This document shows, in pieces, positions 1 to 64,000 of a stretch of DNA of 64,000 nucleotides. A model generated the notes under the pieces. That model had not been told where the DNA came from. It saw only the letters and a list, made by a program, of their open reading frames with translations, and ran no database searches. Both the position numbers and the translations under genes were made by a program. The stretch is from Actinocatenispora rupis (GTDB lineage: Bacteria; Actinomycetota; Actinomycetes; Mycobacteriales; Micromonosporaceae). How positions within the stretch are numbered: position 1 is the first letter of the stretch; every line of letters begins with the position of its first letter. The stretch covers positions 434,001 to 498,000 of the forward strand of contig NZ_BOMB01000001.1 in NCBI RefSeq assembly GCF_016861975.1, read 5' to 3'.

Positions 1-597
1 CGCGATGTCGGCGAGGAGTACGGCGCCGACCTCGCGGGCGATCTCCGCGAACGCCGGGAAGTCGATCGTACGGGGGATCGCGGTGCCACCGCAGATGATC
101 ATCCGGGGGCGTTCGGCGCGGGCCAGGTCACGGACCTCGTCGAGGTCGAGCCGACCGGTGTCCCTGCGTACGCCGTAGTGCACGGCGCGGAACCACTTCC
201 CGGTGGCGGACACCGCGTTGCCGTGCGTCAGGTGGCCGCCCATCGGCAGCGCCATCCCGAGTACGGTGTCGCCCGGCGACAGGAACGCCAGGTACGCGGC
301 GAGGTTCGCGGGGGATCCCGAGTACGGCTGGACGTTGGCGTGCTCGACCCCGAACAGCGCCTCCGCCCGCTCCTTCGCCAGCGTCTCGACCGGGTCGACG
401 AACTGCTGGCCCTCGTAGTACCGGCGGCCGGGGTAACCCTCGGAGTACTTGTTGGTCAGGACGGAGCCGGTGGCCTCCAGGACGGCGGGAGAGACGTAGT
501 TCTCCGACGGGATCATGCGGAGCTTCTCGTCCTGGCGGCGACGCTCGGCGTCGACCAGCTCGGCGATGCGTGGATCGGTACTGCTCAGCGCGGACAT
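1..597 (-). CDS. glyA: Serine hydroxymethyltransferase, N-terminal part (runs off the window)
   Basis: PLP enzyme converting serine and tetrahydrofolate to glycine and 5,10-methylene-THF in the cytosol. About 199 residues are visible. They carry the family's N-terminal landmarks: [42 protein letters not shown] and the [12 protein letters not shown] segment that contributes the PLP-stacking histidine. The PLP-lysine and the C-terminal domain lie beyond base 1. The ATG at 597 follows AGGAGG with normal spacing. The leader is a ZTP riboswitch (separate entry), so expression is expected to follow ZTP/ZMP, the signal of folate one-carbon shortage. No cistron is seen immediately upstream. Identity is certain; only completeness is limited by the window edge. 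Confidence 0.97.
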
Positions 598-698
598 GCG
601 ACCTCCTCGGCAGGGGTCGCACCCAGGCGCGCGGTGCGACGGGCGTCGCTCCCCGGTGGTGATCCACCTTGTCCGCGCCAGTCACGTGCCGCCGAGCA
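598..698 (-). ncRNA. ZTP (pfl-motif) riboswitch in the glyA leader
   Basis: Read on the minus strand, the leader contains CACGTGACTGGCG (688-676), the P2 hairpin GGTGGATCACCACC (668-655), CGGGGAGCG (655-647) and GCGCCTGGGTGCG (630-618). These match, in order, the conserved blocks of the ZTP riboswitch (CGUGACUGGCG, GUGG..CCAC, CGGGGAGC, CCUGGG). The family typically controls folate and purine one-carbon genes, glyA among them. The switching mechanism can be read directly. GGTGCGAC (623-616) pairs with GTCGCACC (640-633) to form the 3' aptamer stem. Part of the same segment, GCGACC (620-615), can instead pair with GGTCGC (603-598), which overlaps the end of the AGGAGG ribosome site. The two pairings are mutually exclusive, which suggests translational ON control by ligand. 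Exact P1 borders are inferred. Confidence 0.88.
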
Positions 699-884
699 TA
701 GGCGCCGCGGCCCCGGCGCGTCGACCGGACCCCTGGGGCGTGTCTGCACGGGTTCCTGGCCGGCTGCGCCGGGCCCGTTCGCCGCCCCGCCGCGTTGTCG
801 GCACGAGCGTACGCACTCGCACCTGCGCCTTGCGAGACGACGAACGGACTCCGGCTCGCTCGACCGAACCTGTGCCGACACGCC

Positions 885-3641
885 CTACCGCCAGACGGTA
901 CGCATCTGCGCGGTCACCGCGAACGGGTCGGCGCCGCGGAACACCTCCAGTACGGCCCGGCCCTCGGGGGTGTCCGCCGCCAGCGGTACGCCCGGCCCGA
1001 CGTGCCGGTGCCACGCGTCGGCGAACGCGGCGCGCCGGCCGGCGTTCGCCGCGCACCAGGCCGGTACGGCGTGCCAGGCGACGGCGCCGGTGACCGGCAG
1101 CCGCAGCACGGTCCGTACCGCGAGGCGGAACTGGCCGGGCGCGTCGGCGGGCACGGTGACGACGCGGCGGCCGATCAGGTGCCGGGGCGCGGCGAGCGGG
1201 GCGAGCAGCTCGTCGACCGCGGTGGCGAAGCGTTCCGACTGCTCCAGGGGTACGCCGGCCAGTTCGCACCGGACGAAACCGTCCACCCCGGGTACGACGC
1301 GGACCGCCGCTGCGCCCCGGTCCGCGCCGCCCGCAGCGTGCAGCGCGTCGGCGACGGCCCGGGCGAACTGGTCCAGCGCGGTCGGCGCCGCCGCCAACCG
1401 GGTACGTCGCCGCCCGGCGGCCACCGCGAGCGCCACCAGCGCCAACACCGGTACGGCGAGCGCGGCGAGCGGCGGGCCGGCCAGCCCGACGAGGACGGTC
1501 GACACGGCGACGGCGGCCACGCCGGCGACGGCCCGTACCGGTCGGCGGTGCGGCGCGACGGGGTCGAGCAGGGTGTCCGGCAGGGCGCGTGCCCCGAGGC
1601 CCAGCGACCGGCCGGCGCGGACCCGCAGCGTCGCCACCTCGGCCCCGTCGTACGGCTCGCCGATCCGCCACGCGGCGCGGGCCTCGTCGCGGGCCGCCGG
1701 TCGGGCCAGCGCCCGCGCGGTCACGGCGAGCGCGTCCGCCGGCGACGGTACGGCGTGCGGCGACAGCGCCGGGTCGCAGTGCGCGATGCCGGACGTGACC
1801 GTACCGTCCGGATCGGGCGCCAGGTACGCGTCGTGCTTGCGGACGAGGCGCAGGTAGTCGGCGTCGCCGCGGGGATGGGCGTCGGTGAGGCAGCAGACGG
1901 TCCAGTTGTCGGCGACCTTGTCCGGCTCGTCGGTGGACAGCCGCAGCGCCCGCCCGCGCATCTGCGTGACGGCGGTGGCGGTGGTCGCGGTGGTCAGGTC
2001 GACCGACACGTTCAGCCCCGGGCAGTCCCAGCCCTCGCCGAGCAACGCCCGGGTACCGACGAGGACGCGGGCCCGGCCGGCGGCGAGGAACCCGGTCGCG
2101 AGCCGTACGGCGGCGCGGGAGCCGAGGCCGGTGACGCGGCGGGTGTCCGCGCCGTCCAGCGGTTCGGTGCCCACCTCGTACCCGTGGGCGCGGCAGTACG
2201 CGACGAGGTCGTCGGCGAGCGCGGTGGGGCAGCCGAACGTGCGCCCGGTGACGAGCAGTGGCCGCAGTCCGGCGCCGACGTCCGCCGCGGCCAGCGTGGC
2301 GAACGCGAGCCGCGCCGAGCCGGACCGCTGGTCGAGCGGCCCGCCGGCCAGGCTGGTCGGCAGCCGGCCGGACAGCTGCTCGTGGTCGCACAGCACCACC
2401 GCCCGCAGCCGGTCGCCGAGCGCCTCGTCCTCCGCGGCGAGGATGTGCACCGCGGCGGCGATCTTCGCCTCGGACAGCCCGCACAGCCGGTCCACCGGCG
2501 AGGTCCCGGCCCGTACGCCGCGGACGGTGAGCCGGTAGCCGAGGCCGGGCAGTACGCGGCGGACCGCGGCGAGCGCGGCGGCGTCGGCCGGGTCGTCGCT
2601 GACCACGAGGTGCCCGGTGCAGAAGTCGGCGAGGACGGCGACCCAGTCGTCCGCGTCCGGCTCGGTACGGTGCGGCTCGCGCAGCCGCGCGCCGTCCGGC
2701 ACCGGCAGCATCCCCACGTACGCGAAGCGCAGCACCGCCCGCGCCAGCGCCGGCTCCGTCTCCTCGAACCGCGACCAGTCACCGCGCGCGCCCGTACCGT
2801 CGGCGGTGGTGCGGTCGACGGCGCGCCGGTGCAGCCAGGTCAGCAGCGGGACGGTGCCCAGCCGCCGCTCGACCAGCTCGAACCGCAGGTCGGCGAACCG
2901 GGCGGCCTCGGTCGCCAGCCAGGTGTCCTCGTCCGGCGTCGGCGCCGTCAGATACACCAGCTCCTGGTACGGCGCGAGCGTGCCGGACCGGACCAGTGCC
3001 GGCGTGGCGATCTCCACGTCGGTCCGGCCGAACAGGTCCTCGTGCAGGTCACGCTGCCAGGTGGTGAGCGTGCGGCGCGGCGTGGCGGTCAGCCCGATCA
3101 GCGCGGTCGCCGGCCCGAGCGCGTCGACCACGGCACGTACCAACGCGCCCCAGGTGGCGAGCAGGTGGTGGCACTCGTCGAGCACCAGGGTCCACGGGCC
3201 GGCGGCGCGCGCCGTCTCGACCACCGCGCGACCGTTCGGGTGCAGCAGGTCGAGCAGGTCCGCCCCGGCCCGCTCGCGCACCGCGCCGCGCCACGTCACC
3301 GCCCGGTCCGGCACCGCGATCGACTGGTACGTCAGGACGTTCACCGCGCCGCCCAGTGTCCGGTCCGTACCGCAGGGTGCGCCGGCCGGGGCGAACCGCT
3401 CGTCCCACGCCGCCGCCCACTGCCCCTGTACGGCGGTGTTCGGGGCGAGCACCAGCACCCGGCGGCCGATCCGGCGCGCCGCCTCCAACCCGATGAGCGT
3501 CTTGCCCGACCCGGGCGGCAGTACGGCGAAGAACCGGTGGTCGCCGGCCGCCCGGTCGGCGTCGAACGCGTCCAGCGCGGCCCGCTGGTACCGCCGCCAG
3601 GTGCCGGTGAAGCGGCGGGCGGGCAGGTCGTCGAGGGACAC
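885..3641 (-). CDS. SF2 DEAD/DEAH-type helicase with C-terminal hydrophobic segment
   Basis: About 918 residues. An N-terminal ResIII-like ATPase core shows Walker A PPGSGKTLIG (near residue 40), a DECH box in LDECHHLL (near 152), GLTATPRR (motif III) and, after a long insert, QMRGRALRL (motif VI). It is therefore a nucleic-acid-dependent ATPase, probably a translocase. Around residues 698-740 comes a strongly hydrophobic stretch (AVAGVAAVAVSTVLVGL, then PLAALAVPVLALVALAVAAG) flanked by arginines, which looks like one or two membrane helices, and then about 170 residues of unknown fold. I chose the GTG at 3641, preceded by AAGGGA. The frame stays open to 3920 but would overlap the divergent gene at 3754. 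It is monocistronic. Substrate and role (repair, defence or RNA) cannot be told from sequence. Confidence 0.85.
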   Translation of the reverse strand: MSLDDLPARRFTGTWRRYQRAALDAFDADRAAGDHRFFAVLPPGSGKTLIGLEAARRIGRRVLVLAPNTAVQGQWAAAWDERFAPAGAPCGTDRTLGGAVNVLTYQSIAVPDRAVTWRGAVRERAGADLLDLLHPNGRAVVETARAAGPWTLVLDECHHLLATWGALVRAVVDALGPATALIGLTATPRRTLTTWQRDLHEDLFGRTDVEIATPALVRSGTLAPYQELVYLTAPTPDEDTWLATEAARFADLRFELVERRLGTVPLLTWLHRRAVDRTTADGTGARGDWSRFEETEPALARAVLRFAYVGMLPVPDGARLREPHRTEPDADDWVAVLADFCTGHLVVSDDPADAAALAAVRRVLPGLGYRLTVRGVRAGTSPVDRLCGLSEAKIAAAVHILAAEDEALGDRLRAVVLCDHEQLSGRLPTSLAGGPLDQRSGSARLAFATLAAADVGAGLRPLLVTGRTFGCPTALADDLVAYCRAHGYEVGTEPLDGADTRRVTGLGSRAAVRLATGFLAAGRARVLVGTRALLGEGWDCPGLNVSVDLTTATTATAVTQMRGRALRLSTDEPDKVADNWTVCCLTDAHPRGDADYLRLVRKHDAYLAPDPDGTVTSGIAHCDPALSPHAVPSPADALAVTARALARPAARDEARAAWRIGEPYDGAEVATLRVRAGRSLGLGARALPDTLLDPVAPHRRPVRAVAGVAAVAVSTVLVGLAGPPLAALAVPVLALVALAVAAGRRRTRLAAAPTALDQFARAVADALHAAGGADRGAAAVRVVPGVDGFVRCELAGVPLEQSERFATAVDELLAPLAAPRHLIGRRVVTVPADAPGQFRLAVRTVLRLPVTGAVAWHAVPAWCAANAGRRAAFADAWHRHVGPGVPLAADTPEGRAVLEVFRGADPFAVTAQMRTVWR

Positions 3642-3753
3642 GCCGGGCAGTATCCCTTGCGGTCGCTCGCCGCGGCCGGCCCGGTGTCCGGCGCCCCGTC
3701 CGGCGGAGCATCCTGGACGGCGGCGAACCGTTCCGGCGACCCAGGGAGGCGCG

Positions 3754-4908
3754 ATGCACCCGTACGACCGGTTGCGTGTCGAGGACCTCGTCCGGCAGGA
3801 CAGCATCAAGTGGACCATGCACGGTCCGGACGTCCTCGCGGCGTGGATCGCGGAGATGGACTTCCCGACCGCTGCGCCGATCGCGGCCGCGCTGCACGCC
3901 GCCGTCGACCGCGGGTACACCGGCTATCCGCCGCTGGACGCCGCGACCGGGCTGCCCGCGGCCACCGCCGACCGGCTCGCCGCGTCCGGGCTGGTCGTCC
4001 CGGCGGACCGGATCCGGCTGCTGCCCGACATCCTCAAGGGCATGGAGCTGGCCATCCGCCTGTACTCCGCGCCCGGCAGCCCGGTGGTCGTGCCGACCCC
4101 GGCGTACCCGCCGTTCTTCGAGGTGACTCGGCTGGCCGGGCGGGAGATCGTCGAGGTGCCGATGCACCGGACCGACACCGGCTGGTCGTACGACCTGGCC
4201 GGGCTGGACGCCGCGCTCGGCGCCGGGGCCGGCACGCTGATCCTGTGCAACCCGCACAACCCGCTGGGGCAGGTGTTCGGGGCGGCCGAGCTGGCCGCGG
4301 TCGCCGAGGTCGTCGCCGCGCACCGGGCCCGGGTGGTCGCCGACGAGGTGCACGCCCCGCTGGTGTACCCGGGCGCCACGCACGTGCCGTACGGGACGGT
4401 GTCGGCGGCCGCGGCGGGGCACTCGGTGACGCTGGTGTCCGCGTCGAAGGGCTGGAACCTGCCGGGCCTCAAGTGCGCGCAGGTGGTCCTCACCAGCGAG
4501 GCGGACGCGGCGCGCTGGGACACCCTGCCGTTCCTGGCGACGCACGGTGCGAGCGCCCCGGGCATCGTCGCCAACCTCGCCGCGTACACGGCGGGCGCGG
4601 AGTGGCTGGCCGACACCGTCGCGTACCTGGACGGGAACCGGCGGTTGCTCGGCGACCTGCTGGCCGAACACCTGCCGGCCGTGTCGTACGTGGCGCCGGC
4701 CGGGACGTACCTGTCGTGGCTCGACTGCCGGGGGCTGGGTGTCGCGGACCCGGCCGGGTTCTTCCTGTCCGAAGCGCGGGTCGCGGTCAACGACGGCGGT
4801 ACGTTCGGCGCGGCGGGGGAGGGCTGGATCCGGCTCAACTTCGCCACGTCGCGGGAGATCCTGACCCGGGTGGTGACCGCGATGGGCGCGGCGGTCGCGG
4901 CCCGCTGA
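3754..4908 (+). CDS. PatB/MalY-type pyridoxal aminotransferase (putative C-S beta-lyase)
   Basis: 384 residues, class I/II fold-type I PLP enzyme. The start MHPYDRLRVEDLVRQDSIKW, with the IKW and WIAEMDFPT segments, is typical of MalY/PatB cystathionine beta-lyases. NPHNPLGQVF carries the PLP-binding Asn, VADEVHAPLVYPG the Asp that contacts the pyridine nitrogen, and SASKGWNLPGLKCAQ the Schiff-base lysine. The family splits cystathionine or cysteine conjugates and may also transaminate; the substrate is inferred only at family level. AGGGAGG lies just upstream of the ATG. It is divergent from the helicase, separated by about 110 bases, and has no obvious operon partner, so its pathway context is unclear. 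Confidence 0.9.
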   Translation: MHPYDRLRVEDLVRQDSIKWTMHGPDVLAAWIAEMDFPTAAPIAAALHAAVDRGYTGYPPLDAATGLPAATADRLAASGLVVPADRIRLLPDILKGMELAIRLYSAPGSPVVVPTPAYPPFFEVTRLAGREIVEVPMHRTDTGWSYDLAGLDAALGAGAGTLILCNPHNPLGQVFGAAELAAVAEVVAAHRARVVADEVHAPLVYPGATHVPYGTVSAAAAGHSVTLVSASKGWNLPGLKCAQVVLTSEADAARWDTLPFLATHGASAPGIVANLAAYTAGAEWLADTVAYLDGNRRLLGDLLAEHLPAVSYVAPAGTYLSWLDCRGLGVADPAGFFLSEARVAVNDGGTFGAAGEGWIRLNFATSREILTRVVTAMGAAVAAR

Positions 4909-5168
4909 GGCCGCCCGCGGCCGGGCGTGTGCGGTCGACGGGACACCGCACCGGGCGGGGATCCCGGGCCCGGCCGGGGCGTGCGTCGACCCTGCCACCG
5001 GACACCGGACCAGCGCACCGGACGAACGGTCGGTCAACTGTGGACAGCCGGGCAGGACGGTGACGTTGCGGCCGCTGTGTACTCTGCCGCGGTCCGGCAA
5101 AAAGCCGGGCGTCCCCCACGCTGGTGGTGCCCTCGGGCACCCACAGATTCCCCGGAAGGATCCACTCG

Positions 5169-5414
5169 ATGAGCGAGGCAACTCAGAGCGCGCCCCAGGC
5201 CACGGCGGCCGCCGCGCCCGCCGGCCAGAAGTCGGTCGGCGTGGCGTACCTGCTGTGGTTCTTCCTCGGCGTGATCGGGGTGCACCAGTTCTACCTGGGC
5301 CGTACCGGCCGCGGCGTCAGCTACATCTTCACGCTGGGCTGGGTGGGCATCGGCCTGCTGATCGACCTGTTCACGCTGCCGAGCCAGGTCCGGAAGGCGA
5401 ACGGCCAGCAGTAG
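5169..5414 (+). CDS. TM2 domain-containing small membrane protein
   Basis: 81 residues. A short Ala/Gln-rich N-terminus is followed by the TM2 domain: helix VGVAYLLWFFLGVIGVHQFYLG, an RTGRG turn, then helix FTLGWVGIGLLIDLFTLP. The G.HQFYLGR motif between the helices is the family hallmark. Function of such stand-alone bacterial TM2 proteins is unknown. GGAAGGA precedes the ATG at 5169; an in-frame ATG at 5124 lacks a ribosome site. It is monocistronic, with a hairpin terminator about 50 bases downstream. Confidence 0.9.
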   Translation: MSEATQSAPQATAAAAPAGQKSVGVAYLLWFFLGVIGVHQFYLGRTGRGVSYIFTLGWVGIGLLIDLFTLPSQVRKANGQQ

Positions 5415-5464
5415 GTCGCGGGCGCTGGCGGTACGGGGCCGCCGGCACCCACGGGTAGGACCTC

Positions 5465-5511
5465 GACGGGGTCGGACGCGCGTCACGGGGAGACGCCGGT
5501 CCGGCCCCGTC
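5465..5511 (+). terminator. Putative intrinsic terminator after the TM2 gene
   Basis: GACGGGGTCGGAC (5465-5477) pairs with GTCCGGCCCCGTC (5499-5511) over 13 positions, one of them G-U, with a 21-base loop. There is no U-tract, as is usual in high-GC actinobacteria. Confidence 0.45.
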
Positions 5512-5672
5512 GTCGTGCCCGTCGGGCGTCTCGACCGCCGGTCTCAGTACGCTGCCAGCGCCATGTCAGCCGCCGTGCCTACCGTGGCGGGTGTCGGTGA
5601 AAATCTGCCCGGCCGGTGGCAACCGCGCCGTAGGCTTGCCGACCGGACATCGTCGACCACAGGAAGGTCCGC

Positions 5673-7406
5673 GTGCTCATCCGACTCCTGCGCGCGCACA
5701 TGCGCCCGTACGCCGGGGCCATCGGCCTCGTGGTGCTGTTCCAGTTCGTCCAGACCCTCGCCACGCTCTACCTGCCCACGCTGAACGCCGACATCATCGA
5801 CCGCGGCGTCGTCACCGGCGACACCGGGTACATCGTGCGCGAGGGCGGCGTGATGCTGGCGGTGACGCTGGTGCAGGTGCTCTGCGCCGGCGCCGCGGTG
5901 TACTTCGGCGCCCGGACCGCGATGGCCCTCGGCCGCGACATCCGTAGCTCCATCTTCGGCCGCGTCCAGACCTTCTCGGTACGCGAGATCGGCCAGTTCG
6001 GCGCGCCGTCGCTCATCACCCGTACCACGAACGACGTCCAGCAGGTGCAGATGCTGGCGCTGGTGACCATGACGCTGATGGTCTCCGCGCCGATCATGTG
6101 CGTGGGCGGCGTCCTGATGGCGCTCAACCAGGACGTACCGCTGTCCGCGCTGCTGCTGGTGATCGTGCCGGTGCTGGTGGCCGTGGTGACGATGGTGGTG
6201 CGGCAGATGCGGCCGCTGTTCCGGTCCCTGCAGAAGCGCATCGACACGGTGAACCGGGTGATGCGCGAGCAGATCACCGGCATCCGGGTGGTGCGCGCGT
6301 TCGTCCGGGACCGGCACGAGCAGGAGCGCTTCGCCGACGCGAACGCCGCGGTCATGGAGGTGTCGCTGGGCGTCGGCCGGCTGATGGCGATCATGTTCCC
6401 GGCCGTGATGCTGGTGATGAACCTGTCCAGCGTGGCGGTGATGTGGTTCGGCGGGCACCGGATCGCGTCGCACGGCATGGAGGTCGGCGCGCTCACCGCG
6501 TTTCTCAGCTACCTGATGCAGATCCTCATGTCGGTCATGATGGCCACCTTCATGTTCGTGCTGGTACCGCGGGCCGAGGTGTGCGCCGAGCGGATCATGG
6601 AGGTACTGAGCACCGACACCAGCGTCACCGTTCCGGAGCGGCCGGTCGACACCCTGCTCGGGCACGGCGACGTGGAACTCCGCGACGTCGACTTCGGGTA
6701 CCCGGGGGCGGAGCAGCCGGTGCTGCGCGGCATCGACCTGGTCGCCCACGCGGGGGAGACGACCGCGATCATCGGATCCACCGGCAGCGGCAAGACGACG
6801 CTGCTCAACCTGGTACCGCGGCTGTTCGACGCGACGCGCGGCACGGTACTGGTGGACGGCGTCGACGTCCGCGAACTCGACCCGGCGGTGCTGTCCCGTA
6901 CGGTCGGGATGGTGCCGCAGAAGCCGTACCTGTTCTCCGGCACGGTCGCCAGCAACCTGCGGTACGGCAACCCCGGGGCGACCGACGAGGAGTTGTGGCA
7001 GGCGCTGGAGATCGCGCAGGCGCGCGACTTCGTCGAGGCGATGCCGGAGGGGCTGGACGCGCCGATCGGGCAGGGCGGCAGCAACGTGTCCGGCGGACAG
7101 CGGCAGCGGCTGGCGATCGCCCGCGCGCTGGTCGCCCGCCCCGAGGTGTACCTGTTCGACGACTCGTTCTCCGCGCTGGACTACGCGACGGACGCGGCGC
7201 TGCGGGCGGCGCTGGCCCGCGAGATCGAGGACGCCACGGTGATCATCGTGGCGCAGCGGGTGGCCACGATCCGCGGCGCCGACCGCATCCTCGTACTCGA
7301 CGAGGGTCGTGTCGTCGGCAGCGGCACGCACGACGAGCTGATGCGCGACAACCAGACGTACCGGGAGATCGTGCTCTCCCAGCTCACCGAGCAGGAGGCG
7401 GCGTGA
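5673..7406 (+). CDS. Heterodimeric ABC exporter subunit 1 (degenerate-site half)
   Basis: 577 residues: a six-helix type IV exporter membrane domain (about 1-310), then an ATPase domain. Walker A is IGSTGSGKTT, signature VSGGQRQRLAIARAL, Walker B VYLFDDSFSALD and the switch is IIVAQRV. The residue after the Walker B aspartate is Asp instead of the catalytic Glu, and the usual switch His is Gln. Both changes mark the non-hydrolysing site of heterodimeric exporters such as TM287/288 and LmrCD. The GTG at 5673 has AGGAAGG upstream. The stop overlaps the next start (TGATG), so translation is coupled to the partner. Likely a drug, lipid or peptide exporter; the substrate is unknown. Confidence 0.92.
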   Translation: MLIRLLRAHMRPYAGAIGLVVLFQFVQTLATLYLPTLNADIIDRGVVTGDTGYIVREGGVMLAVTLVQVLCAGAAVYFGARTAMALGRDIRSSIFGRVQTFSVREIGQFGAPSLITRTTNDVQQVQMLALVTMTLMVSAPIMCVGGVLMALNQDVPLSALLLVIVPVLVAVVTMVVRQMRPLFRSLQKRIDTVNRVMREQITGIRVVRAFVRDRHEQERFADANAAVMEVSLGVGRLMAIMFPAVMLVMNLSSVAVMWFGGHRIASHGMEVGALTAFLSYLMQILMSVMMATFMFVLVPRAEVCAERIMEVLSTDTSVTVPERPVDTLLGHGDVELRDVDFGYPGAEQPVLRGIDLVAHAGETTAIIGSTGSGKTTLLNLVPRLFDATRGTVLVDGVDVRELDPAVLSRTVGMVPQKPYLFSGTVASNLRYGNPGATDEELWQALEIAQARDFVEAMPEGLDAPIGQGGSNVSGGQRQRLAIARALVARPEVYLFDDSFSALDYATDAALRAALAREIEDATVIIVAQRVATIRGADRILVLDEGRVVGSGTHDELMRDNQTYREIVLSQLTEQEAA

Positions 7407-9433
7407 TGGCCCGGCGGGGGAGCGCGTCGGCGGAGCCCGGCGGCGGCGTGGCGGCGTCGAACGGGAAGCCGTCGGGGCCGCCGAAGCGCGGTCCCGGTCC
7501 GGGCGGTGCGGGTGGCGGCCCGGGGCGGATGTTCGGCGGCGGAATGCCGACCGAGAAGTCGATGGACTTCCGCGGGTCGAGCCGCCGGCTGCTGCGGATG
7601 ATGCGGCCGGACCGGGCCCGCGCGATCGCCGTCGTGGTGATCGGCGTGGTGAGCGTGACGTTGCAGGTGATCGGGCCGAAGGTGCTCGGGCACGCCACCG
7701 ACCTGATCTTCGCCGGCGTGATCGGCGGGAAGTATCCGGCGACGCTGACGAAGGGGCAGGTCGTCGCGGGTCTGCGCGAGCACGGGCAGGACCGGTTGGC
7801 GGACATGCTGTCGGCGCTGCCGTTCACGCCCGGGCAGGGCATCGACTTCGACGCGATCGGCCGGGTGCTGCTGTTCGCCGCGCTGCTGTTCGCGGTCGCC
7901 GGCGTACTCGGGCTGTTCCAGGGTCGGTTGACCGCGTCGGTCGTGCAGCGCCTGGCGTACCGGTTGCGTGCGGAGACCGAGCAGAAGCTGTCCCGGCTGC
8001 CGTTGAGCTACTTCGACGGCCAGCCGCGCGGTGAGGTGCTGTCGCGTACCACGAACGACATCGACAACGTGTCGCAGACGTTGCAGCAGGCGCTGAGCCA
8101 GATGGTGACCGCGCTGCTGACGATCGTCGGCGTACTGGCGATGATGATCTACATCTCGCCGCTGCTGGCGCTGGTCGCGGTGGTCACCGTACCGGTGTCG
8201 ATCGTGCTGGCGGTACTGATCGGCAAGCGCGCGCAGCCGCAGTTCCTGAAGCAGTGGGCGACCACCGGCAAGCTGAACGCGCACATCGAGGAGATGTTCA
8301 CCGGGCACGCGCTGGTGAAGGTGTTCGGCCGGCAGAAGGAGGCGGCGGAGACCTTCGCCGAGCACAACGACGCGCTCTACTCCTCGGCGTTCAAGGCGCA
8401 GTTCATCTCCGGCATCATGCAGCCGGCGATGATGTTCATCGGCAACCTGAACTACGTGCTCGTCGCGGTCATCGGCGGCCTGCGGGTGGCGTCCGGCACG
8501 ATGTCGCTCGGCGACGTCCAGGCGTTCATCCAGTACTCGCGGCAGTTCTCGCAGCCGATCACGCAGGTGGCGTCGATGGCGAACCTGCTGCAGTCCGGGG
8601 TGGCGTCGGCGGAGCGGGTGTTCGACCTGCTCGACGCGACGGAGCAGGCGCCGGATCCGTTGACGCCGGAGCGGCCGGAGCAGATCACCGGCCGGGTCGC
8701 GTTCGAGCACGTCTCGTTCTCGTACGATCCGGAGAAGCCGCTGATCACGGACCTGTCGCTGGCCGTCGAGCCGGGGCACACGGTCGCGATCGTCGGACCG
8801 ACCGGCGCCGGCAAGACCACGCTGGTCAACCTGCTGATGCGGTTCTACGAGGTGTCCGGCGGCCGGATCACCGTGGACGGTGTGGACATCGCCGCGATGT
8901 CCCGGGACGAGCTGCGCAGCCGGATCGGCATGGTCCTGCAGGACACGTGGCTGTTCGGCGGCACCATCGCCGACAACATCGCGTACGGGGTGGACGGCGC
9001 GACCCGCGAGCAGGTCGTCGCCGCCGCGCAGGCCACGCACGTCGACCGGTTCGTACGGACCCTGCCCGACGGGTACGACACGGTTCTCGACGAGGAGTCC
9101 TCGACGCTGTCGGCCGGTGAGAAGCAGCTGGTGACGATCGCCCGGGCGTTCCTGACCGAACCCTCGATCCTGGTACTCGACGAGGCGACGAGTTCGGTCG
9201 ACACCCGTACCGAGGTGCTGATCCAGCACGCGATGACGGAGCTGCGCAGCGGGCGTACCAGTTTCGTGATCGCGCACCGGCTGTCGACGATCCGGGACGC
9301 GGACGTGATCCTGGTGATGGAGGACGGCCAGATCGTCGAGCAGGGCAACCACCGGGAGCTGCTCGCCGCCGAGGGCGCGTACGCGCGGCTCTACTCGGCG
9401 CAGTTCAGCCAGGCGGTCGCCGAGCCGGCGTGA
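7406..9433 (+). CDS. Heterodimeric ABC exporter subunit 2 (catalytic half)
   Basis: 675 residues. The first 55 are a low-complexity Gly/Pro-rich cytoplasmic tail (GPPKRGPGPGGAGGGPGR), followed by the six-helix membrane domain and ATPase. Between the first two helices there is an extra loop of about 60 residues (GGKYPATLTKGQVVAGLREHG onward). Walker A is VGPTGAGKTT, Walker B ILVLDEATSSVD with the catalytic Glu, and the switch is FVIAHRLSTI with His. Its signature is LSAGEKQ rather than LSGGQ; this signature faces the first subunit's degenerate site. Together the two genes form one composite transporter with a single canonical ATP site. It ends in a strong bidirectional terminator. Confidence 0.93.
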   Translation: MARRGSASAEPGGGVAASNGKPSGPPKRGPGPGGAGGGPGRMFGGGMPTEKSMDFRGSSRRLLRMMRPDRARAIAVVVIGVVSVTLQVIGPKVLGHATDLIFAGVIGGKYPATLTKGQVVAGLREHGQDRLADMLSALPFTPGQGIDFDAIGRVLLFAALLFAVAGVLGLFQGRLTASVVQRLAYRLRAETEQKLSRLPLSYFDGQPRGEVLSRTTNDIDNVSQTLQQALSQMVTALLTIVGVLAMMIYISPLLALVAVVTVPVSIVLAVLIGKRAQPQFLKQWATTGKLNAHIEEMFTGHALVKVFGRQKEAAETFAEHNDALYSSAFKAQFISGIMQPAMMFIGNLNYVLVAVIGGLRVASGTMSLGDVQAFIQYSRQFSQPITQVASMANLLQSGVASAERVFDLLDATEQAPDPLTPERPEQITGRVAFEHVSFSYDPEKPLITDLSLAVEPGHTVAIVGPTGAGKTTLVNLLMRFYEVSGGRITVDGVDIAAMSRDELRSRIGMVLQDTWLFGGTIADNIAYGVDGATREQVVAAAQATHVDRFVRTLPDGYDTVLDEESSTLSAGEKQLVTIARAFLTEPSILVLDEATSSVDTRTEVLIQHAMTELRSGRTSFVIAHRLSTIRDADVILVMEDGQIVEQGNHRELLAAEGAYARLYSAQFSQAVAEPA

Positions 9434-9439
9434 CGTGCA

Positions 9440-9473
9440 GCGCCGCCCGGGTCCACGCGGACCCGGGCGGCGC
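9440..9473. terminator. Bidirectional terminator between ABC exporter and 5'-nucleotidase
   Basis: Perfect 15-bp stem: GCGCCGCCCGGGTCC (9440-9454), loop ACGC, GGACCCGGGCGGCGC (9459-9473). It sits 6 bases after the exporter stop and 5 bases before the convergent nucleotidase stop. Confidence 0.85.
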
Positions 9474-9478
9474 CGCCG

Positions 9479-11281
9479 CTACGTCGCCGGGGTGGCGCGG
9501 CCGAGCTTCGACGGGCTCAGCACCGGGTGCGCCCGGAGGTACTTGATGAAGCCCTCGTGGTCGCGGTCGTTGCGCACCGGGTCGGTGAACCCGGCGAACA
9601 CCGTGTTGCCGTCCCCACCGATCAGCGTGTACGCCAGCGCCGCCACCCGGTAGTTCCGCCCGGTGTCCAGCGGCGTGCCGTCGATGAGGATGCCGGCGGG
9701 GTCGACGCGCTGCCCGATCGGCCGGCTCGTGTCGTACGTGTAGGTCACGTTGCCGGACACCGCGAACGGCGCGAACTTCTCGCTCCCGTCGGCCTGCGCC
9801 ACCCACTGCGCCTCGAACGCGGCGTGCAGCTGCGTACCGGGCAGCGTCACGGTCAGCACCGGGTTGCCGTAGCCGAACGCGTTCCACGCCTCGCCGAACA
9901 GTACGGTGCCGTCGGCGTCGTTCGCGCCGGTTCCCTTGGCGTACTTGAGATCGCCGGTGAGGGCGACGGACCCGGACACCGGCTTGACGGCGATCAGCGC
10001 GAGATCCGCCCGGCCGTCCCGGTTCTGGTTGGCGTCCCAGTACGCGAAGTCGGCGGCGAGGTTGCCCATGGTGCTCTCGCCGGAGGCGTTCGGGGTACGG
10101 GTGAAGTCGCCGGTGATGGTGGTGAGCTTCGTGGCGTACCGGGTGCGGCCCTGCGCCGTCCAGTAGTCGGCGATGCCCTGCACCTCGGGATCCACCGGTA
10201 CGTCCCGGGTGTTGGCGTGGTTGGTGGACGTGGTCAGCTCCCGCACCACCTCGCCGGTACGCGGGTCGAGCTTCAGGGTGATCTCGTTGATCAGCGAGCC
10301 GTGGTTGCCGGCCTCCACGACGGGCCGCGGTACGCCGTTCGGGTCGGGGACCATCATGTTGAAGCGGCAGTGCCAGTGCCCGGTGACGATCGCGGCGATG
10401 TCCGGCGACGCCTTCGCCGCGAGCTGGAACACCGGCCCGGACGGGTTCGTACCGGCGTTGTAGTCGTTGCCGGCGACCCCGCCGTCGTGGATGTTGATGA
10501 CGATCGCGTGCACGCCCTGCTTCTTGAGCTGCGCGGCGAGCGTGTTGGCCTGTTCCAGGTCGGACAGCGACCGCAGTCCCGGCTGGTACGAGGTGGATCC
10601 GACCTCGGTACCGACGAGCGTCAGGTGGATGAACGCGATCGGCAGCTGCTTGCCGTTCCCCGCATCCACGTACTCGATGTTGTACGGCGGCAGGATCGTC
10701 CGGCCGGACTTCGCGTCGACGATGTTCGCCGTGTAGAAGCGGAAGTCCGCGCCGCGGAACCGGTGCCCGGTCGAGTCGACGAAGTTGTCGTCGCGCCCGT
10801 TCACCGGGTACGGCGCGCCCTTCTCCATGTGGTCGATCAGGAAGCTCACCGACTGGTCCAGTTCGTGGTTGCCGACCGTACTGAACTGGAGCCCCATCGC
10901 GTTCAGCGCCTCGACGGTGGGCTCGTTCGCGTGCGCGTCCACCTCGAACGGCCAGCCGGAGAAGTTGTCGCCGGACGAGAAGAAGATCGAGTTGCGGCGG
11001 CCCTCGCGCAGCCGCTTGAGGTGCGTCGCCATGTACCCGACGCCGCCGACGGTCACCTGCACCCCGCCGGCGCCGGTGATGACGCTGCCCTGGCTCGGCG
11101 TCGTCGGCTGCAGGTACCCGTGCAGGTCGGTGATGTTCAGCAGCTGCACGTCGACGTACCCGTCGGTGGACGCGGGGTCGGCGGCGGCCGGCGTGGCGTA
11201 CGCGAGGTCGCCGACGGCGGCGGCGGTCGCGAGCGCACCGGTGGCGGTGAGGAACGTGCGGCGTCTGATTCGTCTGTCCAC
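9479..11281 (-). CDS. Secreted 5'-nucleotidase / UDP-sugar hydrolase family metallophosphatase
   Basis: 600 residues. A twin-arginine signal (RRIRRRTFLTATGALATAAA) exports the folded protein. The metallophosphatase domain shows NITDLHGY, GDNFSGWPF, VGNHELDQS, NIHDGG and VTGHWHCRF, the dinuclear-metal ligands of the family. The C-terminal 5'-nucleotidase domain follows (about 330-600; GEAWNAFGYGNPVLTVTLPG, GGDGNTVF). No membrane or wall anchor is visible, so it is probably released to scavenge phosphate or nucleosides from extracellular nucleotides. The GTG start at 11281 follows AGGGAGCAGG. A strong promoter lies about 130 bases upstream and PHO-box-like repeats lie in the leader, both listed separately. 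Convergent with the ABC exporter. Confidence 0.92.
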   Translation of the reverse strand: MDRRIRRRTFLTATGALATAAAVGDLAYATPAAADPASTDGYVDVQLLNITDLHGYLQPTTPSQGSVITGAGGVQVTVGGVGYMATHLKRLREGRRNSIFFSSGDNFSGWPFEVDAHANEPTVEALNAMGLQFSTVGNHELDQSVSFLIDHMEKGAPYPVNGRDDNFVDSTGHRFRGADFRFYTANIVDAKSGRTILPPYNIEYVDAGNGKQLPIAFIHLTLVGTEVGSTSYQPGLRSLSDLEQANTLAAQLKKQGVHAIVINIHDGGVAGNDYNAGTNPSGPVFQLAAKASPDIAAIVTGHWHCRFNMMVPDPNGVPRPVVEAGNHGSLINEITLKLDPRTGEVVRELTTSTNHANTRDVPVDPEVQGIADYWTAQGRTRYATKLTTITGDFTRTPNASGESTMGNLAADFAYWDANQNRDGRADLALIAVKPVSGSVALTGDLKYAKGTGANDADGTVLFGEAWNAFGYGNPVLTVTLPGTQLHAAFEAQWVAQADGSEKFAPFAVSGNVTYTYDTSRPIGQRVDPAGILIDGTPLDTGRNYRVAALAYTLIGGDGNTVFAGFTDPVRNDRDHEGFIKYLRAHPVLSPSKLGRATPAT

Positions 11282-11360
11282 GACTTGACCTGCTCCCTGA
11301 GGGGTGGGGGGATGCTGCCGGACAGTGGAGCCGCGCGGCGTGACGGCACGCCGGGCGGCC

Positions 11361-11378
11361 CTGGAACGGTCGGTGAAC
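11361..11378 (-). promoter_or_regulatory. PHO-box-like direct repeats before the 5'-nucleotidase
   Basis: On the minus strand GTTCACC (11378-11372) and GTTCCAG (11367-11361) start 11 bases apart, the spacing of PhoP direct-repeat units in actinomycetes (consensus near GTTCACC). Only the first unit is a full match. The site lies downstream of the predicted transcription start. Confidence 0.35.
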
Positions 11379-11407
11379 AGGCACTTTCTTTTCGCCTGTC
11401 TGCGACA

Positions 11408-11436
11408 TTATTAGCGTGGTACCCCCGGGTGATCAA
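11408..11436 (-). promoter_or_regulatory. Predicted sigma70-type promoter of the 5'-nucleotidase gene
   Basis: On the minus strand TTGATC (11436-11431) and TAATAA (11413-11408) are separated by exactly 17 bases. Such an AT-rich -10 stands out in this genome. The implied leader is about 120 bases. Confidence 0.6.
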
Positions 11437-11576
11437 GGCTGCGCAACGCCCGTACGCCGCCGCGGTGCATCCGCACGCGAAGCGCCGATCGCGTGCCGTA
11501 CCGCCGGAAAACGCCCCGGATGTTGACCCCGTGCCGGGCGGCGGGACGCCCTTTGGGCGCGCCGGAGCGCGCGGGG

Positions 11577-12740
11577 TCAGACGCTGCGGGCGGTGAGCGC
11601 CGGCAGCGGGCCGCGGTCGGCGGCGAGCAGCCGCTCGTCGACGGCGTCCAGCGCGAGGCACGCGGCGCCGAGCGCGACACAGTCCGCGCCGAGCGTCGAC
11701 GCCCGCAGCTCCGGTACCTGCGGGCACAGTCGCGCCAGCTCCGCGCCGAGCGGCTCCAGCAGTACGTCCGCCGCCTGCGAGAAGGCACCGCCGAGGACGA
11801 GCATCCGCGGGTCGACGACGGCGATCGCGGTCGCGGCGGCCAGGGCCATGGCCCGCGCGTACCGCCGGACCGCGGTGCGGGCGCGCCGGTCGCCGTCGCG
11901 GGCCGCGGCGAACGCCCGCTCCGCCCGGTCGGCTACCGGTACGTCGGCCGGCGCCACCGCGTGCAGGTACTCGATCGCCGGCTCCCACGACAGCCCGGGG
12001 AGCGCGGACAGGTCGGCGGCGGCACCGTACGCACCGCGCCGGAGGCGCCCGTCGAGTACGAGGGCCAGCCCGGTACGCCGGCCCGCGTGCAGGAGTACCA
12101 GGTCGGCGGCCTCGGTGGCCACGCCGCGGCGCTGTTCGGCGAGGGCGGCGAGCTGGCTGTCGTTGTCGACCAGGACGAGCCGGCCGTCGCGCCCGAGATG
12201 CCCGGCGAGGTCGGCGCCGGCCCAGTCGGGGATCGCGTTGGCGCGCACGACGCGACCGGCACGGTCCACCAGCCCGGTGGTACCGGCGCCGACGGCCCAG
12301 ACCCGCCGCTCCGGTACGCCCGCGTCGCGGGTGCAGTCGGCGAGGGCGCGGTCCGCGGCGGCGAGCCGGTCGCGTCGGCGCGTCTGCGGGCTCACCGGCC
12401 GGCGGGTGGTGGCGAGCACCCGGCCGGCCAGGTCGGTGAGCACCGCACGCACCGAGTACGCGCCGATGTCGAGGCCGACGGCACAGCCCGCCTCGGCGCG
12501 GAACCGGTAGCTGCGGGCGGGTCGGCCGCGGCCGCGGATCGCGGCACGTTCCTCGACCAGCCAGCGGCGCGCGACGAGGGTGGCGAGCACGTCCTCCACC
12601 GCGGTACGACCCAGGCCGCTGTCGGCGACGATCTGCGCCACCCGCGGCGTGCCGGACGCGCGCACCGCGGCGAGCACGACCCGTTCGTTGTGCTGCCGGA
12701 GCCGGGCCAGGTCCCCGGCCGCCGGCGTCGATGGCCCCAT
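11577..12740 (-). CDS. ROK-family transcriptional regulator (no zinc motif)
   Basis: About 387 residues. An N-terminal winged helix (LRQHNERVVLAAVRASGTPR, IVADSGLGRTAVEDVLATL) is followed by a ROK/ASKHA domain beginning VGLDIGAYSVRAVLTD. VDND supplies the usual active-site Asp. The typical ROK zinc motif (GH...CxCGxxGCxE) is absent; the corresponding stretch reads GAYGAAADLSALPG. A pure regulatory role is therefore likelier than sugar-kinase activity. It lies 33 bases downstream of the sugar ABC permease genes, in the same direction, and probably controls them. The ATG at 12740 is used; a GTG at 12749 is possible, and neither has a good ribosome site. Confidence 0.85.
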   Translation of the reverse strand: MGPSTPAAGDLARLRQHNERVVLAAVRASGTPRVAQIVADSGLGRTAVEDVLATLVARRWLVEERAAIRGRGRPARSYRFRAEAGCAVGLDIGAYSVRAVLTDLAGRVLATTRRPVSPQTRRRDRLAAADRALADCTRDAGVPERRVWAVGAGTTGLVDRAGRVVRANAIPDWAGADLAGHLGRDGRLVLVDNDSQLAALAEQRRGVATEAADLVLLHAGRRTGLALVLDGRLRRGAYGAAADLSALPGLSWEPAIEYLHAVAPADVPVADRAERAFAAARDGDRRARTAVRRYARAMALAAATAIAVVDPRMLVLGGAFSQAADVLLEPLGAELARLCPQVPELRASTLGADCVALGAACLALDAVDERLLAADRGPLPALTARSV

Positions 12741-12782
12741 GATCGGCACAGCGTAACGCCCGTACGCCCGTGCCGTGCCGGG

Positions 12783-13649
12783 TCAGCCCTTGATGCCGGA
12801 CTCGGCGACGCCCTGCACCAGGTACCGCTGGAGGAACACGAACACCAGCAGCAGCGGCAGGATCGCGACCGCGGCGGCGACGAACAGTTCGTGCAGGTTG
12901 ACCGTCTGGCCGGTGAGGAACGACGACAGCGCGACCTGCACCGTCCAGGACGACTCGTCCTGCCCGATCACCAGCGGCCACAGGAACGCGTTCCACGCGC
13001 CGAGGAACGTGATGACGCCGATCGCCGCGAAGAAGCCGAGCGAGTTCGGCACCACGATCCGCCAGTACGCGCCCCAGTGGCCGAGACCGTCGACGCGGGC
13101 CGCCTCCTCCAGTTCCTTCGGGAAGCTCAGGAAGTACTGCCGGAACAGGAACGCGGTGAAGCCGCTGAACAGACCCGGGATGATGAGGCCGCGCAGGGTC
13201 GACACCCAGCCCAGCGACGACACCACCACGAACGTCGGCACGAACGTCACGGCCGCCGGGATCATCAGCGTCGCCACGATCGCGCCGAACACGACGTTGG
13301 CGTACCGGAAGGGAATGCGCGCGAGGCCGTAGCCGGCCATCGACGACAGCGCGACCTGACCGACCGTCTGGACGACGCTGACCACCGCCGAGTTGCCCAT
13401 CGCCCGCGCCATCGGTACGGACGGGTCGTGGAACAGCTCGGTGACGTTCGACCAGTGCAGCGAGGTGGGGAAGAACGTCCAGTTCGGCGCGGTGATGTCG
13501 GCCTCGGACGCCAGCCCGTTGCGCACGATCAGGTAGAACGGCAGCAGGAACAGCACCGCCGCGACACCCAGCGCGGTGTACCGGGCGACGGCGCCGATCC
13601 GGCCGCGCACGGTGCGGCCGTACCCGACGGCGCGGGGGGAGTCGTCCAT
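12783..13649 (-). CDS. Carbohydrate ABC transporter permease, MalG type
   Basis: 288 residues, six predicted helices. The EAA loop is EEAARVDGLGHWGAYWRIVVPNS, the interaction site with the ATPase. The N-terminus up to ALGVAAVLFLLPFYLIVRNG matches CUT1 inner-membrane subunits. The start codon overlaps the stop of the upstream permease (TGATG) and AAGGAGG precedes it. No ATPase gene lies nearby, so the importer probably borrows a shared MsiK-type ATPase, as CUT1 systems in actinomycetes commonly do. Third gene of the operon SBP-permease-permease. Confidence 0.93.
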   Translation of the reverse strand: MDDSPRAVGYGRTVRGRIGAVARYTALGVAAVLFLLPFYLIVRNGLASEADITAPNWTFFPTSLHWSNVTELFHDPSVPMARAMGNSAVVSVVQTVGQVALSSMAGYGLARIPFRYANVVFGAIVATLMIPAAVTFVPTFVVVSSLGWVSTLRGLIIPGLFSGFTAFLFRQYFLSFPKELEEAARVDGLGHWGAYWRIVVPNSLGFFAAIGVITFLGAWNAFLWPLVIGQDESSWTVQVALSSFLTGQTVNLHELFVAAAVAILPLLLVFVFLQRYLVQGVAESGIKG

Positions 13650-14611
13650 CAGTCCTCCTTCCGGCCGAACCCGAACAGCTTCGCCTGCAGCACGGTGACG
13701 ATGCCGATGAGCAGGGCCAGGATGACCGCGCCGGCGCTGCCGTGGCCGAAGTCCTGACCGGAGCCGAGGGCCGTGAAGTACAGGTAGACCAGCGGGGGCC
13801 GGGCGAACGGCGGGTACCCGCGGGCCGACGCCATCAGGTTGTAGAACTCGTCGAACGCCTGGTACGCCGCGATCAGGTTGAGCAGCAGCACCGCCACCGT
13901 GGTCGCGCGCAGCTGCGGGAACGTGATGTACCGGAAGACCTGCCAGCCGGGCCGCGCGCCGTCCACGTACGCCGCCTCGTACAGCTCGGTGGGGATGCGC
14001 TGGAGGCCGGCGAGGAACAGGATCATGTAGAAGCCGACCTGGAGCCACAGCCGCAGCGTCACCAGGGCCACCCAGTACCAGGGTGGGCTGGCGGACGACA
14101 GCCACGGCACCTGGTCGACGCCGAACAGGCCGAGCACCGTGTTGGCCAGGCCGAACCGGACGCCGTTGAAGATGGACAGCTTCCAGATGAGCGCGGCCAC
14201 CACGTACGAGCAGGCGGCGGGCAGGAAGAACACCGACCGGAAGAACGCCTTCGCGAACCGCAGCCGGTGCACCAGCAGGGCCAGTGCGAGCGCGACCGCG
14301 ACCGTGGTCGGCACGATGAACGCGGCGAACACGGTGAACGTCGACAGGCTCTGCAGGAAGTCGGAGTTCGTGAGCATGTCGACGTAGTTCGACAGCCCGA
14401 CGAACGTCGACGGGGTGACGGTGTTGTGCGCGTCGAAGAAGCTCAGCACCGCGCTCCACACGATCGGGACGAACGTGAAGAGCACCAGCCCGATCAGGAA
14501 CGGGCCGACGAACACCCAGAACGCCGGCCAGGTCCGCTGCTTGCCGTGCCGCTTCGACGGGCGCCGGTCGGTCGCCGGCGCCCGCCTGTCGGCCACTTCC
14601 CGGATGCTCAC
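13649..14611 (-). CDS. Carbohydrate ABC transporter permease, MalF type
   Basis: 320 residues. A basic cytoplasmic tail of about 30 residues (RRPSKRHGKQR) precedes helix WPAFWVFVGPFLIGLVLFTF and five further helices. The EAA loop reads YEAAYVDGARPGWQVFRYITFPQ. It forms the channel with the MalG-type partner downstream. The GTG at 14611 overlaps the binding-protein stop by four bases (GTGA), which argues for translational coupling and fixes this start over the longer open frame. Confidence 0.93.
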   Translation of the reverse strand: MSIREVADRRAPATDRRPSKRHGKQRTWPAFWVFVGPFLIGLVLFTFVPIVWSAVLSFFDAHNTVTPSTFVGLSNYVDMLTNSDFLQSLSTFTVFAAFIVPTTVAVALALALLVHRLRFAKAFFRSVFFLPAACSYVVAALIWKLSIFNGVRFGLANTVLGLFGVDQVPWLSSASPPWYWVALVTLRLWLQVGFYMILFLAGLQRIPTELYEAAYVDGARPGWQVFRYITFPQLRATTVAVLLLNLIAAYQAFDEFYNLMASARGYPPFARPPLVYLYFTALGSGQDFGHGSAGAVILALLIGIVTVLQAKLFGFGRKED

Positions 14612-15882
14612 TTGTACAGCGCGGTCAGCTCTTTGTCGATCTTCGTGATCGCCGATTTCAGCTCCGTCGACGGGTTGGAGCCCTTGCGGATGATGTTGTT
14701 CAGCGCGTCGGTGTACGCGGTGTTCATCGTCGCCGTCCAGCCCGGCGTCGACTGCACCTTCCCGTACTCCTGGACGAGCTTGACGGCGTCGGCGCCCGCG
14801 CCCGACTTGAGCTTCCCGGCCTTGGCGGCGATCGACTTCCGCGCCGGGATGTGGAACCCGTACGACAGGTCGAAGTCCTGCTGGTACTCGGTCTTGTCGA
14901 TCCACAGCCACTTCACGTACGCCTTGGCGGCGTCGACCTGGGTGCTCTTGCCGTTCACCGTCGAGCCGTACGCGCCGATCGGCACGGAGAGCTTGCCGCT
15001 GGCGTCGCCCTTCGGCCACGCGACGACGCCGAAGTCGTTGCCGAGCGCCTTCTGTACCACCGGGACCGCCCACAGGCCGGACCACTGCATCGCGGTCAGG
15101 CCCTGCGTGAACGCCGACGGGTCGGACCAGTCGGCCGGCGCGCCGAGCAGCAGGCTGCCCGACGTGTACAGCGAGCGCAGCTTCGCGAAGACCGGCGCGG
15201 CGGCGGCCGGGTCGAAGCCGACCTTCTTCTGGTCGTCGGTCAGGTAGTTCTGCCCGACCGACCACAGCGGCACGGCGCCGAGCACGCCGGCGCCGCCGTC
15301 GTTGCCGAGGAACAGGCCCTTGACCTTCTTGTTCGTCAGCTTCTTCGCCGCGGTGGCCAGCTCGTCGAGCGTGGTCGGCACGGACACGCCGGCCTTGGCG
15401 AGCCAGCTCTTACGGTAGAAGAGCATCTGCATGTCGATGGCCTGCGGGACGCCGTAGATCTTGCCGTCGACGGTCTGCGCGTCCAGTACGGCCGGGGTGA
15501 AGTCGTCCTTCGCGTCGCCGAACAGGTCGGTCAGGTCGACGAGCTGCTTGGCCTTGAGCTGGTCCACCCGGGCCACGGACTGCTCGAACACGTCCGGCCC
15601 GTCCTTGCCGAGCAGCGACGTGGCGAGCTTCGTGTCGTAGTCACCGGCGGTCCACTGCACCTGCACGTCCGCCTTCGGGTACGCCTTCGCGTACCGCTTG
15701 ACGGCCTGCTCGACGCCGGCCTCCCCGTACTGGTGGTACCACTGCTTGATGGTGGGGCCGTTGCCGCCGGACGAGCCGCGGCCGGTGTTGGACCCACAGG
15801 CGGCCGCGAGCGCTCCGGCGACCGCGATCCCGGCCGCCCCCTTGAACACGGAGCGCCTGCTGTACCCGCTCGGTTTCGCCAT
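14608..15882 (-). CDS. Sugar ABC transporter substrate-binding lipoprotein
   Basis: 424 residues. The signal YSRRSVFKGAAGIAVAGALAA ends in lipobox AAAC with Cys29; the double arginine suggests Tat export before lipid anchoring. The mature part is a family 1 extracellular solute-binding protein (QWYHQYGEAGVEQAVKRYAKAYP; LLGKDGPDVFEQ; DGKIYGVPQAIDMQMLFYRKSWL). Ligand unknown, probably an oligosaccharide or polyol. The ATG at 15882 follows GGAGGT. An in-frame ATG at 15921 would put extra residues before the signal and is rejected. First gene of the importer operon. Confidence 0.93.
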   Translation of the reverse strand: MAKPSGYSRRSVFKGAAGIAVAGALAAACGSNTGRGSSGGNGPTIKQWYHQYGEAGVEQAVKRYAKAYPKADVQVQWTAGDYDTKLATSLLGKDGPDVFEQSVARVDQLKAKQLVDLTDLFGDAKDDFTPAVLDAQTVDGKIYGVPQAIDMQMLFYRKSWLAKAGVSVPTTLDELATAAKKLTNKKVKGLFLGNDGGAGVLGAVPLWSVGQNYLTDDQKKVGFDPAAAAPVFAKLRSLYTSGSLLLGAPADWSDPSAFTQGLTAMQWSGLWAVPVVQKALGNDFGVVAWPKGDASGKLSVPIGAYGSTVNGKSTQVDAAKAYVKWLWIDKTEYQQDFDLSYGFHIPARKSIAAKAGKLKSGAGADAVKLVQEYGKVQSTPGWTATMNTAYTDALNNIIRKGSNPSTELKSAITKIDKELTALYK

Positions 15883-15995
15883 CGGTGCCACACCTCCGCT
15901 GCGCCCGGCGCCCCGCGGCACCGGTGATCATCGGACATTATTCGACACGGCGCGCCGGCGTCATCCGGCGGACCGCACCGTGTCCCAAATCTCGA

Positions 15996-16445
15996 TCACT
16001 TCGCTAGGGAATCCGTGTCGTCCGGCCGGCGCGCGATGTCGTCCAGCGCCGCCGCCGGCACCACCTTGACCGCCACCTCACCCCACCCCGCCAGTTCGGT
16101 ACGCAGCAGGCGGTGCATGCCGTCGAGTACCAGGGGGCGGCCGCCGCGATCGGTGACGTGCAAGGGAAACGCCACGTCCGCCGCCATCGTCCGGGCGTAC
16201 TGCTCCGCGTACCGCACCGGGTCGGCGGCCACCTGGTGCGGGGTCACCTGGAACGGTGCCCCGCCGTACGCCCACATCGGCAGGTCGAGCAGCCAGCTCA
16301 GGTCCGCCACCGGCAGCGTGGTGACGGGCAGGTCCAGCGCCCACAGCCGCTCGGTGTCCCACCAGAAGTCCAGCAGTACGCCGCGCAGGGCGTCCGGGAG
16401 GACGTCGGCGAGCGGGAACGGCAGTCGGTCCATGCCGGGCAGCAT
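15996..16445 (-). CDS. Hypothetical protein with ParB-N-like core
   Basis: About 149 residues, soluble. The segment RPLVLDGMHRLLRTELAGWGEVAVKVVP resembles the DGxHRL core of ParB/sulfiredoxin-like domains, which bind or hydrolyse nucleotides; the similarity is short and the function unknown. Two in-frame ATGs (16445 and 16433) are possible and neither has a clear ribosome site. It lies upstream of the sugar importer in the same direction, about 113 bases away, so co-transcription is possible but not evident. Confidence 0.65.
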   Translation of the reverse strand: MLPGMDRLPFPLADVLPDALRGVLLDFWWDTERLWALDLPVTTLPVADLSWLLDLPMWAYGGAPFQVTPHQVAADPVRYAEQYARTMAADVAFPLHVTDRGGRPLVLDGMHRLLRTELAGWGEVAVKVVPAAALDDIARRPDDTDSLAK

Positions 16446-16525
16446 CCCAGCAACGCCTGCCTGCCGCACCCGACGCCACCCCGGTCGGCGTGTGTCGCGT
16501 CGCACCCTGCCGACCGTTGCCGTTA

Positions 16526-16542
16526 ATACCCCTCGGGGGTAT
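16526..16542. promoter_or_regulatory. CsoR/CstR-type operator before the DUF4396 gene
   Basis: Palindrome ATACCCC-TCG-GGGGTAT, 26 bases upstream of the ATG at 16569. This G-tract dyad with AT flanks is the recognition pattern of CsoR/RcnR/CstR regulators, which respond to Cu(I) or persulfides. The same 16-base core recurs before thioredoxin at 61546. Confidence 0.75.
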
Positions 16543-16568
16543 ATTCGGCGGCGAGGAAAGGGGGCGCG

Positions 16569-17093
16569 ATGAGCGAGCACGCGACAGCCGACCACGCGCA
16601 GCACACCGGGCACGAGGGACACCACGCGGCCGGCACCGGACGTACCGGATGGCGGAGCGTGAGCTGGCGGATGGCCGCACTGGCGACGCTGCACTGCCTC
16701 ACCGGCTGCGCCATCGGCCAGGTGCTCGGCATGGTGCTGGGCTCGGCGTTCGGGCTGCACAACGCGGCGACCGTGGTCCTGTCCATCGCGCTCGCCTTCG
16801 TCTGCGGCTACGCGCTGACCATGCGCGGCGTACTGAAGGCGGGCCTGGGCGTGCGCCGGGCGTTCCAGGTGGCGCTGGCGGCGGACACCGTGTCGATCAT
16901 CGTCATGGAGATCATCGACAACGGCACCGTGGTGGTCATCCCCGGCGCCATGAACGCCGGCCTGACCAGCGCGCTGTTCTGGCTGTCGCTGGCCGGTTCG
17001 CTGGTACTGGCGTTCCTGGTCACCACGCCGGTGAACCGTTGGATGATCTCCCGCGGGCGCGGCCACGCGGTGGTCCACCAGTACCACCACTGA
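16569..17093 (+). CDS. DUF4396 membrane protein with His-rich termini
   Basis: 174 residues. The cytosolic-looking N-terminus is His-rich (histidines at 4, 9, 12, 15, 18, 19), followed by four predicted helices (TLHCLTGCAIGQVLGMVLG; AATVVLSIALAFVCGYALTM; AFQVALAADTVSIIVMEIID; SALFWLSLAGSLVLAFLVTT) with conserved-looking CLTGC and MEIIDNG, and a HAVVHQYHH tail. This matches DUF4396, a family of unknown function. The His-rich ends and the CsoR/CstR-type operator suggest a link to metal or sulfur stress; that is inference. GAGGAAAG precedes the ATG. The last codons lie within a 29-bp tandem duplication. Confidence 0.85.
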   Translation: MSEHATADHAQHTGHEGHHAAGTGRTGWRSVSWRMAALATLHCLTGCAIGQVLGMVLGSAFGLHNAATVVLSIALAFVCGYALTMRGVLKAGLGVRRAFQVALAADTVSIIVMEIIDNGTVVVIPGAMNAGLTSALFWLSLAGSLVLAFLVTTPVNRWMISRGRGHAVVHQYHH

Positions 17094-17138
17094 CAGGTGG
17101 CGTCGACGCGTACCACCACTGACAGGTGGCGTCGACGC
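17081..17138. repeat. 29-bp tandem duplication across the DUF4396 stop codon
   Basis: Bases 17081-17109 are repeated exactly at 17110-17138. Each copy holds the last codons, the TGA and a small CCACC...GGTGG hairpin. The second copy is outside the gene. Confidence 0.95.
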
Positions 17139-17165
17139 GCCGGACCGGGGTTCCCGGTCCGGCGC
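17137..17165. terminator. Bidirectional terminator, DUF4396 / hydrolase
   Basis: Perfect 13-bp stem: GCGCCGGACCGGG (17137-17149), loop GTT, CCCGGTCCGGCGC (17153-17165), between convergent genes. Confidence 0.85.
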
Positions 17166-17174
17166 GTCCGTGCG

Positions 17175-18077
17175 TCAGCGGGTGACGAAGGCGGTGACGG
17201 TCGCGACGACCTCCGGGTCGCGCAGGATCCGCTGGTGGCCGAGGCCGTCGGTGCTCACCAGTTCGGCGCCCGGCCAGCTCTCCGCCAGGTCCCGGCCCCC
17301 GCCGTACGGGACCTCCTTGTCGTCGCGGTCGTGCACCACCAGGCACGGCGGCATCGAGCGCCGGGCGGGCAGGTCCGCCACCGTGAAGTCCGCCGCCGGG
17401 CGGCCGGCCCACCGTTCCAGCCGTTCGACCAACGCCACCCGGGTACGGTCGCCCGCGCCGAGCAGCCGGGTGAAGTCGCCGATCCGTTCGAGCGGGTCGG
17501 CGACCGGGGCGACCAGGGCCAGCCGGTCCGCGGCGAGCCCGTCGGCGACCGCCCGTACGGTCGTCGCGCAGCCCAGCGAGTGCGCCACGATCGCCGCCGC
17601 CCGGCCGTACGCGGCGGTGACGGCGACGAGCGCCTCGGTGAACTCGGCCGCCGTGGCCCGGCGTGGCCCGAGCATCCCCGGACCCGACTCGCCGTGACTC
17701 GGTACGTCGAACGCGACGACCCGGCGGCCCGCGGCGACCAGCGGCGCGACGTACGGGCCGAGCTGGCCGCGCCAGCCACCCCACCCGTGCACCAGGTACA
17801 CCGGGGCGGCGTCCGGCGCGCCCCACGTCTCGACGGCGAGCCGTACGCCCTTCGGCGTGGTCAGGGTGCTGCGGTCGGCGGGTAACGACGACGGCCGGTC
17901 GTCGCGTCGTCGACCGCGGCCGGCGGGCGGGGTGCACCAGAGGAGGGCGGCGCGGTGGCCGCCGACCGTGGGCGCGACCGTCTCCATGGTCCGGAACGCC
18001 AGCCGCATGAGCCGCATACGCCACGAGTTTTCGACACGAACGATCGTGCTTTTTTCGGTACCTGCTGCGGTGACCAA
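17175..18077 (-). CDS. Alpha/beta-fold hydrolase
   Basis: About 300 residues. VYLVHGWGGW forms the oxyanion segment, IVAHSLGC the nucleophile elbow (Ser), and GLGHQRILRDPEV the catalytic His near the C-terminus. The acid is probably in VVHDRDDKEVP. It is a serine hydrolase or esterase of unknown substrate. I propose a TTG start at 18077, four bases after GAGGAGG; internal ATGs further in lack a ribosome site. It lies 35 bases downstream of the TetR gene in the same direction, so the two probably form an autoregulated unit. Confidence 0.85.
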   Translation of the reverse strand: MVTAAGTEKSTIVRVENSWRMRLMRLAFRTMETVAPTVGGHRAALLWCTPPAGRGRRRDDRPSSLPADRSTLTTPKGVRLAVETWGAPDAAPVYLVHGWGGWRGQLGPYVAPLVAAGRRVVAFDVPSHGESGPGMLGPRRATAAEFTEALVAVTAAYGRAAAIVAHSLGCATTVRAVADGLAADRLALVAPVADPLERIGDFTRLLGAGDRTRVALVERLERWAGRPAADFTVADLPARRSMPPCLVVHDRDDKEVPYGGGRDLAESWPGAELVSTDGLGHQRILRDPEVVATVTAFVTR

Positions 18078-18112
18078 CGGTCCTCCTCGGACGGGAAGTG
18101 GAAACGACGGGA

Positions 18113-18700
18113 TCAGGTACGGACGCCGGCGAGCAGCGCCTCGAACGCCGCGCGGGCGCGCGTCTCGGCCGCCGGATCGGCCAGCAACCGGTACGCCAGG
18201 TAGAAGGAGAGCATGACCCCGTAGAGGTCGTGGGCGAACTGCTCGGCGTCGACGTCGCGCCGCACCTGGCCGACGGACACGCCGCTGCGGCACACCTGCG
18301 CCGCGGTGTCGAACAGGTCCTGGTGGTCCTGCGCGAGCCGGTCGCGCAGCGCGCCCGGCTGGCTGTCGAACTCGGTCGCCGCCTTCACGAACAGGCACCC
18401 GCCGGGCGATCCGTCCCGCGCGCAGGCGAGCCACCGCTCGAACAGCTCACGGATCCGCGGCTCGCCCCGCTGCGCCGACAGCGCCGGCCGGACCACCAGG
18501 TCGACGAACGTCTCCCGGGCCCGCTCCAGCGCGGCGAGTTGGAGCGCCTCCTTCGACCGGAAGTGGGCGAACAGCCCGCTCTTGGACATCTGCCGCTGCC
18601 GCGCCAGCTCGCCGATCGTCAGCCCGCCCAACCCGACCCGGAACGCGACCTCGACCGCGGTGTCCACGATCGCCTCGCGGGTCTGCGCACCCTTCGCCAC
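18113..18700 (-). CDS. TetR-family transcriptional regulator
   Basis: 195 residues. The HTH spans LTIGELARQRQMSKSGLFAHFRSKEALQLAAL (about 30-61), followed by an all-helical ligand domain with the GSPGGCLFVKAATEFDSQPG segment common to one TetR subgroup. It is translated toward the hydrolase gene (same strand) and divergent from the LysE exporter at 18828; either could be its target. GTG start at 18700 with a weak ribosome site. Confidence 0.9.
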   Translation of the reverse strand: MAKGAQTREAIVDTAVEVAFRVGLGGLTIGELARQRQMSKSGLFAHFRSKEALQLAALERARETFVDLVVRPALSAQRGEPRIRELFERWLACARDGSPGGCLFVKAATEFDSQPGALRDRLAQDHQDLFDTAAQVCRSGVSVGQVRRDVDAEQFAHDLYGVMLSFYLAYRLLADPAAETRARAAFEALLAGVRT

Positions 18701-18827
18701 CCGACCAGAATCGCACGACCGTACGAGGGTGTCCAGGGGTCGGTGATCATCGGCACGACGCTGGCGTACGACCGGACGTGACGGGTGGGGAGGCCAGGAG
18801 TACCGGATTGGCTCTCGCTCGGGGGTC

Positions 18828-19496
18828 GTGGCGGTGGCAGCGTCTGGAGGCGTGCTTCCACTCGCCTCCGTACTCGGGGTCGCGGCCGTGTCGCTCGGCA
18901 TGGTCCTCACCCCCGGCCCGAACATGATGTACCTGGTGTCGCGCAGCATCACGCAGGGCCGCCGCGCCGGGGTGGTGTCGCTCGGCGGCGTGGCGCTCGG
19001 CTTCCTCGTGTACATGACCGCGACGAACCTGGGCCTGTCGGTACTGTTCGTCGCCGTACCGGTGCTGTACCTGGCGGTCAAGTTCGCCGGTGCGGGTTAC
19101 CTGGCGTGGCTCGCGTGGCAGGCGCTGCGCCCCGGCGGGCGGTCGGCGTTCCAGCCGGGCGAGCTGACGCCCGACCGGCCGGGCCGGCTGTTCACGATGG
19201 GGCTGGTCACGAACCTGCTCAACCCCAAGATCGCGGTGATGTACCTGTCGCTGATCCCGCAGTTCGTGCGGCCCGCGGCCGGGCACGTGCTCGCGCAGGG
19301 GTTCGCGCTGGGCCTGGTGCAGATGTCGGTCGCGGTGACGGTCAACCTGGCGATCGTGCTCGCCGCCGGCACCATCGCCGCGTTCCTGTCGCGCCGCCCC
19401 ACCTGGCTGCGCATCCAGCGGTACCTGATGGGCACGGTGCTCGGGGTGCTCGCGGTGAAGCTCGCCACCGACCACGCCCGCCCGGGCCCCGCCTGA
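18828..19496 (+). CDS. LysE-family amino-acid/metabolite exporter
   Basis: 222 residues, six predicted helices. The hallmark TPGPNMMYLVSRSITQGRRAG lies after the first helix, and FTMGLVTNLLNPKIAVMYLSLIPQF is the second LysE/RhtB signature. It exports amino acids or related small molecules through the inner membrane; the substrate is unknown. The GTG at 18828 is taken; GTGs at 18834 and 18852 are alternatives and none has a clearly better ribosome site. It ends four bases from the convergent isochorismatase stop. Confidence 0.9.
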   Translation: MAVAASGGVLPLASVLGVAAVSLGMVLTPGPNMMYLVSRSITQGRRAGVVSLGGVALGFLVYMTATNLGLSVLFVAVPVLYLAVKFAGAGYLAWLAWQALRPGGRSAFQPGELTPDRPGRLFTMGLVTNLLNPKIAVMYLSLIPQFVRPAAGHVLAQGFALGLVQMSVAVTVNLAIVLAAGTIAAFLSRRPTWLRIQRYLMGTVLGVLAVKLATDHARPGPA

Positions 19497-19500
19497 ACCG

Positions 19501-20079
19501 TCAGCCGGTACGCCAGGCGGCGAGCAGCTCGGCGGTCGTCGGGGTCGGGTGCACCAGCCCGAGGTACTCCCGGACCGCGCGGTTGGACCCGTCGTCGCAG
19601 CGATCGATCCCGGACACCAGTTCCTGCGGTACGGCGTAGTCGTAGCCGTGCTCGTCGGCGCCGAGCACCGCGTACAGCACGCAGCACTGGAGTTCGACGC
19701 CGGCGATGACGAGGCCGTCCACGTCCCAGTCGGCGAGTACGGCGTGGAACTCGGGGCTCTGCCACACGTCGTACCGGTGCTTGCGGACGACGCGGGCGCC
19801 GGGCAGCGGCGGCAGGACCAGCTCGGCGCCGCGGGTTCCCTTGCGGCACAAGCTGTCCGGGCCTTCCCGGAGCCGCTGCCGCGGGGTCAGCTCGGCCGGG
19901 TCGTACACCTGCTGGGAGTGGATGGTGCGGGCGCCGAGCCGCCCGGCCGCCGCGGCGAAGTCGTACGCCCGGTGGGCCGCGGCGGTGTTGCCCGCGTTGC
20001 CGTCGCAGAAGTCGTGCTGGAAGTCCACCAGCAACACCGCGACCCGCTCGGGCGGCAGTCCCAGCACACCGTCGTTCAT
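19501..20079 (-). CDS. Isochorismatase-family cysteine hydrolase
   Basis: 192 residues. The Asp-Lys-Cys triad is visible: VLLVDFQHDFCDGN (Asp19), VVRKHRYDVWQSP (Lys) and IAGVELQCCVLYAVLG (Cys). The cis-peptide segment GVELQC is also present. The family includes nicotinamidases, N-carbamoylsarcosine amidases and isochorismatases; the exact reaction cannot be assigned, but the H/D spacing resembles nicotinamidase-like members. Its ATG overlaps the MFS stop (TGATG), so it is the last gene of the XRE-DUF397-MFS operon. It may process a compound handled by that transporter; this is inference. Confidence 0.88.
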   Translation of the reverse strand: MNDGVLGLPPERVAVLLVDFQHDFCDGNAGNTAAAHRAYDFAAAAGRLGARTIHSQQVYDPAELTPRQRLREGPDSLCRKGTRGAELVLPPLPGARVVRKHRYDVWQSPEFHAVLADWDVDGLVIAGVELQCCVLYAVLGADEHGYDYAVPQELVSGIDRCDDGSNRAVREYLGLVHPTPTTAELLAAWRTG

Positions 20080-21482
20080 CGTCCCGCTCCGATCGTCGTA
20101 CGGGTGTCGGTGGTGGCGCGGCGGGCGGGGGAGAGCAGCAGCAGCGCGACGGGTACGGCGGCGAGCGCGACCGCGGCCGTGAGCGCCAGCGCGTGCACGA
20201 AGTCGGCGGTGCCGGGCCGCTCCCCGTGCAGCAGCACGACCAGCGCCAACCCGAGCGACCCGCCCGTGTACTGCGCGGTCGTGACCAGCGCGCTGCCGGT
20301 GCCGGCGCGGTCCGGCGGGAGGTCGCGGGTGCCGGTCACGAACAGCGCCGTGAACGCCGTACCCTGCCCCACGCCGCTCAGCAGCAGGCCGGGCAGCAGC
20401 CCCGCCACGTACCCGGCGTGCGCGTGGACGGCGACGGCCAGCACCACCAACCCCACCCCGCCCACCGCGTACGCGACGGCGAGGAGGCGGCGTAGCGGCC
20501 AGCGCCCCGCGTACCGGCCGGCGAGGGTGTTGCCGACCACGATCGCGCCCGCCAGTGGCAGGAACGCGCATCCCGCGGCCAGCGGCCGGTAGCCGCGCAC
20601 GTCCTGCAGATACAGCGTGACCAGGTAGAACTCGACCCCGAAGCTCGCCATGTACAGCGCGGCCACCACGCACGCGGTGCGCAGCGTACGGACCGCGAGC
20701 AGGCCGCGCGGCACCAGCGGCCGGTCGCCCCGCTGGTGCACGCCGAACACCGCGCCGGCCAGCGCCGCCACCGCGAACCCCGCGCCGACCAGCAGCGGGC
20801 GCGGATGCGCGCGGGCCAGTTCGGTGCACGCCGCGACCACCGCCACCACCGCGGCCGACGCCGCGAGCGTGCCCACCACCGCCACCCGGACCCGACGCAC
20901 CGGCCGTACCCGGCGCAGGGCCGGACCCGCCGCCACCAGGCACACCGCCACGACCGGCAGGTTCACCCAGAACACCCAGCGCCACGAGGCCAGCGCGACC
21001 AACGCACCACCGGCCAGTACGCCGAGGGCCAGGCCGACCGCGCCCGTCGTGCCCCACACGCTCACGGCACGGTTACGCTGCGGCCCCGCCGGATACGAGG
21101 CACCGAGTACGCCGAGGGTCGCCGGCACCAGCAGCGCCGCCGCCACCCCCTGCCCGACCCGCGCCGCGATCACCGGCGCCGCCGACCCCGCGAACCCCGC
21201 ACCCAACGAACTCACCGCGAACAGCGCCTGCGCCACCACGAACATCCGGCCCGCGCCCACCGCGTCCGCCAGCTGCCCGCCCAGCACCAGGAACCCCGCG
21301 AAGAAGATCGCGTACGCGCTGACGATCCACTGCAACGCCACCGGCGAGAAGCGCAGCGCCGCACCGATGTCCGGCAGCGCCACGTACATGATGGAGAAGT
21401 CCAACGCCACCAACAGCTGCGCGCCGGCCAGCCCGGCCAACAACCGCCACGAACCCGCGGGAGACGGGTCGGCGTCGCTCAC
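20076..21482 (-). CDS. MFS transporter, DHA2 (14-helix) drug exporter type
   Basis: 468 residues with about 14 predicted helices. The N-terminal LDFSIMYVALPDIGAALRFSPVALQWIVSAYAIFFAGFLVLGGQLAD and WRWVFWVNLPV segments are typical of EmrB/QacA-like proton antiporters. The GTG at 21482 overlaps the DUF397 stop by four bases. It ends coupled to the isochorismatase gene. A drug or metabolite exporter is likely. Confidence 0.92.
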   Translation of the reverse strand: MSDADPSPAGSWRLLAGLAGAQLLVALDFSIMYVALPDIGAALRFSPVALQWIVSAYAIFFAGFLVLGGQLADAVGAGRMFVVAQALFAVSSLGAGFAGSAAPVIAARVGQGVAAALLVPATLGVLGASYPAGPQRNRAVSVWGTTGAVGLALGVLAGGALVALASWRWVFWVNLPVVAVCLVAAGPALRRVRPVRRVRVAVVGTLAASAAVVAVVAACTELARAHPRPLLVGAGFAVAALAGAVFGVHQRGDRPLVPRGLLAVRTLRTACVVAALYMASFGVEFYLVTLYLQDVRGYRPLAAGCAFLPLAGAIVVGNTLAGRYAGRWPLRRLLAVAYAVGGVGLVVLAVAVHAHAGYVAGLLPGLLLSGVGQGTAFTALFVTGTRDLPPDRAGTGSALVTTAQYTGGSLGLALVVLLHGERPGTADFVHALALTAAVALAAVPVALLLLSPARRATTDTRTTIGAGR

Positions 21483-21766
21483 CCGGCCAGGCGGCCGCCC
21501 CGGACCGCCCCGGTGAACGCGGCCCACGCCACCGGCGACACCGCGACCAGCCCGCCCGCGCGGTCCTTGCTGTCCCGCACCAGCACCCGCTCGTCGCCCG
21601 CCCCCACCTCGACGCAGTTACCCCCACCGTTGGCACTGCGGCTACTAGTCCGCCACAGCACGCCAACCTCAACGCAGTTGCTCCCGCCAGCGCTTCCGCT
21701 TCGGGTGCTGGTCCGCCAGGCGACGGTCGCGAGTTCCGCTCTGGTGTACGTGTCGCCTGTCGTCAT
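21479..21766 (-). CDS. DUF397 protein with an internally duplicated half
   Basis: 95 residues. The DUF397 motif WRTSxRS...G.NCVEVG occurs twice (about residues 17-35 and 38-54), followed by one copy of the RDSKDRAGG...VSPVAWAAF tail. The usual family member is about 60 residues with a single motif, so this is an in-frame duplication. DUF397 genes in actinomycetes habitually follow an XRE regulator with a DUF5753 tail, as here, and act with it in developmental or antibiotic control. GGAG precedes the ATG; the gene lies six bases after the regulator. Confidence 0.92.
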   Translation of the reverse strand: MTTGDTYTRAELATVAWRTSTRSGSAGGSNCVEVGVLWRTSSRSANGGGNCVEVGAGDERVLVRDSKDRAGGLVAVSPVAWAAFTGAVRGGRLAG

Positions 21767-21772
21767 GTCCGG

Positions 21773-22678
21773 TCACTCCAGCTCGTTGATCACCGACCTG
21801 ATGAGGGCGACGGATCGACGGGGATCGAGCGCCGCTTCGAGTAGATGATCGTACGCAGCTTCCAACCGGGCAACCTTCTTGCCTTCAACGAAAATGGCGC
21901 CAACCTGCGTCTCGACATAGCCGACGGTCGGGAAGGGTTGCGCGAGGTCCATGAGCTCGAATGCTCCGGCCATGCCGGTGTGCGCACCCGCCTTGTAGGG
22001 CAGTACACGGATCTCGACGTTGTCGCGTTCCGACAGTTCGACGAGATGTTCGAACTGTGCGCGACGCGTTAACCGGGTGCCGACTGGACGGTGCAGCACC
22101 GATTCATCGATGATGACGTTGAGGTCGATTGGCTCGTCCGCCGTGAGGATCGCTTGGCGTTCCAAGCGGATTTGCAGCCATCGCTTGATCTGCTCCGGCC
22201 GGCTGTCCGGTTCCACGGCGCGCATCGTGGCTTCCGCGTGGGCCTTCGTCTGGAGCAGACCGGGAACCAGCATCTCGTACGAGCGGATGCGCTTGGTGCG
22301 GGACTCGACCCAGAGGCGGTCGATGAGGGTGGCGGCGGCGTCGCCGGTGTACCCGTCCCACCAGCCGTCGCGCCAGATCTCGTGCGCCAGTTGCTTGAGC
22401 ATCTCCCGCCGGTTGGTGTCGTTGATCCGACCCATGTCGAGGTACGCCAGCACGTCGGTGACACGGATGGGGATCTCGCCCTTCTCCATCCGGCTGATCG
22501 TGGACTGGTCGCGTCGGATGTACGCGCCGATGTCGGCCATGCTCAGCCCGGCCTCGCTGCGGAGCTTGCGGAGTTCCTGGGCCAGCCACTGGGTACGCAG
22601 GCCGGGTTCGGTGCGGGGTGGTCTGGTGCGTGCGGTCGCCTTGCGTGGGGCGGTTTTCCGGCTGTCGCGCTGCGGCAT
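21773..22678 (-). CDS. XRE-family regulator with DUF5753 sensor domain
   Basis: 301 residues. The N-terminal HTH is LRKLRSEAGLSMADIGAYIRRDQSTISRMEKGE (about 28-60). The DUF5753 domain contains YEMLVPGLLQTKAHAEATMRAV and a C-terminal VGYVETQVGAIFVEG. This architecture is one half of the paired XRE/DUF397 modules common in Streptomyces and Micromonosporaceae. The ATG at 22678 has GGAG seven bases upstream. It heads the four-gene operon and probably controls it. Its GC content looks lower than its neighbours', which may indicate a different origin. Confidence 0.93.
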   Translation of the reverse strand: MPQRDSRKTAPRKATARTRPPRTEPGLRTQWLAQELRKLRSEAGLSMADIGAYIRRDQSTISRMEKGEIPIRVTDVLAYLDMGRINDTNRREMLKQLAHEIWRDGWWDGYTGDAAATLIDRLWVESRTKRIRSYEMLVPGLLQTKAHAEATMRAVEPDSRPEQIKRWLQIRLERQAILTADEPIDLNVIIDESVLHRPVGTRLTRRAQFEHLVELSERDNVEIRVLPYKAGAHTGMAGAFELMDLAQPFPTVGYVETQVGAIFVEGKKVARLEAAYDHLLEAALDPRRSVALIRSVINELE

Positions 22679-22959
22679 CGAAGACTCCAACTTCTTCTTC
22701 CACTCATAACTTGCGCCAGATCGAAAAGTACGCGATGCTGTCGGCGCGTGCAAGAAGTATCACGCTCGGTCAAATCGAACCGGTCGGCGTGGTGCGCGGA
22801 TACGCGGAAGAAGGGGACCGGGTGGGCGGAAGGTTGGCGCCCGTCGCCCACCCGGTCCGGTGTCGAAACCGTTGGTGCGCCAGGCACGTACGGTCGACCG
22901 GTCCTGTCTACCACGGTCGGTCCGTGCGGCGTCGGCGCCACGAGAGCCGGAGCATGCCG

Positions 22960-23274
22960 ATGACCGAACCGTTGACCGCCGACCCGACCCTGGACGAGGT
23001 GCTGGCCACCGCGCCCGACACCCTCTCCGACCACGTCGGCGCGGTACGCCTGCGCGACGTCCCGCGCGTCCTCGCCCTGTACGACGCGGGCGACCCCGAC
23101 GAGGACGAGCCCGCCGAACTGATCGCCTGGGTCTTCACCCTCCCCGGCCACGGCCCCCTCGTGGTCCGCGCCGCCAACCCGCGCCAACTGGTACACGCGG
23201 CGAGCCTGGAGTCCGTCGCCGTCGGCTGGGCCGCGCACCTCGGCGGCGACCTCACCACCGTCACCCCCGCATGA
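22960..23274 (+). CDS. Hypothetical acidic protein
   Basis: 104 residues, acidic, without signal or membrane segment. PDTLSDHVGAVRLRDVPRVLALYDAGDPDEDEPAELIAWVF and PGHGPLVVRAANPRQLVHAASLESVAVGWAAHLGGDL look like a compact alpha/beta fold. I do not recognise the family. The ATG at 22960 has GGAG seven bases upstream; another ATG at 22954 is too close to it. It stands alone, divergent from the XRE operon. Confidence 0.6.
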   Translation: MTEPLTADPTLDEVLATAPDTLSDHVGAVRLRDVPRVLALYDAGDPDEDEPAELIAWVFTLPGHGPLVVRAANPRQLVHAASLESVAVGWAAHLGGDLTTVTPA

Positions 23275-23385
23275 CCGGCATCCCCTCGCCGTCGCCCGGC
23301 GGCTCGTCAGCGTGCGGCTTCACCGACCGTCCAGGGTGAACCGCACCGCGGGGAGGTCGTGCGACATCCGCCCGGGCGTACAGAG

Positions 23386-24027
23386 TCAGGCATCGGTGGG
23401 CCGGCGGGTCAGGTGGTGCATGGTGCGCAGCTCGGAACGCTCGTGCCAGGCGAGGCGGCGCAACACCTTGACAGTCGTCCACACCTCCCCGTCGGCGCGA
23501 CGTACCAGATCGGCGGGCATCGTCGCGACCACCTCGCGTACGTGCCGGGCGGACGCGCGCAGCTCGGCGAGCAGGTCGGGTTCCGGATCGCGCGCCGGCA
23601 GGCCGAGACTGGGCAGGTAGTAGCGGCTCTCGGTGTCGGCCAGATGCCAGGCCATCTGCCGTACGGTGCGCCAGCGCGCCCACGACGGCAGCACGCGGTG
23701 CGGCTGCGCGGCGTCGAGTACCTCCGGCGGGGTGTGGGTGATCAGGTCGATCGTGTCCGCCCGCGCCGTCGCGAGAACGGCCAGGGTGGCGGCGCGTTCG
23801 GCGAGGGAGGCGGGTCGGTGGTCCCGGCGGAACGCCTGCTCGTCGCCGTGGATCCGTTCCACCGCAACACAATCGTCGCGGCCGAGCTGTGCCGCCAGGT
23901 ACGCCAGCGCGGCCGGCTCGTCGGCGCCCTGACCGCACCGGCCCCACCACCCCGGCTCGAACGACCAGGCCGCCGCCCCGTCGTCCGTCGCCATCGCCAC
24001 ACCCGACTCCACGTACACCGGGGTCAT
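23386..24027 (-). CDS. DinB-like / maleylpyruvate isomerase-fold protein
   Basis: 213 residues, mainly helical. ARWRTVRQMAWHLADTESRYYLPSLG and LRRLAWHERSELRTMHHLTR place metal-ligand histidines as in the DinB/YfiT four-helix bundle, whose members are metal-dependent thiol S-transferases or hydrolases. The N-terminal part (PGWWGRCGQGADEPAALAYLAAQLG) is not typical DinB. The ATG overlaps the stop of the next gene upstream (TGATG), making a two-gene operon of related proteins. Confidence 0.75.
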   Translation of the reverse strand: MTPVYVESGVAMATDDGAAAWSFEPGWWGRCGQGADEPAALAYLAAQLGRDDCVAVERIHGDEQAFRRDHRPASLAERAATLAVLATARADTIDLITHTPPEVLDAAQPHRVLPSWARWRTVRQMAWHLADTESRYYLPSLGLPARDPEPDLLAELRASARHVREVVATMPADLVRRADGEVWTTVKVLRRLAWHERSELRTMHHLTRRPTDA

Positions 24028-24530
24028 CGGCCGGTACTGCCGTCCAGCTGCTCGCGCAGGATGTCCGCATGGCCGGCATGCCGCGCGGTCTCCTCGATCA
24101 TGTGCACCAGCACCCACCGCATCGTGCGCACCCGCGGCGGGGTACTGGCGGCGCGCGCCGTCCGCGCGGACAGATCGGGGCAGCCGGCGATGATCGCGTT
24201 CGAGCGCGCGATCGCCGCCCGGTACGCCGCCGTCACACCCTCCAGCGTGTCCCCCGGGGCGAGCCGCATGTCCATGTCCGGAAACGGAACGTCCTCCCCG
24301 GCGTACGCCCAGGCGAACCAGTGCGTCTCCGCGCCCGCCAGATGCCGCAGCAGACCGAGGACACTCGTTCCCGACTCCACCCCCGGCGCCGCCGCACGGG
24401 CTGCGTCCAGCCCGTCCACCTTGGCCAGCACCGCGTCCCGTACGTAGTCGAGGAACGCGACCAGCGTCTCCCGCTCACCCGCCTCCACCACCGGCGGACG
24501 CTGATCACCACGCTGCCGCTCCACGCTCAT
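24024..24530 (-). CDS. DinB-family protein (DUF664-type)
   Basis: 168 residues. The segments ETLVAFLDYVRDAVLAKVDGLDAARAAAPGVESGTSVLGLLRHLAGAETHWFAW and RTMRWVLVHMIEETARHAGHADILREQLDGSTGR match DUF664/DinB_2 proteins, with three candidate metal-binding histidines (RHLAGAE, HMIEE, RHAGHAD). Possibly a bacillithiol/mycothiol-dependent or hydrolytic enzyme; not determined. First gene of the pair, with the gene-free repeat region upstream. Confidence 0.88.
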   Translation of the reverse strand: MSVERQRGDQRPPVVEAGERETLVAFLDYVRDAVLAKVDGLDAARAAAPGVESGTSVLGLLRHLAGAETHWFAWAYAGEDVPFPDMDMRLAPGDTLEGVTAAYRAAIARSNAIIAGCPDLSARTARAASTPPRVRTMRWVLVHMIEETARHAGHADILREQLDGSTGR

Positions 24531-24628
24531 GCCCGCCACCCTAGATCGACGCCCGCCCCGCGCGCGCCGCCGTATCCCGCACCACGAGACCGTGCCACAG
24601 CGCCCCTTTGACCGACCTGTACGACGTG

Positions 24629-24774
24629 CTCGTCGCCGGGTGGGCCGTCGCGCCGTTGCGTTGGTGAACAGCGCGGTCTCGCCGGGTGGGCCATCACGCC
24701 GTTGCGTTGGTGAACAGGGCGCGGTCTCGCCAGGTGGGCCGTCGCGCCGTTGCGTCTGGTGAACAGGGCGCGGT
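24629..24774. repeat. 48/49-bp tandem repeat, three copies
   Basis: Three direct copies (24629-24677, 24678-24725, 24726-24774) share GGTGGGCC.TC.CGCCGTTGCG and GGTGAACAG near identically; the start of a fourth (CTCGCCGG) follows. Unit lengths of 48 and 49 break any reading frame, so it is non-coding. Confidence 0.9.
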
Positions 24775-25243
24775 CTCGCCGGTGCTTCTCGGTGGCGCCG
24801 CGGACGAGAACCATTGCGCCCGGCGTACTCGCCGCACCTGCGCTGGCACCTTGGTCCGGGGCCACGGGCCGACAGTACGGCAGCGCTGAACTCGGCTCTC
24901 TGCACTACGCCAATGCCCCGATCCTGGGGCTGGACGGCACAACCGTTGTCGACGGTCGTCGAGCCGGTGCCGCGCAGAGCGGTCCGGCGTACCGGATCGG
25001 AGGGGTACTGGGCGCGCTCTCCGAACGTGACGGCGGATGGGCGCTGTCCGTACGGCAGGAGCTGCACACCGACATGCGTTGCCACCGCCGACCAGGTACT
25101 GGTGTGACTCTGGCGGCGCGCGGACCGAGGGAGGGGGAGGCGCGGGGCCCGTCCGATTCCTGGAGGGCTATCGGGCCGAGCCGCTGACCGTCCACGATGG
25201 ACGCTTGTACCGGGGCGACACGCCGCTGAAGTGAGCACATCCG

Positions 25244-25298
25244 GATTGTTCAATTGTCTCATTGTTCAACTGTCCAATTGTTGAACAGTTGAACAATC
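25244..25298. repeat. AT-rich composite palindrome
   Basis: ATTGTTCAACTGT (25261-25273) pairs perfectly with ACAGTTGAACAAT (25285-25297) across an 11-base loop. A second upstream GATTGTTCAA (25244-25253) can pair with the same right arm TTGAACAATC, so two hairpins compete. CAATTG occurs twice. About 35% GC in a chromosome above 70%. Confidence 0.9.
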
Positions 25299-25382
25299 TG
25301 GGGTCGCGGCGCGCCCGAAGTACCGCGACACGCCCACCCGTGCCCGCGCAACCCCCGCCCGCGAGCCCCGGCCCGGCAACCC

Positions 25383-25870
25383 CGCCCGCGAGCCTCGAAC
25401 CGGCGCAACCGGCGCCCGCATCGCCGCCCGGAAAACGTTGCCCCGCAACGCATCCGCGCTGTGGGCGTTGCCCCGAGTCCGTCCGCGAGCCTCGGCCCGC
25501 GCAACCGGCGCCGCCATCTCCGCCGCAAACCTTGCCCGCAACGCACCCCCGCTGTCGGCATTGCCACCGATCCCACCCGCGACCCCGTCCTGCAGAACAG
25601 GCGCCCGCATGCCCGACCGTGAATCCTTGCCCCGCAACGCATCCCCGCCATCCGCGTTGCCCCCGGTCCCACCCGCGAGCCTCGTCCTGTGCACCCCGGC
25701 GCCCGCATTCTCGACCGTGAACCCTTGCCCTGCAACGCATCCCCCGTCTGCGTTGCCCCAGAGTTCGCCCGCGAACCGCGACCTGCGCAAGCCGGCGCCC
25801 GCATCTCGGCCCGCGAATCCTTGCCCCGCAAGGCATCCCGGTCGTCAGCGGTTGCCACCAGTCCGCCTGC
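25383..25870. repeat. About 96-bp tandem array, five diverged copies with conserved inverted repeats
   Basis: The anchor GCAACGC (GCAAGGC in the last unit) starts at 25445, 25538, 25634, 25732 and 25828, giving periods of 93, 96, 98 and 96. Each unit holds TTGC-CC(C)-GCAA, and in units 1, 3 and 4 also a perfect GCAACGC...GCGTTGC dyad with an 11-13-base loop; unit 2 has one mismatch. Unit 1 has CGTTGC/GCAACG and unit 5 has CCTTGC/GCAAGG, so the arms change together. The rest of the unit is less conserved. Periods are not all multiples of three. Confidence 0.85.
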
Positions 25871-25889
25871 GGGCAAGCCACAAGCGCCG

Positions 25890-26783
25890 TCAGGCAACGG
25901 CTGCCAGCGCATCGGCCAGGGGTGTCGGCTCGATCCCGAACGTACGCGTGGTCGACGACGCGTCCATGGTGAACGGCCGGGCCCACTGGTAGTACGTGGT
26001 ACGCAGTTCGCGCAGGAAGCTGTTGCCGAGCCCGCCGGCCCACAGCACCGGGTACGGCATGGCGGTGAGTCGGGGCGCGGGCAGTCCGGAGACGTCGGCG
26101 TAGCGGCGCGCGATCTGCCGTACGGTGAGCGGGTCGTGGCTCGGTACCAACCAGGCGCGGCCCCACGCGGTGTCGGTGGTGGCGGCGGTGACGAGGGTGC
26201 GGGCGACGTCGGTGATGGACGTGAAGGTGTGCGGCACGTCGAGCGGCGTCGGCGTGTACGCCCGCTTCCCGGCGCGCAGCGGTCCGCCGATGGCGAAGCT
26301 GAACACGGAGTTGTCCTCGATGTAGTCGCTGGCGCGTACTTCGGTGGCGCGGATGCGGCCGTCGCGGTGTGCGGCGAGCGCGGCGCGCCACATGTCGGCG
26401 CGCATCCGCAGTTTGGGGTGGGTGGCGGCGAGCGGGGTGTCGTCGGTGATCGGCCCGTCGACGGGCCCGTACCCGTAGAGGCAGCTCGCGGTGGCGTGGA
26501 CGGCGCCGGTGCGTTCGGCGGCGGTGAGGAGGCTGGCGGCGAGCGGCGGCCAGTCGGTGAGCCACCGGTGGTACTGGGGGTTGGCGCAGTTGTACAGGGC
26601 GGCGGCGCCTTCGGTCAGGGTGGTGAGCCGGTCGGCGTCGGTGGCGTCGGCGGCGATCCGTTCGGTGCCGTCGGGGCCGCGGCCGCTGCGGGTCACGACG
26701 CGGACCCGCTCGCCGCGGTCGAGGAGTACGCGGGCGGTGGCGGTGCCGACCGGGCCACCGCCGACGATCACGTGCAGGCTCAT
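25890..26783 (-). CDS. NAD-dependent epimerase/dehydratase-like reductase
   Basis: 297 residues. An N-terminal Rossmann fold opens with HVIVGGGPVGTATARVLLDRGERVRVVTRSG (glycine-rich loop GGGPVG). The usual short-chain YxxxK catalytic pair is not evident, so this is an atypical extended SDR, probably a binding or reductase protein of the NmrA-like kind. GGGAGA precedes the ATG at 26783. It is divergent from a TetR gene; the two share an intergenic region with two operator copies, so TetR very probably represses it and the unknown substrate or product may be the ligand. Confidence 0.82.
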   Translation of the reverse strand: MSLHVIVGGGPVGTATARVLLDRGERVRVVTRSGRGPDGTERIAADATDADRLTTLTEGAAALYNCANPQYHRWLTDWPPLAASLLTAAERTGAVHATASCLYGYGPVDGPITDDTPLAATHPKLRMRADMWRAALAAHRDGRIRATEVRASDYIEDNSVFSFAIGGPLRAGKRAYTPTPLDVPHTFTSITDVARTLVTAATTDTAWGRAWLVPSHDPLTVRQIARRYADVSGLPAPRLTAMPYPVLWAGGLGNSFLRELRTTYYQWARPFTMDASSTTRTFGIEPTPLADALAAVA

Positions 26784-26804
26784 GATGTGTCTCCCTCTCG
26801 CAAA

Positions 26805-26821
26805 CGAGATCAGTGCTCTCG
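26805..26821. promoter_or_regulatory. TetR operator copy 1 (reductase side)
   Basis: CGAGATCAGTGCTCTCG, an imperfect dyad located 22 bases upstream of the reductase ATG. It matches the copy at 26858 at 15 of 17 positions. Confidence 0.75.
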
Positions 26822-26857
26822 ATTGAGGCCACTGTCCACCACGCGCCTGCTCGCTGT

Positions 26858-26874
26858 CAAGAGCAGTGCTCTCG
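26858..26874. promoter_or_regulatory. TetR operator copy 2 (regulator side)
   Basis: CAAGAGCAGTGCTCTCG with core AGAGC-AGT-GCTCT, 22 bases upstream of the TetR ATG at 26897. Placement mirrors copy 1, as expected for dual repression and autoregulation. Confidence 0.78.
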
Positions 26875-26896
26875 TTTGTGTGCGATACTCGCTGGC

Positions 26897-27592
26897 ATGG
26901 TGGAACACACGGGAATCCGGGCCCGCGTACGGGCCGAGCTGACCGGGGAGATCAAGGCCGCGGCGCGCCGCCAGCTCGCCACCGAGGGCGCGAACCTCTC
27001 ACTGCGTGCCATCGCCCGCGAGCTGGGCATGGCCTCCTCCGCGCTGTACCGCTACTTCGCCAACCGGGACGACCTGCTCACCGCGCTGATCATCGACGCG
27101 TACGACGGGCTCGGGGAGGCCGCCGAGACCGCCGACGCCCGGTACCGGCGGCGCGGTGACCACGTCGGGCGGTGGCTGGCGGTGGCGCGGGCGCTGCGTG
27201 GCTGGGCGCTCGCCGCGCCGAGCGAGTACGCGCTGATTCTGGGGAGCCCGGTGCCCGGGTACCGCGCGCCGACCGACACGACCGGGCCGGCGAGCCGGGC
27301 GCCGCTCGTCCTGGCCGGGATCGTCGCCGACGCCGCGGCGGCCGGCGCGCTCGACGAGGTCCCCGCGCCGCCGCTGCCGGCGAAGCTGCGCGCCGAGCTG
27401 ACCGCCGTCGCCGGGCAGGTGAACGTCCCGCTCGACGCACCGGTACTGGCCCGGATGATGCTCGCCTGGACCGAGCTGTACGGGGCGATCAGCTTCGAAC
27501 TGTTCGGCCAGCTCGACAACCTCGTGGGTCGGCGCGACGAGTGGTTCGACTACCAGGCGCGCAGCATGGCCGCCCTGATCGGCCTGCGCTGA
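26897..27592 (+). CDS. TetR-family regulator with WHG-type C-terminal domain
   Basis: 231 residues. The HTH is LSLRAIARELGMASSALYRYFANRDDLLTALI (about 35-66). The C-terminal half contains RALRGWALAAPSEYALILGSPVPGYRAP, typical of TetR proteins with a WHG domain. It is divergent from the reductase at 25890 and expected to bind the two 17-bp dyads between them. ATG start; no strong ribosome site is visible, and the message may be leaderless or nearly so. Confidence 0.92.
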   Translation: MVEHTGIRARVRAELTGEIKAAARRQLATEGANLSLRAIARELGMASSALYRYFANRDDLLTALIIDAYDGLGEAAETADARYRRRGDHVGRWLAVARALRGWALAAPSEYALILGSPVPGYRAPTDTTGPASRAPLVLAGIVADAAAAGALDEVPAPPLPAKLRAELTAVAGQVNVPLDAPVLARMMLAWTELYGAISFELFGQLDNLVGRRDEWFDYQARSMAALIGLR

Positions 27593-27647
27593 CTGCCGGT
27601 CGTGTCGGGGCGACCGTGCCGGACGGGCCTGCGCTGACCGCCGGTCG
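27581..27647. repeat. Duplicated gene tail after the TetR gene
   Basis: The last codons, stop and following bases (27581-27602) recur at 27626-27647 with 21 of 22 identical positions. The second copy is outside the gene. Confidence 0.85.
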
Positions 27648-27676
27648 ACCGCGCCGCGCCGGACCGGCCGGCGGGG

Positions 27677-28333
27677 TCAGGTGGCGGACCAGGCGTACAG
27701 GTGCTCGGGTCGGCCGGTCGAGCCGTACCGCAGGCTCATGGTGGCCTGGCCGTGGTCGGCCAGCGCGGACAGGTACCGCTGGGCGGTGGCGCGCGCGATC
27801 CCGAGTTCGGCGGCGATCGCCGCGGCGGACCGGGGTTCCGGCGCGGCGCGCAGCGTGTCGGCCACCAGCCGGGCGGTCACGGGGGAGTGGCCCTTGGGCG
27901 GCGCGGTGCGGTCCCCGTCGTGCAGCAGCCGTACGGCGCGGTCGACGTCCGCCTGTCCCAGCGCGCCGCCCTCGAACACCGCCCGGTACCGGGCGTACGC
28001 GCGGAGCCGGTCGGCGAGCTGCTCCGCGGTGAACGGCTTGACCAGGTAGTTGAGCGCGCCGCGGGCGAGCGCCGTGCGTACGGTGGCGGGGTCGGCGGCG
28101 GCGGTCAGCATGATCGTGTCGACGGACAGCTCGGCGAGCAGGTCGAGACCGGACGCGTCCGGCAGGTACCGGTCGAGCAGGACGAGATCGGGCCGGGTGT
28201 CGGCGACGAGGGCCCGCGCGTCGGCGACGGTGCGGGCGGTGCCGACCACCGCGAAGCCGGGAACCCGTTCGGTGAACGCCACGTGCACCTCGGCGACCCG
28301 GAAGTCGTCCTCCACCACCAGTACCCGGATCAC
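27677..28333 (-). CDS. CitB/DcuR-type response regulator
   Basis: 218 residues. Receiver domain VIRVLVVEDDFRVAEVH with acidic pocket Asp9/Asp10, phospho-acceptor Asp54 in LVLLDRYLPD, Thr in MLTAAAD and Lys in LVKPF. The C-terminal HTH is SAAAIAAELGIARATAQRYLSALADHG, as in CitT/DcuR-like regulators. The GTG at 28333 follows AGAGGA and overlaps the kinase stop by four bases (GTGA). It probably regulates the divergent ABC importer at 30143. Confidence 0.93.
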   Translation of the reverse strand: MIRVLVVEDDFRVAEVHVAFTERVPGFAVVGTARTVADARALVADTRPDLVLLDRYLPDASGLDLLAELSVDTIMLTAAADPATVRTALARGALNYLVKPFTAEQLADRLRAYARYRAVFEGGALGQADVDRAVRLLHDGDRTAPPKGHSPVTARLVADTLRAAPEPRSAAAIAAELGIARATAQRYLSALADHGQATMSLRYGSTGRPEHLYAWSAT

Positions 28334-30048
28334 ACCGGTCCTCTCGCCGTCTCCGCCGTCCGCACCGCCAGTACACCAGGCATCTGGGCGACGAACACGG
28401 CACCGTGGTCGGCGCCACCCGGATCGGCGAGGGTGGCGTCCCCGCCGCGGCTGCGGGCGGCCTGCCGGGTGAGGGCGAGGCCGAGGCCGTGGCCGACGGA
28501 CAGCCGGGTGGTGAACCCGTCGGTGAAGATCTTCGCCCGCAGCTCCACCGGTACGCCGTCGCCCGAGTCGGCCACGGACACGTGCAGCGTGTCGCCGTCG
28601 GCGAGCAACGTCACCTCGACGTACGCGGGGGTGCGGGTGCCGAGGCGCGCCGCGCGTACGGCGTTGTCGAGCAGGTTGCCGACGACGGTGGTGACCTCGA
28701 CCGGTGCGGTCACGCCGCCGGGTACCCAGGTTGTGTCCGCGATCTCCAGCCGTACGTCGGACTCGGCGGCCTCGGCGGTCTTCGCCGCCAGGAACGCCTG
28801 CAGGTACGGGTCGCGCACGGCGTCCGGTGCCGGGCCGACCGCGGCCGGCGCGTCGTGCAGCGCGTGCAGGTACTCGACGGCTTCGGCGTGGTGGTCGGTC
28901 TGGAGCAGCCCGGCGAGGGTGTGCAGCCGGTTGGCGAACTCGTGCCGCTGCGCGCGCAGCGCGCCGGACAGCGACCGGACCGTGTCGAGTTCCCGGGTCA
29001 GCGTCTCCACGTCGGTACGGTCCCGCAACGTCAGTACGGTGCCGAGGTCGTGCGCGTCCCGGCGTACCTGGCGGCGGGTGACGACCAGGACCCGGTCGCC
29101 GGCGACGGCCATCATGCGTTCCTGGTCGGTGTCGCCGGCGAGTGCGGCGCGCAACCGGATCGGCAGGTCCAGCGCGGCCGCCGGTACGCCCGGTTCGGGC
29201 CGGGTCGCCAGCAACCGTGCCGCCTCGTCGTTGCAGACGGTGACCCGGCCGTCGGCGTCGGTGGCGAGCACGCCCTCGCCGATGCCGTGCAGTACGGCCT
29301 CGCGTTCCTGGACCATCTCGGCGAGTTCGTGCGGTTCCAGGCCCAGCGTCTGCGTCTTGAGCCGGCGGGCGAGCAGCGCCGAACCGGCCACCCCGAGCAG
29401 CAGCGCGCCCGCCGCGAACAGTGCCGCATCGGCCAGTACGTGCAGCACGTTGGCGCGGATGTCCTTCGCGGCGAACCCGACGCTCACCTCGCCGACCACG
29501 TGCTTCCGCGCGTCCCACACCGGTACCTTGCCGCGCGCGGACAGGCCGAGCGTGCCGCGCTGGACGTTGACGACCTCGTGCCCGGCCAGCGCCACCGACG
29601 GATCCGTACTCACGTGCTGGCCGAGTTCGGCGGGATTCGGGTGGGCGAGCCGGATCCCGCGCCGGTCGGTGACGACGACGAACAGCGCGTCGGTCGCCGT
29701 GCGTACCCGCTCGGCGCGGTCCTGGACGACGTGGTGCGGGTCGCCGGACGGGATGGCCGCGGCGATGTCCGGGTCGGCGGCGACGGTCTGGGCCACGGCG
29801 AGCGCGCGCTGCCCGTACTGGGTGGTCAGCTGGTTGTCGAGCAGCCAGCCGACGAGCGCGAACCCGACGCCGACGACGAGCAGGACGACGCCGATCTGGA
29901 GGGCCAGGATCTGCCGGGCGAACCGGATCCGGGGCGCCCGGCGGCGTGGGCGTACCCGCTCCCGCCCGGCGCCGGACGGGCGCGTGAGCGAAAGGCGCAG
30001 AAGGCGGTTAACGCGCCTTGAACGAACAATTTCGAGAAGGTTTCCCAC
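28330..30048 (-). CDS. CitA/DcuS-type sensor histidine kinase
   Basis: About 572 residues. A basic N-terminus precedes helix ILALQIGVVLLVVGVGFALVGWLL. An extracytoplasmic sensor of about 130 residues of the CitA/DcuS PAS type (LDNQLTTQYGQRALAVAQTVAADPDI) follows, then a second helix (ALFAAGALLLGVAGSALLA), a cytoplasmic PAS domain (EREAVLHGIGEGVLATDADGRVTVCNDEAARLL), the phospho-acceptor His in RAQRHEFANRLHTLAGLLQ, and an ATPase domain (NLLDNAVRAA; SDSGDGVP-like; VGHGLGLAL). Such kinases sense small carboxylates or related anions outside the cell. The GTG at 30048 with AGGTGA upstream is proposed. Confidence 0.9.
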   Translation of the reverse strand: MGNLLEIVRSRRVNRLLRLSLTRPSGAGRERVRPRRRAPRIRFARQILALQIGVVLLVVGVGFALVGWLLDNQLTTQYGQRALAVAQTVAADPDIAAAIPSGDPHHVVQDRAERVRTATDALFVVVTDRRGIRLAHPNPAELGQHVSTDPSVALAGHEVVNVQRGTLGLSARGKVPVWDARKHVVGEVSVGFAAKDIRANVLHVLADAALFAAGALLLGVAGSALLARRLKTQTLGLEPHELAEMVQEREAVLHGIGEGVLATDADGRVTVCNDEAARLLATRPEPGVPAAALDLPIRLRAALAGDTDQERMMAVAGDRVLVVTRRQVRRDAHDLGTVLTLRDRTDVETLTRELDTVRSLSGALRAQRHEFANRLHTLAGLLQTDHHAEAVEYLHALHDAPAAVGPAPDAVRDPYLQAFLAAKTAEAAESDVRLEIADTTWVPGGVTAPVEVTTVVGNLLDNAVRAARLGTRTPAYVEVTLLADGDTLHVSVADSGDGVPVELRAKIFTDGFTTRLSVGHGLGLALTRQAARSRGGDATLADPGGADHGAVFVAQMPGVLAVRTAETARGPV

Positions 30049-30073
30049 GTGAGCCAGTTCACCTAACGTCCCG

Positions 30074-30134
30074 CTCCGAAGACAAGTCCGCCGACGGAGG
30101 GAACTTTCCCGTCCGCCGGCAGCTACGTTCGGAG
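30074..30134 (+). promoter_or_regulatory. Structured leader that can mask the ABC ribosome site
   Basis: Outer arms CTCCGAA (30074-30080) and TTCGGAG (30128-30134) pair perfectly; the right arm contains the GGAG of the ribosome site for the ATG at 30143. Inside, CCGACGGAGGGAA (30091-30103) pairs with TTCCCGTCCGCCGG (30106-30119) with one mismatch and one bulge. I cannot match it to a known riboswitch class. Confidence 0.5.
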
Positions 30135-30142
30135 GTCCCCTC

Positions 30143-30946
30143 ATGACCACTCCGGTGATCGAACTCCGGGGTGCCACGAAACGCTTTCCCGCCACCGGTT
30201 CCGGCACCCACACCGCGGTGCGTGACCTGACCCTGACCGTCGCGCCCGGCGAGTTCGTCGCCGTGGTCGGCCCCACCGGGTGCGGCAAGTCCACCACCCT
30301 GTCGCTGGTCTCCGGACTGGAGGCGGCGTCGTCCGGCGACGTCCTGGTACGCGGCGAGCCGGTGCGCCGGATCCCGTCCGGCGTCGGGTACATGTTCCAG
30401 AGCGACGCGGTACTCCCGTGGCGTTCGGTGCTCGACAACGTCGCCGCCGGCCCCCGGTACCGGGGGGTGGGCAAGAGGGAGGCGCGCAGCCGGGCGCACG
30501 CCTGGGTGGAGCGGGTCGGGCTCGGCGGCTTCGCCGGGTACTACCCGCACCAGCTGTCCGGCGGCATGCGCAAGCGGGTCGCGTTGGCGCAGACCCTCGT
30601 CAACGAGCCGGAGATCCTGCTCATGGACGAGCCGTTCAGCGCGCTCGACGTGCAGACCCGCGCCCTGATGCAGGACGAACTGTTGCGGCTGTGGGCCGGT
30701 ACCGGCGCCGCGGTCGTGTTCGTCACGCACGACCTGGAGGAGGCGATCGCGCTCGCCGACACGGTCGTGGTGATGACCGCGAGCCCGGCGACCGTCAAGG
30801 CCACCTTCCCGGTACCGCTGGAACGGCCGCGCGACGTCGAGGAGGTACGGCTGACGCCCGAGTTCCTGGAGATCTACCGGGAGGTCTGGGACAGCCTGCG
30901 TACCGAGGTGGCGAAGGCGCGGGAGGAGGCGAGCCGTGTCGGCTGA
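30143..30946 (+). CDS. ABC transporter ATPase, nitrate/sulfonate/taurine type
   Basis: 267 residues. Walker A VGPTGCGKSTTLSLVSGL, Q-loop YMFQSDAVLPWRSVLDNV, signature LSGGMRKRVALAQTL, Walker B ILLMDEPFSALD, switch VFVTHDLEEAIALAD. This is the SsuB/TauB/NrtD cluster. GGAGG lies upstream of the ATG. It overlaps the permease start by 11 bases. The divergent two-component system probably controls this operon, and the leader upstream may add a translational layer. Confidence 0.95.
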   Translation: MTTPVIELRGATKRFPATGSGTHTAVRDLTLTVAPGEFVAVVGPTGCGKSTTLSLVSGLEAASSGDVLVRGEPVRRIPSGVGYMFQSDAVLPWRSVLDNVAAGPRYRGVGKREARSRAHAWVERVGLGGFAGYYPHQLSGGMRKRVALAQTLVNEPEILLMDEPFSALDVQTRALMQDELLRLWAGTGAAVVFVTHDLEEAIALADTVVVMTASPATVKATFPVPLERPRDVEEVRLTPEFLEIYREVWDSLRTEVAKAREEASRVG

Positions 30947-31799
30947 CACACTGTCCACAGTGGACGCCCGTCCGGTCGAGGACGGATCCGCCCTGGTACG
31001 CCGACGCCGACGGCGCCGCGCCCTCGTCTGGGCGGTACGCGTCGCGGCGGTGATCGTGTGGCTGGTGAGCTGGCAGCTCGCCGCCACGTACTGGATCGAC
31101 CCGTTCTACTACTCGAAGCCCACGGCGATCGCCGGCCGGCTGGTCGACTGGTTCACCAAGGGCACCGCGTTCGGCTCGATCTGGACGCAGATCGGGGTGA
31201 CGCTGGAGGAGGCGGTCGCCGGGTTCGTGATCGGCGCGCTGGCCGGTGTCGTACTCGGCATCGTCCTCGGGCGCAGCCGGTTCCTCGCGGACGTGGCCGC
31301 GCCGTTCATCAAGGCGGCGAACGCGGTGCCGCGCATCGTGCTCGCGTCGCTGTTCATCATCTGGTTCGGCCTGGGCATGTCGTCGAAGATCGCCACCGCG
31401 ATGGTGCTGGTGTTCTTCGCGGTGTTCTTCAACGCGTTCCAGGGCGCCCGGGAGGTCGACCGCAACCTCGTCGACAACGCGCGGATCCTCGGCGCCAGCC
31501 GGTTCGCGCTGCTGCGCAGCATCGTCGTACCGAGCGCCACGTCGTGGATCTTCGCGTCGCTGCACTCGGCGTTCGGGTTCGCGCTGATCGGCGCGGTCGT
31601 CGGCGAGTTCACCGGCGCCGACAAGGGTCTCGGCCTGCTCATCAACAACGCGCAGGGCACGTTCGACGCGGCCGGCATCTACGCCGGAATGATCATCACC
31701 ACGGTGCTCGCGCTCGCCGCCGAATGGCTGATCTCCACCGCCGAGAAGCGCCTCCTGCGCTGGCGACCGCCCTCCGCCGGTGCCGACGCACAGATCTGA
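30936..31799 (+). CDS. ABC transporter permease, SsuC/TauC type
   Basis: 287 residues. A basic cytoplasmic tail (RRRRRRALVW) precedes helix AVRVAAVIVWLVSWQLAATYW. The EAA-type loop is EVDRNLVDNARILGASRFALLRSIVVPSA. Helices FVIGALAGVVLGIVLGRS and AALAAEWLIS-like complete the channel for nitrate/sulfonate/taurine-type ligands. GTG start within the end of the ATPase gene, hence translational coupling. Confidence 0.94.
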   Translation: MSADTLSTVDARPVEDGSALVRRRRRRRALVWAVRVAAVIVWLVSWQLAATYWIDPFYYSKPTAIAGRLVDWFTKGTAFGSIWTQIGVTLEEAVAGFVIGALAGVVLGIVLGRSRFLADVAAPFIKAANAVPRIVLASLFIIWFGLGMSSKIATAMVLVFFAVFFNAFQGAREVDRNLVDNARILGASRFALLRSIVVPSATSWIFASLHSAFGFALIGAVVGEFTGADKGLGLLINNAQGTFDAAGIYAGMIITTVLALAAEWLISTAEKRLLRWRPPSAGADAQI

Positions 31800-31825
31800 A
31801 TCCCTTACCCCGCAAGGAGACTCGC

Positions 31826-32869
31826 ATGAGAGTACGGTCCCTCGCGGCCGCTGGACTGGCGGTCGTACTGCTCGCCACCGCGGTCGGCTGCCGCGACTCG
31901 CGCACCGCCGCCGGCGGTACCGGCAAGTCGGGCAACGAGCAGGTGTCCATCATGGTCGGCGGCATCGACAAGGTCATCTACCTGCCCGCCATGCTCACCC
32001 AACGCCTCGGGTACTTCAAGTCCGCGGGCGTCGACGTCAAGCTGCTCACCGAGCCGGCCGGCGCGCAGGCGGAGAACGTGCTGATCTCCGGTGACGTGCA
32101 GGGCGTCGTCGGCTTCTACGACCACACCATCGACCTGCAGACCAAGCACAAGTGCGTCGAGAGCGTCGTGCAGTTCGCCGACGTACCCGGTGAGGTCGAG
32201 GTGGTGTCGACGAAGAAGGCCGGCCAGATCACCTCGCCGAAGGACTTCAAGGGCCACAAGCTCGGCGTCACCAGCCCGGGCTCGTCGACCGACTTCCTCA
32301 CCCAGTACCTGGCCAGCAAGAACGGCCTGTCCAGCGCGGACTACACCACGGTCAAGGCGGGCGCGGGCCAGACGTTCATCGCGGCGCTCAACAACGGCGG
32401 CATCGACGCCGGCATGACCACCGACCCGACCGTCGCGCAGCTCGTCAGTTCCGGTCAGGGCAAGGTACTGCTGGACATGCGGACCGAGGCGGGTGCCCGC
32501 GCGGCGCTCGGCGGCCTGTACCCGTCGACCTCGCTGTACATGGACTGCTCGTACGTGGCGGCGCACAAGCAGACCGTGCAGAAGCTCGCCACCGCGTTCG
32601 TGAAGACGCTGCGGTGGATCAAGGCGCACGACGCCGAACAGATCGCCGCGAAGATGCCGGCCGACTACGCCAAGGGCGGTAAGGACCTGTACGTCAAGTC
32701 GATCCACGACTCGATCGGCATGTTCAACGCCGACGGGAAGATGAAGGAGGAGGGGGCGCGCAACGCGTTGAAGGTCCTCGGTTCCTTCTCCCCGAACGTC
32801 AAGGGCAAGGAGTCCACTGTGGACCTGTCGAAGACGTACACCACGCAGTTCGTGGACGACGCGGGCTGA
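31826..32869 (+). CDS. ABC transporter substrate-binding lipoprotein (NMT1/SsuA-like)
   Basis: 347 residues. Signal LAAAGLAVVLLATAVG then lipobox Cys22. The mature part (SIMVGGIDKVIYLPAMLTQRLGYFKSAGVDVKLLTE, DFKGHKLGVTSPGSSTDFLTQYLASKNGL) is typical of NMT1/SsuA proteins that bind aromatic or aliphatic sulfonates, nitrate, or thiamine-pyrimidine precursors. The ligand is not determined. AAGGAGA precedes the ATG. Last gene of the operon, ending in a strong hairpin. Confidence 0.92.
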   Translation: MRVRSLAAAGLAVVLLATAVGCRDSRTAAGGTGKSGNEQVSIMVGGIDKVIYLPAMLTQRLGYFKSAGVDVKLLTEPAGAQAENVLISGDVQGVVGFYDHTIDLQTKHKCVESVVQFADVPGEVEVVSTKKAGQITSPKDFKGHKLGVTSPGSSTDFLTQYLASKNGLSSADYTTVKAGAGQTFIAALNNGGIDAGMTTDPTVAQLVSSGQGKVLLDMRTEAGARAALGGLYPSTSLYMDCSYVAAHKQTVQKLATAFVKTLRWIKAHDAEQIAAKMPADYAKGGKDLYVKSIHDSIGMFNADGKMKEEGARNALKVLGSFSPNVKGKESTVDLSKTYTTQFVDDAG

Positions 32870-32881
32870 CGCGTGCCGATC

Positions 32882-32912
32882 CGGGTGCGCTCCCCGCGCG
32901 GGGGCGCACCCG
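32882..32912. terminator. Bidirectional terminator, ABC operon / LCP gene
   Basis: CGGGTGCGC (32882-32890) pairs with GCGCACCCG (32904-32912); CCCC-GCGC-GGGG forms the inner stem after a one-base bulge. Confidence 0.8.
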
Positions 32913-32917
32913 TCGCG

Positions 32918-33967
32918 TCACTTGCCCAGGCCGGTGCCCTTCGAGACCAGCTCCGGGTGGGACAGCAGGAAGTTGTCCATGTCGTCGTTGCGCATCGCCT
33001 TGAACAGCTGGTCGTCCACCGGCTGCTGAAGGCTCTCGTTCCCGTCGCCGAGCGACTGGTGCGCCACCTGGAGCGTGGTGATCTTGTCCGAGGTGATCTT
33101 GCGCATCGCCAGCGCCAGGTCCACCACCGTGTACCCGTTGAGGTCCATGGTCAGCGCCTTGCCGGCCGCCTTGAGTACGCGGTCCATCTTGGTCGGGTCG
33201 CTCAGCGTGCCCTTGCTGGTGGCCTGCTTGAGGATCTGCTTGATGAACTGCTGCTGCATCCGCTGCCGGCTGTAGTCCGAGTCGGTGTACGCGTACCGCT
33301 CGCGGACCAGCGCCAGCGCCATGTCCGCGTCGTAGTGCCGGCAGCCCTTCTCGAACGTGTGCCCGCCGAGGCTCGGCTGCGTCGAGGTGAACGTCTTGTC
33401 GACGCACAGCGTGACGCCGCCCAGCTCGGCGGTGATCGCCTTGAAACCGTCCCAGTTGACCATCGCCGCCATGGAGAAGTTCTCCCCGGTCAGCTCCTTC
33501 AGGGTGGTGTGCAGGTTCTGCATGCCGCCCTTGACGTCGTTGACGTCCTTCATCCCGAACGTGAACGCCGCGTTGATCTTCGTCGCGTACCCGCCCTGGC
33601 CGGTGCGCTTGTTGAGCGGGATGTTCACCTCCAGGTCCCGCGGGATCGACAGCAGGTACGCCTGGTCGTGCGAGGCCGGGATGTGCAGCCACATGATCGT
33701 GTCGGTCCGCGGCTTCTCGCCACCGGCCTTCCACGACTTGCGCAGGTCGGAGCCGGCGAGCAGGACGTCGACCGGCCCGGTGACCGCGCTCCCGTGCCGC
33801 GACCCGGCGCCGTCGCCCAGCAGGTCGTCCTGCGAGACGGCGTTGTTGACGTGGTCGGCGACGGCCACGGTCCCCGCGTACGTCCCGCCACTGGCGACCG
33901 CCAGGACGATCCCCGACACGAGGCACAACCTCGCCCACAACGGGCTTCGCTGTCGCCGTCCGCTCAT
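32918..33967 (-). CDS. LytR-CpsA-Psr (LCP) family cell-wall ligase
   Basis: 349 residues. One N-terminal helix (LWARLCLVSGIVLAVASGGTYAG) anchors an extracellular LCP domain. VDVLLAGSDLR, RTDTIMWLHI, YLLSIPRDLEVNIP and the RERYAYTDSDYSRQRMQQQFIK block carry the conserved Arg/Asp residues that bind polyprenyl pyrophosphate. LCP enzymes join glycopolymers such as teichoic acid or arabinogalactan to peptidoglycan. GGGAGG precedes the ATG at 33967. Monocistronic. Confidence 0.93.
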   Translation of the reverse strand: MSGRRQRSPLWARLCLVSGIVLAVASGGTYAGTVAVADHVNNAVSQDDLLGDGAGSRHGSAVTGPVDVLLAGSDLRKSWKAGGEKPRTDTIMWLHIPASHDQAYLLSIPRDLEVNIPLNKRTGQGGYATKINAAFTFGMKDVNDVKGGMQNLHTTLKELTGENFSMAAMVNWDGFKAITAELGGVTLCVDKTFTSTQPSLGGHTFEKGCRHYDADMALALVRERYAYTDSDYSRQRMQQQFIKQILKQATSKGTLSDPTKMDRVLKAAGKALTMDLNGYTVVDLALAMRKITSDKITTLQVAHQSLGDGNESLQQPVDDQLFKAMRNDDMDNFLLSHPELVSKGTGLGK

Positions 33968-34070
33968 TTCGCCTCCCGGTCTGGGGTGGCCACAGCATGC
34001 CGTACCGCCGGGTGTGGTCGGCAGCCGGGCCGACCACTCCACGCCTGAGGTGCGCAACCGGTTTCCGCGC

Positions 34071-34871
34071 TCACGGAGCCATGTCCACGTCGACACCGAG
34101 CGTGTCGGCGAGGTGTCGCCGGCACGCGGCCTCCATCGCCGCCGGCCACACCGCCCCGGTACGCGCGGCCAGCTGCCGTCCCAGCGGCAGGAACGCCTGG
34201 GCGCACGACAGATGCGCGGCGACCACCGACTCCCGGGTCGCCGCCGCCGGCGGCAGGCCCGCCAGTACCGCCAGCCGGTCCGGCGGCAACAGCCCCACCA
34301 GCCGCAGCGCGCCACCCCGGTCCGGTACGGCGACGTCCTCCAGCATCAGCCGGACCAGCAACGTACGCAGCAGGCCCGCGCCGGACACGCCCACCACGTA
34401 CTCGCCGCGGCCGACGACCACCGGCAGCAGTCCGAGTACCCGGAGGAACTCGGTGGCCAGCGCGGCGATCCGGTCGGGGTCGGGCGCCAGCGGCGGGGCA
34501 TCCGGCCGCAGCCGCGCCGCCAGCCCGGCCCGGTCGAACAGCACCGCCAGCCCGGTACCGCTGCGCCCGGCCACGTCGCCCGGTACGCCGACGGACACGT
34601 CGAAACGCAGCCACTCCGGCGTCACGTGCGTGACGACCGGCGCGCCACCCAGCCGCTCCCGGTACACCGTCGGCGTGATCCGGTCGCAGGTCGCCGGCCA
34701 GTCGGCGAGGAACCCGGCACGGTCGGCGTCCGCGGTGACCAGCCAGACGTCGACGTCCGAGTACCGGTCGTGGTCGCCGCGGCCGCGACTGCCGGCGAGC
34801 CAGGCCGCGAGTACCCGGGGGTCCGTGCGCAACTCCCGGTCGAGCCGGGCGATCAGCTCCGCGTCGTCCAT
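34071..34871 (-). CDS. Nucleotidyltransferase-domain protein (aminoglycoside-NTase-like)
   Basis: 266 residues. AWLAGSRGRGDHDRYSDVDVWLV is the GS...DxD catalytic motif of the Pol-beta nucleotidyltransferase fold; the third acid is probably in WLRFDVSV. A helical C-terminal half follows. The arrangement is as in AadA/LinB-like nucleotidyltransferases that adenylylate small molecules, including antibiotics, but a specific substrate cannot be inferred. The ATG at 34871 has no clear ribosome site. Confidence 0.78.
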   Translation of the reverse strand: MDDAELIARLDRELRTDPRVLAAWLAGSRGRGDHDRYSDVDVWLVTADADRAGFLADWPATCDRITPTVYRERLGGAPVVTHVTPEWLRFDVSVGVPGDVAGRSGTGLAVLFDRAGLAARLRPDAPPLAPDPDRIAALATEFLRVLGLLPVVVGRGEYVVGVSGAGLLRTLLVRLMLEDVAVPDRGGALRLVGLLPPDRLAVLAGLPPAAATRESVVAAHLSCAQAFLPLGRQLAARTGAVWPAAMEAACRRHLADTLGVDVDMAP

Positions 34872-35125
34872 CCGGTCGAGGCTACGGCGTGCCGGCGGGA
34901 TCGGGCCTGCCACCAGTACGGCCAGCGTGTCGCCTGCTGCGGGCAGCCGACCCGCGTTGCCCCACGGCGTGCTGTCCGGTCTGCACGGGCGCAGCAAACG
35001 CATCGCGTACCACGCCCGCGCCGCCGGCGTTCCTGCGCACAGCGCGACGCTCGCGCAACCGGGGATGGTGCGACGCCTGGCGGTGGGGATCCCGGGAGGG
35101 GACCGGGGCGCATAGCATCGACGGA

Positions 35126-36283
35126 ATGCAGCCCTCCGGCCCGAATCCCGACGGTCCCCCCGCAGATCCCCCGTCCGTCCCGCCCACCGCCGCCGCGGAG
35201 CCCGCCGGCACGGAGCCCGCCAGCGCCACCGGCCCAGCCGGATCACCGCCGCCCGCCGGTACGCCCGCGCCACCTCCCGCTGCGCCGTACGCGCAATCCC
35301 CGGGCACCCCGCAGCCCGGTTCCGGCCTGCCGCCCGTCGGCGGATTGCCGCAAGGAACCGGATCGCCGCAGGGAACTGGAGTCCCGCAGGGCCCCGGAGC
35401 GGCGCAGGCTCCCGGAACGCCGCAGGGAACCGGAGCGCCACAGGGCCCCGGAATCCCGCAGGCCGCTGGAACGCCGCAGGGAACCGGTATGCCGCAGGGA
35501 ATGGGGATCCCGCAGGGAACGGGGATGCCGCAGGGTTGCGGGATGCCGTACGGCGCCGCGATGCCGCCGGGTGCGCCGCCGCCGGGCGCGCCGGCCGCCG
35601 CCGGTACGTCCGCGCCGCCGGTGTGGCTGCTGATCGGGCCGGCGCTGGGCGCCGTGCTGGGGTTGGTCCTGGCGACGAGCCTGGTCGGCCCGGGTGGTCT
35701 GGCGGTGCAGCGCGACCTGGGTGTCTCGGCGACCGCGCTGGGTGTCGTGATCGCCGCGTACCTGCTGCCGATGGTGCTGGTCGGCGCGCTCGGGGTCGTC
35801 GTCGGCCGGCGGTTCCCGACCGCAGTCGCCGCCCCCGGTCTGGTACTCCTGCTCGTGGGCCTGCTGCTGTCGGCGCTCACCCCGTCGGCGCCGGTGATCG
35901 TCGTCGGCCGGGTGCTGTGCGGGATCGGCGCGGGCGCGGCCGCCGGTACGGTGGTGGGCCTGGCCCTCGGGTACCGGCGGCGTGGTCTGGCGCTCGGGTT
36001 GACGGCGGGGGTCGGGCTGGTGGCGCTGGTGCTCGGCCCGGTGGACGGCTTCGTGTGGTCGACGTTCCTGGCGTGGCGCTGGATCTTCTTCGCCGCGGTG
36101 CCGGTCGCGCTGGTCGCGATCGCGGTCACCGCCGTCGCAGGCATCGTCCGGCTGACCCGCCGCCCGGCCGTGACACACCCGTACCCGCCCGTAACAGGCA
36201 CCGGGCAGCCGGCGTTCCCGCCCGCGGCACAGCAGCCGGGTCCGGCCGCGGCGCAGCAGCCGTACCCGCCGGCCGCGGGCTGA
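35126..36283 (+). CDS. Half-size MFS-like membrane protein with Pro/Gly-rich repeat N-terminus
   Basis: 385 residues. The first 165 or so are disordered, rich in Pro, Gly, Ala and Gln, with about ten copies of a PQGTG/PQGPG pentad-to-heptad spaced by single hydrophobic residues (near 75-145). Six predicted helices follow: WLLIGPALGAVLGLVLATSL, LGVVIAAYLLPMVLVGALGVVVG, APGLVLLLVGLLLSAL, IVVGRVLCGIGAGAAAGTVVG, LALGLTAGVGLVALVLG and WIFFAAVPVALVAIAVT. They correspond to the N-terminal half of a DHA2 MFS transporter (LAVQRDLGVSATALGVVIAAYLLP, WRWIFFAAVP). The C-terminal half is absent; a Pro/Gln tail ends the protein. A complete transporter would need to dimerise. Confident ATG at 35126 but weak ribosome site. 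Confidence 0.8.
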   Translation: MQPSGPNPDGPPADPPSVPPTAAAEPAGTEPASATGPAGSPPPAGTPAPPPAAPYAQSPGTPQPGSGLPPVGGLPQGTGSPQGTGVPQGPGAAQAPGTPQGTGAPQGPGIPQAAGTPQGTGMPQGMGIPQGTGMPQGCGMPYGAAMPPGAPPPGAPAAAGTSAPPVWLLIGPALGAVLGLVLATSLVGPGGLAVQRDLGVSATALGVVIAAYLLPMVLVGALGVVVGRRFPTAVAAPGLVLLLVGLLLSALTPSAPVIVVGRVLCGIGAGAAAGTVVGLALGYRRRGLALGLTAGVGLVALVLGPVDGFVWSTFLAWRWIFFAAVPVALVAIAVTAVAGIVRLTRRPAVTHPYPPVTGTGQPAFPPAAQQPGPAAAQQPYPPAAG

Positions 36284-36292
36284 ACCACCGGC

Positions 36293-36328
36293 GTACGCCG
36301 CGGCGAAGGCATCTCCGCCGCGGCGTAC
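36293..36328. terminator. Bidirectional terminator, half-MFS / GHL10 gene
   Basis: Perfect 13-bp stem GTACGCCGCGGCG (36293-36305) with CGCCGCGGCGTAC (36316-36328), 10-base loop, between convergent genes. Confidence 0.85.
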
Positions 36329-36335
36329 ACATGGG

Positions 36336-37931
36336 TCAGACGGTGCGGGCGTTGCCGGGCGCGCTGCGGACTCCGGTACGGCTGACCGCGACCACCTGGT
36401 ACGTGCGGGGTTCGGTGCCGGGGGTCGGGTCGGTCCAGGACTGGACCCGGCCGTCCGCGCGGACGGTGGCGACGAGGTTGCGCGCGTCGACGATGTCGGC
36501 CGCGCGTTCGCCGTCGAACCGGAAGATCGCGTAGCTCGCCGGCGCCGGCGAGCCCGTCCCCACCCAGTCCAGGCGTACGCCGTCGGCGGTGCGGCGGGCG
36601 CGCGCCAGCTCCGGCCGGTTGGGTACCCGGGGATCGAGGTGCGGCAGGGCCGGGGTGAGCGCCGGGTGCTGGTAGTGGTCGGCGACGACGCGGCTGGTGG
36701 CGCCGAGCGCGTCGGTACGGACGTCCTTGGCGGAGAAGTACACGTTGCCGGCGACCTCGGGGTACTGCTGGTCGAGCGTGAGGTGCCTGGTCAGCTCGGT
36801 CGGGTCGAGCCACGCGCCGGACGTGTTGACCTTGTACGTGGCCTCGCCGATGTAGAGCTTGGTGTCGGTGCCGCGCACCTGCTCGGCCCACCACGGCGTG
36901 AGCTTGGCGTAGTCGGCGACGGCGAGCCCGATGTTCCAGTACACCTGCGGGTTGATGTAGTCGAGCCAGCCCTTCTTCACCCAGCCGCGGGTGTCGGCGA
37001 AGTTCGCGTCGTACGACTCGGTGCCGCCGGTGTCGGAGCCGTTCGGGTCGCTGGCCTTGTTGCGCCAGATGCCGAACGGGCTGACCCCGAACGCCAGCCA
37101 CGGTTTCGCCGCGTGGATCCGGTGCTGCATCTCGGAGACGAGCAGGTCGATGTTGTGCCGGCGCCAGTCCTCGATCCGGTCGAACCCGGCGCCGTACGTC
37201 GCGTACGTGTCCGCGTCCGGCAGCGTCTCGCCGGCCACCGGGTACGGGTAGAAGTAGTCGTCGAAGTGGACGCCGTCGATGTCGTACCGAGTGGCGTCGA
37301 GGATCGCGTCCTCGACGAACCGGCGCACCTCGGGGATGCCGGGGTTGTAGTAGAGCTTCGGGCCGTACGCGAAGACCCACTCGGGATGCTGGCGCGCCGG
37401 GTGCCACGGCACGAGCTTCGTCGGGTCGGTCTGCATGCTCACCCGGTACGGGTTGAACCACGCGTGCAGCTGGAGGTTGCGCTTGTGCGCCTCGGCGACC
37501 GCGAACTCCAGCGGGTCGTACCCGGGGTCGGTGCCCTGCGTGCCGGTCAGGTACTGCGACCACGGCTCGTACTGCGACGGCCAGAACGCGTCGGCGGTGG
37601 GCCGTACCTGGAGCATGACGGCGTTCAGGTTGAGCCGTACGGCCAGGTCGAACCAGGCGACGAGCTGGTCGCGCTGCTGCTGCGCGGGCAGTCCGGTACC
37701 GGATGGCCAGTCGATGTTGACCACGCTGGCGATCCACATCGCGCGCAGCTGCTCCAGCGGCGCGTTCGGGTCGGCGGTGCCGGGTGCGGTCCCGGCGGGC
37801 GCGGTCGCGGCGCCGGCCGGCATCGCGGTCGCGGAGCCGCCGGGGAGTACCGCGGCCGTGGTGGCGGCGGCGGTCCCGGCGGCGAGCGCGCCGAACCGGC
37901 GGCGGCTGATCGGCGTCCCTGGCTGCGACAT
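36336..37931 (-). CDS. Secreted GHL10/DUF187-family glycoside hydrolase
   Basis: 531 residues. Tat signal (SRRRFGALAAGTAAATTAAVLPG). The GHL10 barrel includes LRAMWIASVVNIDWPS, LNAVMLQVRPTADAFWPS, LQLHAWFNPYRV, YYNPGIPEVRRFVEDAILDATRYDIDGVHFDDYFYPYP (acidic DD pair), KPWLAFGVSPFGIWRNKA and WLDYINPQVYWNIG. A fibronectin-like C-terminal domain follows (from about 440). These enzymes act on peptidoglycan glycans or other polysaccharides outside the cell; the substrate is inferred. AGGGAA precedes the ATG. Confidence 0.92.
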   Translation of the reverse strand: MSQPGTPISRRRFGALAAGTAAATTAAVLPGGSATAMPAGAATAPAGTAPGTADPNAPLEQLRAMWIASVVNIDWPSGTGLPAQQQRDQLVAWFDLAVRLNLNAVMLQVRPTADAFWPSQYEPWSQYLTGTQGTDPGYDPLEFAVAEAHKRNLQLHAWFNPYRVSMQTDPTKLVPWHPARQHPEWVFAYGPKLYYNPGIPEVRRFVEDAILDATRYDIDGVHFDDYFYPYPVAGETLPDADTYATYGAGFDRIEDWRRHNIDLLVSEMQHRIHAAKPWLAFGVSPFGIWRNKASDPNGSDTGGTESYDANFADTRGWVKKGWLDYINPQVYWNIGLAVADYAKLTPWWAEQVRGTDTKLYIGEATYKVNTSGAWLDPTELTRHLTLDQQYPEVAGNVYFSAKDVRTDALGATSRVVADHYQHPALTPALPHLDPRVPNRPELARARRTADGVRLDWVGTGSPAPASYAIFRFDGERAADIVDARNLVATVRADGRVQSWTDPTPGTEPRTYQVVAVSRTGVRSAPGNARTV

Positions 37932-38173
37932 TCGTGAGTTCCCTTCACGGGTAACGACGTATCGGTAGGGAAGTTTCAGCCCTGGGCGGGCCGAACGCAA
38001 TGGGTCGGGCGGTCCGAGATCGCCCTACGGGGCAGATCGGGCGAAGCCCGGCGCATGCTGGGAGCCCGCCGGGCCCGGGCCGTGAATCAGCTCCCGATCC
38101 CGCCGTCGGCGTGGTCGCCACCGGTACGCCGCGGGATCGTGGAAGGCGACCTGTCGGCGGGGAGGGGGACCGG

Positions 38174-40273
38174 GTGGCGCGACGGACGAGACTCGCGGGA
38201 CTGTCCGCGTTGGTACTGTGCGGCGTCGCCGCCGGGCTCGTGCTCGCCGCGGCGGCGTTCCCGGTGACCGCGTTGAGCGGGCTGGTGGCGAAGGCGACGG
38301 GCGACTCGTTCGACAGCCTGCCCGCGGCGCTGCGCGTACCACCCTCCCAACAGGCCTCCTACCTGTACGCGTCCGACGGAAAGACCCTGATCACCACGTT
38401 CTACGACCAGAACCGTACGGACGTCGCGCTGGACGACATCGCCCCGGTGATGCGCAAGGCGATCGTCGCCGCCGAGGACACCCGCTTCTACCAGCACGGC
38501 GGCGTCGACCCGCGCGGCGTCGTCCGCGCCCTCGTCGCCAACGGCAGCAACGGCGGCGTCAGCCAGGGCGCCTCCACCCTGACCATGCAGTACGTGCGGA
38601 ACGTGTTGAAGACGGATCCGCGGCTGTCCGCGCAGGAACGCGCCGAGGCGACCCAGGACACCGCCGCCCGCAAACTCACCGAGATGCGGTACGCGGTGGC
38701 CCTGGAACAGAAGCTGTCCAAGGACGAGATCCTCCGCCGCTACCTCAACATCGCGTACTTCGGCAACGGCGCGTACGGCATCTACGCGGCGAGCCAGGCG
38801 TACTTCTCGGTGCCGCCGAGCAAACTGACGCTCGCGCAGGCCGCACTGCTGGCCGGACTGGTGCAGTCGCCGGACGCGGACAACCCGGTGCGCGGCGACC
38901 GGCAGGCCGCGCTCGACCGCCGGGCGTACGTGCTGGGCGCGATGGCGAAGGCCGGCGACATCTCCCGGGCCACGGCCACCCGTACGGCGAAGGCACCGCT
39001 GCGGCTGGATCCCGGTGCCGCCCCGCCCAACGACTGCGTCTCGGTGCCGTCCGCGCACGACGACTGGGGCTTCTTCTGCGACTACGTCAAGCGCTGGTGG
39101 GACGCGCAGCCGGCGTTCGGCCGTACGGTCGCGGAGCGGGAGAACGCGCTGCGGCAGGGCGGCTACCGCATCGTCACGTCGCTGTCGCCGGACGTCCAGG
39201 CCACCGCGCTCGCGCAGTCCCTTTCCGTGTACGGGTACGACAACCCGCGCGCGCTGCCGATGGCCGTCGTACAACCGGGGACCGGGCGGGTGCTGAGCCT
39301 CGCGGTGAACCGGCACTTCAGCCTGGCCGCGAACCCGTCCGGCCAGAACGGGTACCCGAACACCACGGCGCAGCTCGTCGCCGGGGGCGGCGGCGTCGAC
39401 GGGTACCAGGCGGGGTCGACGTTCAAGATGTTCACGATGCTGGCCGCGCTGGACGCCGGGATGCCGCTGTCCACCAGCTTCGACGCGCCGTCGCGGCTGC
39501 AGACGAAGTGGCCCGACTCCGGCCCCGCGAGCTGCGGCGGCTACTACTGCCCCGGCAACGACAACCCGTCCTGGATGGACGGCACCCGCACCATGTGGAC
39601 CGGGTACGGCCGCTCCGTGAACACGTACTTCGTGTGGCTGGAGGAGCAGGTCGGCGCGGACCGGGCGGTCGCGATGGCGAAGCGGCTCGGCATCACGTTC
39701 CGCGCCGACTCGGACGCCGAGCGGGCCGCGACGTCGGCGTCGTCGTGGGGTTCGTTCACGCTCGGCGTCGCGGACACCACCCCGCTCGACCTCGCCAACG
39801 CGTACGCGACGGTCGCCGCGGACGGGAAGTACTGCACGCCCACGCCGGTCGTGTCGATCACCGACGCCAACGGCAGGAAGCTGTCGGCGGGGCAACCGGA
39901 CTGCCGGCAGGCGGTGTCGGCGGACGTGGCGCGGGCGGCGACCGACGCGGCGCGCTGCCCCGTCGGCCAGCAGTCGTACGCGGGGGAGTGTGACGGCGGG
40001 ACGGCGCCGTCGGTCGGGCAGGTCCTGTCCGGGCGGCAGGTCGGCGGCAAGACCGGCAGCGCGGAGAACAACGCGACGGAGACGTTCGTCGGCTTCACCC
40101 CGCAGGTGGCGGCGGCCGGCATCGCGGCCAACCCGTCCGACCCGTCCGACTACGTGGGGGCCGGTGTCTCGGACGCCGTCGACCAGGCCGTCGCGCGCAC
40201 CATGCGTACCGCGCTGGCGGGGCAGCCGGCGGTCGACTTCGGTCGCCCGCCGGCCCGGCTCACCGGCGGCTGA
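38174..40273 (+). CDS. Class A penicillin-binding protein (transglycosylase/transpeptidase)
   Basis: 699 residues. One N-terminal helix (LAGLSALVLCGVAAGLVLAAAAF), then GT51 with AIVAAEDTRFYQHGGVDPRGVVRA (catalytic Glu), QGASTLTMQYVRN, KDEILRRYLNIAYFGNGAYGI. The transpeptidase domain has STFK in YQAGSTFKMFTML, SVN and KTGSAE. It polymerises and cross-links peptidoglycan. The GTG at 38174 follows GGGGAGGGGGAC; the frame is open further upstream but without a ribosome site. The gene tail is duplicated downstream. Confidence 0.95.
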   Translation: MARRTRLAGLSALVLCGVAAGLVLAAAAFPVTALSGLVAKATGDSFDSLPAALRVPPSQQASYLYASDGKTLITTFYDQNRTDVALDDIAPVMRKAIVAAEDTRFYQHGGVDPRGVVRALVANGSNGGVSQGASTLTMQYVRNVLKTDPRLSAQERAEATQDTAARKLTEMRYAVALEQKLSKDEILRRYLNIAYFGNGAYGIYAASQAYFSVPPSKLTLAQAALLAGLVQSPDADNPVRGDRQAALDRRAYVLGAMAKAGDISRATATRTAKAPLRLDPGAAPPNDCVSVPSAHDDWGFFCDYVKRWWDAQPAFGRTVAERENALRQGGYRIVTSLSPDVQATALAQSLSVYGYDNPRALPMAVVQPGTGRVLSLAVNRHFSLAANPSGQNGYPNTTAQLVAGGGGVDGYQAGSTFKMFTMLAALDAGMPLSTSFDAPSRLQTKWPDSGPASCGGYYCPGNDNPSWMDGTRTMWTGYGRSVNTYFVWLEEQVGADRAVAMAKRLGITFRADSDAERAATSASSWGSFTLGVADTTPLDLANAYATVAADGKYCTPTPVVSITDANGRKLSAGQPDCRQAVSADVARAATDAARCPVGQQSYAGECDGGTAPSVGQVLSGRQVGGKTGSAENNATETFVGFTPQVAAAGIAANPSDPSDYVGAGVSDAVDQAVARTMRTALAGQPAVDFGRPPARLTGG

Positions 40274-40340
40274 CCCACGTCGGATCCGTTGCGCTGCAGC
40301 GGATCCGGCGACTCCGCCCACCGGCCCGGCTCACCGGCGG
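40250..40340. repeat. Duplicated gene tail after the PBP gene
   Basis: 20 bases at 40250-40269 (the last codons) recur exactly at 40321-40340, and weaker identity extends to about 43 bases on each side, including a CGGATCCG element. In the second copy the stop is CGA, outside the gene. Confidence 0.85.
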
Positions 40341-40362
40341 CCGACGCGACGGATCCGGCGGT

Positions 40363-40854
40363 TCAGTTCGCGGGCCAGGACAGCTCGTAGTAGCGGACCT
40401 TGGCGTCGGAACGGACGTAGCGCATGCCGGCGGCGTGCATGACCCGCTGGGACGGTACGTTGTCGTGCCCGGTGTCGCCGCGGACGGTCCGCACACCGAG
40501 CGACCGGGCCAGGGCCAGTACCGCGCGCAGCGCCTCCGCCGCGTACCCGTGCCCGCGTACCGACTCGACCAGGCCGTACCCGATGGCCACGGCGCGGTCG
40601 CCGTCCGGCGGTCCGTGGAAGCCGATCCCGCCGACCGTGGCACCGTCCAGCCGGATCTGGTACGTGCCGAACGGGCCCGGGTCGCCCGTACCGGCGTGGT
40701 GGTCGAGGACGTTCTGCGCGCTCCGGCTGTCACCGGCCGTCGGGTACCCGTCGGCCCACCGGTCGGCGGGCCCCGGCTCGCCCGCCGCCACGCGCCGCGC
40801 CTCGGCGACGGTCAGCAGGTGCAGGACCAGGCGGTCGGTACGGAGATCAGCCAC
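40363..40854 (-). CDS. GNAT-family N-acetyltransferase
   Basis: 163 residues. LRTDRLVLHLLTVAEARRVAAGE, GTYQIRLDGATVGGIGFHGPPDG, VAIGYGLVESVRGHGYAAEALRAVLALARSLGVRTVRGDTGHDNVPSQRVMHAAGM are the four GNAT motifs; R.GHGYA is the acetyl-CoA pyrophosphate loop. Substrate unknown. GTG at 40854. Confidence 0.9.
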   Translation of the reverse strand: MADLRTDRLVLHLLTVAEARRVAAGEPGPADRWADGYPTAGDSRSAQNVLDHHAGTGDPGPFGTYQIRLDGATVGGIGFHGPPDGDRAVAIGYGLVESVRGHGYAAEALRAVLALARSLGVRTVRGDTGHDNVPSQRVMHAAGMRYVRSDAKVRYYELSWPAN

Positions 40855-40920
40855 GCTGCCATGCCTACCAGCACCGACACCCACCCGGCACCCGCGTTTC
40901 CATCCCGTGACCGGCACGGT

Positions 40921-42216
40921 TCAGCTGGCCACCGCCTCCGGTACCGGGGCGTCGGCGGCGGCCGTACCGCGGGTGCGGCGGCCCACGACCGCGGCGAACA
41001 CGGCCGCCTGCAGGCAGAGCGCGCCGGCCACGTACCAGGCGACGTCGTACGAGCCGAGCGAGTCGCGCAGCAGCCCGGCGCCGGTGGCGGCGATGGCCGC
41101 GCCGACCTGGTGGGCGGCGAACACCCAGCCGAACACGATCGGCGCCGAGTCGCCGAACGCCTTGCGGCACAAGGCAACCGTCGGCGGTACGGTGGCCACC
41201 CAGTCGAGTCCGTAGAACAGGATGAACAGCAGGATGCTGGGGTGCGCGGTGGCCGCGAACAGCTGCGGCAGGACGAGCAGCGACAGGCCGCGCAGCCCGT
41301 AGTAGACGGTGAGCAGGACGCGGGAGTCGACCCGGTCGGTGAGCCAGCCGGAGAACACGGTGCCGACCACGTCGAAGATCCCGACGAGGGCGAGCAGCCC
41401 GGCGGCGGTCTGTTCGGGCATGCCGTGGTCGTGTGCGGCGGGGATGAAGTGCGTGCCGACGAGCCCGTTCGTGGACGCGCCGCAGATCGCGAAACTGCCC
41501 GCCAGCAGCCAGAACGTTCCGGTACGCGACGCCGCGCGCAGCTCGCGCAGCGCCCGGGTGGCCGTCCCGCGGACCTGCCGTACGGGCGGCGCGAGCGCGG
41601 TCTCGCCGTACGGCGGGAGTCCCACGTCCCGCGGGTACTCCCGCATCAGGGCCAGTACGAGTGGGGCGACGAGCAGCGCGGCGGCGGCGACGACGAGCGC
41701 GACGGCGCGCCAGCCGTACGCGGTGGCGATGCGGGAGAGGACGGGTAGGAAGATCAGCTGCCCGGTGGCGCCGCCGGCGGTGAGGATGCCGGTGACGGCG
41801 CCGCGGTGCCGTACGAACCAGCGCCCGGTCACCGTCGCCACGAACGCCAGCGCCATCGAGCCGGTGCCGACGCCGACGAGTACGCCCCAGCAGAGGACGA
41901 GCTGCCAGCTCGCGGTCATGAACACGGTCAGCCCGCTGCCGGCGGCGACCAGGACGAGCGCCACCGTGACGGTCCGGCGTACGCCGAAGCGTTCCATCAG
42001 GGCGGCGGCGAACGGCGCCGTCAGCCCGTACAGGAGGAGGTTGACGCTGACGGCGGTGGAGATCGTGCCGCGCGACCAGCCGAACGCCTGGTGCAACGGG
42101 TCGATGAGGACGCCCGGGGTGGCGCGGAAGCCGGCGGCGCCGACGAGCGCGACGAACGCGACGGCGGCAACGGGCCACGCCCGGTGGATGCGGGTACGGC
42201 GGGGTGCGGTGGTCAC
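40921..42216 (-). CDS. MFS transporter (OFA/monocarboxylate-like)
   Basis: 431 residues, 12 predicted helices. LHQAFGWSRGTISTAVSVNLLLYGLTAPFAAALMERFGVRRTVTVALVLVAAGSGL and the loop GRWFVRHRGAVTGILTAGGATGQ match the oxalate/formate antiporter and monocarboxylate branch of the MFS. GTG start at 42216, no clear ribosome site. It is divergent from a GlxA-type regulator 72 bases away, which probably controls it. Confidence 0.9.
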   Translation of the reverse strand: MTTAPRRTRIHRAWPVAAVAFVALVGAAGFRATPGVLIDPLHQAFGWSRGTISTAVSVNLLLYGLTAPFAAALMERFGVRRTVTVALVLVAAGSGLTVFMTASWQLVLCWGVLVGVGTGSMALAFVATVTGRWFVRHRGAVTGILTAGGATGQLIFLPVLSRIATAYGWRAVALVVAAAALLVAPLVLALMREYPRDVGLPPYGETALAPPVRQVRGTATRALRELRAASRTGTFWLLAGSFAICGASTNGLVGTHFIPAAHDHGMPEQTAAGLLALVGIFDVVGTVFSGWLTDRVDSRVLLTVYYGLRGLSLLVLPQLFAATAHPSILLFILFYGLDWVATVPPTVALCRKAFGDSAPIVFGWVFAAHQVGAAIAATGAGLLRDSLGSYDVAWYVAGALCLQAAVFAAVVGRRTRGTAAADAPVPEAVAS

Positions 42217-42288
42217 GGGGACCAGCTTCGATCATGGTCGGCGGACGGGGCCAGTGGCCGGAAAGCCATCCTGTGAAAGAATCGGGCC

Positions 42289-43263
42289 ATGGCCGCTCAC
42301 GTCGTCGCCGTACTCGCGCTGGACCAGGTCGTCGGGATGGACATGACCATCCCGTCGCAGATCTTCGGTCCCGCCCGCGGCCCCGACGGCGCCCACCTCT
42401 ACGACGTGCGCATCTGCACCGCCGACGGCGGGCCCGTCCGGTCGGCCGCGCGGTTCACCCTGCTGCCCGACCACGACCTGTCCGCCGTGGCCGCCGCCGA
42501 CACCGTCATCGTCCCCGGCATGTACCAGCGCGACGCGTACGAGCGGGGCACGCTCGCCGCGCCGGTCCGCGACGCCCTGACCGCCGCGTACGGGCGGGGC
42601 GCGCGGCTGATGTCGATCTGTACCGGGGCGTTCGCGCTCGCCGCGACCGGGTTGCTGGACGGGCGGCCCGCGGCGACGCACTGGCGTTCGGTGGACCGGT
42701 TCCGCGCGCTCTACCCGAAGGTACGGCTCGACCCGGACGTGCTGTTCGTCGACGACGGCGACGTGCTCACGTCCGCCGGGGTGGCCGCCGGTCTCGACCT
42801 GTGTCTGCACGTGCTGCGCCGCGACCACGGCACCGAGCTGGCCAACCACATCGCGCGGCGCGCCGTCGTACCGGCGTGGCGGCCGGGCGGGCAGTCCCAG
42901 TTCATCGAGCGCCCGATGCCCGAACGGGTCGAGGCGAGCACCGCGCCGACCCGCCAGTGGGCGCTCGCGCACCTCGACCGCCCCCTCGGCCTGGACGAAC
43001 TGGCCGCGCACAGCCGGATGAGCGTGCGCACCTTCACCCGGCGGTTCCGGGAGGAGACGGGCATGTCGCCGAACCGGTGGGTCACCCGGCAGCGCGTCGA
43101 GGCGGCCCGCCACCTGCTGGAGGCGAGCGACCTGTCCGTCGAGCAGATCGCCCGCCGCTGCGGTTTCGGGACAGCGGTGTCGCTGCGCCAGCACCTCCGT
43201 ACCGCGCTGGGGGTGTCGCCGGGCGCGTACCGGCGCACGTTCCGCCCGCCCGTACCGTCCTGA
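42289..43263 (+). CDS. GlxA-family AraC-type transcriptional regulator
   Basis: 324 residues. The N-terminal DJ-1/PfpI-like domain has the Cys elbow in SICTGAFALAATGLL and an ATHW motif. The C-terminal AraC double HTH is LGLDELAAHSRMSVRTFTRRFREETGMSPNRWVTRQRVEAARHLL and EQIARRCGFGTAVSLRQHLRTALGVSPGAYRRTF. It probably senses a metabolite and controls the divergent MFS gene. ATG at 42289. Confidence 0.92.
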   Translation: MAAHVVAVLALDQVVGMDMTIPSQIFGPARGPDGAHLYDVRICTADGGPVRSAARFTLLPDHDLSAVAAADTVIVPGMYQRDAYERGTLAAPVRDALTAAYGRGARLMSICTGAFALAATGLLDGRPAATHWRSVDRFRALYPKVRLDPDVLFVDDGDVLTSAGVAAGLDLCLHVLRRDHGTELANHIARRAVVPAWRPGGQSQFIERPMPERVEASTAPTRQWALAHLDRPLGLDELAAHSRMSVRTFTRRFREETGMSPNRWVTRQRVEAARHLLEASDLSVEQIARRCGFGTAVSLRQHLRTALGVSPGAYRRTFRPPVPS

Positions 43264-43295
43264 CCCGCGGTTCCGGAAAGGGTTCGGCGCGGTTT

Positions 43296-43370
43296 CCGGG
43301 AATGGTGGACGGAAACGTGAACACGGTGTTCGCGTTTGCTTTTCCGGGGCGGATCGGAAATCATTCCCGG
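43296..43370. promoter_or_regulatory. Inverted repeats before the NmrA-like gene
   Basis: CCGGGAATG (43296-43304) and CATTCCCGG (43362-43370) are perfect inverted arms 57 bases apart in a locally AT-richer region; a looping or dimer-binding operator is possible. Confidence 0.3.
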
Positions 43371-43447
43371 CATCCGGCCGCGACCCCCTTTGTGGGTTTC
43401 TTCGGCGTGCCCGGAGTTCGTGCCGCCACACAGACAGGACCCTTGCG

Positions 43448-47262
<3,815 letters not shown>

Positions 47263-47335
47263 CCGCCGTGCCCGGCCGTTCCGACGGGCGGCCGGGCCGC
47301 GCGCTGAGCGCAGGATCACAGCGCCGGTACGGCCG

Positions 47336-47372
47336 GGAGACGGCAGAGTGGTAAGGACCCCTTGCCGTCTCC
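47336..47372 (+). terminator. Putative terminator after the beta-galactosidase gene
   Basis: GGAGACGGCA (47336-47345) pairs perfectly with TGCCGTCTCC (47363-47372), 17-base loop. It could instead attenuate the exporter gene downstream. Confidence 0.5.
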
Positions 47373-47424
47373 GCCCTGACACGTCGATCGCGTCCGGCGC
47401 GGGCGCGACCCCCCGGAGCTGCCC

Positions 47425-48645
47425 GTGCGTACCGCGACCGAGCCGGCCGACACCGCCACCGTCGCACGGATCCCCGTCCGGTACATCCTGATCCTGGGCG
47501 GGCTGTCGGCGTTCGCCCCGCTGTCCATCGACATGTACCTGCCGGCGCTGCCGGCGCTCACGCACGAGCTGCGGACCAGCGCGTCCGCCGCGCAGCTCAG
47601 CCTCACCGCCTGCCTGGTCGGGCTGGCCGCCGGGCAACTGCTCGCCGGCCCCGTCTCGGACGTACTCGGCCGGCGCCGCCCGCTGCTCGTCGGCCTCGCC
47701 TGCTACACGGTCGCCTCCGTACTGTGCGTGTTCGCGCCGTCGGTGTGGGCGCTCGTCGCGCTGCGGCTGGTACAGGGCCTGGCCGGCGCAGCCGGCATCG
47801 TCGTCTCCCGCGCGGTGGTCCGCGACCTGCGCTCCGGTACCGCGGCGGCGAAGCTGTTCGCCGCGCTGATGCTCGTCAACGGCGTCGCCCCGGTGCTCGC
47901 GCCCACGCTCGGCGCGCAGCTGCTCCGGTTCACCTCGTGGCGCGGCGTCTTCGTGGTACTCACCGTGATCGGTGCCGGCCTGCTCGTCGCGGTGGTCGTC
48001 GGCCTGCCCGAGACGCTCGCGCCCGAGCGGCGGCACACCGGCGGGCTCGCCGACACCGGCCGCTCGTTCCGCACCCTGGTCGGCGACCGCGGCTTCGTCG
48101 GGTACGCGCTGACCGGTGGGCTGGTGTTCGCCGCGATGTTCGCGTACATCTCGGGCAGTTCGTTCGTGCTGCAGGACGTGTACGGGCTGTCGGCGCAGAC
48201 GTTCGGGATCGTGTTCGGGGTCAACGCGGTCGGCATCGTCGCGGCCAGCCAGGTGTCCGCCCGCCTGGTCGACCGGGTCGGACCGGCCGCGCTGATGCGG
48301 ACCGGCCAGGTCACCGCGCTGGTCGGCGGCCTGGCACTGCTCGCCGCCGTACTCCTCGGCGCCGGCCTGCCCGGGGTCCTGCCGGCGCTGTTCGTCGTGG
48401 TCGCCAGCGTCGGCCTGGTCAGCCCGAACGCGATGGCGCTGGCACTCGCCCGGCACGGCCGGATCGCCGGCACCGCGTCCGCCGTCCTCGGCGTCCTCCA
48501 GTACGTGGTGGGGGCGGCGATCGCGCCGCTCGTCGGCGTGGCCGGTACCCGCACGGCGGTGCCGATGGCGGTCGTGATCGCGGCCCTCGTCGTCGGCTCG
48601 GTCCTGCTGTCGGCCGCGCTGCTGCGCAACCGCCCCGCCGCCTGA
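47425..48645 (+). CDS. Bcr/CflA-family MFS drug exporter
   Basis: 406 residues, 12 predicted helices. RYILILGGLSAFAPLSIDMYLPALPAL and GPVSDVLGRRRPLLVG are the N-terminal Bcr/CflA hallmarks; the second half repeats the fold. Proton-driven efflux of bicyclomycin, chloramphenicol or related molecules. GTG at 47425 after GGAG. The 3' end abuts a truncated GH1 relic on the other strand. Confidence 0.93.
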   Translation: MRTATEPADTATVARIPVRYILILGGLSAFAPLSIDMYLPALPALTHELRTSASAAQLSLTACLVGLAAGQLLAGPVSDVLGRRRPLLVGLACYTVASVLCVFAPSVWALVALRLVQGLAGAAGIVVSRAVVRDLRSGTAAAKLFAALMLVNGVAPVLAPTLGAQLLRFTSWRGVFVVLTVIGAGLLVAVVVGLPETLAPERRHTGGLADTGRSFRTLVGDRGFVGYALTGGLVFAAMFAYISGSSFVLQDVYGLSAQTFGIVFGVNAVGIVAASQVSARLVDRVGPAALMRTGQVTALVGGLALLAAVLLGAGLPGVLPALFVVVASVGLVSPNAMALALARHGRIAGTASAVLGVLQYVVGAAIAPLVGVAGTRTAVPMAVVIAALVVGSVLLSAALLRNRPAA

Positions 48646-48654
48646 CCGCCGCTC

Positions 48655-48796
48655 ACCGCGCCAGCGGCCATCGCGTCCCGCAGCGCGGCCAGATGCGTTT
48701 CGTGGTAAGCGATCCGGCGGGTGTCGTGCACCGGATCGTCGTCGGCGCACCCGTTCTCGGTGACGTACCCCAGCTGGCGTTCCGGGTACGGCCACC
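48655..48796 (-). pseudogene. Remnant of a GH1 beta-glucosidase
   Basis: On the minus strand one frame reads WPYPERQLGYVTENG, then CADDDPVHDTRRIAYHETHL and AALRDAMAAGA, the C-terminal third of a GH1 beta-glucosidase: the TENG motif with the nucleophile Glu and the DxxRIAYxxxHLAAL helix. Full GH1 enzymes have about 450 residues; only about 47 remain, with no start or normal stop, cut by the EEP gene on one side and the Bcr/CflA gene on the other. A relic, probably from a beta-glucoside locus. Confidence 0.78.
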
Positions 48797-48809
48797 CGGG
48801 TCGGGTCGG

Positions 48810-49541
48810 TCAGCCGAGCCGCAGTGTGGCGCGGACCGGCAGGTGGTCGGAGACGGTCCCAGTGGCCGGCACGTCGGCCGACACCACCCGCCAGGCCGCA
48901 TCCACCAGGACATAATCGATCCGCTCGTACGGCCCGGTCGAGTCGAACGTGTGCCCGTCGCCGGTCCCCGCCGCCACCCACACGTCGGTACGCCCCGCGG
49001 CCAGCACGGCGATCTCCGGCGTACCGGGGCGGGCGTTGAGGTCGCCGAGCAGTACGGTCGGCTCGGGGTGGGCGGCGAGCAGGTCACGGACCGCGGTGGC
49101 CTGCGCGAGGCGTACCTCGGGCTGCCAGGGGTCGAGGTGGGTGGTGGCCACCGTGACCGGCGTGCCGGCGAACTCGACGGTCGCCCACAGCAGTCCGAAC
49201 CGCTCGCGCCGGCCCGACGGCAGCGCGTGGTAGCCGTGCGCCAGCACCGGCAACCGGCTCAACAGAGCCGATCCGTACTGCCGGCGCGGCGTGTCGGCGG
49301 ACGGCGGGTCGAGGTCCAGGTCGGCGCCGAACAGGTCGCGCTGGCCGAGCCGGCGGCCCAGCCACGCCGGCTGGTCGACGTACCGGCTGCGCGCGTCGAA
49401 GTGCCGGTCGACCTCCTGCAACCCGGTCACGTCCGCGTCGGCCGCCGCCACCGCCTCCGCCGTACGCGCCAGGTCGAGCACGTCGTCGGTGCCCGCGCCG
49501 TGCCGGATGTTGAACGTCAGGACCCGCAACGTGTCGCTCAT
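48810..49541 (-). CDS. Endonuclease/exonuclease/phosphatase (EEP) family protein
   Basis: 243 residues. LRVLTFNIRHGAGTDDV (Asn), DVTGLQEVD (Glu), THLDPWQPEVRLAQ, LLGDLNARP and TVSDHLPVRATL give the EEP metal and catalytic residues. It cleaves phosphodiesters, phosphomonoesters or sphingomyelin-like substrates; no signal peptide, so probably cytosolic. It begins eight bases after the ROK gene, so the two are co-transcribed. Confidence 0.9.
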   Translation of the reverse strand: MSDTLRVLTFNIRHGAGTDDVLDLARTAEAVAAADADVTGLQEVDRHFDARSRYVDQPAWLGRRLGQRDLFGADLDLDPPSADTPRRQYGSALLSRLPVLAHGYHALPSGRRERFGLLWATVEFAGTPVTVATTHLDPWQPEVRLAQATAVRDLLAAHPEPTVLLGDLNARPGTPEIAVLAAGRTDVWVAAGTGDGHTFDSTGPYERIDYVLVDAAWRVVSADVPATGTVSDHLPVRATLRLG

Positions 49542-49549
49542 CGCGGCGC

Positions 49550-50779
49550 TCAGTTCGGCGCCAGGCCGGTCTCGACGGCGGCCATCTGGCCGGCGATCGC
49601 GCCCAGCGCACCGCCGCCGTCACCCAGCTCGCTGCCCACCACCGGTGGCGGATCCGGGAACGCCGGCAGCGTCAGCGCCGCGACGGCCTCCCGTACCGGG
49701 GCGAGGAGCGGCTCGCCGAGCGCGCTGACCGGGCCGCCGACGACGATCCGCTCCGGGTCGACCTCGGTCGCCAGACCCGCCAGTACCACTCCGAGCGTCC
49801 GGCCGGCCTCGGCGACGACGGCGCACACCGCCGGGTCGCCGTCGCGTACCAGCTGGACCAGACCGTCCACATCGGACACCTCGGTACCGCGGCGGCGGCA
49901 CTCGCGGACCAGCGCGAGCCCGCCCACGTACGTCTCCAGGCAGCCGCGACCGCCGCAGTAGCACGGCGGGCCGTCCGGGTCGACCGTCACGTGCCCGACC
50001 TCGCCCGCGGCGCCCCGGGTACCGCGGACCAGCTGGCCGCCGAGGACCAGGCCGCCGCCGACGCCGTCGGAGAGCCGCACGTACAGGACGTCGCGGGCGC
50101 CGCGGGCGGCACCCCAGGTCGTCTCGGCCAGCGCGGCGAGCCGGGTGTTGTTGTCCACGCTCACCGGTACGCCGAAGCGTTCGTGGAAGGTCCGTACGAG
50201 TCCGCGCTGGGCGCGCGAACGGGCGGAGTCGCTGCCCTTCCGGTCGGTGTCGGTGACCTCGGCGGACACCGGCCCGGGCAGCCCGAGCCCGACCGTACGC
50301 AGCGGGGCGAGGCTGATGCCGGCGTCGTCGGCGAGCCGTTCGACCAGGCCGATGGCGACGTCGGCGCGGTCGGCCCAGCGGCTCGGCGCGGGCAGCGCGT
50401 GCCGCCCGGTGGCGACGACCTCGTGCGCGACGTTCGCGATGGCGACGCGGACCCGGTGCCGGCCCATGTCGATCCCGACGTACAGGCCGCCGCCGGGGTT
50501 GAGCGACAGCAGTCCGGCGGGCCGGCCGCGCTGCCCGGCGGCGCGGGTGGTGTTCTCCACGACGAGCTGGGACGCGAGCAGGTCCGCCACGATCGCGAAC
50601 AGGGTCGTACGGGACAGGCCGGTGTAGGTGGCGAGTTCGGCGCGGCTGAGGGTGCCGTGCCGGGCGAGGGTGCCGAGCAGGATCTGCTCGTGGCTGCGGC
50701 GCAGCCGGTGCAGGGCGGCGGCCCGGTCGCCGCGGGCGGCCGGGGGTCCGTGCTCGGCGGTGGAGGACATGGCGGTCAT
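49550..50779 (-). CDS. ROK-family transcriptional regulator with zinc motif
   Basis: 409 residues. The N-terminal winged helix is RRSHEQILLGTLARHGTLSRAELATYTGLSRTTLFAIVADLLASQLV. The ROK domain has VGIDMGRHRVRVAIANV, VDNNTRLAALAE and the complete zinc motif GEVGHVTVDPDGPPCYCGGRGCLE. Divergent from the second sugar importer, which it very probably represses until sugar binds. The ATG at 50779 is used (a second in-frame ATG follows at 50770); no ribosome site is evident. Confidence 0.92.
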   Translation of the reverse strand: MTAMSSTAEHGPPAARGDRAAALHRLRRSHEQILLGTLARHGTLSRAELATYTGLSRTTLFAIVADLLASQLVVENTTRAAGQRGRPAGLLSLNPGGGLYVGIDMGRHRVRVAIANVAHEVVATGRHALPAPSRWADRADVAIGLVERLADDAGISLAPLRTVGLGLPGPVSAEVTDTDRKGSDSARSRAQRGLVRTFHERFGVPVSVDNNTRLAALAETTWGAARGARDVLYVRLSDGVGGGLVLGGQLVRGTRGAAGEVGHVTVDPDGPPCYCGGRGCLETYVGGLALVRECRRRGTEVSDVDGLVQLVRDGDPAVCAVVAEAGRTLGVVLAGLATEVDPERIVVGGPVSALGEPLLAPVREAVAALTLPAFPDPPPVVGSELGDGGGALGAIAGQMAAVETGLAPN

Positions 50780-50800
50780 TCTGACGGGTCGGCCGGCGCA

Positions 50801-50816
50801 GTAGAAGCGCCTTTAC
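50801..50816. promoter_or_regulatory. Candidate ROK operator
   Basis: GTAGAAGCGCCTTTAC, a dyad matching at 6 of 8 half-site positions, 22 bases from the ROK start and upstream of the importer. Confidence 0.4.
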
Positions 50817-50879
50817 GGGGGATGACCATCGGATGCCACGGGAGTGACCGGGCAGTGCCGGACAATATTTTCCCGACTG

Positions 50880-50908
50880 TTGACAGAAACCCTCTGTGAC
50901 GGCAGACT
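50880..50908 (+). promoter_or_regulatory. Predicted promoter of the second sugar importer
   Basis: TTGACA (50880-50885), 17 bases, CAGACT (50903-50908). The implied leader of about 185 bases holds a perfect hairpin GGCCGCGGA-CCT-TCCGCGGCC (51016-51036). The rest of 50780-51098 shows nothing else I can support. Confidence 0.5.
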
Positions 50909-51098
50909 CAGCCGCACCGGTGAGCTGGTCATCCCAGCATCCGGCCCTACTGCCCCCCATGACGGCGCGGGTACCGCCGCGTCGACGGCCGGATCCGGTC
51001 ACGGAGAGCAGCAGTGGCCGCGGACCTTCCGCGGCCTGCCCCTCCACTCCGACGGCGCCTCACGCCGGCGGTCCCATGTCAGCGAAGGGTTGGAACGA

Positions 51099-52355
51099 AT
51101 GCGTCGTGTGCGCGTGCGTGCGCTCGGAGCGCTCGCCCTGGCCGGTGCCCTGGTCGCCGGTCTCGCCGGCTGCGGCGGCGGATCGGACAACGGCGAGGTC
51201 ACTCTCACGTACGGCATCTGGGCCAAGGATGCCGGTACGCAGAACCTCATGAAGAGCCTCGGTGCCGAGTTCACCAAGACCCACCCCAACGTGCACGTCA
51301 AGGTGCAGTCCACGCCGTTCGCCCAGTACTTCACGAAGCTCCAGACCGCGGCGGGCGGCGGCTCGGCCCCCGACGTGTTCTGGATGAACGGCCCGAACTT
51401 CAAGCTGTACGCGTCCAACGGCATGCTCCAGCCGCTGTCGAGCGACACCATGAACCCGGGCAACTACCCGTCGACGCTGGTGAAGCTCTACACCTACAAC
51501 GGCAAGCGGTACGGGGTGCCGAAGGACTTCGACACCATCGGCCTCTGGTACAACAAGAAGATGTTCGACGCGGCCGGCGTCAAGTACCCGGACGCGAAGT
51601 GGACCTGGTCGGACATGCAGGCCGCCGCGAAGAAGCTGACCAACAAGGCGAAGGGTCAGTACGGCATCGCCGCCGCGGAGAACGACCAGCAGAACTTCTA
51701 CAACACGATCCTGCAGGCCGGCGGGAACGTCATCTCCGCCGACGGCAAGAAGTCCGGCTACGACGACCCGAAGTCCGTGCAGGGCATCAAGCTGTGGACC
51801 GACCTCATCAAGAACGGCTACTCGCCGACGTACAGCGAGATGTCGGACACCCAGCCGGTGCAGATGTTCCAGTCCGGCAAGGTCGCCATGTTCTACGACG
51901 GTTCCTGGGACGCGACCACGTTCAACCAGGCCGGGCTGAAGGACACGATCGACGTGGCGCCGCTGCCGGCCGGCCCGGCGGGCAAGGCGGTCGTACTGCA
52001 CGGCCTCTCCAACGCCGTGTACGCCAAGGGCCAGCACACCAAGCAGGCCGAGGAGTTCGTGAAGTTCCTCGGTAGCAAGAAGGCGGCCGACATGACCGCC
52101 AAGGAGGGCTCGGTGCTGCCCGCGTACAACGGGACGCAGCAGCAGTGGGTCAAGTCGATGCCGCAGTGGAACCTGCAGGTGTTCATCGACCAGCTCGCGG
52201 TGACCAGGCCGTACCCGGTCAGCAAGAACACCGCCGCGTGGACCAAGTACCAGGACGAGATCCTGGGGCAGGCGTGGGACCAGAAGATCAGCGCGCAGCA
52301 GGCGTGCACCCAACTGGCCCAGAAGATGAACGAGGCGCTGGCCAAGGAGAAGTAG
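51099..52355 (+). CDS. Sugar ABC transporter substrate-binding lipoprotein
   Basis: 418 residues. Signal RALGALALAGALVAGLAG with lipobox Cys25. Family 1 solute-binding protein: VTLTYGIWAKDAGTQNLMKSLGAEFTKTHPNVHVKVQSTPFAQYFTKLQTAAGGGSAPDVFWMN, GVPKDFDTIGLWYNKKMFDAAG, SDTQPVQMFQSGKVAMFYDGSW. Ligand unknown. ATG at 51099 with an AAGGGT region upstream. First gene of an operon SBP-permease-permease-oxidoreductase, divergent from the ROK gene. Confidence 0.94.
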   Translation: MRRVRVRALGALALAGALVAGLAGCGGGSDNGEVTLTYGIWAKDAGTQNLMKSLGAEFTKTHPNVHVKVQSTPFAQYFTKLQTAAGGGSAPDVFWMNGPNFKLYASNGMLQPLSSDTMNPGNYPSTLVKLYTYNGKRYGVPKDFDTIGLWYNKKMFDAAGVKYPDAKWTWSDMQAAAKKLTNKAKGQYGIAAAENDQQNFYNTILQAGGNVISADGKKSGYDDPKSVQGIKLWTDLIKNGYSPTYSEMSDTQPVQMFQSGKVAMFYDGSWDATTFNQAGLKDTIDVAPLPAGPAGKAVVLHGLSNAVYAKGQHTKQAEEFVKFLGSKKAADMTAKEGSVLPAYNGTQQQWVKSMPQWNLQVFIDQLAVTRPYPVSKNTAAWTKYQDEILGQAWDQKISAQQACTQLAQKMNEALAKEK

Positions 52356-52434
52356 GTCCGTCCCCGCCGGGCGGTCCGGTCCGTGCCCCCCACGGACCGG
52401 GCCGTCCGGCGGCCGTACTCTGCGAGGAGCACGC

Positions 52435-53370
52435 ATGGTCAGCCAGGTTCGTGGGATGCGGAAGCGGCGCGCCGGCGTCCGGTCCGCACCGGCCTACCGG
52501 GGCGACAAGCGGTGGGCGTACCTGCTGCTGTTGCCGTCGTTCGCCGGTCTCGTCCTGTTCTATCTCTGGCCCGCGGTCAAGACGCTCTACCTGAGCTTCA
52601 CCAACGTCGGGCCGTTCGGCGGGTCGACGTGGACCGGCCTGTCCAACTACACCGCCCTGGTACACGACGACAAGTTCGTCCGGTCGATGGTCAACACAGT
52701 GCTGTACGCCGGGGTGGTGGTGGTCGTCGGCATCCCGCTCGCGATCGCGATCGCCGCCCTGCTCAACACGTCCGGCCTGCGCGGCAAGACCTTCTACCGC
52801 ACCCTGTACTTCCTGCCCGTGGTGACGATGCCGGCCGCGGTCGGCATGGTCTGGCAGTGGCTGTACAACGGCGACTACGGCCTCATCAACTACCTGCTGT
52901 CGGTGGTGGGGATCGGCGGGCCGCGGTGGCTGACGACCGCCCCGCTGGCGCTGTTCGCGATCGCCGTGGTCGGCATCTGGATGGGCCTCGGCAACAACAT
53001 CATCATCCTGCTCGCCGGACTCCAGGGCATCCCGAAGGAGCTGTACGAAGCGGCCGACGTGGACGGCGCCAGCCGGTTCACGCAGTTCCGGAAGATCACC
53101 GTGCCGATGCTGTCGCCGAGCATCTTCTTCGTGACGGTGCTGTCGGTCATCAACACGTTGCAGGTGTTCGACCTGCTGTTCCTGATGATGAGCAAGACGA
53201 ACCCGGCGCTGCCCGAGACCGAGACGATCGTCTACCTGTTCTACGAGCGGGCGTTCGTGGACAACCAGCGGGGCGCCGCCGCGGCCGTGTCGTTCGTGCT
53301 GTTCGTCCTCATGCTGATCATCACCGCGGTCCAGTTCCGGCTGCAGAGGAAGTGGGTGCACTATGCCTGA
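52435..53370 (+). CDS. Carbohydrate ABC transporter permease, MalF type
   Basis: 311 residues, six helices from WAYLLLLPSFAGLVLFYLWPAV. EAA loop ELYEAADVDGASRFTQFRKITVPML. GAGGAG precedes the ATG. It overlaps the next gene by eight bases. No ATPase is encoded nearby, so a shared MsiK-like ATPase is expected. Confidence 0.94.
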   Translation: MVSQVRGMRKRRAGVRSAPAYRGDKRWAYLLLLPSFAGLVLFYLWPAVKTLYLSFTNVGPFGGSTWTGLSNYTALVHDDKFVRSMVNTVLYAGVVVVVGIPLAIAIAALLNTSGLRGKTFYRTLYFLPVVTMPAAVGMVWQWLYNGDYGLINYLLSVVGIGGPRWLTTAPLALFAIAVVGIWMGLGNNIIILLAGLQGIPKELYEAADVDGASRFTQFRKITVPMLSPSIFFVTVLSVINTLQVFDLLFLMMSKTNPALPETETIVYLFYERAFVDNQRGAAAAVSFVLFVLMLIITAVQFRLQRKWVHYA

Positions 53371-54253
53371 CTCGACCGCCGTCGCCGAGGCGCCCGCCGT
53401 CACCCGCCCCGGCGCCGCACCCGCCGCCCGGCGTACCCGGAAGCCCGGGCACCTGCCGGTCCACCTGATCCTGCTGATCGGCGCGCTGCTGATGGTGCTG
53501 CCGTTCGTGTGGGAGCTGGTCACCTCGCTCAAGACGTACCACGAGGCGATCAGCGTGCCGCCGACGTTGTGGCCGCACGAGTTCGCCTGGTCGAACTACT
53601 CGAAGGTGCTCGGCCAGATCCCGTTCGGCAGCATGTTCCTCAACTCGGTCCTGCTCACCCTCGGCCGTACCGCCGGGCAGCTCGTCACCTGCTCGCTCGC
53701 CGGGTACGTGTTCGCCCGGCTGCGGTTCCCCGGCCGCGGCATCCTGTTCGCCGCGTACCTGTCGGTGCTGATGATCCCGGGGCAGCTGCTGCTGATCCCG
53801 CAGTACGACATCATGCAGGGGCTGCACTGGCTCAACAGCATCCAGGCGGTCGTCGTACCGGGGATGTTCTCGGCGTTCGGCACGTTCCTGCTGCGGCAGT
53901 TCTTCCTGTCGATGCCGGACGAGATCGAGGAGGCGGCGCGGCTCGACGGCGCCGGCCCGGTCCGCGTCTTCTGGAACGTGATGCTCCCGCTCGCCCGGCC
54001 CGGCCTGGTCGCCCTCGGCCTGATCACCATGCTGTGGTCGTGGAACGACCTGCTCTGGCCGCTGATCGTCAACACCGACACCGACAAGATGCCGCTGTCC
54101 GCCGGCCTCGCCACCCTGCAGGGCCAGTACTCGACGGACTTCGGGGTGCTGATGGCCGGCGCGCTGATGGCGTCCGCGCCGATGATCATCGCGTTCGTGT
54201 TCCTGCAGCGGCACTTCATCAAGGGCATCGCGCTGTCCGCCGGAAAGGGCTGA
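53363..54253 (+). CDS. Carbohydrate ABC transporter permease, MalG type
   Basis: 296 residues. LILLIGALLMVLPFVWELVTSLKTYHEA and EEAARLDGAGPVRVFWNVMLPLARPG (EAA loop) place it with CUT1 MalG-type subunits. A 25-residue Ala/Pro-rich N-terminal tail precedes the first helix. ATG within the end of the MalF-type gene. Confidence 0.94.
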   Translation: MPDSTAVAEAPAVTRPGAAPAARRTRKPGHLPVHLILLIGALLMVLPFVWELVTSLKTYHEAISVPPTLWPHEFAWSNYSKVLGQIPFGSMFLNSVLLTLGRTAGQLVTCSLAGYVFARLRFPGRGILFAAYLSVLMIPGQLLLIPQYDIMQGLHWLNSIQAVVVPGMFSAFGTFLLRQFFLSMPDEIEEAARLDGAGPVRVFWNVMLPLARPGLVALGLITMLWSWNDLLWPLIVNTDTDKMPLSAGLATLQGQYSTDFGVLMAGALMASAPMIIAFVFLQRHFIKGIALSAGKG

Positions 54254-54260
54254 GCTGACC

Positions 54261-55439
54261 ATGTCCACTTCGGAGTCCACATCGGACCTTCGGATCGGGA
54301 TCCTCGGGCTCGGCGGCCGCGCCAGCCTGTTCGACCTGGCGCACCGGCCGGGGGAGGGCTCGCGGATCACCGCGGTCTGCGACCTCTTGCCGGCCAAGCG
54401 GGACGAGGCGGTACGCCGCTTCGGCCCGGACACGTACGTCACGGCCGACCTGGCGGACCTGCTCGCCCAGCCGATCGACGCCGTCGGCATCTTCACCGAG
54501 GACCACCGGCACGAGGAGCAGGCGATCGCGTGCCTGCGCGCGGGCGTACCGACGTTCGTGGAGAAGCCGCTGGCTATCACCATCGCCGGCGCCGACGCCG
54601 TACTGGCCGCCGCGGCCGACACCGGCACCCCGCTGTACGTGGGGCACAACATGCGGCACATGCCGGTCGTCACCACGATGAAGAAGCTCATCGACGACGG
54701 CGAGATCGGTACGGTCAAGGCGGTCTGGTGCCGGCACTTCGTCGGGCACGGCGGCGACTTCTACTTCGCCGACTGGCACGCGCTGCGCGCCAACACGACC
54801 GGTCTGCTGCTGCAGAAGGGCGTGCACGACATCGACGTGATCCACCACCTCGCCGGCGCGCCGACCCGGCGTACCAACGCGGTCGGTGGGCTCACCGTCT
54901 ACGACCAGGTCGCCGACCGGCACGACGGCACCGGGTTCACCGACGCCGACCGGAAGCGGCGGCGCGACACGTGGCCGCCGCTCGCCCAGACCGAACTGCA
55001 CCCCGACCTCGACGTCGAGGACATCAGCCAGGTCAACCTCGTCCTCGCCAACGGCGTGTACGCCAGCTACCAGCAGTGCCACTACACCCCGGACTACTGG
55101 CGCAACTACACCGTCATCGGTACCGAGGGGCGGTTGGAGAACTTCGGCGACGAGGCCGACGCGGTCGTCAAGGTGTGGCGGCGCCGCGGCAACTACCTGG
55201 CCGAGCCCGACATGCTGGTACGCCCGCCGCAGACGGACGGCACGCACGGTGGCGCCGACCCGGCCCTGGTCGCCGAGTTCCTCGACCTGGTACGCGACGG
55301 GCGCCGGCCCGGCATCTCCCCGGTCGCGGCCCGCGACGCGGTCGCCGCCGGCTGCGCCGCCACCGAGTCCCTCCGGTCCGGCGGAGTGCCCGTCGACATC
55401 GCCCCGGTCGCGCCGGAGGTCGCCGCACACTTCGCCTGA
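54261..55439 (+). CDS. Gfo/Idh/MocA-family oxidoreductase
   Basis: 392 residues. The Rossmann start is RIGILGLGGRASLFDLAHRPGEGSRITAVCD. VPTFVEKPLA supplies the EKP motif (Lys near the nicotinamide), and HDIDVIHHLAG an active-site DxxxH. NAD(P)-dependent oxidation or epimerisation of a sugar. It begins seven bases after the MalG-type gene, so it most likely processes the imported sugar. Confidence 0.92.
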   Translation: MSTSESTSDLRIGILGLGGRASLFDLAHRPGEGSRITAVCDLLPAKRDEAVRRFGPDTYVTADLADLLAQPIDAVGIFTEDHRHEEQAIACLRAGVPTFVEKPLAITIAGADAVLAAAADTGTPLYVGHNMRHMPVVTTMKKLIDDGEIGTVKAVWCRHFVGHGGDFYFADWHALRANTTGLLLQKGVHDIDVIHHLAGAPTRRTNAVGGLTVYDQVADRHDGTGFTDADRKRRRDTWPPLAQTELHPDLDVEDISQVNLVLANGVYASYQQCHYTPDYWRNYTVIGTEGRLENFGDEADAVVKVWRRRGNYLAEPDMLVRPPQTDGTHGGADPALVAEFLDLVRDGRRPGISPVAARDAVAAGCAATESLRSGGVPVDIAPVAPEVAAHFA

Positions 55440-55488
55440 TCAGCCCGTTTCCCGGTACTGCACCGGCACCCGGTGGTACGAAAGGCTC

Positions 55489-55923
55489 ATGCGACCACCG
55501 TGGAGGCTCGCCCACTGGCCCGCCCGGCTGGCGACCGGGGCGTACATCCTGAACTCGGGGCTGTCCAAGCGCAAGGCCGACGAGGAGACGACGGCCGGGC
55601 TGCACGGCATGGCGGCGGGGGCGTACCCGTTCCTGAAGGACGTGCCCCCGGACCGGTTCCTGCGGCTGCTGTCGGCGGGGGAGATCGCCGTCGGCGCGAC
55701 GTTGCTGCTGCCCGTCGTACCGACCGCGCTCGCCGGGTTGGCGCTGCTCGGCTTCGGCGGCGGCCTTGCCGGGGTGTACCTGCGTACGCCGGGGATGCAC
55801 GAGGAGGGCAGCCTGCGCCCCACCCGGGCCGGTACGCCGCTGGCGAAGGACTTCTGGCTGGTCGGCATGGGCGCGACCCTCCTGATCGACGCACTCGTCC
55901 AGCGCCGGCACCGCCGGGCGTGA
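55489..55923 (+). CDS. DoxX-like small membrane protein
   Basis: 144 residues with about three or four helices: ARLATGAYILNSGLSK, LLSAGEIAVGATLLLPVVPTALAGLALLGFGGGLAGVYL, WLVGMGATLLIDALV. Layout and the SGLSKRKAD segment resemble the DoxX/DoxD family, whose role is uncertain. ATG at 55489 after AAAGG. Independent of the sugar operon by 49 bases. Confidence 0.75.
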   Translation: MRPPWRLAHWPARLATGAYILNSGLSKRKADEETTAGLHGMAAGAYPFLKDVPPDRFLRLLSAGEIAVGATLLLPVVPTALAGLALLGFGGGLAGVYLRTPGMHEEGSLRPTRAGTPLAKDFWLVGMGATLLIDALVQRRHRRA

Positions 55924-55983
55924 CCCGGGCGGAGTCGTGGCCCGTACCGGCCGCCAGATCCGCCCGCCACGTCCGCCCGCCGG

Positions 55984-56658
55984 TCAGTGGGATCGGCCGT
56001 GCAGGACCAGGGCGCGGCCCAGGCAGAGCAGCGACGCGGCCGAGGCGAGCGTGCGCACCACGTTCCACGCCAGCCACGGGGTCTGGAACCGCGCGACCGC
56101 GGCCTCCGCATGCCCGGTACCGGCGGCGGCGAGCTGCTCGTTCAGCGGGATGTCGCCGACGATCGTCGCGCCGAACCCGACCACGTACAGACCGAGCGCG
56201 ACCAGGACGAAGAGGGCGGCGCCACGGTTGCCCCGGCGCCACTGCTGCGCCGCCGCGACCGCCATGACCACCAGCGCGCCGAAGAACGCCGCGAAGAACA
56301 CCGGGTTCTCGATCGACTCGTTGATCCGGTCCATCGCCTCCGCGTACGTCCCGGCCGGAGTACGCGCCAGGCCGGGGATGACCGCCACCTGGAACGCGAA
56401 GTACACCCCGGCGACGAGTCCGACGCTCACCAGCGACAGCAGCAGCATCGTCACCCCCGACGTCGCGTACCGCCGCCCCGGCCCGGCGTTCCCCGGCGTA
56501 CCGGCGGGCGGAAACGGTGCGGCGCCGGCGTTCCACCGCGGCGGACCCGGCTCGCCGGAACCCTGCGGCGCGGCGGAACCGTGCCGCGCGGCCGATTCGT
56601 GCGGTGCGGCGGGAGCATGCGGCGTGGCGGAACGGTGCGGTGTGGCGGATGTCGTCAT
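55984..56658 (-). CDS. DUF1772 (anthrone oxygenase-like) membrane protein
   Basis: 224 residues. The first 60 are low complexity with short repeats of the SATPH/SAAPQ kind. Four helices of DUF1772 follow: VTMLLLSLVSVGLVAGVYFAFQVAVIPGL, ENPVFFAAFFGALVVMAVAAAQ, ALFVLVALGLYVVGFGATIVGDIPLNEQL, WLAWNVVRTLASAASLLCLGRAL. The NEQL and TxPW motifs match the family. Often regulated by a neighbouring AraC or TetR protein; here an AraC gene is divergent 82 bases away. Confidence 0.88.
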   Translation of the reverse strand: MTTSATPHRSATPHAPAAPHESAARHGSAAPQGSGEPGPPRWNAGAAPFPPAGTPGNAGPGRRYATSGVTMLLLSLVSVGLVAGVYFAFQVAVIPGLARTPAGTYAEAMDRINESIENPVFFAAFFGALVVMAVAAAQQWRRGNRGAALFVLVALGLYVVGFGATIVGDIPLNEQLAAAGTGHAEAAVARFQTPWLAWNVVRTLASAASLLCLGRALVLHGRSH

Positions 56659-56740
56659 GTCCTGATTCCACCGTGCGACGCGTCGCGCGGCCATGGTCAC
56701 GACGCTCGGCGGGCATGCGCGGGCGTCTAGAGTTGCGCGG

Positions 56741-57712
56741 GTGGATCCGCTCGATGCGCTGCTCACCGGGCCGCGGGCGCACGGCGCCTTCCTGCTGCGC
56801 AGTTCGCTGGCGCCGCCGTGGGCGATCCGGGTGCGGGACGAGGCGCCGCTGACGCTCGTCGCCGTCGCCGCCGGGCAGGCCTGGATCCTGCCCGCCAGCG
56901 GCGATCCGGTACGGCTGGGCGACGGCGACGTCGCCGTGCTGCGCGGGCCCGACGAGTACACGGTGGCGGACGAACCGGACACCGCGCCGCGCGCGATCAT
57001 CCACCCCGGTCAGCGCTGCACCGCGCCGGACGGCACCACGCCGTACCCGATGACCGGTGCGCGCAGCTGGGGCAACACCCCGGACGGCGGTTGCGTGCTC
57101 GTCACCGGGACGTACCAGGTGCTCAGCGAGGTGTGCGCGCCGCTGTTGGCCGCGCTCCCGCCGCTGGTGCGGGTGCCCGGCGCGACCTCGCCGCTGGTGC
57201 CGTTGCTGGCCGCCGAGGTGGTCCGCGACGCGCCCGGTCAGGAGGCCGTACTGGACCGGCTGCTGGACCTGCTGCTGGTGGGCACGCTGCGGGAGTACCT
57301 GTCGCGGCCGGAGCACGAGCCGCCGCCGTGGTTCCGGGCGCAGGCCGATCCCGTGGTGGGGCCGGTACTGCGGCTGCTGCACGACGACCCGGCGCAGCCG
57401 TGGACCGTGGCCGGGCTCGCCGCCGAGGTGCACGTGTCGCGGGCTGCGCTGGCCCGGCGGTTCACCGACCTGATCGGCCAGCCGCCGATGAGCTACCTGA
57501 CGGAGTGGCGGCTCGGGCTGGCCGCCGACCTGCTCCGCGAGCCGGACGCCACGGTCGCCGAGGTCGCCGCCCGCGTCGGCTACTCGACGGCGTTCGCGCT
57601 GTCCGCCGCGTTCAAGCGGGTGCGCGGGATCAGCCCGCGGGAGTACCGGGAGCGCGCCGCGGCGGACCGCCCGCCGCTGGCGAGTACCGGCTGGCGCCGA
57701 CTCCCCGCCTGA
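56741..57712 (+). CDS. AraC-family regulator with cupin sensor
   Basis: 323 residues. Cupin_6-type N-terminal domain (DPLDALLTGPRAHGAFLLRSSLAPPWAI onward), then WTVAGLAAEVHVSRAALARRFTDLIGQPPMSYLTEWRLGLAADLL and TVAEVAARVGYSTAFALSAAFKRVRGISPREYRER, the double HTH. GTG at 56741 is proposed without a clear ribosome site (possibly leaderless); an in-frame ATG at 56693 is an alternative. It probably controls the divergent DUF1772 gene. Confidence 0.9.
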   Translation: MDPLDALLTGPRAHGAFLLRSSLAPPWAIRVRDEAPLTLVAVAAGQAWILPASGDPVRLGDGDVAVLRGPDEYTVADEPDTAPRAIIHPGQRCTAPDGTTPYPMTGARSWGNTPDGGCVLVTGTYQVLSEVCAPLLAALPPLVRVPGATSPLVPLLAAEVVRDAPGQEAVLDRLLDLLLVGTLREYLSRPEHEPPPWFRAQADPVVGPVLRLLHDDPAQPWTVAGLAAEVHVSRAALARRFTDLIGQPPMSYLTEWRLGLAADLLREPDATVAEVAARVGYSTAFALSAAFKRVRGISPREYRERAAADRPPLASTGWRRLPA

Positions 57713-57731
57713 CGGTTTCCGTTGCGGCACA

Positions 57732-57767
57732 ACGGATCCCCGGTACCGTGCGGCACCGGGGATCCGT
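57732..57767. terminator. Bidirectional terminator, AraC / lon
   Basis: Perfect 13-bp stem ACGGATCCCCGGT (57732-57744) with ACCGGGGATCCGT (57755-57767), 10-base loop, between convergent genes. Confidence 0.85.
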
Positions 57768-57775
57768 GGTGCGGG

Positions 57776-60112
<2,337 letters not shown>

Positions 60113-60149
60113 GAGTGGGGCTCCATTCCTCGTACTCGCCCCGCTCAAC

Positions 60150-60170
60150 CTTGAGCCGACCCGACTCATT
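60150..60170. promoter_or_regulatory. HAIR-like HspR operator before lon
   Basis: CTTGAGC-N7-ACTCATT matches the HspR inverted repeat CTTGAGT-N7-ACTCAAG at 11 of 14 positions with exact N7 spacing. A compact CTCAA-CC-TTGAG overlaps it (60144-60155). Confidence 0.7.
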
Positions 60171-60226
60171 CCCCGGATGGTTTCACCGTCAGCGAACAAC
60201 CGCGAACGGGGACATAACGCCGGCGC

Positions 60227-61072
60227 TCACCCGGCCAGTCCGACGAGCAGCTCCGCCAGCTCACCCGGCCGTACGAGCGGGCCGACGTGGCTGGCGTCCA
60301 GCGACCGCACCGCGAACGGGCGCCCCGGTACGGCCCGGTCCGCCTCGGCGATGAACCGGTCCTGCAGCTCGACCGGCAGCGAACGGTCCGCGGTGAACCG
60401 CACGTACGTCCGGGCGACGGTGCCCCACGTTGCCGGGTCGGCCCGGTCCGCCATCCCGCCGCCGTCCAGGTTCTCGTCGGGCTCCAATGTGTTCAGGAAC
60501 GCCAGCATCTCCGCCTCGGTACCGTCCGCCAGCAGCGCCTCGTGCAGCGCGGCCAGTACCGCGGGATCGCCGGTGCGGTAGTTGAACCGGAGCGCGCCCA
60601 GCTCGGCCGGGTTGCCGACCGCGGCGCCGATCGTCCGGTCCAGCACGCTGCCCGCGTTCTCCGCCGACGCGTGGTACTCGGCGGGCGTGGTGTCCACGCA
60701 GCACCAGGCCGACGCGTACACGAGGTGGTGGAGCAGGTCGGGGACGCGGTTCGCGACGCCGGTGGCGGTGAGGCCACCGCGGCTGTGCGCGACCAGTACG
60801 ACCGGCCCGTGCGCCGCGGCCCGGCGTACCACGTCGACGGTGGCCTCGACCGTGTCGGCGAGCGTCACGCCGGCCTGCGCCGACGGCGCCGTCGCCCAGG
60901 CCGCGAGATCCTGCGGCGCCTGGTACGCGGCGGAGTAGCCGGCGGCGTAGCCGTGACCGGGCAGGTCGACGGCGAGCGCGCGGTGCCCGTGGAGGGCCAC
61001 CTCGCGGACGAGCGGGCCGAACATGAACGAGTTGCTGAACGAACCGGGCACGAACACGTACGTGGTGATCAT
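60227..61072 (-). CDS. Alpha/beta hydrolase (esterase-like)
   Basis: 281 residues. TYVFVPGSFSNSFMFGPLVREVALHGHRALAVDLPGHG, nucleophile elbow VVLVAHSRGGLTA, and RSLDASHVGPLVRPGELAELL with the catalytic His. Hydroxynitrile-lyase or salicylate-esterase-like arrangement, substrate unknown. ATG at 61072 without a clear ribosome site. About 70 bases downstream of trxA in the same direction. Confidence 0.88.
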   Translation of the reverse strand: MITTYVFVPGSFSNSFMFGPLVREVALHGHRALAVDLPGHGYAAGYSAAYQAPQDLAAWATAPSAQAGVTLADTVEATVDVVRRAAAHGPVVLVAHSRGGLTATGVANRVPDLLHHLVYASAWCCVDTTPAEYHASAENAGSVLDRTIGAAVGNPAELGALRFNYRTGDPAVLAALHEALLADGTEAEMLAFLNTLEPDENLDGGGMADRADPATWGTVARTYVRFTADRSLPVELQDRFIAEADRAVPGRPFAVRSLDASHVGPLVRPGELAELLVGLAG

Positions 61073-61143
61073 GGCCGGAGTATGCGGGCCGGCGCGCACC
61101 GGACGGAAATCGGTGCGCGCCGGTGGTGACGCGGAACTCCTGC

Positions 61144-61524
61144 TCAGGCCTCCTGCGCGCCGCTGCCGGCCTGGCTGGCGACGGAGGCGCGGACCTCGTC
61201 CATGTCCAGCTTGCGTACCTGGTCGATCAGGTCGGTCAGGGTCGACTCGGGCAGCGCGCCCGGCTGCGAGAACACCACGATGTTGTCGCGGACGATCATC
61301 AGCGTCGGGATCGACCGGATGTCGAACGCCGCGGCCAGCTCCTGCTGCGCCTCGGTGTCCACCTTGCCGAACACCAGGTCGCCGTTGTCCTCGGACGCCT
61401 TCTCGTACACCGGGGCGAACATCTTGCACGGTCCGCACCAGCTCGCCCAGAAATCGACCAGCACGGTGCCGTTGTTCGCCAGCGTGTCGGTGAAGTTGTC
61501 CTTGGTCAGTTCGACGGTCGCCAC
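61144..61524 (-). CDS. trxA: Thioredoxin
   Basis: 126 residues. Standard fold with active site WASWCGPCK (Cys30, Cys33), the cis-proline in IRSIPTLMI, and a short C-terminal extension (MDEVRASVASQAGSGAQEA). Reduces protein disulfides in the cytosol. GTG start at 61524 after GAGGAGGGG. A CsoR/CstR-type palindrome 21 bases upstream is the clue that this copy is stress-induced rather than housekeeping. Confidence 0.96.
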   Translation of the reverse strand: MATVELTKDNFTDTLANNGTVLVDFWASWCGPCKMFAPVYEKASEDNGDLVFGKVDTEAQQELAAAFDIRSIPTLMIVRDNIVVFSQPGALPESTLTDLIDQVRKLDMDEVRASVASQAGSGAQEA

Positions 61525-61545
61525 TGTCGTCCCCTCCTCGTGGTT

Positions 61546-61561
61546 ATACCCCTCGGGGGTA
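61546..61561. promoter_or_regulatory. CsoR/CstR-type operator before trxA
   Basis: ATACCCCTCGGGGGTA is identical over 16 bases to the site before the DUF4396 gene (16526-16541). It lies 21 bases upstream of the GTG. Confidence 0.75.
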
Positions 61562-61582
61562 GTAACAGCGATGCACCCCCTG

Positions 61583-62617
61583 TCATTCCCAGGGTTCCAC
61601 GAGGATCTTCAGGTGCCGAGCCGGGTCCGCGACCAGCGCGTCCAGCCCCCGCGGTACGACGTCGGCCAGGCCGATCCGGTCGGACACCAGCGGCGTCGGG
61701 TCGACCGCGCCCGAGCACAGCAGCTCGACCGCCCGCGGGAAGTCCGTGTCGCGCAGGTGCGACAGCGACGCCACGAGCCGCTTCTCACCCAACAGCAGAT
61801 CCATCATCGGTACGGCCACGTCCGCGTCGAACACGCTCAGCAGTACGGTCGTGCCGGCGCGGGCGGTGAGCCGGACCGCCGTGGACGCCACCGCCGGCAC
61901 CCCGGCCGCCTCGAACACCACGTCCATGCCGGCGCCGACCGCGTCCGCCGCGCCGTCCGGCGCCACCGCCTCGGCGCCGAAGCGCGCCGCCAGCTCGCGG
62001 CGGTGCGGGTGCGGCTCGACCACCACCACCCGCGACGCGCCGGCCAGTACGGCGACGCGCGCGGTGAGCAGCCCGACCGTACCGCCGCCGAGGACGGCGA
62101 CCGTCGCGCCCGGGGCCACCTCGCCGCGCGACACCGCGCGTACCGCCACCGACAGCGGCTCCGCGAACGCCGCCACCGTCGCCGGGATCCCCGCGTACGC
62201 CACGCAGCAGGACGCCGGGGCCAGCGCGTACTCGGCGAGCCCGCCGTCGCCCTGCTGGCCGAGCTGCCCGGACACCGCGCACATGTTGTACCGCCCGGCG
62301 CGGCACCGGTCGCAGTTGCCGCAGGACATCGTGCCGTCGACCGCGACGGTGTCCCCGGGGGCGAACCCGGCGCCCGCCCCGGCCTCCTCGACCACCCCGA
62401 CGAACTCGTGCCCCAGCGTCAGCGGCGCGCACCGCCCGGTCAGCGGGTGCGGCGTCAGCGGCGTCATCACCGGCCCCGCCGTGTACTCCTCGACGTCGGT
62501 GCCGCACAGCCCGCACGCCAGCACCTTCAGCCGCAGCCAACCCGCCGGCGGCGCACCCGGATCGGGTACGTCCACGACGCGCACGTCGCCCCGGGCGTAC
62601 CAGCGGGCGGCCCTCAC
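61583..62617 (-). CDS. Zinc-dependent medium-chain alcohol dehydrogenase
   Basis: 344 residues. Catalytic zinc ligands in ACGLCGTDVEEY and LTLGHEFVG, structural zinc in CGNCDRCRAGRYNMC, Rossmann loop VAVLGGGTVGLLTARVAVLAGA. Resembles the sorbitol/2,3-butanediol dehydrogenase branch. The GTG at 62617 overlaps the upstream gene by four bases. Likely oxidises a polyol or sugar alcohol together with the coupled 2-hydroxyacid dehydrogenase. Confidence 0.93.
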   Translation of the reverse strand: MRAARWYARGDVRVVDVPDPGAPPAGWLRLKVLACGLCGTDVEEYTAGPVMTPLTPHPLTGRCAPLTLGHEFVGVVEEAGAGAGFAPGDTVAVDGTMSCGNCDRCRAGRYNMCAVSGQLGQQGDGGLAEYALAPASCCVAYAGIPATVAAFAEPLSVAVRAVSRGEVAPGATVAVLGGGTVGLLTARVAVLAGASRVVVVEPHPHRRELAARFGAEAVAPDGAADAVGAGMDVVFEAAGVPAVASTAVRLTARAGTTVLLSVFDADVAVPMMDLLLGEKRLVASLSHLRDTDFPRAVELLCSGAVDPTPLVSDRIGLADVVPRGLDALVADPARHLKILVEPWE

Positions 62618-63528
62618 GGGAGCCGTACCACGTTGCGCAGGTCCTGCCCGGTGGCGAACCGGTGCAGCTGGTCGGCGACGAGCTTGCGGGCCCGCGGGTA
62701 GAACGCGGCCGAACCGCCGGCCACGTGCGGGGTGATGAGCACGCCCGGATGTGTCCACAGTGGATGGTCGGCGGGCAGCGGCTCCGGGTCGGTCACGTCC
62801 AGCGCGGCGCGCAGCCGGCCCGTCGCGGTCTCCGCGGCGAGCGCGTCGGTGTCCAGCGTCCCGCCGCGGCCGACGTTCACCACCAGCGCGCCGTCCGGCA
62901 GCGCCGCCATCAGCCGCGCGTCGAACAACCCGGCCGTACTCGCCGACTGCGGCAGGACCAGTACGACGATGTCGGCGTCCGGGAGCAGGTCCGGCAGCTC
63001 GGCCACGCCGTGCACCCGCTCCTCCGGCCGGGCACTGCTCGCCACCCGTACGACGGTCGCCTCGCAGGCCAGCAGCCGCCGCTCCAGCGCCTTGCCGATC
63101 GACCCGTACCCGACGACCACCACCCGGCTGTCCGCCAGCGACCGCGTGTAGTGCGCGTCCCAGCGGCGCTCCCGCTGGTCGTCCACCCACGTCGGCAGGT
63201 CCCGCTGCGCGGCGAGGACCAGCCCCAGCGCGTGCTCCGCCGTACTGGCGTCGTGCAGCCCGCGCCCGTTGCACAGCTCCACCCCGGGACGCAGCGCCGG
63301 CAGGACCGTCTCGTACCCGGCGGTCAGGACCTGGACCACCTTCAGCCGCGGCATCCGCGCGAGCGCGGCGACCCCGGCGGGCCGCCCGTACGGCGCGACG
63401 TAGAACGTCACGTCGGAGACGTCGGCGGGCGGATCGCCCGTGCCGTCCCAGACGTCCACGCGCAGGGTGGCCGGCCAGCCGCCCATCGTCTCCCGCAGAT
63501 CCCACGGCACCAGTGCGTACTCACCCAT
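62614..63528 (-). CDS. D-2-hydroxyacid dehydrogenase
   Basis: 304 residues. The NAD loop is VVVVGYGSIGKALERRLL. Catalytic Arg in VVNVGRGGTLDTDAL, Glu in ALDVTDPEPLP, His in VLITPHVAGG. Reduces 2-ketoacids or the reverse. ATG at 63528. Coupled to the alcohol dehydrogenase by overlapping stop/start (GTGA). Confidence 0.93.
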   Translation of the reverse strand: MGEYALVPWDLRETMGGWPATLRVDVWDGTGDPPADVSDVTFYVAPYGRPAGVAALARMPRLKVVQVLTAGYETVLPALRPGVELCNGRGLHDASTAEHALGLVLAAQRDLPTWVDDQRERRWDAHYTRSLADSRVVVVGYGSIGKALERRLLACEATVVRVASSARPEERVHGVAELPDLLPDADIVVLVLPQSASTAGLFDARLMAALPDGALVVNVGRGGTLDTDALAAETATGRLRAALDVTDPEPLPADHPLWTHPGVLITPHVAGGSAAFYPRARKLVADQLHRFATGQDLRNVVRLP

Positions 63529-63568
63529 GGCCGCCGATCCTACGGTCCGCCCCGGCGGCCCGGCCCCG

Positions 63569-64000
63569 TCAGGTCGCCAGCAGCTGCTCGATGTGCGCCG
63601 GCTCGGCGGGCCGCCCGTACAACCAGCCCTGGCCGTGCTCGGCGCCCAGCTCGCGCAGCCGGTGCGCCTGCCGCCGGGTCTCCACCCCGCTCGCGGTCAC
63701 GGTCAGGTCGAGGGTGTGCGCCAGCGACATCAGCGCCCGGACGATCGCCAGGTCCGCCCGGTCCGGGTGGGCCGGGGCGTCGAAACTCCCCGTGAACGAG
63801 CGGGCCAGCTTGATCCCGTGCACCGGCGCGTGCCGCAGGTGCGCGAGGTTCGAGTAGCCGGTGCCGAAGTCGTCGATGACGATCCGTACCCCGTCCTCGC
63901 ACAGCGTGCGCAGCGCCGCGGTCGGCTCGGCGCCCATCAGCGCCCGCTCCGTCAGCTCCAGCTGCAACAGCCCGGCCGGCAGCCCGGATCCGGCCAGCGC
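63569..64000 (-). CDS. EAL-domain protein, C-terminal part (runs off the window)
   Basis: About 143 residues. QLELTERALMG, IVIDDFGTGYSNLAHLRH, GIKLARSFTGSFDAP, VTASGVETRRQAHRLRELGAEHGQGWLYGRP match the second half of an EAL cyclic-di-GMP phosphodiesterase. The DDFGTGYS loop and the Gln are intact, but the KxD position is KLA and the general-base Glu of EGVET is Ser. It is therefore likely catalytically weak or a c-di-GMP receptor; the N-terminal half with the EAL signature lies outside. Confidence 0.9.
   Translation of the reverse strand, partial: ALAGSGLPAGLLQLELTERALMGAEPTAALRTLCEDGVRIVIDDFGTGYSNLAHLRHAPVHGIKLARSFTGSFDAPAHPDRADLAIVRALMSLAHTLDLTVTASGVETRRQAHRLRELGAEHGQGWLYGRPAEPAHIEQLLAT

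Follow-up and report, generated by a model that had tools for sequence, protein, structure and literature searches.

The question raised by this locus is what a diverged five-unit repeat beside an epimerase gene of Actinocatenispora rupis represents: a coding repeat, an array of protein-binding sites, the source of a small RNA, or a minisatellite. The repeat lies in a 64,000-nucleotide stretch of contig C1 (the whole stretch analysed, hereafter the window, whose numbering is used unless a contig is named), and the host genome assembly is a 7.83 Mb draft that is 96.8% complete. Tandem Repeats Finder (TRF) places the array at 25382-25871 with a period of 96, 5.1 copies, 75% matches and a score of 474, compared with a maximum of 83 in 500 dinucleotide shuffles of 25302-25889 (periods of at least 20), which bears out the claim of an earlier note that five diverged units recur at a period near 96. 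The unit anchors given in that note (25445, 25538, 25634, 25732, and 25828; spacings of 93, 96, 98, and 96) are correct, and the perfect GCAACGC...GCGTTGC dyad that it described in units 1, 3, and 4 was confirmed, with one mismatch in unit 2 and loss of the dyad in unit 5. The features discussed below are collected in Table 1.

Table 1. Features of the array, its surroundings and related elements in the window.
Feature	Position	Strand	Basis
AT-rich palindrome of 8-base modules, separate dispersed element, outside the array	25241..25301		repeat search
Second tandem array, 46-bp unit, 3.1 copies, same non-coding interval (24540-25889)	24633..24782		TRF
96-bp tandem array, 5.1 diverged copies, minisatellite-like	25382..25871		TRF score 474 vs shuffles <=83
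Unit 1 hairpin core, 6-bp stem CGTTGC/GCAACG	25436..25450	-	-14.5 kcal/mol over 25428-25456, - strand; family covariance model 23.2 bits, E 0.0017
Unit 2 core, loop 1 base shorter, poor family match	25530..25543	-	family covariance model 8.8 bits, E 7
Unit 3 core, C/C mismatch breaks stem	25625..25639	-	family covariance model 18.7 bits, E 0.022
Unit 4 core, C/C mismatch breaks stem	25723..25737	-	family covariance model 25.1 bits, E 5.5e-4, top hit on + strand
Unit 5 hairpin core with 6-bp CCTTGC/GCAAGG stem	25819..25833	-	-13.0 kcal/mol over 25811-25839, - strand; family covariance model 19.2 bits, E 0.017, top hit on + strand
NAD-dependent epimerase/dehydratase family gene (PF01370), 3' end toward array	25890..26783	-	Pfam + gene prediction
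Dispersed hairpin family site, convergent genes, about 10 nt past stop codon	40281..40307		motif search + covariance model
Dispersed hairpin family site, about 10 nt before predicted gene start, 288 nt past left-hand gene	43549..43575		motif search + covariance model
Dispersed hairpin family site, convergent genes, about 4 nt past stop codon	57714..57740		motif search + covariance model

The array does not appear to encode protein. Codon-position GC is flat across it, and the interval 24540-25889 holds no predicted gene according to codon-model gene calls, which come from a purpose-written script and not from the genome annotation; the earlier view of the array as non-protein is thereby upheld. 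A coding repeat was rejected on the flat codon-position GC and on the lack of a Pfam match in three of the several open reading frames that cross the array, a further long minus-strand frame lying outside that scan. A scan of 10 neighbouring proteins and frames recognized only the epimerase, TetR, mycothiol-S-transferase/DinB_2, and HTH/DUF5753, and the replication or partition gene that might accompany the iterons or partition sites proposed for the array is absent from this set. A scan of 24500-26000 for sigma-70-like promoters, of limited value for this host, returned none, and a simple scan of the same segment found no terminator-like site with a T-run.

The argument for selection on the units had rested on compensated changes between the arms of the inverted repeat. 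The strings cited, CGTTGC/GCAACG in unit 1 and CCTTGC/GCAAGG in unit 5, do exist, yet the intervening units 2, 3, and 4 read CCTTGC/GCAACG and place C opposite C, so that unit 1 shows G-C at the cited pair, unit 5 shows C-G, and units 2-4 are unpaired there. The 6-bp stem is accordingly kept in units 1 and 5 only, while units 2-4 fold at -6.3 to -7.6 kcal/mol on the minus strand. Covariation scoring of the aligned units, which the earlier note had put forward as a check, gave a score of 0.033 that was reached or passed by 412 of 500 shuffles, a comparison of low power with five sequences and one in which the loop of unit 2, being one base shorter, causes its other stem cells to misalign. Covariation among the five units was rejected on this result, and the claim of compensated changes in the array is not supported. 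Folding of the whole array showed no significant excess over shuffled sequence on the plus strand (z -0.54; 31 of 100 at least as good) or the minus strand (z -1.53; 8 of 100), and RNA structure of the array as a whole was rejected as well. A search of Rfam over the window gave no match to the array at the gathering threshold, the sole match being a distant ZMP/ZTP riboswitch at 614-695 on the minus strand (47.2 bits). The suggestion of a repeat-derived small RNA thus finds no support in folding or in Rfam. A general caution follows for sequences of this kind, in that the dyads of GC-rich minisatellites may seem compensated when they are not.

Comparison with related genomes places the array in a changeable setting. 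The epimerase and TetR genes (25962-27592) are conserved in three congeners, as is the stretch up to about 18.74 kb, and the interval between those blocks, 18740-25960, is a region variable among congeners that spans 7.2 kb here and 2.6-2.9 kb in the other three. Sequence matching and TRF found nothing that matches the array in the syntenic interval of any of the three, and that of congener G001 holds other open frames. BLAST searches with the array hit 23 of 61 genomes, its own among them, with matches that were short and GC-rich; the two own-genome matches were inspected, and TRF was run over the retrieved loci. The plasmids and phages searched gave no match. The earlier note had stated that its reading would be refuted if no other genome kept the dyads while the flanks diverged, or if covariation fell short of significance; the array is kept in no genome searched, and the covariation is not significant.

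The genus is rich in intergenic tandem arrays, with 22 in contig C1 and 13 in contig C10 (35 in 1.04 Mb of this genome, 122 kb of it intergenic) and 32 in 0.4 Mb of congener G002 (71 kb intergenic). By TRF score the 96-bp array ranks at the top in C1 but is outscored by one array in C10 (478) and another in G002 (791). Like other intergenic minisatellites, it is made of head-to-tail diverged copies with units of tens of bases, and it is GC-rich, non-coding and unconserved between species; unlike them, its unit is centred on a palindrome that is dispersed through the genome. The array itself looks real but ordinary, and alone it matters little.

The core of the unit is a worn copy of this palindrome, GGATCCGTTGC-NNN-GCAACGGATCC, about 25 bp in length. 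The TTGC-CCC-GCAA element, treated in the earlier note as non-random, is indeed so, because it forms part of this dispersed family. A 17-base core search of the genome yielded 66 sites at up to 2 mismatches, several of them intergenic and just past stop codons, and these matches led to the motif ATCCGTTGC-NNN-GCAACGGAT; the family search was in this sense guided by the array, since the motif derives from array matches. At up to 3 mismatches the palindrome occurs at 279 sites in this genome, compared with 52, 33, and 56 in the three congeners, and at 0-53 sites in 146 other genomes at the level of the Micromonosporaceae, 132 of which have 11 or fewer. Intergenic sites at up to 4 mismatches number 19 in C1 (6 within two arrays), compared with none for each of 12 shuffled-arm palindromes, and 15 in C10 (2 within one array), compared with 0-1 for 12 such controls; thus 8 of the 34 sites sit in three arrays. 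Congener G002 has 2 such sites, no excess over its controls (0-2). Over all 1.58 Mb examined, with two arrays dropped and part of the sequence picked for hits, there are 53 intergenic sites, against 0-3 for 25 control palindromes. Shuffled-arm palindromes are a better control than the reversed pattern, whose TAG and CTA strings make it a weak one.

Sites also fall inside predicted genes, accounting, at up to 4 mismatches, for 16 of 35 in C1, where the controls have 0-5, and for 43 of 58 in C10, where they have 0-3, and per base the palindrome is strongly enriched in intergenic DNA. These counts depend on how the sequence was sampled. Only C1, which holds the window, was chosen irrespective of the family; C10 was chosen after many sites were known there, and the remaining 0.54 Mb of the 1.58 Mb was picked for matches to the palindrome family or to the AT-rich family described below. 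The density at up to 4 mismatches, genes included, is 135 per Mb in C10 and 57 per Mb in C1 (2.4-fold), a contrast inflated by the choice of C10 once its sites were known; the motif as a marker of a chromosome region was considered by density only and was dropped. Two further arrays share the core: a diverged and irregularly spaced intergenic array around CCGTTGCGCCGCAACG at G000:C1:269.77-270.52 kb of this genome, whose core is like that of the 96-bp array, and an array of period 99 with a CCGTTGCGCCGCAACG core at C10:11516-11747. No paper on the palindrome family was found in the literature covered, which was mostly open-access and in which the motif string itself is not searchable.

A covariance model was built from 54 intergenic sites, its training rows holding no unit of the 96-bp array, and was run over the window with filters off. 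For this model and for the position counts the 96-bp array was dropped and other sites less than 300 bp apart were thinned, which leaves two other arrays represented in the model by a single site apiece. Four of the five array units were recovered, in the order 4, 1, 5, and 3, and unit 2 was missed (E-values, which are rough, in Table 1). The other places in the window at E <=0.05 are three training sites and five non-training ones (46251, 23849, 19833, 41154, and 30177).

The sites prefer the 3' ends of genes. With array sites dropped, a gene 3' end is nearest in 9 of 13 intergenic sites in C1 (39% at random, p 0.025), and 5 of the 13 lie between convergent genes, which make up 11% of intergenic bases (p 0.011); the corresponding figures in C10 are 9 of 13 (p 0.021) and 8 of 13 (p 9e-5). 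In the 54-site set, many stretches of which were picked for hits, the 3' end is nearest in 40 of the 52 sites with both neighbours known, and 33 of the 52 lie within 33 nt of a stop codon, often 3-33 nt past it, with one of the 33 overlapping the gene end. Across all examined sequence there are 4.6 family sites per 100 kb in divergent (promoter) intergenic regions vs 102.9 in convergent ones. The commonest base in every flanking column of the 54 sites is G or C, leaving no U-tract, and little sequence conservation extends past about 30 bp around the sites.

Whether the paired arms are maintained as pairs was approached in two ways that are biased in opposite directions, the mismatch-limited 54-site set penalizing double changes and the leave-one-pair-out set admitting generic hairpins. 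In the pooled and leave-one-pair-out sets the 96-bp array and the array at C1:269.7-270.6 kb were dropped wholly. An early reading of the family as a DNA dimer site arose because coding and intergenic sites, when pooled, showed no covariation; separating the two altered this result for the intergenic sites, and the 54-site set again showed none, with 313 of 500 shuffles scoring as high as the whole-structure alignment. In the leave-one-pair-out test, which allowed 4 mismatches for intergenic and 3 for coding sites, intergenic sites had a pairing excess at pairs 2, 3, 4, 5, and 9 (p 0.003, 0.001, 0/2000, 0.025, and 0.002) and none at pairs 1, 6, 7, and 8, and coding sites had none at any of the nine pairs (lowest p 0.052). 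In this set the average over 25 control palindromes was 6-11 sites per pair (maxima 14-43), compared with 69-83 for the family. The covariation evidence for the family is therefore mixed, with a hint of real compensation in the dispersed intergenic sites only and not in the array.

At the gene ends that could be aligned, the relatives fold into other stems. Among 51 gene ends beside family sites, six alignments at four sites reached the gene end in congener G002 or G003, and all six aligned ends have other stems of -38 to -52 kcal/mol over 70 nt, energies taken without a shuffle control; near 57.7 kb, one of the four aligned ends, another long hairpin stands beside the family hairpin by eye. 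The hairpin comparison at the epimerase locus left out loci L026 and L027, which show the opposite flank of that gene. Most hairpins at gene 3' ends do not belong to the family, a TTG arm being present in 7 of 183 ends with a stem of at least 7 (5 distinct places) and in 2 of 92 in G002.

We consider that the array is probably a GC-rich intergenic minisatellite, derived from a duplicated epimerase 3' flank that bore one terminator-like hairpin of the palindrome family. Tandem duplication of about 96 bp of this flank, carrying a single family member, would have given rise to the array. The family hairpins may work as I-shaped transcription terminators or 3'-end stabilizers that dispense with a U-tract, and unit 5, whose intact hairpin is the closest to the stop codon of the epimerase gene, would end or protect the epimerase transcript. 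The other units would be decaying duplicates, largely or wholly without independent function, unit 1 also keeping its stem. Several observations stand against this account, among them that the core of unit 5 lies 56 nt past the stop codon, beyond most family sites (units 1-4 are farther out still), that stems or loops are broken in units 2-4, that the scan of 24500-26000 gave no terminator-like site with a T-run, and that most gene 3' ends have other hairpins. A terminator role also does not account for the enrichment of the family inside predicted genes.

Published work bears on such a role in both directions. One review states that hairpins without a U-tail up to 50 bp from the stop codon predominate among mycobacterial intrinsic terminators and also that intrinsic terminators are scarce in mycobacteria, where Rho is dominant, and a title cited there holds that the mycobacterial polymerase requires a U-tract (PMC12288462). 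In Streptomyces clavuligerus, there are 353 structured, U-poor 3' ends, which might represent either terminators of this type or the products of Rho (PMC8269248). A further source places predicted terminator hairpins within 80 bases past the stop codon in 98% of correctly found cases, and proposes hairpin clusters as termination units (PMC8355165).

Of the other accounts, a REP-like mobile palindrome would have the family spread by transposition and the array arise as a REP tandemly repeated with its flanks, as in Pseudomonas. Like a REP/BIME system with its RAYT, the family is a short palindrome with hundreds of near-matches, is enriched outside genes and at 3' ends, is commoner in one species and forms tandem clusters, and tandem reiteration of REPs is described for Pseudomonas (PMC3733652). 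Unlike such a system, it has no GTAG tag near any of the 54 family sites (24 of 1673 at random) and no enrichment of CGTC (5 of 54; 212 of 1673 at random), many of its sites are in genes, conservation fades past about 30 bp, and the Y1 transposase (PF01797, Y1_Tnp) has no match in the draft assembly. The standard REP was rejected on the tag, CGTC and transposase results, and the broader REP-like account appears unlikely to us. A neutral minisatellite, in which the hairpin core is incidental and the unit functionless, draws on the abundance of intergenic arrays here and in G002, the 75% matches between units, the broken stems and the absence of the array from congeners. It is opposed by the recovery of four of five units with a model untrained on them and by the rarity of intergenic matches to shuffled-arm palindromes (0-3), and is likewise doubtful.

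An array of protein-binding sites (for nucleoid, partition or replication proteins), in which the dyad would form a pair of half-sites, would suit the presence of family sites in genes. It would also suit the variation of the dispersed motif, in which fixed positions of both arms exchange G with C or A with T, without pairing when coding and intergenic sites are pooled. The neighbouring proteins and frames scanned hold no replication or partition gene, and sites are depleted in divergent intergenic regions; we regard this account as distinctly improbable. Least credible, and in our judgement very improbable indeed, is a structured small RNA made from the repeat, to which the hairpins of units 1 and 5 could belong. 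Against it stand the unexceptional folding on either strand, the absence of covariation among the units, the lack of an Rfam match at the gathering threshold or of any homologous array found, and the promoter scan of 24500-26000, weak as that scan is here.

Terminators generally share structure rather than sequence. Like the I-shaped, U-less terminators of GC-rich bacteria, the family is a GC-rich hairpin without a U-tract, often near stop codons and between convergent genes; unlike them, many of its sites share one sequence and the array repeats the hairpin five times, and termination is here a prediction. It is conceivable, if rather speculative and on balance improbable, that the species is replacing unrelated terminators at gene 3' ends by one stereotyped hairpin that spreads independently of a RAYT and is locally amplified into tandem arrays. 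Should the family be functional, one hairpin sequence would occupy many gene ends in a single species while its relatives keep other hairpins, and terminator turnover could be studied by comparing a few genomes.

Other repeats were seen in passing. An exact 29-bp tandem duplicate lies at 17081-17139, and at 35341-35571 there is a tandem array with 18/36/54-bp units containing CCGCAGGGAACCGG, half-motifs similar to which were seen by eye in other arrays of the genome. The AT-rich palindrome lies 80 bases from the 96-bp array, is unrelated to the hairpin family and is more unusual than the array. It has at least 46 copies in the examined sequence of this genome (the genome search scored 40 of 80 candidates, and the true number may be higher), including G000:C21:212260-212334 and G000:C1:212891-212941, and was found in none of the 149 other family genomes, the 393 other class genomes (sets that partly overlap) and the phages and plasmids searched. 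The copies read as strings of 8-base modules (TTGTTCAA, CTGTTCAA, TTGTCTCA and their reverses), are mostly flanked by GA...TC, and have a length of 8n+3 in 42 of 46 cases when delimited with a set of 16 octamers; 43 of the 46 lie outside predicted genes. In folding, 39 copies averaged -25.4 kcal/mol compared with -19.8 kcal/mol for module-shuffled versions, and 17 of the 39 fell in the best 5%.
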